Below are positions 1 through 23,476 of a stretch of DNA of 23,476 nucleotides, one piece after another. The translations under genes were made by a program, and so were the position numbers. The DNA is from a virus, in IMG/VR virus record IMGVR_UViG_3300028410_000068, positions 1 through 23,476 of that record, one strand, 5' to 3'. How positions within the stretch are numbered: position 1 is the first letter of the stretch; every line of letters starts with the position of its first letter. The notes below the pieces were generated by a model that ran no database searches, was not told where the DNA came from, and was given only the letters and a program-made list of their open reading frames with translations.

Positions 1-1
1 G

Positions 2-436
2 GAGTCTTTATATAATCGGATAGTTATTAATACCTCAGAGGGGACCCCTAATGAACTCTTAGAAATACTAAGTCTACTATCTAAAGGAACCTCAACTAGG
101 ATTTATGAGCATTTTCCTTTAACTACCGCATTCTATACAAATGGGAGTGCTAGTAGTGCCTTAGCTAAGACTTTAAGAGCTTCATCCCCAACTACATCTG
201 ATGTTGTAAGTATCTACCATGACCCTCTAGATAACGCCCTAATACCTAGTGAGTTGGAGAATGCTCTTGGTATATTAGTTGATGATGAAAACAATGAATT
301 TGAGAATGATGAAAGTAGGAATATAGCAGTAACTTATTTGGCTAGTTTAAATGTACAAAACTCAGAAAAAGCTATATTAGATGAATTAGATACTTATGAT
401 GCCCTCACCAGAGAGCCTTGTGAAGTTTATAGATAA
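2..436 (+). CDS. Tail/baseplate protein, DUF2612-like, 5' end missing
   Basis: The frame is open from the left edge of the window to the TAA at 434-436, so this is the 3' part of a gene that starts outside. The only internal start would be a TTG at 254, with no reason to prefer it. The visible part begins with a segment resembling the end of DUF2612-type phage tail proteins: RIVINTSEGTPNELLEIL, then an LLSKGTSTRIYEHFP stretch and a short predicted strand ending in AFYTNG. After this comes a Ser/Thr-rich linker and an acidic, mostly helical C-terminus. DUF2612 genes sit beside baseplate J-like genes and just before tail-fibre genes, which fits the collar and fibre genes that follow 12 bp downstream. 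The family match is from memory of its pattern; the C-terminal 60 residues are unrecognised. Confidence 0.6.
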   Translation, partial: ESLYNRIVINTSEGTPNELLEILSLLSKGTSTRIYEHFPLTTAFYTNGSASSALAKTLRASSPTTSDVVSIYHDPLDNALIPSELENALGILVDDENNEFENDESRNIAVTYLASLNVQNSEKAILDELDTYDALTREPCEVYR

Positions 437-448
437 TAAGGAATAAAA

Positions 449-1114
449 ATGGCAATTAATGAAGAGTCAGTCAGATGGGCCTCCCAGAATGAGACAGATG
501 CTACAAGTGGATTAAGTAATAAAGTTGACCCAACGGCGAGTCAAAAAAACTCAGGGTTAAAGAGAGAGGAGCCAATTCCAAGACAATATCTGAACCATCA
601 ATTTAACGCCTCCTATGAAGCCCTTGTGGATCTACAGTCTCAGATAACTGCGTTGACACTAGATGCAGGGTCTGGATTGATAGGTCAAATATTCCCAGTC
701 GGGGCATACTATATAACAGAGAATACTCAGGACCCTGCCACGACATTGGGTGTAGGCACATGGGTAAGAGTTAAGGGTAAGTTCCTAGTAGGTTTAGATG
801 AAGATGACACTGACTTTGACGGTGTTGGTGAGGAAGGTGGAAGTAAAAACCACACACACACAAATACTCTCTCAGTAGCAGGACATGCTATAACCCCAAG
901 TCAGCTACCTTCTCACAGCCATGACTTTACACAAGAGAATACAAGAGGGTTAGGTTCAGCGGGAGCGCAGAATGGTACTTCAAGTTTTGAGACAGCTACT
1001 ACTCAGACTACTGGTGGAAACCAACCCCACACCCACGGACTTAACGGTGGAATTAATACAGCTTCAAACATACCTCCTTATAGAGCAGTGTATTTTTGGA
1101 GAAGATCAGCCTAG
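449..1114 (+). CDS. Tail collar / short tail fibre protein with HxH motifs
   Basis: A 221-residue structural protein of the virion tail. The N-terminal ~75 residues are polar with one helical segment (YLNHQFNASYEALVDLQSQI) that probably trimerises and attaches the protein to the tail. From about residue 80 (GQIFPVGAYYITENTQDP) the sequence matches the receptor-side domain found at the C-terminus of T4 gp12/gp10-like and tail-collar proteins: a GTWVRVKGKFLVGLD block, a GGSKNHTHT segment, then PSHSHDF and QPHTHGL histidine pairs, ending in NIPPYRAVYFWRRSA. In T4 gp12 HxH motifs bind a metal ion on the trimer axis, so metal-stabilised trimerisation is inferred. The start at 449 is set by AAGGA seven bases upstream. 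It lies between the truncated tail gene and the long fibre, so it is probably a baseplate-proximal or tip component. Confidence 0.8.
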   Translation: MAINEESVRWASQNETDATSGLSNKVDPTASQKNSGLKREEPIPRQYLNHQFNASYEALVDLQSQITALTLDAGSGLIGQIFPVGAYYITENTQDPATTLGVGTWVRVKGKFLVGLDEDDTDFDGVGEEGGSKNHTHTNTLSVAGHAITPSQLPSHSHDFTQENTRGLGSAGAQNGTSSFETATTQTTGGNQPHTHGLNGGINTASNIPPYRAVYFWRRSA

Positions 1115-1123
1115 GAGAATTAA

Positions 1124-4100
1124 ATGCCAACAGATGAAAGAATTCAGATATCCGAACTACCAGAACTTGACCCTCTAGATTTTGACTCAGAGAACCTACT
1201 TATAGTTAGAAAGATATCTAATAACGTGGACTATAAGTTTAAAGTCTCATCACTAAGGAATCTGATTTCTAATGTTGTTATAGGTAGTGGTAGCGTTATT
1301 ATTGATGATTTGGTGAATTTGATTGTCCCACAAGTAGAGTCCAATTTTGAAGCGTTCTTAGAAGAACAGTTAATAGACTCTCTCCAAAGTAGTGAAGTTC
1401 TTGAGATAGTAAATAATGCCATAAAAGAAGTTACTTCTGCTTTAGAGATTGATGAAAGAAAAGATATTGTAGCTATAGTTAATGGTATCTTTGAGAATGC
1501 CCAAAATAGCAGGGAGCTTGACAGGGCTTTAGACATAGTTAACAAGAAAGTATTTAGTATAGCAGAGAGTTTTATCCCAAGATTGGAGAGAGACTTAGCT
1601 AAAGTAAATGAGGACTTAGAGAATTTAAACTCAGCTGATCTAATTAATCTGCAATCTGACTTAGATACCCTGACAGGAGAACTAAGTACATTAAACACAG
1701 TTACCTTAACAGGTATAGTCAGTGATATCACCGCCCTAAATGAAGCACTAGAAGGGATAGGGGAAGCTGATCTTTCTGGTGTAGAGTCAGATCTCCGAGA
1801 CTTAAGCGATAAGATTGACATCCTAAACGATACAACTATCCCCGATGTTAACACCACCTTATCTGGACTTAATGATGACTTGACTGCATTAGATGATAAG
1901 TTTCCCTTAGCTACAGAGGATCTAGCAGACGGCATTATAACTAATGCTAAAATAGGTTTGAAAGCTATATTAGCAGGTAGCCTAGCAGATGGTACTATAA
2001 CTAGTGCTCAGATGGGACCTAACTCTGTACTAGGAGGTATATTAGCTGACAATGCTGTCTCTGTTAGTAAGATAGTAGATGGAGCTATTACAGCCCTTAA
2101 ATTGGGTAATGGATCTGTTACTAGTGATAAAATTGGCACAGGTGCTGTAAGCAATAATAAAATTATTGATGGAGCTATCACGGAGTTAAAGCTAGGAAAT
2201 TTAGCAGTAACTAATGCTAAGATAGGAGCCAATGCAGTTACTGGAGGGAATATACTTGGGGGTACTATAACTGGTAATAAGATTGCTGGTGAGACCATCA
2301 CAGGTACGTTAATAGCCGCTAATACTATAGTTGGTGGAAATATTCTTAGTGGTAGTGTGAATGCTAATAGATTAGAAGCTAGCACTATCACAGCAGGACT
2401 TCTTGCTTCAGATGCAATCATAGCTAGGCATATCTTAGCTGGAGAGATCACTGGTGATAAGATAGCCGCCAGTACTATCACGGGTGGCAAGATAGTAGCT
2501 AATTCTATAGATGGTGATAGAATAACCACTAATACATTAAATGCTTCTAAGATAGTAGCAGGTAGCATTGGTTCTGACAGGATAGCCGCTAATACTATCA
2601 CAGCGGGGAATATAGCCGCTAATGCAATAGGTGTTAGTGAGTTAAGTGCAAATAGTGTAAACGCAAGTAAAATTGTAGCTGGTAGTATCACTACTGATGA
2701 GATAGCCGCCAATACTATAGAAGCGGGTAATATTAAAGCTAACACTATTACTGGTAGTGAAATCCTAGCTGGTAGTGTTGGTGCTGATAGAATAGTAGCT
2801 AATAGTATAACCACTACACAACTGTCAGCAGGTAATATTAACGGCAATGTAATCACAGCTAACACTATTAATGGTGATAGGGTAATAGCTAACACTATAA
2901 ATGGTAATAGGATAGTAGCAGGAAGTTTAGGAGCTGATAGGATAACAGCTAATAGCTTAACCGCTGGACAAATAGCCGCTAATGCAATAACTACTAGTGA
3001 ACTAGCCAGTAACTCTGTTACAGCAGTAAATATTTTAGCCGGTAACGTGACAGCGGGGAAACTCTCTGCTAATAGTGTCGTAGCAGGGAATATTCAAGCG
3101 GGTCAGATTACAGCTACCAAGATGGCTGTAGATGCAATAGAGACTAGTGCAATTAAGGCTGGGGCTATTGTTGTTGATAAATTAGCCTCCAATAGTATAT
3201 CAGCAATTAAGATACAGTCAGATGCCATAACCTCTGACAAGATTTTAGCTGGGGCAGTAACTGCGATAAAGATACTCTCAGGGTCTATCACTACAGCTAA
3301 GTTAGATGCCTCAGCAGTGACAGCAGATAAGATAGATGTTGGAAGCCTCACAGGTGTTATCCTAACAGGTACAATCCTTAGAACTAAGGCTTCAGGCAAT
3401 AATAGAGTAGTAATTGGTGACACAACATTCCCACTGTGGTTTGGGGATGGTACAGTTGGAACATCAGGTGGTAAGTTCTATGTAACTAATGGTGGTGTCA
3501 TAGTAGCTAAGAATATTGTCATTAGTGGTAATAGTCAATTCGGGGGAACTCTAAACGGGGCTACAGGAACTTTCTCAGGAACTTTGAGCGCCGCTACAGG
3601 ATCATTTAGCGGAGGGATAACTTCTAGCACAATATCTGGGGGTGTAATTAGATCCCCTAGAATGGAGCTAGTAGGGTCTAACTTTATGAAGGTTGAATTG
3701 GCGAATGGATTTGGCCCTGATAACTTATGGTATTGGTTTGGGTCTAAAACTGTAGATGGTAGTGGCAACCCAGTACTGACTAACTTAAGCAAAGCTAATG
3801 CAAAGGAATGGAAAGACACTAATGGAAACGCTTACTTTGGTGGGACATTAAGTGCAGGGACACGATCTGAAGCAATTAGGACTGGTAATAAAAACTTAAA
3901 CCGATCTATCACATTAGGTCCATTTGGTAGTGGAGGGGGAAATAGAGATGTAACTGTGAGTTTTAACTACTCCGCTGGATATAACAGTGGCCCCTGTGAT
4001 AACTCACCAACCCAACCTTCAGGTAAATTAAAACTGTACAGGTCATTTAACGGCTCCAGTTTTAGTCAGATTGGGGGGACTACAAACTTGTCAGGTTCGA

Positions 4101-4294
4101 CCACATCAAACAACTCTCCTTTTGGCAGTGGGTGCTTCACAGAGGAAGAGATGTTTGGGAGTATAACGACTACGGATACCTCAACGACTACAGGTAATGT
4201 CTATTATAAAGCTGAAATTACTGACCAAGTTAGGTATCATAATGTACAAGACATACAAGACCAAGAGCTATCAATAATAAGTGTAGAAGAGTAA
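1124..4294 (+). CDS. Long tail fibre / central fibre protein with decapeptide repeats
   Basis: A 1056-residue fibre. Residues 1-50 (ISELPELDPLDFDSENLLIV) look like a virion-attachment domain. Residues ~55-260 are heptad-rich and probably coiled coil (NLQSDLDTLTGELSTLN and a second similar block). Residues ~269-748 are an uninterrupted array of 10-residue repeats described separately. Residues ~760-850 hold shaft-type turns (GTFSGTLSAATGSFSGG), and the last ~200 residues form a distinct globular part with an LWYWFGSK segment like those in fibre proteins with DUF1983-type regions. It ends in a Gly/Ser/Thr-rich tip followed by an acidic tail. An AGGAG six bases before the ATG supports the start. 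The product should be a trimeric fibre that positions the receptor-binding tip; no enzymatic motif is visible. The large antisense frame opposite the repeats is a codon-bias shadow. Confidence 0.85.
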   Translation: MPTDERIQISELPELDPLDFDSENLLIVRKISNNVDYKFKVSSLRNLISNVVIGSGSVIIDDLVNLIVPQVESNFEAFLEEQLIDSLQSSEVLEIVNNAIKEVTSALEIDERKDIVAIVNGIFENAQNSRELDRALDIVNKKVFSIAESFIPRLERDLAKVNEDLENLNSADLINLQSDLDTLTGELSTLNTVTLTGIVSDITALNEALEGIGEADLSGVESDLRDLSDKIDILNDTTIPDVNTTLSGLNDDLTALDDKFPLATEDLADGIITNAKIGLKAILAGSLADGTITSAQMGPNSVLGGILADNAVSVSKIVDGAITALKLGNGSVTSDKIGTGAVSNNKIIDGAITELKLGNLAVTNAKIGANAVTGGNILGGTITGNKIAGETITGTLIAANTIVGGNILSGSVNANRLEASTITAGLLASDAIIARHILAGEITGDKIAASTITGGKIVANSIDGDRITTNTLNASKIVAGSIGSDRIAANTITAGNIAANAIGVSELSANSVNASKIVAGSITTDEIAANTIEAGNIKANTITGSEILAGSVGADRIVANSITTTQLSAGNINGNVITANTINGDRVIANTINGNRIVAGSLGADRITANSLTAGQIAANAITTSELASNSVTAVNILAGNVTAGKLSANSVVAGNIQAGQITATKMAVDAIETSAIKAGAIVVDKLASNSISAIKIQSDAITSDKILAGAVTAIKILSGSITTAKLDASAVTADKIDVGSLTGVILTGTILRTKASGNNRVVIGDTTFPLWFGDGTVGTSGGKFYVTNGGVIVAKNIVISGNSQFGGTLNGATGTFSGTLSAATGSFSGGITSSTISGGVIRSPRMELVGSNFMKVELANGFGPDNLWYWFGSKTVDGSGNPVLTNLSKANAKEWKDTNGNAYFGGTLSAGTRSEAIRTGNKNLNRSITLGPFGSGGGNRDVTVSFNYSAGYNSGPCDNSPTQPSGKLKLYRSFNGSSFSQIGGTTNLSGSTTSNNSPFGSGCFTEEEMFGSITTTDTSTTTGNVYYKAEITDQVRYHNVQDIQDQELSIISVEE
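1928..3367 (+). repeat. About 48 in-phase 30-bp (decapeptide) tandem repeats inside the long fibre gene
   Basis: Aligned by eye from residue ~269 to ~748, the protein breaks into ten-residue units with no register slip. Typical units are ANTITAGNIA, ANSVNASKIV, AGSITTDEIA and ANTINGDRVI. The pattern is [A/D/S]-[N/G]-[T/S/A]-[I/V/L]-x-x-x-x-[I/L]-x, with buried-type residues at positions 4 and 9. The early units (DGAITALKLG, NGSVTSDKIG) are more divergent and Lys/Gly rich. The regular hydrophobic spacing fits a trimeric beta-helical shaft. DNA identity between units is only moderate, so these are old, diversified repeats with some recent-looking neighbours near 2855-2920. Confidence 0.85.
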
Positions 4295-4315
4295 TAAATA
4301 ACATAAGGAACAATA

Positions 4316-5134
4316 ATGGCAATTAATCCAGTAAAGCCAATAACATCTAGCAATGCCACAGCAACAAATGGAAGTACTACTGTAAGCGTCACAGGGGCTG
4401 TAGATTGCTCTAAGATATATCAAGGCAGTATCTTACACTTAGGCGGTAATAATCCCGTAGAGGCTATATCAGGCACTGTAGCTAACGGTAGTGGTGTGAG
4501 TACGATCACCTTAAGAAACAACTGGCCTTTTTCAACTATAACAGGGCCCTTACTGGTTTTCAATACTATTGAGGGATTAGTGGGGGCTATACAGAAAGCC
4601 CAGCAAATAGTAGAACAAACATCTGGGTTAGAATCTATTGGAGGTACAGGGTTTGTAGAGAAGACAGGGGATAACACTTACTCAACACTAACAGCCACTA
4701 CTAAGGGAAAGCAGATACTGAGTTCCGCTGATTCCCAAGAGGCTAGAGATATTATTGATCTAGGAACAAGTGCTATAGCTGATCTTACTACTTCTCCATC
4801 TGACGCCACAGCTAACCGAGTTTTTAAAGTTGGAGATAATGTAGGGATTACATTTGGGTCGAACACAAACGGTAGTTTTACACGTTGGCCCGATGGAACA
4901 ATGATATGCTACCACACCATAACAACTTCAGCTAGTGGAGAGGTTAGTTGGACATTCCCTTCAGCGTTTGACGCCAACCCAGTAGTAACGGGAAATCCAG
5001 TAACTACAGACATTGTAATATACGGGTTAACAGTAAAGTCATCGAGTACATCAGCGGCTGAAATAAACTTATTGAGTGGAACCTCAAGAGTCTCAAAACC
5101 CGTAAATCTAATAGCGATTGGGAGATGGAAATAA
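4316..5134 (+). CDS. Tail fibre protein, probable receptor-binding tip
   Basis: A 272-residue protein following the long fibre by 21 bp. Residues ~1-85 are Ser/Thr/Val rich and beta-type (TSSNATATNGSTTVSVTG), then comes a helical stretch (GLVGAIQKAQQIVEQTSGLE), a shaft-like segment around DNTYSTLTATTKGKQILSS, and a C-terminal domain from ~190. That domain contains GSFTRWPDGTMICYHTI, a pattern common at fibre tips (NGSFTRWPDGT followed by beta strands), and it ends in LIAIGRWK. The AAGGA eight bases before the ATG at 4316 supports the start. Together with the two small genes downstream it forms a fibre plus accessory unit. Host-receptor binding is inferred from position and the C-terminal pattern, not from a recognised ligand site. 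Confidence 0.75.
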   Translation: MAINPVKPITSSNATATNGSTTVSVTGAVDCSKIYQGSILHLGGNNPVEAISGTVANGSGVSTITLRNNWPFSTITGPLLVFNTIEGLVGAIQKAQQIVEQTSGLESIGGTGFVEKTGDNTYSTLTATTKGKQILSSADSQEARDIIDLGTSAIADLTTSPSDATANRVFKVGDNVGITFGSNTNGSFTRWPDGTMICYHTITTSASGEVSWTFPSAFDANPVVTGNPVTTDIVIYGLTVKSSSTSAAEINLLSGTSRVSKPVNLIAIGRWK

Positions 5135-5442
5135 TGTTTAATATAAGTTTAGTTCCTATTGCCAATAACACCCCTAGGACGGTTGCGATAAAGGTACTTC
5201 CCAACTACAAATTATCTTACGATGGGGATGTCTATGATTTCTCATCTATATTGGATGGACAACAAGTAGTTGCGGAGTACCCTGCAATGGGTGTTATAAA
5301 GAGGGTAGAAGGTGTTATAAGCATAACCCTAGCATTTCTATATGACACCTCTCTAGCAGAGCCACACCAGCCCACAGACACTTCAGGGTTTACCTATGAG
5401 TTAAGTAGTGGATTTGTCCCAGACCCAGTAGCATACAAGTAA
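5134..5442 (+). CDS. Small tail-fibre-associated protein
   Basis: A 102-residue protein whose start I place at the ATG at 5134, not 5125. The 5134 ATG overlaps the upstream TAA (TAATG) and has GGAG nine bases upstream, whereas 5125 would have no spacer after that GGAG. Residues ~10-70 (VLPNYKLSYDGDVYDFSSILDG, then an EGVISITLAFLYD segment) match a pattern I know from many phages: a short beta-rich protein with V(F/Y)DFS followed by a (V/R)(I/V)(D/E)GxxxxTL(x)LPY-type strand, encoded just after a tail-fibre gene. Those proteins have no established function; a fibre-assembly or tip-capping role is inference from position. It is followed 10 bp later by a second small protein that accompanies this family. 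Confidence 0.6.
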   Translation: MFNISLVPIANNTPRTVAIKVLPNYKLSYDGDVYDFSSILDGQQVVAEYPAMGVIKRVEGVISITLAFLYDTSLAEPHQPTDTSGFTYELSSGFVPDPVAYK

Positions 5443-5452
5443 GGAATAGAAA

Positions 5453-5878
5453 ATGTTTAGTTTATCAAATATAAGAGACACTTCTTATTTCGTAGCTAAA
5501 AGCCTAGAACTGAGTATTAAGAATAGTTTAAACTCACTAGACTTAAAAGCTGAAGAGATTCGAGCATCATACCCTGCTAAGGGATCCCTAATAACCAAGG
5601 AGTATGACCTAGCTTTAGCTGATGCTGTAGCTTACAGAAGGGATAATACAATAATCCCCGCGACTTTACTAGATTTCTCAGATGCTACAGGGATGACACT
5701 AGAGGTTTGTGCTAATATAATATTAGAGACAGCCGCGCAGTTCGAAGAAGTATTGAGGGAAGTTAGAAAAATAAGGTTAGCAGGTAAGTCACAGTTGAGG
5801 TTAGCTACATCAGGCCACGATCAGATACTTATTAACTTCATGTCACAATTGGACTTATTAATTAACACTGAGGAGTAA
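5453..5878 (+). CDS. Small helical tail-fibre-associated protein, function unknown
   Basis: A 141-residue, mostly helical, charged protein. The central segment LLDFSDATGMTLEVCANIILETAAQFEEVLREVRKIRLAGKSQL resembles the C-terminal part of a widespread phage protein, in which a (P)LLDxLAxARG-like motif is followed by a long helix ending in xGxRQ/KxxL. That protein is encoded directly behind fibre genes and next to the beta-rich partner at 5134-5442. It may be a fibre-assembly chaperone; no data in the sequence prove this. AAGGA seven to eight bases upstream of the ATG at 5453 supports the start, and it is co-directional with both neighbours. No signal peptide or membrane segment is visible. Confidence 0.55.
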   Translation: MFSLSNIRDTSYFVAKSLELSIKNSLNSLDLKAEEIRASYPAKGSLITKEYDLALADAVAYRRDNTIIPATLLDFSDATGMTLEVCANIILETAAQFEEVLREVRKIRLAGKSQLRLATSGHDQILINFMSQLDLLINTEE

Positions 5879-5883
5879 AGGTA

Positions 5884-6222
5884 ATGGAAGATAACCCTAG
5901 CTTGTGGAGTCTAGTAATAGCTCTATCGACTTTAGTAGGGGGTGGGGCATGGTTTTGGTACGATAAGAAAGCTAAAGATAAAGAATTTAGTAATCTAAGT
6001 GAGAAAGTAACAAAACTTAGTGATAAGCAGATAGAGCAAGAGAATAAGTTTGTAACAGAAACTCGTACAAGAGAGATCCTCAGGGAAGAGATTGCAGAAC
6101 TAAAGAAGGATATTTCTAGCGTCAAAACCCATGTCTATAGTATTAGTGATAACTTATCTGGCTTAATAGTCGAGATAAGGGTTCTAACTGCTATACAAGA
6201 CTTACTAAAGGATAAACAATGA
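5884..6222 (+). CDS. Membrane-anchored coiled-coil protein in lysis block (holin/antiholin candidate)
   Basis: 112 residues: a single N-terminal membrane segment (about residues 7-25, LWSLVIALSTLVGGGAWFW), a basic stop-transfer YDKKAKDK, then a long amphipathic helix of ~80 residues with heptads (NLSEKVTKLSDKQIEQ, REEIAELKKDISSVK). The positive-inside rule places the coiled coil in the cytoplasm. GAGGAG eight bases upstream fixes the start. It overlaps the response-regulator gene by four bases (ATGA), so the two should be translationally coupled. Small proteins of this shape are frequent beside phage lysis genes and are sometimes annotated as holin-like; I cannot assign one function. One His lies in the helix (VKTHVYS), but there is no histidine-kinase H-box or ATPase domain. 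A membrane tether for the downstream receiver protein is an untested possibility. Confidence 0.6.
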   Translation: MEDNPSLWSLVIALSTLVGGGAWFWYDKKAKDKEFSNLSEKVTKLSDKQIEQENKFVTETRTREILREEIAELKKDISSVKTHVYSISDNLSGLIVEIRVLTAIQDLLKDKQ

Positions 6223-6635
6223 GAGTGTTCCTAATAGATGATGACTTGAAGGTATTAGTCGTCTTATCCAAAATACTGAAGGAGGCTAATATAAGTGGAG
6301 CTTTCTGCGCCTCATCTACAGTAGATGTTGTGGAAAAGATTCTAAATTTCTTACCAGATATTATTATTCTAGATTTGTATATGCCGGAAAAAGATGGCTT
6401 CTGTCTCTATGATGACTTAAGAAAGATTAAGGAGCTTGATCATATTCCGATATTAGCTACGTCCTCCTCAGAGAATATGAAAGATAGATTAAGAACTATT
6501 AACACGGGGTTTAATCAATTTCTGCCTAAGCCTATCACAAAAGAGAGTTTACTCAAGGCGATAAACACAGAGGCGGCGTTAAGTCAGATATCTAGAAGTA
6601 TATCTCAAGCACTCTTAACACTAGAGAGGTATTAA
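6219..6635 (+). CDS. Stand-alone response regulator receiver (CheY-like)
   Basis: A 138-residue receiver domain with every catalytic feature in place: the acidic Mg-binding pair D7-D8 (FLIDDD), phospho-acceptor D52 in ILDLYMPEKDG with the MP and G60 signature, T81 in ILATSS, F98 at the usual Tyr/Phe switch position, and K104 in PKP. The length covers one alpha/beta receiver fold plus a ~15-residue C-terminal helix; there is no DNA-binding or enzymatic output domain. It starts within the stop of the upstream membrane coiled-coil gene (ATGA) with AAGGA six bases upstream, and its stop directly abuts the spanin gene start. It therefore lies inside the lysis operon. Receivers are phosphorylated on Asp by a histidine kinase or small phosphodonor; no kinase is visible nearby. 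It could sense or divert host two-component signalling. The family call is firm, the role is not. Confidence 0.93.
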   Translation: MRVFLIDDDLKVLVVLSKILKEANISGAFCASSTVDVVEKILNFLPDIIILDLYMPEKDGFCLYDDLRKIKELDHIPILATSSSENMKDRLRTINTGFNQFLPKPITKESLLKAINTEAALSQISRSISQALLTLERY

Positions 6636-7061
6636 ATGATAATTAAAATTCTCTCCTTAATAAAAAACTATAAAAAGATAGGTTATATTATTGGAGCAGT
6701 AACGGTTATAGGTACGCTATATTTAGGCTACCAAAACTTTCAAGATAAATATTTTCAACAAGGGTACTCACAAGCTAAGCAAGAATATGATGTTATGGTA
6801 GCTGAAGCTGTCAATAAAAATAGAGTTGAGTATGAATTAAGATTAGTTAAACTAAGACAATCTCTGAGACAACAAGCAGTGGATGAGCAAGCTAGAAGAG
6901 TAGCTGAGGTAGCCACTGATAAAGAGGTAGTTAAAGTTGTAGAATATATAGAGAGGAAAATTTATGTTAAGAAAGAGTGTAATACTGTTGACCCTGTTCT
7001 TATCAGCTTGTTCAACGATTCCGTCAGTAGAGTCAATAGTAGTGGAGAAGATAAACCCTGA
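6636..7061 (+). CDS. i-spanin (Rz-like), inner-membrane lysis protein
   Basis: A 141-residue protein with the i-spanin layout: a short basic N-terminus, one membrane anchor (about residues 14-32, IGYIIGAVTVIGTLYLGY), then a periplasmic, helix-forming, charged segment rich in Gln/Arg/Glu (VKLRQSLRQQAVDEQARR). The C-terminus KKECNTVDPVLISLFNDSVSRV matches the usual EC-x(3-5)-P-x-LxxLxNxxxxRVN ending of Rz proteins. The spanin complex joins inner and outer membranes and fuses them after the wall is degraded, so the host should be Gram-negative. The o-spanin gene begins inside this gene in another frame (98-bp overlap), a classic arrangement. The gene follows the receiver gene with no gap; GAGAGG lies about six bases upstream of the start. 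Confidence 0.85.
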   Translation: MIIKILSLIKNYKKIGYIIGAVTVIGTLYLGYQNFQDKYFQQGYSQAKQEYDVMVAEAVNKNRVEYELRLVKLRQSLRQQAVDEQARRVAEVATDKEVVKVVEYIERKIYVKKECNTVDPVLISLFNDSVSRVNSSGEDKP

Positions 7062-7260
7062 GCTATTTAAAGCTCCTGTGACGCCATCTTTACTAATACC
7101 ATGTAGGGTAGCTTACCCTCTAGCAGTTTATGAGGGTGAGGGGACTCTGGAGAGCTTCTATAGCATCTCAGCGTACAACTTAGGTCAAGTTGAGAAGTGT
7201 TATGATAAGGATGAGGCTTTAGTTAAAGAAATACGGGAGGATGAGGATGGAAATCCATAA
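6964..7260 (+). CDS. o-spanin (Rz1-like) outer-membrane lipoprotein
   Basis: A 98-residue protein with a lipoprotein signal peptide: MLRK, a hydrophobic core, and lipobox L13-S14-A15-C16. Cleavage before C16 would leave an 83-residue lipoprotein. The mature part contains a Pro-rich segment (INPELFKAPVTPSLLIPC) and later a second Cys (VEKC), typical of Rz1-type proteins such as those with PPALLxPC near the start and a G(T/E)xxxL region after it. The gene starts in a different frame within the last 98 bases of the i-spanin gene and has AGAGG seven bases upstream. The pair would form the membrane-spanning spanin complex. The N-terminus after C16 is Ser/Thr, not Asp, consistent with outer-membrane sorting. 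Confidence 0.87.
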   Translation: MLRKSVILLTLFLSACSTIPSVESIVVEKINPELFKAPVTPSLLIPCRVAYPLAVYEGEGTLESFYSISAYNLGQVEKCYDKDEALVKEIREDEDGNP

Positions 7261-7486
7261 ACAGCTAAGAGAGTTTGCTACTACTCTCAATAGGTTTTGC
7301 TTTATAGAGATAATGGTCCTTGGATTCTTTTGTTGGCTCTGTTACGACTTACTAATGTGGTATAAGTCTATAATGACAGTTGATAGCTTTAACGCTACAG
7401 CATTCTGGGCGGCAATGACAGGTATTATAGCTGGGGTATTTACAACCATTAAGCATATAAACTCAACTTTCGATAAGGATAAATAG
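7247..7486 (+). CDS. Holin candidate, two transmembrane helices
   Basis: A 79-residue membrane protein with two predicted helices: about residues 17-37 (FCFIEIMVLGFFCWLCYDLLM) and 50-70 (AFWAAMTGIIAGVFTTI), followed by a charged tail (STFDKDK). Size, topology and location after the spanin genes fit a class II-type holin, the small protein that permeabilises the inner membrane at the end of infection. I choose the ATG at 7247 rather than 7241: GGGAGG at 7235-7240 is six bases before 7247 but directly abuts 7241. Two closely spaced starts (MRMEIH versus MEIH) recall dual-start holins, but here only the second has proper spacing. It overlaps the end of the o-spanin gene by 14 bases. Confidence 0.65.
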   Translation: MEIHKQLREFATTLNRFCFIEIMVLGFFCWLCYDLLMWYKSIMTVDSFNATAFWAAMTGIIAGVFTTIKHINSTFDKDK

Positions 7487-7489
7487 TAA

Positions 7490-7900
7490 ATGGATATAAT
7501 TAGGAGAGAGTTTAAAACTCATTGTGAAGGTAAGATGATGTACCCAGATGATAGCTATACTTGGTGTCTGGAAAGGCCTTGGCTAGACAATACTCCGTAC
7601 TTAAGCTGTATACCTTATGGGAGTTATTTAGTAGTCCCAGATGATACAGGCAGGTTCAGGTATTTCAGGATCATGGATGTCCCTATGAGGACTGATATAG
7701 AGTTTCATGGGGCTAATAGGGTAGAGGAGCTACTAGGCTGTATAGCTCCTTGTATGAGCCTTAAGAATGGCATAGGCTATAGAAGTAAAGATGCCTTAGC
7801 CAAACTAGTTAGTTGGTATAGTGATGACAAAGGAGTTAAGAAATCTTTTATACTAAACATAGTCAAGTACAGTCCTTTTAAACATGGTAAATGGAAATAG
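7490..7900 (+). CDS. DUF5675-like protein, last gene of the lysis block
   Basis: A 136-residue protein resembling DUF5675: an early Thr/Leu-Glu strand (YTWCLERPWLDNTPYLSCIP), the GSYLVVPDD strand, a RFRYFRIMDVPMRTDIEFH segment ending in HGAN, and GCIAPCMSL. The HxxN/GC(I/V) core is the recognisable part of that family, which is widespread near phage tail and lysis genes and is uncharacterised as far as I know. It is the only candidate in this window for a wall-active enzyme, since no lysozyme, amidase or transglycosylase is visible; however its catalytic residues cannot be assigned. Start is an ATG three bases after the holin stop; AAGGATAAATAGTA supplies a weak ribosome site. It ends at the hairpin that separates the two convergent gene sets. 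Confidence 0.7.
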   Translation: MDIIRREFKTHCEGKMMYPDDSYTWCLERPWLDNTPYLSCIPYGSYLVVPDDTGRFRYFRIMDVPMRTDIEFHGANRVEELLGCIAPCMSLKNGIGYRSKDALAKLVSWYSDDKGVKKSFILNIVKYSPFKHGKWK

Positions 7901-7919
7901 CCTTTAGGGGCTATTCCAT
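7891..7919. terminator. Hairpin between convergent transcripts
   Basis: AATAGCC (7896-7902) pairs perfectly with GGCTATT (7909-7915) around a six-base loop. With A7895 bulged out, ATGG (7891-7894) extends the stem with CCAT (7916-7919), giving 11 pairs. It overlaps the stop codon of the last rightward gene and faces the end of the leftward operon 23 bp away. No U-tract follows on either strand, so termination may rely on the hairpin plus Rho or be inefficient; being a symmetric stem it could act in both directions. Confidence 0.55.
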
Positions 7920-7941
7920 ATCTAGGCAATAGTGTATAACC

Positions 7942-8205
7942 TCACACTGACCTTAAATCACTATAAATATAGTTTTGTAGGTTAAGCCAGTCAACTTTGT
8001 GTAGCCTTTGTTCTACTCCCGCTATATTAACTACATACTGTGGCTTACCCATAAACATTAATACAAAGAGTACAGGCCATAGGAGCAACAATGCCAATAC
8101 CCACCAATACCACTTAGGCCACACAGTCTCAACATTTATAATTCTAACTGTATCATGTGGGCCTACCTCAATAAATTTATCTTCTACTGTCTGTGCATAG
8201 TACAT
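7942..8205 (-). CDS. Small membrane protein, unknown
   Basis: An 87-residue protein with a hydrophobic central segment (about residues 30-53, WYWWVLALLLLWPVLFVLMFMG) long enough for one membrane helix, a polar N-terminal domain and a cytoplasmic-type C-terminus (VEQRLHKVDWLNLQNYIYSD). I place the start at the ATG at 8205: GGAGGT lies eight bases upstream, inside the end of the preceding gene. A TTG nine bases earlier would have the ribosome site too close. It is the last gene of the leftward operon before the convergent hairpin. No family recognised; many phages carry comparable one-helix proteins of unknown role. Confidence 0.7.
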   Translation of the reverse strand: MYYAQTVEDKFIEVGPHDTVRIINVETVWPKWYWWVLALLLLWPVLFVLMFMGKPQYVVNIAGVEQRLHKVDWLNLQNYIYSDLRSV

Positions 8206-8206
8206 A

Positions 8207-8803
8207 TTATTCAACCTCCACTAATGAGATAACATAGTCTATAGCATCTATGGCATAGACATAATCATCATGATCTACTTTAAAGTGAGGTTCTAGTGTC
8301 TCTACCCAAGCCAAGTACTCGTAGCTCTCATCATCTCCAAACTTTCCTTTCAAAAACCCATTTAGACGATTAGCCCTAGAGATGCAATCCTCATCAAATA
8401 ATGCCCAGAATAAATCATCATCTAGCCCAGTGAAATCCTCTTGAAAACAACCAAAACTAGTATCCTTAGTATTCTTCAACAATCTTAAATCAAAATCCGC
8501 ATCTAAATATAGCCCCATCGAGTTAAAGAAACTATCACTAGCACACCAACCTAACATACAGCAACTATACCCACAGTCCTCATTTAGAGTATCCTTGTAA
8601 TCTTCATATCTATTTAGTGCAGATGGTATCTCTTTGTTACCCTTTTCCTCCCACATTGGCTTAAGTGACTCTCCCCAATACGACATATCTAATTTCTTCC
8701 CTGCAATATTAGCAGAAACCATAACTCTCTTAACTTCATTTAGGAAGTCAACAGGGTGTAATTGCTCTCCTGTCCAAGGGGTGATCTTAGTTACTTCTTT
8801 CAT
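8207..8803 (-). CDS. Uncharacterised phage protein with CGxxCCxxGW signature
   Basis: A 198-residue acidic soluble protein. The segment DCGYSCCMLGWCASDSFF resembles the CG(T/S)xxCxxGW signature of a widespread, uncharacterised group of phage proteins, in which it is typically followed by an F/GL-rich strand and then a segment like FTGLDDDLFWALF, also present here around residue 125. The conserved cysteines could bind a metal or stabilise the fold; neither is established. The start overlaps the upstream stop (ATGA), and AAGGAG lies eight bases upstream. It belongs to the short operon driven by the promoter at 9327-9355. Function unknown. Confidence 0.7.
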   Translation of the reverse strand: MKEVTKITPWTGEQLHPVDFLNEVKRVMVSANIAGKKLDMSYWGESLKPMWEEKGNKEIPSALNRYEDYKDTLNEDCGYSCCMLGWCASDSFFNSMGLYLDADFDLRLLKNTKDTSFGCFQEDFTGLDDDLFWALFDEDCISRANRLNGFLKGKFGDDESYEYLAWVETLEPHFKVDHDDYVYAIDAIDYVISLVEVE

Positions 8804-9267
8804 AAATTACTCTCCTTATATGTAGCTTCTAGTTTAGCGATTTTATCTTCAAAGGCTTTGTTTGCTTCTAATGCCTGTAACTTTAACTCATTTATCTGAC
8901 GTTGTAAAGGGGTATCTTCAGTAACAATGCAATCTGGATCTACTCTGTAAGTTATCTTATTAGTCAACACTGGCATAGGTATTGTTCTCCAATTAATACC
9001 ATCCTCACTAAATTGTATTCTAGCTCCCTTGAAGCCCTCCTTCAGTGCATCTACATCAGGGTGAGAGATAGGGGGATATTTATATTTAACCTCTTCAACT
9101 TCTTTACCTGCTAGTTTGAAATTATCAGAGTTATGTTTTCCAATGTAACCCTCCAGAGTAAGTTGGTGAAAGTAACAGACCTCCACCACAGAAATATCTC
9201 CACGTCTCATGCCACCATATGTACCCCAGATTCTCTGAACCCTATCCCCTACTTTAAATTGACTCAT
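8800..9267 (-). CDS. Uncharacterised protein, paralogue of the 19787-20221 product
   Basis: A 155-residue protein beginning MSQFKVGDRVQRIWG. The GTG nine bases further upstream falls inside the ribosome site, so I take the ATG at 9267, which has GAGGAG eight bases upstream. Residues 1-50 form a beta-rich KOW/SH3-like strand set (VGDRV, then GDISVVEVCYF). The middle part has the pattern YPP-x(n)-F/G-x-W-x(n)-ITYRVDPDCIV, and the last ~35 residues are a charged helix (QINELKLQALEANKAFEDKIAKLE). The same order (KVGDWV, NPPREEY, GVWLDK, NYRINPDSIL, charged helix) appears in the protein at 19787-20221, so the two are probably duplicates. It is the first gene after the terminator/promoter element. 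Function unknown. Confidence 0.75.
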   Translation of the reverse strand: MSQFKVGDRVQRIWGTYGGMRRGDISVVEVCYFHQLTLEGYIGKHNSDNFKLAGKEVEEVKYKYPPISHPDVDALKEGFKGARIQFSEDGINWRTIPMPVLTNKITYRVDPDCIVTEDTPLQRQINELKLQALEANKAFEDKIAKLEATYKESNL

Positions 9268-9290
9268 AAATAACACTCCTCATATAAATT

Positions 9291-9340
9291 AAACAAAAAA
9301 AAACTCCCTAACCACTCAATGAGAGAAGTATAGGGAGTTT
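9291..9340 (-). terminator. Intrinsic terminator containing a promoter (site 1)
   Basis: On the minus strand AAACTCCCTA (9340-9331) pairs exactly with TAGGGAGTTT (9310-9301) across a 20-base loop, and is followed at once by TTTTTTGTTT (9300-9291). A 10-bp stem plus a U-run is a standard intrinsic terminator for RNA arriving from the upstream genes (9363 and beyond). The 5' arm doubles as promoter spacer; see the promoter entry. Confidence 0.85.
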
Positions 9341-9355
9341 AGTATTCTAAGTCAA
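9327..9355 (-). promoter_or_regulatory. Sigma70-type promoter nested in terminator (site 1)
   Basis: TTGACT (9355-9350), a 17-bp spacer, then TATACT (9332-9327): five of six and five of six consensus bases at ideal spacing. Initiation about seven bases further would be near 9320, inside the terminator loop. The transcript would therefore lack the 5' arm (9340-9331) and could not fold the terminator. It would drive the genes from 9267 down to 7942. The 5' leader would be about 53 bases. Confidence 0.75.
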
Positions 9356-9362
9356 GATATTT

Positions 9363-9590
9363 TTAATCTTTATTTTTAAAGTGTATGATTGTTTTATTAT
9401 TCTTCCGTACAAAATAAGAGACACCTAAGACAAGGAAATATACTATAACTGAGACAAGGGTCATTAATCCAAATACGGTCCCAAAGAATACCTCATCTGT
9501 AGTTAGTCTACCTCCCTCTACTTTAGCCACTCCCAGTGTAGCTACAAATCCCGCCAATACCCATATCATCACACCTAATAAGATTTCCAC
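9363..9590 (-). CDS. Small two-helix membrane protein, unknown
   Basis: A 75-residue protein with two hydrophobic segments: about residues 3-22 (ILLGVMIWVLAGFVATLGVA) and 37-62 (FGTVFGLMTLVSVIVYFLVLGVSYFV), joined by a short polar loop, with a basic C-terminus (RKNNKTIIHFKNKD). It starts with GTG, whose G is the last base of the upstream TAG, with AAGGG four bases before; this suggests re-initiation by ribosomes finishing the GHKL-like gene. It is the last gene before terminator site 1. No family recognised; it could be an inner-membrane peptide affecting superinfection or the host envelope, but nothing in the sequence shows that. Confidence 0.7.
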   Translation of the reverse strand: MEILLGVMIWVLAGFVATLGVAKVEGGRLTTDEVFFGTVFGLMTLVSVIVYFLVLGVSYFVRKNNKTIIHFKNKD

Positions 9591-10597
9591 TAGCCCTTAA
9601 CATTCCAACGGAGGTCTTTAAGTTTGACTTCTCTTAAGTTAACTTGATTACCACTACTAGCTAAAATAGACTCATCAAGCATATCTACCCGAAATGAGTT
9701 GTGAATTTCAATAGCCGCCGCAACTTCTCCCTCTAGCAGTATCTGTTGGATAATCATATTATCTTCAGCTAAGTCTGTTGTAATCTTTTCAGAGAATACT
9801 AGAGAGTCCACAGCATCTAAACCTTTACTATCATCAAATAATTCTACTGTTACTGTTTTACGTGTTGTCATGTTTATATTTCCTTTTTGGTCGTTTAAAT
9901 TAATATCACTAACTTCTGTATCTGCATTGCAATAATCAAAGTACTCATCCCAACCCTCCACACTCTGTCTGTCACGATTAAGTTTTAACTTAGATGGGTT
10001 AAAGTCATAACTGTATTCTAATTCTGTCTCTGATACCCAAATACCCCCAACATAGATATTACAACACCGCTCAAGAAGTATTCTACCATTTTCCGTTGCT
10101 ATAACTTTGCCAACAGATTCCTCGGATTGCATGTACAAACATCTGTCCTGAATTTGGTCAAACATGTCTTGGTTTATATCATGTATGGCAATTGTAAAGT
10201 CATCACTGCTCTTAAAGGTATCTTGGTATTCATGTATAGCTAAGAAATTAGCATCAAAATCCTCGGAGTGTTCAAACTTAGGTATCCACTGTTTTGAGCC
10301 ATTATAGATAATAACTTCATGCCCCTCCCTAAGCAATACACCCATACTAACGACTAAACCCTCTCCATGTCTACCAACTGATTCTTCTTTACCTCTATTC
10401 TCAGAGACTCCCATTAATAAGTATTTAGCATCTAAGGTAAAGTTTTTAGTAGTTAGGACTAAGGTGTTAGATGAGTAATCCCACTCAAAAGGATTGTCAG
10501 AGTCTAGTGCATTAGTCACAAATTCCCTTACTCCATCTACTGCTGACCATGATAGGCAATATTGATCTGATATCATGGTGTTGTATACTTTATTCAT
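9590..10597 (-). CDS. GHKL-ATPase-like phage protein with C-terminal extension
   Basis: 335 residues. The N-terminal ~110 residues look like the ATP-binding fold of the GHKL group (MutL, Hsp90, histidine kinase, T4 rIIA): N-box-like E25-x-x-x-N29-A30-x-D32 in REFVTNALDSDN, then LLMGVSENRG and the lid glycines VGRHGEGL (74-81). The DxGxG adenine-binding motif expected near residue 50 is absent (TKNFTL), as in a phage subgroup I recall with NTxL at that place, so ATP binding is possible but unproven. Residues ~110-225 may be a transducer-like domain. From M243 (MTTRKTVTVELFDD) begins a 93-residue module with its own ribosome site. GAGGAG before the ATG at 10597 supports the start. The role in infection is unknown. 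Confidence 0.65.
   Translation of the reverse strand: MNKVYNTMISDQYCLSWSAVDGVREFVTNALDSDNPFEWDYSSNTLVLTTKNFTLDAKYLLMGVSENRGKEESVGRHGEGLVVSMGVLLREGHEVIIYNGSKQWIPKFEHSEDFDANFLAIHEYQDTFKSSDDFTIAIHDINQDMFDQIQDRCLYMQSEESVGKVIATENGRILLERCCNIYVGGIWVSETELEYSYDFNPSKLKLNRDRQSVEGWDEYFDYCNADTEVSDINLNDQKGNINMTTRKTVTVELFDDSKGLDAVDSLVFSEKITTDLAEDNMIIQQILLEGEVAAAIEIHNSFRVDMLDESILASSGNQVNLREVKLKDLRWNVKG
9869..9885 (-). promoter_or_regulatory. Internal ribosome-binding site and start codon within the GHKL-like gene
   Basis: AAGGA (9885-9881) is followed after nine bases by ATG (9871-9869), in frame with the GHKL-like gene. Translation from here would give a separate 93-residue protein covering the C-terminal module. 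The spacing is like that of the true starts in this window. Confidence 0.5.
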
Positions 10598-10608
10598 AAG
10601 ACTCCTCA

Positions 10609-10624
10609 GCCTATCATATTAGGC
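10609..10624 (-). other. Small hairpin just before the GHKL-like gene
   Basis: GCCTA (10624-10620) pairs with TAGGC (10613-10609) around ATATGA, ending two bases before the GAGGAG ribosome site of the gene starting at 10597. It could modulate access to that site; a terminator role is unlikely because no U-run follows. Confidence 0.35.
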
Positions 10625-10651
10625 GTTATAATGTTTAACTGGTAGGGTAGC

Positions 10652-10717
10652 TTAACTGACCCATCTATAATAGCGTAGGGCTAGCTGTAGACCCTTAGGA
10701 TTGTGATGCACTCTCAT
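10652..10717 (-). CDS. Possible 21-residue leader peptide
   Basis: In the 137-bp gap between the SLOG gene and the GHKL-like gene there is an ATG at 10717 with GGAGGG six bases upstream and a 21-codon frame to TAA (10654-10652). The peptide begins MRVHHNPKGLQ and ends RYYRWVS; it is basic, with two His and several aromatic residues. A hairpin (AGGG 10695-10692 with CCCT 10680-10677, extended by CTA/TAG) lies inside it. The strong ribosome site argues for translation. It could be a small protein or a leader affecting the next gene. No homologue recognised. Confidence 0.4.
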   Translation of the reverse strand: MRVHHNPKGLQLALRYYRWVS

Positions 10718-10734
10718 ATATGTCCCTCCAGAAA

Positions 10735-11154
10735 TCATAACCACTCCCTTTTTACTGAACTTAACCCTGAGTAAACCCTACGTACATCCTCAACCTTTCT
10801 TTCTATAGTATACCTAATTACCCCTACAAGTATACCTTTTTTAGTAGCTATGTCAATCATATTCTTTGTACCTTTAGATCTCCCATCCCAAAAAGCTAAC
10901 AATCTATCCCCGTACTCAGCCATTTCAGCGTTACGTAGGTGTCCTGCACTTTTGCCATATAAGTCCCAATCAGCGGGGAACCTTTTAATCTTAATTCCAT
11001 TACTAGTGGCCCACTGCTCACCACATTTATCTGCTCCATTAGCTGTACCACTTACAATCTCTGTTAAACAGTAGAGAGCTTGATATATATCTAGTACTTT
11101 AGCTAACATTATGGCATCTTTAAAAGTCCTACCTCCTGCCACTATTAACTTCAT
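10735..11154 (-). CDS. SLOG-fold (DUF2493/YspA-like) nucleotide-binding protein
   Basis: A 139-residue Rossmann-like protein of the DUF2493 (YspA/cpYpsA) group in the SLOG superfamily. Visible signatures are the first strand and glycine loop LIVAGGRTF (3-11), EIVSGTANGADKCGEQWA (32-49), KRFPADWDLYGKSAGHLRNAEMAEYGDRLLAFWDG, and SKGTKNMIDIA. SLOG domains bind nucleotide-derived ligands, but no substrate is established for this group. The domain fills the protein except for a basic C-terminal tail (ERKVEDVRRVYSGL). Its start overlaps the upstream stop (ATGA), and it stands at the end of a run of small genes. A part in salvage, ADP-ribose signalling or anti-defence sensing is speculation. Confidence 0.83.
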   Translation of the reverse strand: MKLIVAGGRTFKDAIMLAKVLDIYQALYCLTEIVSGTANGADKCGEQWATSNGIKIKRFPADWDLYGKSAGHLRNAEMAEYGDRLLAFWDGRSKGTKNMIDIATKKGILVGVIRYTIERKVEDVRRVYSGLSSVKREWL

Positions 11155-11339
11155 CGCAGGCTTACCTTAATTTTATTTATACGATGATTTCTAAGGTCCC
11201 TGTCTAGTTGGTCATATATCCCTTGACAATCCCCCTCATTAAACCTCTTTAAAGCTTCCCCTTCACAAGTAGCTTCCACTACATATACAGCGCGACCCTT
11301 ACTCTCCCCCTCAAATGGAACCTCTACATTATATAACAT
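11151..11339 (-). CDS. Small hypothetical protein
   Basis: A 62-residue protein: an N-terminal strand with alternating residues (LYNVEVPFEGESKGRAVYVVEA) followed by a helix (EGEALKRFNEGD) and a basic end (NHRINKIKVSLR). The pattern resembles short phage proteins in which a beta hairpin is followed by a VxAxxxxEAxxxF helix, but I cannot name a family. AAGGAG lies six bases before the ATG, and the stop overlaps the start of the SLOG gene by four bases. It is probably translated together with that gene. Confidence 0.65.
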   Translation of the reverse strand: MLYNVEVPFEGESKGRAVYVVEATCEGEALKRFNEGDCQGIYDQLDRDLRNHRINKIKVSLR

Positions 11340-11342
11340 ATT

Positions 11343-11735
11343 TTACTCCTTAATCCTAAACCACTTATCTTTAGGATTATACCCAGAGATAGCTATCCAT
11401 TTATATCCTTGCCCAGAGAGTCTGTCCCTAGACTTAACCCTGAGCATACGGTTATCTAAAACCCACCCCTGAACCTCTAGCACACAATGCCCTTCACCAC
11501 TTTCTGTAAGGCATACTACTAACCTACTATTCTCTATATTCTTTCTTCTACATAACATCCTACAAGCCAATGCAAAGTCTTCACAATCCCCAACTATACT
11601 TGTAGTTCCATTGTAGAACTCAGGTGGGGCTACCCATTTCTCTAAAGTTTGATATTGCTCTAAGTCAGTCTTGTACTCAAAGTTATTAAGCACAGTCCTA
11701 TGGATACTCCTTAACACTTCTAATAAATCATCCAT
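11343..11735 (-). CDS. Transglutaminase-like cysteine peptidase (BTLCP-like)
   Basis: A 130-residue protein with the catalytic triad pattern of bacterial transglutaminase-like cysteine peptidases (Pfam BTLCP): Cys51 in VGDCEDFALACRML, His83 in GEGHCVLEV and Asp94 in GWVLDNR. The N-terminal helix with EYKTDLEQYQTLEKWVAPPE precedes the Cys as in that family. It is short, lacking a signal peptide, so action in the cytoplasm, or in the envelope after lysis, would be inferred. I take the ATG at 11735, overlapping the TAA of the lipoprotein gene (TAATG), rather than an upstream TTG. Cellular BTLCPs cleave adhesins (LapG) or modify envelope proteins; some phages carry one of unknown target. Being coupled to a lipoprotein gene suggests an envelope-related job, but this is inference. 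Confidence 0.8.
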   Translation of the reverse strand: MDDLLEVLRSIHRTVLNNFEYKTDLEQYQTLEKWVAPPEFYNGTTSIVGDCEDFALACRMLCRRKNIENSRLVVCLTESGEGHCVLEVQGWVLDNRMLRVKSRDRLSGQGYKWIAISGYNPKDKWFRIKE

Positions 11736-11920
11736 TAGCAATCAAACTCAGGGTTTTCTTTCTGAGCCTCCTCACATCCAGTGACAATAACTTCTACATT
11801 TGTCGTTTCAAAGGGTGTAGGAGGGGCTACAGCGGCACAAGAGACTATAGCTAATGCACTTGCTAGGGCTAGGAGTTTAAAAGCCGTCAGAGGTGCTGTA
11901 AAGTGTTTATAATTTTTCAT
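11735..11920 (-). CDS. Small lipoprotein
   Basis: A 61-residue protein with a type II signal peptide: MKNYKHFTAPLTAFK, a hydrophobic core (LLALASALAIV) and a lipobox-like IVSC with Cys28. The mature 34 residues are Pro/Thr/Glu-rich with two further Cys (TGCEEAQKENPEFDC). I place the start at the ATG at 11920 because GGGGA is five bases upstream; a longer frame to 11998 only runs over the preceding gene. It overlaps the end of the upstream gene by 14 bases and its stop overlaps the peptidase start. Export to the host envelope is predicted from the signal; a superinfection-exclusion lipoprotein is one possibility, without direct evidence. Confidence 0.7.
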   Translation of the reverse strand: MKNYKHFTAPLTAFKLLALASALAIVSCAAVAPPTPFETTNVEVIVTGCEEAQKENPEFDC

Positions 11921-12158
11921 AAAAATCCCCATTCCAATTAAGGCTGTAAAAAATACTAGCCCAATACTCATGTCCTTGTGGAGTGTCATCCCACACAAAA
12001 GCTCTATTCAAACTTAGTTCAGTCATAAAGTACATTAGAGCTTTCTCACCACTTAAGTTTACAGCAACTGTGGCTAATTCTTGCAAAGCTATATCCCTTC
12101 CTATTAGACTAGCTACCACATCAAAGCAAGCAATAGTCCTTACATCTAACTCTTTCAT
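11907..12158 (-). CDS. Hypothetical protein
   Basis: An 83-residue, mostly helical, acidic protein with no membrane segment (MKELDVRTIACFDVVASLIGRDIALQE...). The C-terminal SLNWNGDFYEKL and WDDTPQGHEYWASIFYSL parts are aromatic-rich. The ATG at 12158 overlaps the stop of the 44-residue membrane peptide gene (TAATG), with AAGGA eight bases upstream. No family recognised. Confidence 0.65.
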   Translation of the reverse strand: MKELDVRTIACFDVVASLIGRDIALQELATVAVNLSGEKALMYFMTELSLNRAFVWDDTPQGHEYWASIFYSLNWNGDFYEKL

Positions 12159-12292
12159 TATAAAAATCCTTCTAGTAGTTTAGTTAACCCACCATTAGCA
12201 ACAACCCAATAGTAGAACAAGTAGATAGCATAGCCTAGTCCAAACCAGAATGCAACCCTTAGAATGAACTGTAGTAATATATATTTCTTCAT
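12158..12292 (-). CDS. 44-residue membrane peptide
   Basis: A short gene that falls below usual ORF cut-offs. The frame starts MKKYILLQFILRVAFWFGLG and continues with YAIYLFYYWVV, giving one long or two short hydrophobic helices, then NGGLTKLLEGFL. Both ends overlap neighbouring genes in the same way (TAATG at 12292 and at 12158), and a GGAGGAG lies at the end of the preceding gene about six bases before the ATG. Those junctions strongly support expression. Function unknown; its aromatic-rich helix resembles other phage inner-membrane peptides. Confidence 0.7.
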   Translation of the reverse strand: MKKYILLQFILRVAFWFGLGYAIYLFYYWVVANGGLTKLLEGFL

Positions 12293-12450
12293 TATGACTC
12301 CTCCGCGTGTTGTTCTAAAATTTCTATAGCTTCTTTAAGATCGTATATTTCATCAGCTAATTTATCGTAACCTTCTAAAGTACCCGCAAGTTGGAGTACA
12401 TAATAACGACTCTTTAACTCCCACTCTAGTATCTGTAGCACTGTCCCCAT
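12292..12450 (-). CDS. Small helical hypothetical protein
   Basis: 52 residues, starting MGTVLQILEWELKSRYYVLQ and ending EAIEILEQHAEES, predicted as two amphipathic helices with heptads. A longer frame to 12555 exists but runs 95 bases into the preceding MGCDIH gene; the ATG at 12450 has AAGGA with workable spacing and leaves a 10-bp gap, so I prefer it. The TAA overlaps the next start (TAATG). No family recognised. Confidence 0.65.
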   Translation of the reverse strand: MGTVLQILEWELKSRYYVLQLAGTLEGYDKLADEIYDLKEAIEILEQHAEES

Positions 12451-12460
12451 AACTTTTTCC

Positions 12461-13075
12461 TTAATTATCAAACCAAAAAACAATTCTAAAATCATCCATA
12501 TCTTTTTCATCAATATCGTTAGGGTAGTACTTACGGAATCTTTTACACATAGCAATGTAAAGCCCTTGCAGTGGGTTTTCTCCAGTTCGTTCCCAACTTC
12601 TTCTTACATATGTCTTATCGCTAGTCCCTTGACACCATGAGTCAGGTTTAATATTACAATAATCTAAATCATCAGCCTGTTTTTGGCTTATTAACCCTGT
12701 AACTTTTACAGGCTCAACAGGCTCATTTAAATCTATAAATCTTTTTACGTCCCTCAATGTAACAAAGCTATGTGAATGCCCATCACAATCTATTTCATCG
12801 CACTCACGCTTAACTAATTCAGTTGCATCATCAGGTATACCCCTTGGCTCAGATATTTTAGGCGATAATTCTGTATAATCCCTAACCCCGCATAAGGACG
12901 TAAACATAAAGTAATTTCTATCGCCAAATAATTCAACAAGATTGTACTCACGCTCATCATCCCAGCCATCCTTGCGGTAATAAGGATTTAACTCAAAGTG
13001 ATCAGCAGATACCCATAATCTACTGCCATTAATAACTACACTTTCTTCGCAAAACATATGTATATCACATCCCAT
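12461..13075 (-). CDS. Uncharacterised phage MGCDIH-family protein
   Basis: A 204-residue soluble protein beginning MGCDIHMFCEE. Start at the second ATG (13075): AGGAG is seven bases upstream of it but only two from the ATG at 13081, and MGCDIH is the usual N-terminus of this family in phages and some bacteria. Other family-typical parts are LWVSADHFELNP, ELFGDRNYFMFTSLCGVRDY, a RGIPDDATELVKRE segment and DCDGHSHSFVTLRDVKRF. Cys3-Asp4-His6 and the later DGHSHS cluster suggest a metal site, but no activity has been established that I know of. It is the first gene downstream of terminator/promoter site 2, so it heads an operon running to 9363. Confidence 0.8.
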   Translation of the reverse strand: MGCDIHMFCEESVVINGSRLWVSADHFELNPYYRKDGWDDEREYNLVELFGDRNYFMFTSLCGVRDYTELSPKISEPRGIPDDATELVKRECDEIDCDGHSHSFVTLRDVKRFIDLNEPVEPVKVTGLISQKQADDLDYCNIKPDSWCQGTSDKTYVRRSWERTGENPLQGLYIAMCKRFRKYYPNDIDEKDMDDFRIVFWFDN

Positions 13076-13090
13076 CTTCATTCTCCTTAA

Positions 13091-13140
13091 ACAAAAAAAA
13101 ACCCCTAAACCAAACCAATAAAGGAATGATATAGGAGTTT
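13091..13140 (-). terminator. Intrinsic terminator containing a promoter (site 2)
   Basis: On the minus strand AAACTCCTA (13140-13132) pairs with TAGGGGTTT (13107-13099; one G-U pair) over a 24-base loop, and a run of T follows (13101-13093). It would stop RNA from the nrdA/nrdB and 52-residue-peptide genes. Arm sequence, spacing and U-run closely match site 1 at 9291-9340. Confidence 0.8.
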
Positions 13141-13154
13141 TATATTTATGTCAA
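13126..13154 (-). promoter_or_regulatory. Sigma70-type promoter nested in terminator (site 2)
   Basis: TTGACA (13154-13149), exactly 17 bp of spacer, then TATCAT (13131-13126). The -35 is a perfect consensus and the -10 has five of six bases. Initiation near 13119 would fall in the terminator loop, leaving out the 5' arm. The predicted leader to the ATG at 13075 is about 44 bases. It would drive the operon from 13075 toward 9363. Confidence 0.8.
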
Positions 13155-13167
13155 TGTTATTTTAAGG

Positions 13168-13326
13168 TTATCTTAGTTCTGTCTTCTTTTTATCTCCTGT
13201 CACAGGCTCATCAGGGCTTGACCCTTTTGAGCCACTCTTTTTTGATTTCCTTTTAGTATTGCCCCAGTAGGCTAGTCCAACTAAAAGTAGCACCACTAGT
13301 ATTACACCACCTAATTCTTCCATCAT
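13168..13326 (-). CDS. 52-residue single-helix membrane protein
   Basis: A gene below usual ORF cut-offs in the space between nrdB and promoter site 2. It begins MMEELGGVILVVLLLVGLAY, one clear membrane helix (residues ~6-22), followed by a very basic Lys/Ser segment (NTKRKSKKSGSKGSSP) and a mixed-charge tail (TGDKKKTELR). GAGG lies five bases before the ATG at 13326; a second ATG follows directly. The stop is 14 bases upstream of the -35 of site 2. Topology should be N-out, C-in. Function unknown. Other frames here are not supported. Confidence 0.65.
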   Translation of the reverse strand: MMEELGGVILVVLLLVGLAYWGNTKRKSKKSGSKGSSPDEPVTGDKKKTELR

Positions 13327-13390
13327 ATCTTCCTCTTGTTTAGTTTAAAAATCATCCCAGCCATCTACACTTTCACTCCTTGAATAATTT

Positions 13391-13422
13391 GTGTTAGTCC
13401 CCTCAAACAGAGGATCTAACAC
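13391..13422 (-). other. Stable hairpin after nrdB
   Basis: GTGTTAG (13422-13416) pairs with CTAACAC (13397-13391), and inside it TCCTC pairs with GAGGG around TGTTT, so the whole element is an almost continuous stem. It begins nine bases after the nrdB stop. There is no U-run, so it may be a 3'-end stabiliser or a weak, Rho-assisted stop before the 52-residue gene, rather than an intrinsic terminator. Confidence 0.5.
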
Positions 13423-13430
13423 AATACCTT

Positions 13431-14435
13431 TTAGCCACTGTTAGCTAAATATTTTTCATACTTACTATAATCGACTTCACCTGATAGTTTAGCATGGCTA
13501 TAGCCTGTAACCTTACTCTCAAAGAAGTTGGTATGAGCTTGAGCTGTCAGTAAGTAATCTATCCACTCTAAGGGGTTCTCACATTCCTCGTGTGTTAAGT
13601 CAAGCTGTTGTAGCCTTAGATTACCTAAGTACTTAATAAAGCCCTTAGCCTCAGGTAGAGTTAAATCCTCTTGGTCTCCCATCTCAAATACAAGCTCAAG
13701 AAACTTACATTCAGCATCTACGTAGCTCTGAACTAAGTCCTCTACAAAACTATCTAGTTCCCTAGCTTCATCGAAATTTAAGCTTTGCCTAATAGTAAGG
13801 TAAACTCTGATATTCTTATCAACATGGTCAGCTTCATCTTTTAAGCTCCATTCGTTAACACTATTAAAATTACTTACTAGTCCAAACCTTCTTAGGTTAA
13901 GTAGACAAGCGAAAGCACCAAACAATGAAATACCTTCACCTAGGAATATGACAGCCAACTGCTTACAGAAGTTTAAGGGTATATCTAGATCACCTACCCC
14001 TTGAGCCAAGATATCTATTTTATCTTGCATCTCTTTGTAATTTTTAAACTCACTCCAATCACTATTACTAAAACCAAATGTTTCAGCGGCTAAGGCGTAA
14101 GCTCTTTGATGAGTAACCTCTCTAGCCGCAAAAGTCATCCACATAGTTCTAATTTCATTATTCTTTACATGATAGATAATCTTAGAGTAGCCTGTACCCA
14201 CTTGTACATCCATTTCTGTAAACAACATTAGTAATTTATCTATTAGATTCTTATTACTCTCATGGCTAACATTCTTTGTAGCTAACCCACCTTCAGTATT
14301 GTACTGCCTAAGGTCATCCATAAGGTCTACTTGACCCTCATTCCAGTTCATATCTATTCTATGAGTTTTCTCGGCGGCAACTGCCCACTCATAGTGGAAT
14401 GGTCTATAAGATTTATTCTCTTCAAATACTTTCAC
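13431..14435 (-). CDS. nrdB: Ribonucleoside-diphosphate reductase beta subunit
   Basis: The 334-residue radical-generating subunit of class I ribonucleotide reductase. The di-metal ligands and radical Tyr can be read off: D76 (TEMDVQVG), E106 and H109 in AREVTHQRAY, Y113 as the radical Tyr, E167 (FLGEGISLF), and E201/H204 in LKDEADHV. The C-terminus ends KYEKYLANSG; this tail would dock to NrdA. With NrdA it reduces ribonucleotides to deoxyribonucleotides in the cytoplasm for phage DNA synthesis. Start is GTG at 14435, overlapping the nrdA TAG (TAGTG), with AGGA about eleven bases upstream, so translation probably depends on coupling. Length is close to the usual 320-380. No thioredoxin or glutaredoxin gene was seen in the window. 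Confidence 0.95.
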   Translation of the reverse strand: MKVFEENKSYRPFHYEWAVAAEKTHRIDMNWNEGQVDLMDDLRQYNTEGGLATKNVSHESNKNLIDKLLMLFTEMDVQVGTGYSKIIYHVKNNEIRTMWMTFAAREVTHQRAYALAAETFGFSNSDWSEFKNYKEMQDKIDILAQGVGDLDIPLNFCKQLAVIFLGEGISLFGAFACLLNLRRFGLVSNFNSVNEWSLKDEADHVDKNIRVYLTIRQSLNFDEARELDSFVEDLVQSYVDAECKFLELVFEMGDQEDLTLPEAKGFIKYLGNLRLQQLDLTHEECENPLEWIDYLLTAQAHTNFFESKVTGYSHAKLSGEVDYSKYEKYLANSG

Positions 14436-16273
14436 TATGCTTCACATCCTATACAACTTGAATCCATTAAACTTACAGATGGTTTTTTATATTCCACCTT
14501 CTTCTTAAGAGTATCTGTTTTATCAGTCTCTTCACCCCTACAGTAGTAAAGAGTTTTAACTCCTTGCACCCATGCTAACATATGTATATTACTCATCTCT
14601 TCTAATGTGATGTTATTCCTTACAAAGATATTAACACTCTGGGATTGACAAATGTAGGGCTGTCTCTCTCCTGCCTGATAGATTATCTGCAATTGATCTA
14701 TCTCATAGGCGGTTTTAAACACTTCCTTTTGATGATCATCTAAGAAATCTACATGCTGAACACTCCCCTTGTTTTTTAGGATGTCTAGCCATACGGACTT
14801 AGTATTTAAATTCTTACTCTCTAGTATTCTCTCTAAGTACTTATTCTTAATTAAGAAACTACCTGCCCTGCCCTGAGCTGTAAACGCATTGCTATTCCAA
14901 GGCTCAATGCTAGGAGAGGTTCCTACTCTTGATGAGGAGGTAGCATTAGGGGCTAGCGCAAATAAATGACTATTCCTCATACCACTCTTAGAGCAATCAT
15001 CCGGCTCTCCTCTTAGTATAGCTAATCTCTTACTCTCGGCTATACCTTTTTCTCTAATATCTTTATAGAGTATATGTGTATGTTGTATGGCACTCCCAAA
15101 ACCCCCACCCTCAAAAGGTATCATCTTACTTTGTAGGTAGCTATGCCAACCTAAAGTTCCTAGACCAATAGCTCTTTCTTTAATAGCAGAGTATCTGGGC
15201 CTATCTAACTCTTTAGGGGCTAGTCTAATAAAATACTCTAAGATATTATCTAACAATCTGATTAAGTCTGCGACAATGTTAGTATCTTTCCAGTTATCAT
15301 ATTTCTCTAAATTAAGTGATGACAGGCAACAAACAGCAGTTCGCTTGTTTGATGTTCTGAGAGTGATTTCACTACATAAGTTACTTTGGGAAACAGAGTA
15401 CATTGGGTGGGTAATCCAATCAGGTATGTTTCTATTAACTGTATCTTTGTACATAATATAGGGTTCACCAGTTTCAAATCTTCTCTGGAGTATCTCCTCC
15501 CATACTTCTTTTGCTCTCAGAAATTTACCTGTAGGTCCATGCTTAGGGTCAGTAAGCTCATATGTCTCATCCTTAATTACCGCTTTCATAAATGAATCTG
15601 GAATATTGACAGCGTTATGTAAGTTAAAACACTTTTTGTTCATATCCCCACCTGTATGATCTCTCATACTAAGAAAGCTTAGTATCTCTGGGTGGTCTAT
15701 GTCCATATAGGAGGCTATAGAACCCCTCTTAGCCTTTGTTTGCTTATAAGCTAAGGCATCAGCGTCATACCCTCTAAGGTGTGCCATAACCCCCGTAGAT
15801 TTATTATCAGGACTACGGTTAGCTGAGTATACGCCAATACCCCCTCCCATCATAGCTAGCCAAGCGGTTTCTTTTCTAGTTTCTACTAGAGCCTCTCTGG
15901 TGTCCCCTATGTACGACAGGAAACAGTTAATAGGCATACCCGATGGGGAGACATTATCTTCCAGCCAATTCCCAGCTTCCTCAAACTCTTCTTCAGAGAA
16001 GGTAGGCCAAAGAGTCTCTACGGCATTAATTAAAGGAGCACCCGCAAATGTAAAATAGCCTTTAGAGGCGTAGTCGTATATTCTTTGTGCAAACTCGTAA
16101 TCCCCGAAACTATAACAGGTAGATGCCCTAGCTAAACCTTGCTGTGGGGAAGTCTCATGATCTAATTTGTAGAACCCTTTTCCTGTTAATAGGGCTAACC
16201 CTTGCTCTGTTATATCGTTATCTCTCTCGTAATCTATCACTATGCCCAAGTACTCTTGTACAGTGTTATACAT
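14435..16273 (-). CDS. nrdA: Ribonucleoside-diphosphate reductase alpha subunit
   Basis: The 612-residue catalytic subunit. Active-site elements: C117 (PINCFLSY), the NxCxE triad N298-C300-E302 in SQSNLCSEITL, C315/C316 in AVCCLSSLNL as the second redox Cys, the electron-path pair Y576-Y577 in KTLYYCRG, and the C-terminal redox CxxC (C607, C610). All needed residues are present, so the enzyme should be active. It is shorter than the ~760-residue E. coli enzyme because it has no N-terminal ATP-cone; overall-activity inhibition by dATP is therefore probably missing, as in several phage and class Ib enzymes. AGAGAGG eight bases before the ATG supports the start. Coupled to nrdB by a one-base overlap. 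Confidence 0.95.
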   Translation of the reverse strand: MYNTVQEYLGIVIDYERDNDITEQGLALLTGKGFYKLDHETSPQQGLARASTCYSFGDYEFAQRIYDYASKGYFTFAGAPLINAVETLWPTFSEEEFEEAGNWLEDNVSPSGMPINCFLSYIGDTREALVETRKETAWLAMMGGGIGVYSANRSPDNKSTGVMAHLRGYDADALAYKQTKAKRGSIASYMDIDHPEILSFLSMRDHTGGDMNKKCFNLHNAVNIPDSFMKAVIKDETYELTDPKHGPTGKFLRAKEVWEEILQRRFETGEPYIMYKDTVNRNIPDWITHPMYSVSQSNLCSEITLRTSNKRTAVCCLSSLNLEKYDNWKDTNIVADLIRLLDNILEYFIRLAPKELDRPRYSAIKERAIGLGTLGWHSYLQSKMIPFEGGGFGSAIQHTHILYKDIREKGIAESKRLAILRGEPDDCSKSGMRNSHLFALAPNATSSSRVGTSPSIEPWNSNAFTAQGRAGSFLIKNKYLERILESKNLNTKSVWLDILKNKGSVQHVDFLDDHQKEVFKTAYEIDQLQIIYQAGERQPYICQSQSVNIFVRNNITLEEMSNIHMLAWVQGVKTLYYCRGEETDKTDTLKKKVEYKKPSVSLMDSSCIGCEA

Positions 16274-16287
16274 CCATTTTACCTCTC

Positions 16288-16617
16288 TTATTTGTTTTGG
16301 TATTTATTTGTCTGATTAATAAATGCAAGCCATTCTTTATCCTGTCTACGTACCCCTACCCACCTCTCACAGTTAACTACTTGTCCTGCCCAGTTCCTGT
16401 GGGATAGCTTTTGGGACTCTATCGGGTAAGTTGTGTCCATTCCGAACGTAAATAATAGTTGCTTAAAATCCTCATAATCACAGGAGCTAGGTGTAGGACA
16501 TTTAGCTTTATACTCCTTACTAATCACTATATCGCTCATGCTAACTTCCCAAGCGTTCTCCTGTTCTAAGAATTGGTTTAATGTGGCTTCAACAAACTCT
16601 TCTTTACTTTTGCTCAT
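16288..16617 (-). CDS. Hypothetical protein
   Basis: A 109-residue soluble protein; helical start (KEEFVEATLNQFLEQE), then SMSDIVISKEYKAKCPTPSSCDYEDFKQLLFTFGMDT and an aromatic/basic end (HRNWAGQVVNCERWVGVRRQDKEWLAF). This arrangement is like small winged-helix or origin-type DNA-binding proteins of phages, but no confident match is possible. ATG follows the upstream stop directly, with GAGGAG nine bases upstream. It precedes nrdA by 14 bp. Confidence 0.65.
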   Translation of the reverse strand: MSKSKEEFVEATLNQFLEQENAWEVSMSDIVISKEYKAKCPTPSSCDYEDFKQLLFTFGMDTTYPIESQKLSHRNWAGQVVNCERWVGVRRQDKEWLAFINQTNKYQNK

Positions 16618-16875
16618 CTACTTGCTCTCCTCTGTGCTTTCCTTTAACTCACTAATAAACTCTTCTAAGCCTAGCATCTGAGACTCTATCTGCATTAAGT
16701 GGTACTCTACCGCCTTTAGGTTTACTACTACTGAGGTTACAGTAGCAGAGATCTTTAACTCACTGTTACTGTGCTTTTTACGTTTATCTTTATTATGTAT
16801 CGGCTCCGCGTAAGCATTAGCTATACTGGCTAACCCTTGAAGATTTGAAACAATGCCTTCTAAATTCTCTCTCAT
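16618..16875 (-). CDS. Small coiled-coil hypothetical protein
   Basis: An 85-residue protein, helical throughout, with a basic break (HNKDKRKKHSN) between two helices (ENLEGIVSNLQGLASIANAYA and VVVNLKAVEYHLMQIESQM). It ends in a charged tail with Glu/Ser/Lys. GGAG with six-base spacing before the ATG supports the start. It lies between thyX and the 109-residue gene in the dNTP operon; role unknown. Confidence 0.6.
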   Translation of the reverse strand: MRENLEGIVSNLQGLASIANAYAEPIHNKDKRKKHSNSELKISATVTSVVVNLKAVEYHLMQIESQMLGLEEFISELKESTEESK

Positions 16876-16883
16876 TACTACTC

Positions 16884-17828
16884 CTAAATTATATGATTTA
16901 ACTCTGAACCCTGCTCTAGCATCTTACGATACTGGTAGAATGACTTAGTGTTGAAGTTTCCTCCAAAGTAACTCTTATCTGTCTGTGAGAGTGTCATGCC
17001 ATCTACGAATGACATAGACATTGCCTGATGCTCACAAGGACTAAAATGAGGAGGATTAATAGAGAACTCCCCATTAGTGGGTAAGTTAAGCATATCATAT
17101 ATCTTAATAGCTTTCACAAGGCTATCATCTAATACCCTGTAACTAACTTGACCACAACATGAGGTTGAAACCTTAATAGCTCCCTCTAGTGTTGTTATCT
17201 CCTCACTTAGAAACCACTGCTTTCCCCAAATATCACTCTCCCACTCTACATATGGTAGATGCCACTGATTAAACTCTAACAACCTTGGAGAGCTATTGTC
17301 AATAGCTTCTTTTATCTTCTCTGCTAGAGCCCTAAACTCAGGTTGGGCATCTTTATGAAGTCTAAGTTTAAAGATATCCTCCCAAGCGGCTTTAGTGGCT
17401 GTTATGACTCCCTTTGTCCATACATAGGGTTCTAGGATACGATTAACTATCTGCTTGTGGTATCCCGACTCAGTCATGGCTGTAGCTATGGCTACAGCTT
17501 CCTTACTAGCTCTAATCCAAGCCCCTCTGCCTGTCAAGGTCTCCGTATAGACCTCACAATCTCCCAAAACAACTAGGTTATCCTCCTCTTTATCTGCAAC
17601 CATCCCTCTTTGATTAGCCCCAAAGTGAACAGGAATAGCGGGGTCATTTGCCACTTGCTCTAGCATCTTAGCTACAGGGACAGCTCTGCTACTTTGGTAA
17701 TTCCTAGAGAGAGTTCTGTGAGTATTTATCTCAGCTAAAATAAACCTATGAAACTCAACTTCCATAGTTATTAACTCATCCCCTTGATGAACTCTACTGT
17801 GGCAAATTACATTAGCACTTATACCCAT
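16884..17828 (-). CDS. thyX: FAD-dependent thymidylate synthase (ThyX-type)
   Basis: A 314-residue flavin-dependent thymidylate synthase, making dTMP from dUMP with methylenetetrahydrofolate and NAD(P)H. The ThyX signature is in a phage-type variant, THRTLSRNYQSSRAVPV (residues 36-52), corresponding to RHRxxSxNxxSxRY; the preceding block VEFHRFILAEIN and the helices LRLHKDAQPEFRALAEKI also fit. The Tyr ending of the classical motif is replaced by Ala, a variant seen in long phage ThyX-like proteins. It is longer than most ThyX (~220-260 aa), with C-terminal HFSPCEHQAMSM and NFNTKSFYQYRKML. The start overlaps the upstream stop (TAATG), with a strong GGAGGT eight bases upstream. It supplies dTTP alongside NrdAB. 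Confidence 0.88.
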   Translation of the reverse strand: MGISANVICHSRVHQGDELITMEVEFHRFILAEINTHRTLSRNYQSSRAVPVAKMLEQVANDPAIPVHFGANQRGMVADKEEDNLVVLGDCEVYTETLTGRGAWIRASKEAVAIATAMTESGYHKQIVNRILEPYVWTKGVITATKAAWEDIFKLRLHKDAQPEFRALAEKIKEAIDNSSPRLLEFNQWHLPYVEWESDIWGKQWFLSEEITTLEGAIKVSTSCCGQVSYRVLDDSLVKAIKIYDMLNLPTNGEFSINPPHFSPCEHQAMSMSFVDGMTLSQTDKSYFGGNFNTKSFYQYRKMLEQGSELNHII

Positions 17829-18049
17829 TACTTAGGACCTCCTTTATCAAACCAGCCATACTTATCTGCCAAAGCAAATCCCAACAGTAAGTCATCTACA
17901 TCCTTCTTATCTAAGTAGTATGTGTAGTCACCAAGATCTATAACTACTACTCCATTGTCATGATCATCTTTAGTTAAATTTACAGTGTCGTTAATCTCAA
18001 TAACATCTATAGAACTATCTATGGGGTTTCCATCTAAATCTACTCTCAT
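17828..18049 (-). CDS. Small acidic hypothetical protein
   Basis: A 73-residue acidic protein (DGNPIDSSIDVIEINDTVNL, then VVVIDLGDYTYYLDKKDVDDLLLGFALADKYGWF). Predicted as a beta hairpin then a helix; no family recognised. Start supported by AGAGAGG two to three bases before the ATG at 18049. Its stop overlaps the thyX start, so it is probably translated with it. The 61 bp upstream (18050-18110) hold no promoter or terminator I can support. Confidence 0.65.
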   Translation of the reverse strand: MRVDLDGNPIDSSIDVIEINDTVNLTKDDHDNGVVVIDLGDYTYYLDKKDVDDLLLGFALADKYGWFDKGGPK

Positions 18050-18110
18050 ATCCTCTCTCCCTTGTGTTTCACTGGACTAATATTTTAACATAATCTAGAT
18101 CACATATCTA

Positions 18111-18653
18111 CTAAAACTTCTTACCATTATCTAAAGCCCTATTCTCTAGTTTATGGTCTACCCGCGTAGAATTGAAATCTAGTTTATCTTTAACTGGCTG
18201 TGCTATATTATGCCCCCTAGCTTTAGCACAATCTAGTGTAGTGTCAATCATGGCTGAGTATAGTTTATTAAGAGTAGTATTCTCACTGCCTACGTACAAC
18301 GCCTTAGCAAAATCTGTTATAGTACAATTAACAGCTAAATGATTCATGCCCACACTATTATCTCTCCCGATAAGTAGATTAATGAACTCAGTGGGTTCGT
18401 ATGTTAATTCTAACCTCCCTCCTAAATCTAGGGCTCTTATAAGGACATCAGCAAGCTCTACAGCCTCCATCTTGAAGTAGGGTAGCTTATCATCCATTAA
18501 GTTCTTTCTAGCCCCCTCTGTGGCTTCAGAAACCTCGGTGGAGATCAGCTGTAGCTTCTGGAATAGGCACTCATTGTCATTTTCCCACCAGCCCATGTTA
18601 ATATTATTGTCATGAATACTTTTACTTAACTTATTTAGATAATTCTTGTGCAA
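18111..18653 (-). CDS. MazG-like NTP pyrophosphohydrolase
   Basis: A 180-residue all-alpha NTP pyrophosphatase-like protein. The Mg-binding motifs are E40-x-x-E43 (LISTEVSEATEG) and E66-x-x-D69 (MEAVELADVLIRALDLGG), the core MazG/dUTPase-type pattern. The C-terminus KDKLDFNSTRVDHKLENR matches the Y/FN-S/T-R-x-DHK ending of phage and bacterial homologues. The start is TTG at 18653, because GAGGAG is seven bases upstream while the next ATG (residue 20) has none and would remove part of the fold. Such enzymes hydrolyse (d)NTPs or (p)ppGpp-type nucleotides; in this dNTP operon a house-cleaning or dUTP-removing role is likely but substrate cannot be read from sequence. Confidence 0.85.
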   Translation of the reverse strand: MHKNYLNKLSKSIHDNNINMGWWENDNECLFQKLQLISTEVSEATEGARKNLMDDKLPYFKMEAVELADVLIRALDLGGRLELTYEPTEFINLLIGRDNSVGMNHLAVNCTITDFAKALYVGSENTTLNKLYSAMIDTTLDCAKARGHNIAQPVKDKLDFNSTRVDHKLENRALDNGKKF

Positions 18654-18654
18654 A

Positions 18655-19218
18655 CTAAAACTCCTCTATGTCATATAATGTGTCTACGTACTTAGCCCCC
18701 TCTACACCTTGGTTAAAAGGGTAAGAGAGTAGGTAAGTTTTTATTCCCAAGGCTATTGCCTTAGTGGCGTGTATCCCATTATCCTCTACAAATACATCCG
18801 GTTCCATGTCTTTTAGAGCTTCCTCTTTGCAAGCGCCTAGTTCTATTATTTTAATCTCTTTAAATGCTATATCAAAAACTACTTGAAGGTAGTCCTTCCT
18901 AAACTTTGCTTGCTTAGCATCAGACCCAAAAGCAGTCAGTATAGATACATCCCAACCCTCAGTGTAGAAGTCTAGGAGTGTAGCCCTCGCACCGTCAATC
19001 AGACTTAATGCCCTAGGATACCCATTAAATTCTAGTATAAGCTCATAAAACCTCTCCTTAGGCATATCTATGAACCAGCTAGACATATCGTAGGTATCTC
19101 TACTACTGTCAGGGTCCATTTTATAGTAGTAGTTCTCTTGAACCCAATCTATAAAACCACCATGCCAATCTAATAATACACCGTCTATATCAAATACTAT
19201 ATGCTTACTCTTAGCCAT
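18655..19218 (-). CDS. HAD-superfamily phosphatase, 5'(3')-deoxyribonucleotidase-like
   Basis: 187 residues with HAD motifs: motif I D10-x-D12 in IVFDIDGVLLDWHGG, motif II T95 in VSILTAFGSD, motif III Lys near 131, motif IV in DVFVEDN (D146). The layout and spacing, with a helical cap between motifs I and II, match NT5C-type deoxyribonucleotidases, which dephosphorylate dNMPs. Start at ATG 19218, overlapping the dNMP-kinase end by 22 bases; GAGGAA is nine bases upstream. Alongside the dNMP kinase it could adjust nucleotide pools or remove unwanted dNMPs. Polynucleotide phosphatase activity is a less likely alternative, because there is no kinase domain and no related ligase is visible. Confidence 0.85.
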   Translation of the reverse strand: MAKSKHIVFDIDGVLLDWHGGFIDWVQENYYYKMDPDSSRDTYDMSSWFIDMPKERFYELILEFNGYPRALSLIDGARATLLDFYTEGWDVSILTAFGSDAKQAKFRKDYLQVVFDIAFKEIKIIELGACKEEALKDMEPDVFVEDNGIHATKAIALGIKTYLLSYPFNQGVEGAKYVDTLYDIEEF

Positions 19219-19790
19219 GCTGTAACTTCCTCTTCAACTAATTCATAGAAATCATCTAGAGTAGAGTTGTTATGTACATGAACACAGTCTACTCCAAGGT
19301 AGTCAATGTCTAAGTAGTCTCTACTGTCCTTGCTATAGTCTCTACCACCCCTAAATATCTTAACTACTAAGACGTTTCTAGCCCCAACTAAGTTAATGAT
19401 GGGGATCATCTCAGCATTAAAACCTCCATCTGAGAATAAGTTTATACCTTTAACTATACCACTACAAGCGGCAAGTCCAAATGCCTCCTCTCCATATAGG
19501 GGTTTAATAACCTTCTCAGACATATTAATTAGCGCCTCTCTGGGGCTTATAGGGTGTCCTCTATAGGTTAAGTAGTAACTTGGTAGCTCTTTGTTCTCTC
19601 TAGTATATAGCCCATCCCACACTCCATCTGAGATACCATATGTTGATTTAACTAGGGCAAATAGAGTCTCCTTAAACTCTAAATGCCCCACGTTATGACC
19701 CTCAAATCTGAGCACCTCTTCCATGTAATCTACAGCCGCATCCTTACCTGAGTCTGGGGGAGCGTTAAATACAATTACTCGTTTTTTCAT
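19197..19790 (-). CDS. Deoxynucleoside monophosphate kinase
   Basis: A 197-residue P-loop kinase. The nucleotide-binding loop is NAPPDSGKDAA (residues 9-19, K16), characteristic of the phage dNMP kinase family (T4 gp1 / T5 dmp type). Other family elements are VGHLEFKETLF, ELPSYYLTYRGHPISPREALINMSE, an FSDGGFNAE loop, and RGGRDYSKDSRDYLD near the C-terminus. It phosphorylates dNMPs to dNDPs, feeding dNTP synthesis with ThyX and NrdAB products. The ATG overlaps the upstream stop (ATGA). The end overlaps the HAD gene. All kinase features appear complete. Confidence 0.85.
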   Translation of the reverse strand: MKKRVIVFNAPPDSGKDAAVDYMEEVLRFEGHNVGHLEFKETLFALVKSTYGISDGVWDGLYTRENKELPSYYLTYRGHPISPREALINMSEKVIKPLYGEEAFGLAACSGIVKGINLFSDGGFNAEMIPIINLVGARNVLVVKIFRGGRDYSKDSRDYLDIDYLGVDCVHVHNNSTLDDFYELVEEEVTAWLRVSI

Positions 19791-20221
19791 AATTCTACCC
19801 CTAAATCAATAATCAACTGAGCCAGTTTATCTTCACCTATTTCCCGCAACTGTTCCTTAATACGTTCTTTGCGTTCGTCGGGTTGAGGTAGGATTGAGTC
19901 TGGATTGATTCTGTAATTATACCCATCTATAAAATCAGTTTTATCAAGCCATACCCCATTAACAAATACTTGCAAATCAGCACCAGCAAGCATAGCCTCG
20001 CACAATTCTCTATACTCCTCTCTTGGTGGATTGCGGTATTTTTGAGGTGCTAGTTTGCAATGATACTGGTAAAAGTAATTGAAGTCACCCTTGTCATCAA
20101 TAATACTGTAAGTACCGTTAGTAGAATCAAGGCTATAAATCTTATATCTTTTCCCAATAGTTAAATCTTCATCATCATCACTAACATTAACAACCCAATC
20201 ACCTACTTTTACATTACTCAT
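19787..20221 (-). CDS. Uncharacterised protein, paralogue of the 8800-9267 product
   Basis: 144 residues: MSNVKVGDWVVNVSDDDEDL, a beta-rich N-terminal domain with KRYKIYSLDSTNGTYSIID, a NPPREEYRELCEAML helix, then LQVFVNGVWLDKTDF and NYRINPDSIL, and a charged helix at the end. The order of elements matches the gene at 8800-9267, hence a duplicate pair. The central NPP...W...YRxxPDxI block also occurs in other phage proteins of unknown function. GAGGAG seven bases before the ATG supports the start. It couples to the dNMP kinase gene (ATGA). Confidence 0.75.
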   Translation of the reverse strand: MSNVKVGDWVVNVSDDDEDLTIGKRYKIYSLDSTNGTYSIIDDKGDFNYFYQYHCKLAPQKYRNPPREEYRELCEAMLAGADLQVFVNGVWLDKTDFIDGYNYRINPDSILPQPDERKERIKEQLREIGEDKLAQLIIDLGVEL

Positions 20222-20233
20222 ATCCCTACTCCT

Positions 20234-20428
20234 CTATCTTTTATAAGCTACGTACAAAAAGTAAATTAAACAGCAAAATAAAACTAATGCGATTGGACCC
20301 CATAATGGCACTGTGACATACCACCACGACCACGCAATAACACCAGTTAACTTTAATATGGTAAATGCAATTGTTAACGCACCTAAAAATCCCATGCCGT
20401 CTGAACTATTTTGATTTGAATTACTCAT
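20234..20428 (-). CDS. Small two-helix membrane protein
   Basis: 64 residues: polar N-terminus (SNSNQNSSDG), helix one (FLGALTIAFTILKLTGVIA), a Trp-rich loop (WSWWYVTVPLWGP) and helix two (IALVLFCCLIYFLYVA), ending in a basic YKR. The KLxGxIxWSWWxVxxPLWxPI segment is a pattern shared by many phage membrane peptides, sometimes labelled transmembrane Fragile-X-F protein; function is unknown. AAGGGGAA upstream of the ATG supports the start. It lies between two small soluble genes. Confidence 0.7.
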   Translation of the reverse strand: MSNSNQNSSDGMGFLGALTIAFTILKLTGVIAWSWWYVTVPLWGPIALVLFCCLIYFLYVAYKR

Positions 20429-20438
20429 AATATTCCCC

Positions 20439-20651
20439 TTAAGTTAAATATTTACTTGCCTCTAATGCGGCTGACATAGTTTGGTATTTACAGACTTCAT
20501 AGCTCTTACCTCCATACGCCATATGCTCATACAGAACATACCACAGGTTATCTTGACGGTATTCTTCTGCAATAGACCAGTCAGGGTCATCTCTAAACCC
20601 TTGAGTAAACACCTTACCTTGTGGATCGTAACTCATAGTAATATTATTCAT
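20439..20651 (-). CDS. Small hypothetical protein
   Basis: A 70-residue acidic/aromatic protein (MNNITMSYDPQGKVFTQGF..., LWYVLYEHMAYGGKSYEVCKYQTMSAALEASKYL). Beta-rich, ending in an amphipathic helix. AGAGAGG about ten bases upstream of 20651 supports the ATG there; an alternative ATG six codons in lacks a clear ribosome site. No family recognised. Confidence 0.6.
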   Translation of the reverse strand: MNNITMSYDPQGKVFTQGFRDDPDWSIAEEYRQDNLWYVLYEHMAYGGKSYEVCKYQTMSAALEASKYLT

Positions 20652-20666
20652 ATCTGTATAGCCTCT

Positions 20667-21632
20667 CTATGTATTCATTAACAGTGATTTACGTTTCTCC
20701 TTACTAAGAGTGTTAGCCCTAGTTCTAAGTATCTTACCACAGCCGTTACACTTAACCAAAGGAAATCTTGATAAGGTGGTATTGTAAGTCTTATCTGGAA
20801 TTGGTGTCAGATCATCACTGCCACAAGAATTACATCTAGGCTTATCATCATCATAGAATAACGCTAGGTTAGGTGAGTTTGAATCCCAATGACGAACAGC
20901 CATATAAACTCTTTCTAAGACGTTTATGTCCTCATCACAGTAAGCTTGCATCTCATCTAAGGCGTCTACATCATCATTCATGCAATCAATCCAAAGTTTT
21001 AAATTAGTCCCTATCTTACCTTCTTCAACTGCACTAACATACTTAGACACGAAATCCATTTTATTACTAGTGATAGCAAAATTACCTTTACAAATAAGCA
21101 TAGGATCAATAATCTTGTAGGGTGCTGGCTCAGGTAATCCATACTCCAGAAACTTAGCATTCATCTTCTTCCTATCAAAACTCTTGCCATTATAAGCTAT
21201 GATAATATCAGCCTCATCAATTAGTGTCCACAACTTTTCGACTACGTATCTCTCATTGAACCTGAACCTCTCCACATGAGTATCATCGAAGTTGTTATGG
21301 ACGCTAGAGTTGAGCATTTTTTCTGTTCCTAACCACTTAGCACTCCAACAGATAATGTACCAATCCTCGACTATAGCTCCTATGCTGATGTTCTGCTTCC
21401 AGAGACTCCAAAAGTAACCTAGGATCATACTAGTTTCTAAGTCATAGAGAAGTATCTTAGGTTTATTCTCTGGCACTACTACCTCTTGCATAAACTCAGG
21501 GTCATTCTTAAATTTTCTTAGGTAGTCACTAATAGTGCTCTTTGGCTTACCAACAATCTTAGCAATTTGTCTCCAAGAATTTTCTGTAGTTACCATTAAC
21601 TCTAACGCTTCTTTTTTCCACTTACTACTCAT
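20667..21632 (-). CDS. HTH / DEDDy 3'-5' exonuclease / zinc-ribbon protein
   Basis: A 321-residue protein with three parts. Residues ~8-40 form a homeodomain-like helix-turn-helix (LELMVTTENSWRQIAKIVGK then STISDYLRKF). Residues ~58-245 are an RNase H-like exonuclease of the DnaQ/PolB-proofreading type: Exo I D64-x-E66 (LLYDLETS), Exo II N148...D153 (AYNGKSFDRKK) and Exo III Y231-x-x-x-D235 (YCDEDINV), i.e. DEDDy. Residues ~265-300 carry a zinc ribbon (CNSC at 267-270, CNGC at 295-298), and the tail is basic. It could trim DNA ends or process repair or replication intermediates at a site chosen by the HTH; no partner is visible. AGGAG ten bases upstream of the ATG supports the start. Confidence 0.8.
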   Translation of the reverse strand: MSSKWKKEALELMVTTENSWRQIAKIVGKPKSTISDYLRKFKNDPEFMQEVVVPENKPKILLYDLETSMILGYFWSLWKQNISIGAIVEDWYIICWSAKWLGTEKMLNSSVHNNFDDTHVERFRFNERYVVEKLWTLIDEADIIIAYNGKSFDRKKMNAKFLEYGLPEPAPYKIIDPMLICKGNFAITSNKMDFVSKYVSAVEEGKIGTNLKLWIDCMNDDVDALDEMQAYCDEDINVLERVYMAVRHWDSNSPNLALFYDDDKPRCNSCGSDDLTPIPDKTYNTTLSRFPLVKCNGCGKILRTRANTLSKEKRKSLLMNT

Positions 21633-21634
21633 TA

Positions 21635-21805
21635 TTAGTTATCTCCTGTTTCTAGGTTTTCATCAGCCCACTCTATTAAATCACTCTCATCAAACACATC
21701 CTCTGGACTGAGATTCGCGTTTATCCAATCAATAGCCTCTCCTAACACATTATTCACTATAAGACTCTGTAAAAATTCTTTTTCATCTGATCTACCTACA
21801 ATCAT
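21635..21805 (-). CDS. 56-residue acidic protein (below usual ORF cut-off)
   Basis: The frame begins MIVGRSDEKEFLQSLIVNNV and continues LGEAIDWINANLSPEDVF, DESDLIEWADENLETGDN. The PEDVFDxxxLxxWAxEN pattern is a recurrent motif in small phage and plasmid proteins of unknown function. The ATG overlaps the stop of the HNH gene (ATGA) and the stop lies three bases before the exonuclease ATG, so it fills the gap exactly. Strongly acidic, no Cys, no membrane segment. A DNA-mimic-like role is conceivable from charge alone. Confidence 0.75.
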   Translation of the reverse strand: MIVGRSDEKEFLQSLIVNNVLGEAIDWINANLSPEDVFDESDLIEWADENLETGDN

Positions 21806-22389
21806 ACAGTTAACTCCTCAGTCACTTGTTGTCTACGTAGTTTAGCATTTCCTAAAGGAACTATGCCCTTTGAGGTCAGCCAAGGTTTTCCTGAGTCCAC
21901 TCTCATAATCTCTATTACATCCTTCTGAATAGCGGCTTGCTCAAAACTAATACCCTCCTTTTGGCTGTATGATATAATCCTATGGCATTTCTGACACTGA
22001 GCCTCTAAATCCTCAAAGTTGACAAAGAGAAGTTTAGCCGCAAACTCCCCTAGGTCCTGTTTGGTTTTTAGTGTTCCCGCCTCCTTCTTGTGGTTAATTT
22101 CTATTGTGTAAAGAGGTTTACCTGTAGCGGCTGTGATCCTATCTCTAGTGGCTTTGGCTACTGGATTAGAGAACTTACCTCCACAAGTCACGCACTTCAT
22201 TCCCCAGACAGTTTCATTCCTACCATTAGGGTTGGGGTTAGGTACTCTTATACGGTTCTTCTTGACGTACTCTATTTTTACTGGGTTACGTGATGAGCCT
22301 TTTCTCAACACCCCTCTAACCCAGTTCCAATACTGAGACTCTGATGTCCAAGGCACACCCTTTATTTCCCAAGGCTTAGTCTCACTCAT
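21802..22389 (-). CDS. HNH endonuclease-like protein
   Basis: A 195-residue protein with a treble-clef type HNH fold: knuckle C66-x-x-C69 (MKCVTCGGKFS), then TIEINHKKEAG (N99-H100) and FEDLEAQCQKCHRIISYSQK (C132, C135, H136). This is a typical CxxC...NH...N/DLxxxCxxCH phage HNH. The N-terminal 60 residues (SESQYWNWVRGVLRKGSSRNPV...) are basic and probably bind DNA, and the C-terminal ~50 residues are an uncharacterised helical/basic tail. Roles of such phage proteins range from homing to packaging or recombination; the position next to the exonuclease suggests DNA processing. The ATG overlaps the upstream gene by eight bases. Confidence 0.8.
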   Translation of the reverse strand: MSETKPWEIKGVPWTSESQYWNWVRGVLRKGSSRNPVKIEYVKKNRIRVPNPNPNGRNETVWGMKCVTCGGKFSNPVAKATRDRITAATGKPLYTIEINHKKEAGTLKTKQDLGEFAAKLLFVNFEDLEAQCQKCHRIISYSQKEGISFEQAAIQKDVIEIMRVDSGKPWLTSKGIVPLGNAKLRRQQVTEELTV

Positions 22390-22621
22390 TAGTCAGGTAC
22401 ACCTGTTGAGATAAACTCTCCTCTTCCCAGTCAGAGTGATCAGGTTCACGGTCCCTTACCTTATACTCGTCAATAGTGTTAAGGGGAATTTTATAGCGAG
22501 TTACAGAGTTAATGACTAAATCTCCCTCGAACTCATAGACATCCTCAGCATACCATATCGGGTCATACCAGTCCAATGTCCCATCTAAATACTTTACTAT
22601 ACATTCTAAGTCTTCAATCAT
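22382..22621 (-). CDS. Small acidic hypothetical protein
   Basis: A 79-residue acidic protein with many aromatic residues (EDLECIVKYLDGTLDWYDPIWYAEDVYEFEGDLVINSVTRYKIP). Predicted to be mostly beta. AGGAG nine bases before the ATG at 22621 supports the start, which overlaps the methyltransferase stop by eight bases. The end overlaps the HNH gene. No family recognised. Confidence 0.65.
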   Translation of the reverse strand: MIEDLECIVKYLDGTLDWYDPIWYAEDVYEFEGDLVINSVTRYKIPLNTIDEYKVRDREPDHSDWEEESLSQQVYLTNE

Positions 22622-23216
22622 TTCTTTTAACTCCTATTCTTTCCCTAGCTATCTCAAAATAACCAGCGTCCAGCTCTATGCCGATGAATGACCTGCTTAG
22701 ATTCTTAGCCGCAACACCTGTTGTTCCGCTACCCATTGTAAAGTCTAAAACGGTTTCGCCTTCGTTTGTGTAGGTTTTGATTAGGTATTCCATTAGGGCT
22801 ACTGGTTTTTGTGTTGGGTGAAACTTAGCTTTACTATCTACTGTATGTTTTGTTATTGATAAAGGATAGTTTGTGTGAGTCTGAATAGCATCTCTATTTG
22901 CTAGTCCGTAACACTCTCCACTCGATCCAACCCCTTTAGTGCCCCTATCCCCTCTTGAGATTGTAGGAAAGTCTTTTTTAAGTAATCCCTGAGGGTTATA
23001 TGTACATTGTTTGCCATAAAAAACTACAATATCCTCATGCTTAAGTAGCGGTCTTTTCTTAGCATTAAGATGTCCAGTTGCTTTAGATTTCTCCCACACC
23101 CAACAATACTTAAACATTTTTATATTGCTAGATATTAGATTTGTTGTAAACGGCTGCGATGCTGTCATTACGATTGCCCCATTAGACTTTATAATACGCT
23201 TCAACTGCTCCCACAT
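22614..23216 (-). CDS. C-terminal part of beta-class DNA methyltransferase
   Basis: 200 residues from the first ATG after the in-frame UGA. It carries a TASQPF strand, the SAM-binding motif FTMGSGTTG (159-167) and IGIELD (178-183), with HPTQKP (133-138) before them. Because the catalytic DPPY block lies upstream of FxGxG, this is beta class, N6-adenine or N4-cytosine. That DPPY block is in the separate frame at 23265-23411, so the 200-residue product alone lacks the catalytic loop. No ribosome site precedes this ATG (…CACTACAGCCA). Unless the UGA is read through or bypassed the product is probably made poorly or not at all. The normal continuation [23 protein letters not shown] is otherwise intact on both sides. 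Confidence 0.75.
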   Translation of the reverse strand: MWEQLKRIIKSNGAIVMTASQPFTTNLISSNIKMFKYCWVWEKSKATGHLNAKKRPLLKHEDIVVFYGKQCTYNPQGLLKKDFPTISRGDRGTKGVGSSGECYGLANRDAIQTHTNYPLSITKHTVDSKAKFHPTQKPVALMEYLIKTYTNEGETVLDFTMGSGTTGVAAKNLSRSFIGIELDAGYFEIARERIGVKRND

Positions 23217-23264
23217 TGGCTGTAGTGGTATAATTGAATCCCACTTACAAGCTGTAGTTCCGAT

Positions 23265-23411
23265 TCAGCCGTAGGGCGGATCGCACAGAACACAATCAAC
23301 AGAACCGCTCGGAATGCTTTTCATAACTTCCAAACAGTCTCCATTAATTAACGTGTTCGGCAATACACGCCCTACGGACTGTACCTCCTTCTCGTTAGTT
23401 ATAGTAAACAT
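23265..23411 (-). pseudogene. N-terminal part of the methyltransferase, ending at in-frame TGA
   Basis: A 48-codon frame: starts MFTITNEKEVQSVG, continues LINGDCLEVMKSIPSGSVDC, and ends at the catalytic motif VLCDPPYG, then TGA (23267-23265). It lies in the same frame as the C-terminal part (195 bases between the two ATGs). AAGGAG is upstream of the ATG, eleven bases away, somewhat long. In homologues I recall DPPYG is followed directly by TTACKWD; here nine extra bases, starting with the TGA and the codons for I and G, come between. It is best read as one methyltransferase gene (22614-23411) interrupted at its active site. Confidence 0.7.
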
Positions 23412-23476
23412 TATATTAAATACTCCTTCATATTTAGCTTTAAATTATCCCACTCAATATGTTCATTTCACTTCTT

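Follow-up and report, generated by a model that had tools for sequence, protein, structure and literature searches.

A complete single-domain receiver, encoded directly downstream of a small membrane-anchored coiled-coil protein (TM-CC), recurs within the lysis cassettes of marine alteromonad phages. On the evidence of sequence it is the recurrence of this arrangement that is new: homologues of the receiver are known as auxiliary metabolic genes (AMGs), and in the open-access literature we found no paper that links a receiver to phage lysis or places these homologues in a lysis cassette. The case described here is a stretch of 23,476 nucleotides of viral DNA (the window; IMG/VR record IMGVR_UViG_3300028410_000068), and the claim covers the alteromonad-phage group rather than phage receivers at large. 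The simplest reading, which fits the recurrence, the conserved chemistry, the constant partner and the location in the cassette, is a lysis regulator; we give about an even chance to the receiver being phosphorylated by the host and modulating lysis, as an accessory regulator, through the membrane coiled coil.

The lysis cassette of the window

All genes between 4316 and 7900 run in one direction, no gap between them exceeding 10 bases, in the order tail fibre, two unknowns, TM-CC, receiver, i-spanin, o-spanin, 2-TM protein, DUF5675 (Table 1). No convincing terminator was found inside this block, where the scan returned one site and chance alone would give 2.2 on average; beyond the last gene come a hairpin and then genes on the opposite strand.

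Table 1. Features of the gene block around the receiver, in window coordinates.
Feature	Position	Strand	Basis
Tail fibre	4316-5134	+	
TM-CC, 112 aa, partner of the receiver	5884-6222	+	Homologues upstream of receiver; AlphaFold2; hydropathy
ATGA start/stop overlap, TM-CC/receiver	6219-6222	+	Sequence
Receiver, single-domain, 138 aa	6219-6635	+	PF00072; AlphaFold2; alignment of 16 receivers
Extended α5 stalk helix, receiver residues 108-137	6540-6629	+	AlphaFold2/DSSP
i-spanin, N-terminal TM and periplasmic helix	6636-7061	+	phrog_4297, Rz-like spanin
o-spanin lipoprotein, lipobox LSAC	6964-7260	+	Overlapping-gene architecture; lipobox
2-TM protein, holin candidate	7241-7486	+	Role from topology and position
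DUF5675 protein, probable endolysin	7490-7900	+	PF18925, E 1.3e-17; role from position

The i-spanin matches its profile weakly in the window (E 0.0076) and more firmly in its homologues (down to 3.4e-8); the o-spanin gene starts within it, a layout shared by the relatives. The holin candidate is conserved together with the cassette, at 40-60% identity. In c25191 and PB15 the slot of DUF5675 is occupied by a Peptidase_M15_3 endolysin, and DUF5675 is for this reason probably an endolysin here as well; it may represent an uncharacterised endolysin family. Other endolysins are seen in this slot in A5, R9Y and c22407. The label of a lysis operon, given in a previous sequence-only reading of the window, is supported by the spanin pair with its LSAC lipobox, the 2-TM holin candidate and the endolysin candidate; the receiver is co-directional with all of these, the roles of the latter two being inferred.

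Several further observations concern the cassette and its surroundings. Two contigs carry a near-identical ORF of 244 aa between o-spanin and holin candidate (L014:6491-7225 and L017:6123-6857), perhaps a homing endonuclease. In c25655, TM-CC, receiver and holin candidate have homologues in the relatives and the spanin pair (L021:5414-6152) is seemingly unrelated to theirs, which looks like a spanin replacement inside a conserved cassette. Elsewhere in the window, a 1056-aa tail protein (1124-4294) contains long imperfect repeats (NANTITAGNI-like), over which lies a long reverse-frame ORF (2008-2895), and the opposite-strand block encodes a transglutaminase-like cysteine protease (11343-11741, minus strand; PF06035, E 1.3e-12).

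A complete receiver with an extended last helix

The receiver matches PF00072 over residues 3-116 (E 1.7e-19; score 70.4 bits, cut-off 30.2), covering the profile end to end (1-111 of 111), and the Pfam search returned no other domain. Its AlphaFold2 model has the receiver fold (pLDDT 88, pTM 0.80) and aligns in VIA-align to the structures of PleD, WspR, NtrC1 and PhoB with Z of about 20; for PleD (20.9) and WspR (20.6), 137 residues are aligned each, so that the alignment spans the whole model and matches the receiver plus linker helix of these two proteins. The domain is thus intact and, as previously read, without an output domain, although its last helix, α5, continues well past the Pfam domain as one unbroken helix of 30 residues. 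This extension is common to the receivers considered here, with 29-49 residues following the Lys in every aligned relative.

The gene is tied closely to both of its neighbors, as had been proposed. The four-base overlap with TM-CC is present, is shared with XX1924, R9Y1, H4/4, R8W, c37790 and c38545, and likely couples the two genes translationally; on the other side, the TAA stop codon (6633-6635) directly adjoins the ATG of the i-spanin gene at 6636. In PB15, the annotated start of the response regulator (L007:3989-4387) at 4010 is probably wrong, as an ATG upstream of it, at 3989, restores both the N-terminus and the four-base overlap with TM-CC.

An alignment of 16 receivers, which go down to about 20% identity with that of the window, places the active site at D7, D8, D52, S82, F101 and K104. 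D8, D52 and K104 are invariant, so that no homologue lacking D52 or K104 occurs among the 16; position 7 is D or E (E in one receiver), position 82 S or T (S in 15, T in one), and position 101 Y or F (F in the window, Y in the other 15). Of the residues named previously, D7/D8, D52 and K104 hold, whereas the two switch residues had been misplaced, T81 by one residue and F98 by three, given that the alignment conserves S82 and F101; the other receivers have I, M, L, V or T in column 81 and F, C, G or I in column 98. dN/dS is 0.07-0.24 for six receiver pairs, a seventh being saturated at synonymous sites, and 0.035-0.29 for six TM-CC pairs. The receiver is under purifying selection, and the Pfam match, the fold and dN/dS rule out a chance ORF. 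Conservation in the alignment suggests a working phosphorylatable domain, with D52 as the putative site.

Affinity to other receivers

By profile, the phage receivers are closer to PleD, PhoB and the receivers of long response regulators than to CheY: the nearest profiles to the window receiver are the PleD, PhoB, DivK and BarA receivers, and the best NCBIfam matches are PleD, CtrA, PhoB and DivK, with the CheY models ranking lower and under their cut-offs. The name CheY-like is therefore apt for a single-domain receiver but not for a CheY-specific identity, which the profile ranking rules out. PleD and WspR, taken as receiver and linker helix together, are closest by both profile and fold and have a similarly long α5 stalk; they carry a GGDEF output domain, however, which the window receiver lacks. 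A DNA-binding regulator of the PhoB/OmpR type is ruled out as well, since the protein has only 138 residues and only a helix, in place of a winged-helix domain, after the receiver. CheY, DivK and Spo0F are stand-alone phosphorylatable receivers that work through protein binding; unlike them, the window receiver is phage-borne, has no cognate kinase, and possesses a C-terminal stalk and a constant TM-CC neighbor.

These relationships bear on a possible decoy for chemotaxis or flagellar control, imitating CheY at FliM or CheA. While the protein is a single-domain receiver of the size of CheY, it resembles PleD, PhoB or DivK at least as closely as CheY, which weakens this proposal of the sequence-only reading, and its long α5 stalk is a further point against it; we consider such a decoy very improbable.

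On a first tree the phage receivers form one cluster (support 82/56); with closer bacterial receivers added, a single origin has a p-AU of 0.30.

Recurrence in the lysis cassettes of alteromonad phages

Including the window, the receiver is found in 22 phage records. The cultured carriers, all Alteromonas phages, are V22, A5, H4/4, R8W, XX1924, PB15, R9Y1, R9Y2 and R9Y3, among them a myovirus (V22), a schitovirus (A5) and Autographiviridae (H4/4 and R8W), with siphophages also represented among the 22; the IMG/VR carriers (contig numbers shortened from the IMG/VR names) are c22693, c25191, c38530, c24581, c25655, c22407, c48672, c28584, c2785511424, c37790, c38545 and c30361, with c1054 left out as a duplicate of c25191. 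Carriers were collected by similarity of the receiver and by similarity of TM-CC or the holin, most receivers being identified by their own similarity and not by location. Matches of tblastn in 'phage' records of faecal, Listeria and Acinetobacter origin were left out, as they resemble host DNA. With the c25655 receiver as query, 42 of 50,697 phage records matched, the best 11 of which are all Alteromonas phages; a single-sequence search of IMG/VR with the window receiver gave no match, nor did a search with XX1924/PB15. Receivers had been called rare in phages, which by and large holds for the single-domain kind; in alteromonad phages, however, this one is a recurrent gene.

The 22 records come from several unrelated phage lineages, and their receivers fall into about twelve clusters that are less than 75% identical to one another. 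They do not count as independent cases, given the exchange of modules between A5 and V22 (PMC10579305), and the cassette block may itself have spread by exchange, all cultured hosts being Alteromonas. In every one of the 22, the gene immediately 5' of the receiver encodes a TM-CC (read from match coordinates in R9Y2 and R9Y3), and no receiver without this neighbor was seen among the phage records examined. The 3' neighbors vary and are nearly all lysis genes: the i-spanin, a GH108 endolysin (R9Y), an M15 endolysin (PB15), DUF5675 (XX1924) or other TM proteins. A placement away from the lysis genes, which would have counted against the earlier reading, was seen in none of the records examined: in each, the receiver is inside a lysis cassette and immediately after the TM/coiled-coil gene.

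Some of these genes have been described before. V22 gp30 and A5 gp11 were published as CheY-like class II AMGs within a 'host recognition module'; gp29, gp31 and gp32 were given no function (PMC7289586, PMC10579305). Both are homologous to the window receiver and share with it the order TM-CC, receiver, i-spanin, 2-TM protein; we read gp29, gp31 and gp32 as TM-CC, i-spanin and holin candidate, that is, as a lysis cassette. R8W g48 was published as PhoB and read as an adaptation to phosphate (PMC8228385); it and H4/4 gp44 differ from PhoB in having no DNA-binding domain and, as in the window, lie beside a TM-CC gene, with an annotated holin adjacent.

The grouping in PMC10579305 would make the receiver part of a host-recognition module on the side of the tail fibre. 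It does lie just 3' of the tail fibre and chaperone genes, and is exchanged with these between A5 and V22, but the genes 3' of it to which that paper assigns no function are candidates for spanin and holin, and in XX1924, PB15, R9Y1 and H4/4 the receivers sit among holin and endolysin genes; we therefore attach very little probability to this grouping.

The membrane coiled-coil partner

TM-CC begins with a short hydrophobic segment (residues about 6-22; hydropathy 1.56 over 17 residues), followed by the juxtamembrane motif WFWYDKK and one long helix (20-111 in the AlphaFold2 model); the coiled coil is predicted to be cytoplasmic. V22, A5 and IMG/VR contigs carry homologues in the slot directly 5' of the receiver. 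An assignment to DUF2730 was rejected at 22.1 bits, under the gathering cut-off of 24.9. No host or prophage copy was confirmed in a pattern scan of genome contigs, and a search of 369 genomes yielded one marginal match (E 9.8e-4), inside a frame of 633 aa.

Three types of TM-CC, mutually unrelated by sequence, fill the slot before the receiver. Type 1, found in the window, has the N-terminal TM, the WFWYDKK motif and the long helix just described; type 2 (R9Y/H4) also has an N-terminal TM, with an hhalign probability of 1% to type 1; type 3 (XX1924/PB15) has the reverse layout, its TM lying at the C-terminus, and matches the hemolysin/XhlA-like phrog_937 (E 1.2e-12). XhlA of PBSX and the phrog_937 hemolysins are small membrane coiled-coil proteins of lysis cassettes, to which the TM-CC of the window has no detectable homology; we know of no XhlA that is paired with a receiver.

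The slot can also do without the receiver. c12147 (L013), placed as sister to A5 by a tree built on TM-CC, i-spanin and holin candidate, carries TM-CC together with the spanins and the holin candidate. Ten bases separate TM-CC from i-spanin, and no PF00072 match occurs anywhere in the 72 kb of this record. The receiver is thus an optional part, added to a TM-CC with a function of its own, and TM-CC is not kept solely as a dock for it, as its C-terminus is equally conserved in this receiver-less cassette. The earlier suggestion that the coiled coil tethers the receiver gains support, at the level of sequence, from the three unrelated types in one slot and from c12147.

A constant partner, translational coupling and an optional presence would also suit a subunit with a structural or chaperone-like function in a TM-CC membrane complex, for which phosphorylation is incidental. 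Full phosphorylation chemistry in all 16 receivers, over so wide a range of identity, would be unexpected for such a subunit, and we regard it as improbable.

The phosphoryl donor and the host

No HATPase_c domain above cut-off was found in the ten records searched for a histidine kinase, and the TM-CC alignment has no invariant His, which also rejects TM-CC as a phosphotransfer (HPt) protein; any phosphoryl group thus has to come from a kinase of the host or from acetyl phosphate. An ORF of 335 aa on the minus strand (9590-10597; phrog_6077, of unknown function) shows GHKL-like motifs by eye (REFVTNALDS, GRHGEGL). It was rejected as a phage kinase, having no Pfam match and being present in one other record (c48672) and absent from 12 of the 13 searched, so that it does not track the receiver.

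Between the window and V22, identity is 33% for the receiver, 46% for TM-CC and 60% for the holin candidate; the receiver diverges faster than the neighboring lysis genes, which would fit a host-facing surface. This divergence, the intact phosphorylation site in the absence of a phage kinase, the restriction of the cultured carriers to Alteromonas, consistent with a host-specific partner, and the published AMG reading (PMC7289586, PMC10579305) all favor a modulator or sink of host signaling: a receiver phosphorylated by host kinases, or bound to partners in the host, late in infection, rewiring a stress, c-di-GMP, motility or phosphate pathway with no direct role in lysis. The late operon would then be where accessory genes accumulate, and TM-CC may merely hold the receiver near the kinases. 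This leaves unexplained why a TM-CC of one of three types is constantly found 5' of the receiver within lysis cassettes, and why in PB15 and XX1924 the receiver lies between an XhlA-like gene and an endolysin; we consider it possible, though on balance unlikely.

A proposed phospho-dependent regulator of lysis

In the lysis regulator that we favor, a hybrid or sensor kinase of the host, or acetyl phosphate, would phosphorylate D52; phosphorylation would alter the docking of the receiver, through its α4-β5-α5 face or the α5 stalk, on the cytoplasmic coiled coil of TM-CC; and the change in docking would raise or lower the effect of TM-CC on holin triggering, so that lysis timing would follow host physiology, by delay or by trigger. 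TM-CC would also have a role independent of the receiver, as one cassette retains it without one. The steps from phosphorylation through binding to lysis time are inferred, and the full chain, from host kinase through phage receiver and membrane coiled coil to holin gating, spread across unrelated alteromonad phages with three partner types, remains tentative, somewhat short of an even chance.

Lysis input is favored over a phosphate sink or a motility decoy by synteny only, as sequence cannot separate the three, and synteny may mislead here, since accessory genes of unrelated kinds are commonly found between the tail fibres and the lysis genes. The extended α5 stalk, as modeled, would count for the lysis regulator; the faster divergence of the receiver relative to its lysis neighbors and the conservation of the TM-CC C-terminus without a receiver would count against it. 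A precedent for regulated timing is found in phage N4, where the lysis regulator and pinholin gp62/gp63 act via a cytoplasmic region (PMC12642591); the 'Receiver domain' named there is a short region of the pinholin and not a two-component receiver.

The reading bears on the published AMG assignments (CheY, PhoB) that enter marine AMG surveys, and the cultured phages V22, A5, H4/4, R8W, PB15, XX1924 and R9Y1-3 make it directly testable. The time of lysis ranks among the main life-history traits of a phage and is known to be regulated by membrane potential, antiholins and superinfection signals. If true, lysis gated by a phosphorelay would be, to our knowledge, the first direct link from the phosphorelay state of a host to phage lysis timing, and host signaling, be it of energy, redox, phosphate or envelope stress, would set the timing of the burst in an abundant marine bacterium.

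Follow-up and report, generated by a model that had tools for sequence, protein, structure and literature searches.

The virus record IMGVR_UViG_3300028410_000068, analysed here over its whole length of 23,476 bases (the window), is a fragment of a myophage genome, and the closest named relatives of its NrdA are found in the Rheinheimera Barba phages (Barbavirus), at 67.7% over the aligned parts. Structural genes occupy the plus strand as far as about 7.9 kb; the minus strand bears a long gene series that runs from 23.4 down to 7.9 kb. This series contains nrdB, which encodes the small chain of ribonucleotide reductase (13431-14435, minus strand) and whose 3' boundary serves below as the point of comparison across relatives, followed by a 52-aa ORF (13168-13326, minus strand) that ends the nrdA/nrdB-side unit. 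Within this ORF, the opposite strand (13205-13233, plus strand) bears another strong hairpin, which has a T-run. Immediately 3' of the ORF lies the stretch 13,091-13,154, here called site 2, which separates the nrdA/nrdB-side genes from the gene 12461-13081 (minus strand, 206 aa, phrog_10141), the putative first gene of a restarted unit. A second stretch, site 1, is located 5' of a gene that starts at 9267 (8800-9267, minus strand, phrog_13152); for this gene, the ATG at 9267 is favoured over the listed GTG at 9276, because the Shine-Dalgarno sequence is then spaced normally. No close homolog of the gene 12461-13081 was present in the viral contigs searched, and a search for phage matches to the gene that follows site 1 gave none.

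In site 2, a sigma-70-type promoter and a terminator-type hairpin share the same bases of the minus strand. The −35 hexamer TTGACA (13149-13154) and the −10 hexamer TATCAT (13126-13131) are separated by a spacer of 17 and match the consensus in 11 of 12 positions, and the −10 hexamer falls within the upper part of the 5' side of a hairpin predicted for read-through RNA, AAAACTCCTA...TAGGGGTTTT (13098-13141). This hairpin has a stability of about −18.5 to −18.7 kcal/mol (z = −6.2 against shuffles), its lower stem AAAACTCCTA/TAGGGGTTTT comprises 10 bp including one U.G pair, and it runs into nine U (13093-13101). From the position of the −10 hexamer, transcription is predicted to start 7 nt past it at A13119, in the loop of the hairpin. 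The Shine-Dalgarno sequence AAGGAG (13083-13088) is not part of the hairpin, and the start codon is the ATG at 13081. The earlier note had described TTGACA, 17 bp and TATCAT overlapping the 5' arm of a hairpin with a U-run, and each of these features was found in its place on the minus strand.

Site 1 (9355-9295, minus strand) has the same layout, which bears out the claim of a second site about 3.8 kb away that shares the plan. It consists of TTGACT (9350-9355) and TATACT (9327-9332) with a spacer of 17 and 10 of 12 consensus matches, the hairpin AAACTCCCTA...TAGGGAGTTT (9301-9340; about −20 kcal/mol, calculated as −20.1), a run of nine U (9295-9303), a predicted start at A9320 in the loop, and the Shine-Dalgarno sequence GAGGAG (9276-9281) downstream of the hairpin. 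A distance of 45-55 bases to the start codon had been proposed for both sites; site 2 agrees with this, with 45 bases from the −10 hexamer to the start codon, but the value for site 1 is 60. Both sites carry sigma-70 hexamers within the spacing range of 16-18 bp, and both have the stable hairpin directly before a U-run that characterizes intrinsic terminators in sequence; in both, the 5' side of the hairpin is made up of the promoter spacer together with the −10 hexamer. A standard terminator scan detected neither site 1 nor site 2, because their loops are longer than 8 bases, and no Rfam family matched in the window at gathering score.

Relation of the two copies and chance expectation

Sites 1 and 2 have in common 16 identical bases at the U-run, GTTTTTTTTTGTTTAA, and most of the stem, and they differ in the spacing of the arms. 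As so much sequence is common to both, they are probably two copies of a single cassette, and the view of the earlier note that they represent two independent matches does not hold. Its statement that chance is an unlikely origin is nevertheless well supported, since a structural detector, with thresholds set by the analyst, finds 2 elements in the window, whereas 200 dinucleotide shuffles gave 0.005 on average and never more than 1. A composite pattern likewise gives 2 matches in the window and none in 100 shuffles, and none of 200 shuffles yielded hairpins as stable as those of the two sites. The window contains 14 promoter-like sites with at least 10 of 12 matches, and only in sites 1 and 2 does the spacer pair best with its own leader.

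An origin by chance in A/T-rich DNA is ruled out by these shuffles together with a control pattern in which the −35 core was reversed. This control pattern has 8 viral matches, which fold weakly (−3.5 to −11.6 kcal/mol) with the exception of one (L014) that carries a true TTGACA. A looser count of arm pairing failed to separate this control and carried no weight. When a different stem, AACCC...GGG, was used as a probe, just 4 of its 23 matches were nested, so that most such matches are attributable to chance.

Recurrence in relatives and in a marine gene family

The long contigs of the NrdA relatives G003-G007 and the phage Barba9A were compared with the window. Under a fixed criterion, 5 of the 46 terminator hairpins in this Barbavirus-like group, window included, contain a nested promoter, against a mean of 0.9 at the eight shifted offsets that served as control. 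The stems differ from case to case, and their self-complementarity is kept: the element of G005 has the stem AACCCTATAGATC/GGTCTATAGGGTT, different from that of the window, and the element of Barba9A, located between the ClpP and Dam genes, has the unrelated stem TGCCCGATC/GGTCGGGCA (115 Barba records match this stretch, all at 99% or more). Among the Rheinheimera Barba phages, MK719715 carries the element of the ClpP-Dam interval at 38372-38341. In G007, the hairpin contains a C/A mismatch and folds weakly, at −11 kcal/mol. Arms that vary freely while the hexamers are kept, which had been named as an outcome that would contradict a functional link, were not seen; the arms vary, yet stay complementary and in register with the promoter. 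The expectation of a module used repeatedly in this genome is supported, as the plan recurs in relatives with other stems, but the repetition amounts to two elements in 23.5 kb, and the comparison with related phages, which had also been suggested, found none or one in each of the relatives' contigs and the genome searched.

Two elements, at L115:17533 in G005 and L125:12771 in G007, are nearly identical and flanked by different genes, which suggests a portable cassette that may have moved as a unit. The arrangement is not general, as no nested case was found by the main criterion among 102 hairpins of Felix O1, T5, rV5, T4 (first 100 kb) and lambda, which were picked by name and are not a random sample. 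Two edge-overlapping cases appeared in Felix O1 once the search window was widened.

The boundary after nrdB can be compared directly. In the window, the nrdB stop codon is followed by the 52-aa ORF and then by the nested site 2; in G007, a nested element follows at once; in G005, there is a terminator and directly thereafter TTGACA-17-TATACT in tandem; and in G004, TTGACA-17-CACAAT overlaps the edge of a hairpin with a short U-run. G006 has a promoter-like site at this position, and a significant hairpin was not found there. All of these different layouts, and that of L054 described below, seem to open a new unit, and the majority of them also appear to block read-through. Such variety is expected if selection acts on blocking read-through and starting anew, and we regard this comparison as the strongest comparative argument for a function. 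It also agrees with the earlier reading of the element as a regulatory module, since the element is found at transcription-unit boundaries and one relative has a tandem terminator and promoter at the very same boundary. In a further contig, L054, the region after nrdB (from 8909) contains a sigma-70-type promoter nested in a 14-bp hairpin of −20 kcal/mol that covers the Shine-Dalgarno sequence, and thus a trap resembling that of T4 gene e in a relative of the window phage; by eye, the ORF preceding it is glutaredoxin-like.

Beyond these relatives, the pattern TTGAC-AACTCC-GGNGT7 matched 51 viral contigs, of which 46 show pairing between the arms together with a −10 hexamer in register, a count that is inflated by shared ancestry. 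Most of the 51 matches precede one marine phage gene family (MTM..., with a C-terminal part that matches phrog_27048). The orthologs of this family were also gathered by protein in order to remove selection on the upstream pattern, and a promoter-like site was then found in 40 of 69 distinct upstream regions. The family couples TTGACA-17-TATAAT to hairpins of the nested type: among 21 non-redundant strong promoters, the spacer scores on average −10.8 against its own leader and −7.2 (sd 0.6) against the leaders of others, a preference that 20,000 permutations never reached. Strong pairing, through stems unrelated to one another, is present in about 10 of the 21 upstream regions. In the contigs L169-L248, the promoter preceding the MTM... 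gene has a spacer that pairs, via many unrelated stems, with the Shine-Dalgarno region. The 3' arm in the marine family usually covers the Shine-Dalgarno sequence and a U-run is present in a subset only, so that the predicted logic is that of T4 gene e with a sigma-70-type promoter. As the U-run is mostly absent, the family backs the nested hairpin and not the terminator part of the proposal. In bacterial genomes, the corresponding pattern has 37 matches with paired arms in 28, and in 3 of these the −10 hexamer is in register; promoter and hairpin are rarely coupled there.

Relation to known composite elements

Promoter-early stem-loops (PeSLs) of T4-like phages have reportedly been described by Arbiol et al. 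in 2010 and by Comeau et al. Phages of this kind that bear PeSLs include RB49, phi1, nt-1 and PST. The window elements resemble PeSLs as small intergenic cassettes in which a stem-loop terminator is joined to a strong sigma-70-like promoter and which are repeated in varied gene contexts, and judged by sequence the composite of both parts between genes is present in the window. The window promoter is positioned inside the hairpin, however, and does not follow it in the tandem order that prevails in RB49, where the clear cases in about 100 kb read are mostly a terminator and then a promoter, with the −10 hexamer 60 to 74 bases past the start of the hairpin. Furthermore, the window phage is Barbavirus-like and not a T4-like myovirus. 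PeSLs are described as composite promoter-terminator cassettes that mediate shuffling in the passage of PMC4503421 that refers to its refs 36 and 37; what the present analysis observed in this respect is one near-identical element that stands between different genes in G005 and G007. The exceptions to the tandem order in RB49 (L249) are two promoter/hairpin overlaps on the minus strand, at 3179 and 9459, and in one of them the −10 hexamer lies in the hairpin loop.

In the T4 genes e, soc, 49 and I-TevI, a hairpin silences the early read-through RNA, and for gene e, transcripts from late promoters immediately upstream do not contain the 5' portion of the hairpin and are well translated (PMC3014915). 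The upstream sequences of e and soc were folded in the present analysis for comparison. The likeness lies in a promoter in or over the 5' strand of the hairpin, such that RNA from upstream folds and local RNA does not, and with the predicted starts this geometry is found in the window. The T4 hairpins, however, are combined with late promoters (TATAAATA) and trap the ribosome-binding site, whereas the window elements have a sigma-70-type promoter with a −35 hexamer, nine U after the hairpin and a free Shine-Dalgarno sequence. At its operon boundaries, T5 (annotation of AY543070) also combines a terminator with a promoter of like orientation, but its promoter hexamers are downstream of the hairpin and not within it. 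With intrinsic (Rho-independent) terminators the elements share the stable hairpin that is directly followed by nine U, and they differ in containing a complete promoter whose predicted start removes the 5' arm. Judged on the features tested, the window element thus comes closest to PeSLs in its make-up and to T4 e in its geometry, and appears to be a full member of neither. It is best regarded as a new variation on the PeSL cassettes and the e/soc/49 hairpins.

The proposed stop-and-restart mechanism and alternatives to it

The folding energies of the two read-through RNAs are −21.6 and −27.2 kcal/mol, and the terminator hairpin forms their main helix; the RNAs that begin at the predicted starts fold at −6.6 and −5.7 kcal/mol without it. 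Given this low, hairpin-free folding of the local RNAs, a polymerase arriving from upstream should terminate and local transcripts should be immune. For site 2, a polymerase coming from the nrd side would copy the whole palindrome and the nine U, so that the hairpin would form and transcription would terminate. A host-type sigma-70 polymerase would initiate at the nested promoter at about A13119, within the loop, and the resulting RNA, devoid of the 5' arm, would form no terminator, pass the nine U and allow expression of the next operon. One stretch of DNA would thereby halt foreign RNA and launch new RNA, with the point of initiation alone deciding between the two. We therefore favour, with a probability of about 0.72, the reading that site 2 compactly stops and restarts transcription where two units of the same direction adjoin in a Barbavirus-like myophage; the overlap of the sequences, the predicted fold and the recurrence of the plan are demonstrated, and from them we infer the terminating and initiating activities and their timing. 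Against this reading stand the imperfect −10 hexamers of some copies (TATCAT, CATACT), and late in infection the window phage may also use another RNA polymerase specificity.

The hairpin and the nine U are the strongest features of the element, and it could accordingly be an ordinary terminator in which termination alone is functional and the promoter resemblance arises by chance from A/T-rich surroundings, as is mostly the case for the bacterial matches, with their 28 paired arms, 3 in-register −10 hexamers and chance TTGACA. This is unlikely in view of the near-consensus hexamers, which are exactly 17 bp apart in each copy, the Shine-Dalgarno sequence and gene start directly 3' of the element, the recurrence of the nested plan with other stems in relatives, and the in-register −10 hexamer in 46 of 51 viral matches. 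The opposite simplification, an ordinary promoter whose inverted repeat is the operator of a dimeric DNA-binding repressor with an incidental RNA hairpin, would explain why two arms flank the start and why both window copies have the arm sequence in common, as operator copies do. We consider it quite improbable, since the arm spacing is not equal between the copies, the arm sequences of relatives are wholly changed with complementarity kept, and in the terminator forms the 3' arm is directly adjoined by a U-run.

A hairpin that serves mainly to conceal the next gene's start site in read-through RNA and does not terminate has a precedent in T4 gene e (PMC3014915), and many marine orthologs as well as L054 look that way, with the Shine-Dalgarno sequence in the 3' arm and no U-run. 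At both window sites, however, the Shine-Dalgarno sequence is outside the hairpin (13088-13083 and 9281-9276) and nine U follow the stem, so translational trapping should not be the main effect there, and we give this explanation little credence for the window. Finally, the terminator-promoter block could be kept mainly as a homology patch for gene shuffling, as was proposed for PeSLs, with transcription control being secondary. The near-identical elements between different genes in G005 and G007 and the two similar copies within the window speak for such a role; but only one such near-identical pair was seen, the stems diverge between lineages, for which a pure homology patch has no need, and complementarity, U-run, hexamers and Shine-Dalgarno sequence are retained as a working set, which makes this role very unlikely to be the principal one.

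The stop-and-restart reading can be extended, tentatively and with more doubt than confidence, to a distinct convergent design in unrelated phage lineages (Barbavirus-like phages, the marine gene family and RB49), in which a sigma-70 promoter is interleaved with the 5' arm of a hairpin in terminator and Shine-Dalgarno-trap forms and silencing of the RNA depends solely on where it is initiated. For the terminator form, a polymerase set free at the U-run may be reused at the promoter that overlaps it, which would couple the end of one operon to the start of the next. It has been reported that a polymerase can stay on the DNA after termination and then re-initiate nearby (PMC6978380); such retention and re-initiation at the window element is speculation. 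The element illustrates how the end of one operon and the beginning of another can share 60 bases of a compact genome, and different phages have kept this arrangement while its letters changed. If the mechanism is confirmed, such sites would be misread by standard annotation, in which promoters and terminators are scored separately. The element would then also provide a natural template for the insulated expression of genes and a system in which the recycling of polymerase after termination could be studied.

Some other genes of the window are also worth recording. On the plus strand, the structural-side protein of 1056 aa encoded at 1124-4294 contains a long array of diverged repeats, with units at multiples of 30 nt, and is probably a tail fibre. 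A 138-aa ORF (6219-6635, plus strand) appears by eye to encode a CheY-type response-regulator receiver domain, which is unusual among phage lysis-region genes. The 335-aa protein encoded at 9590-10597 on the minus strand matches phrog_6077 and phage annotations as 'histidine kinase-like ATPase', and its C-terminal part matches another family, phrog_17203.
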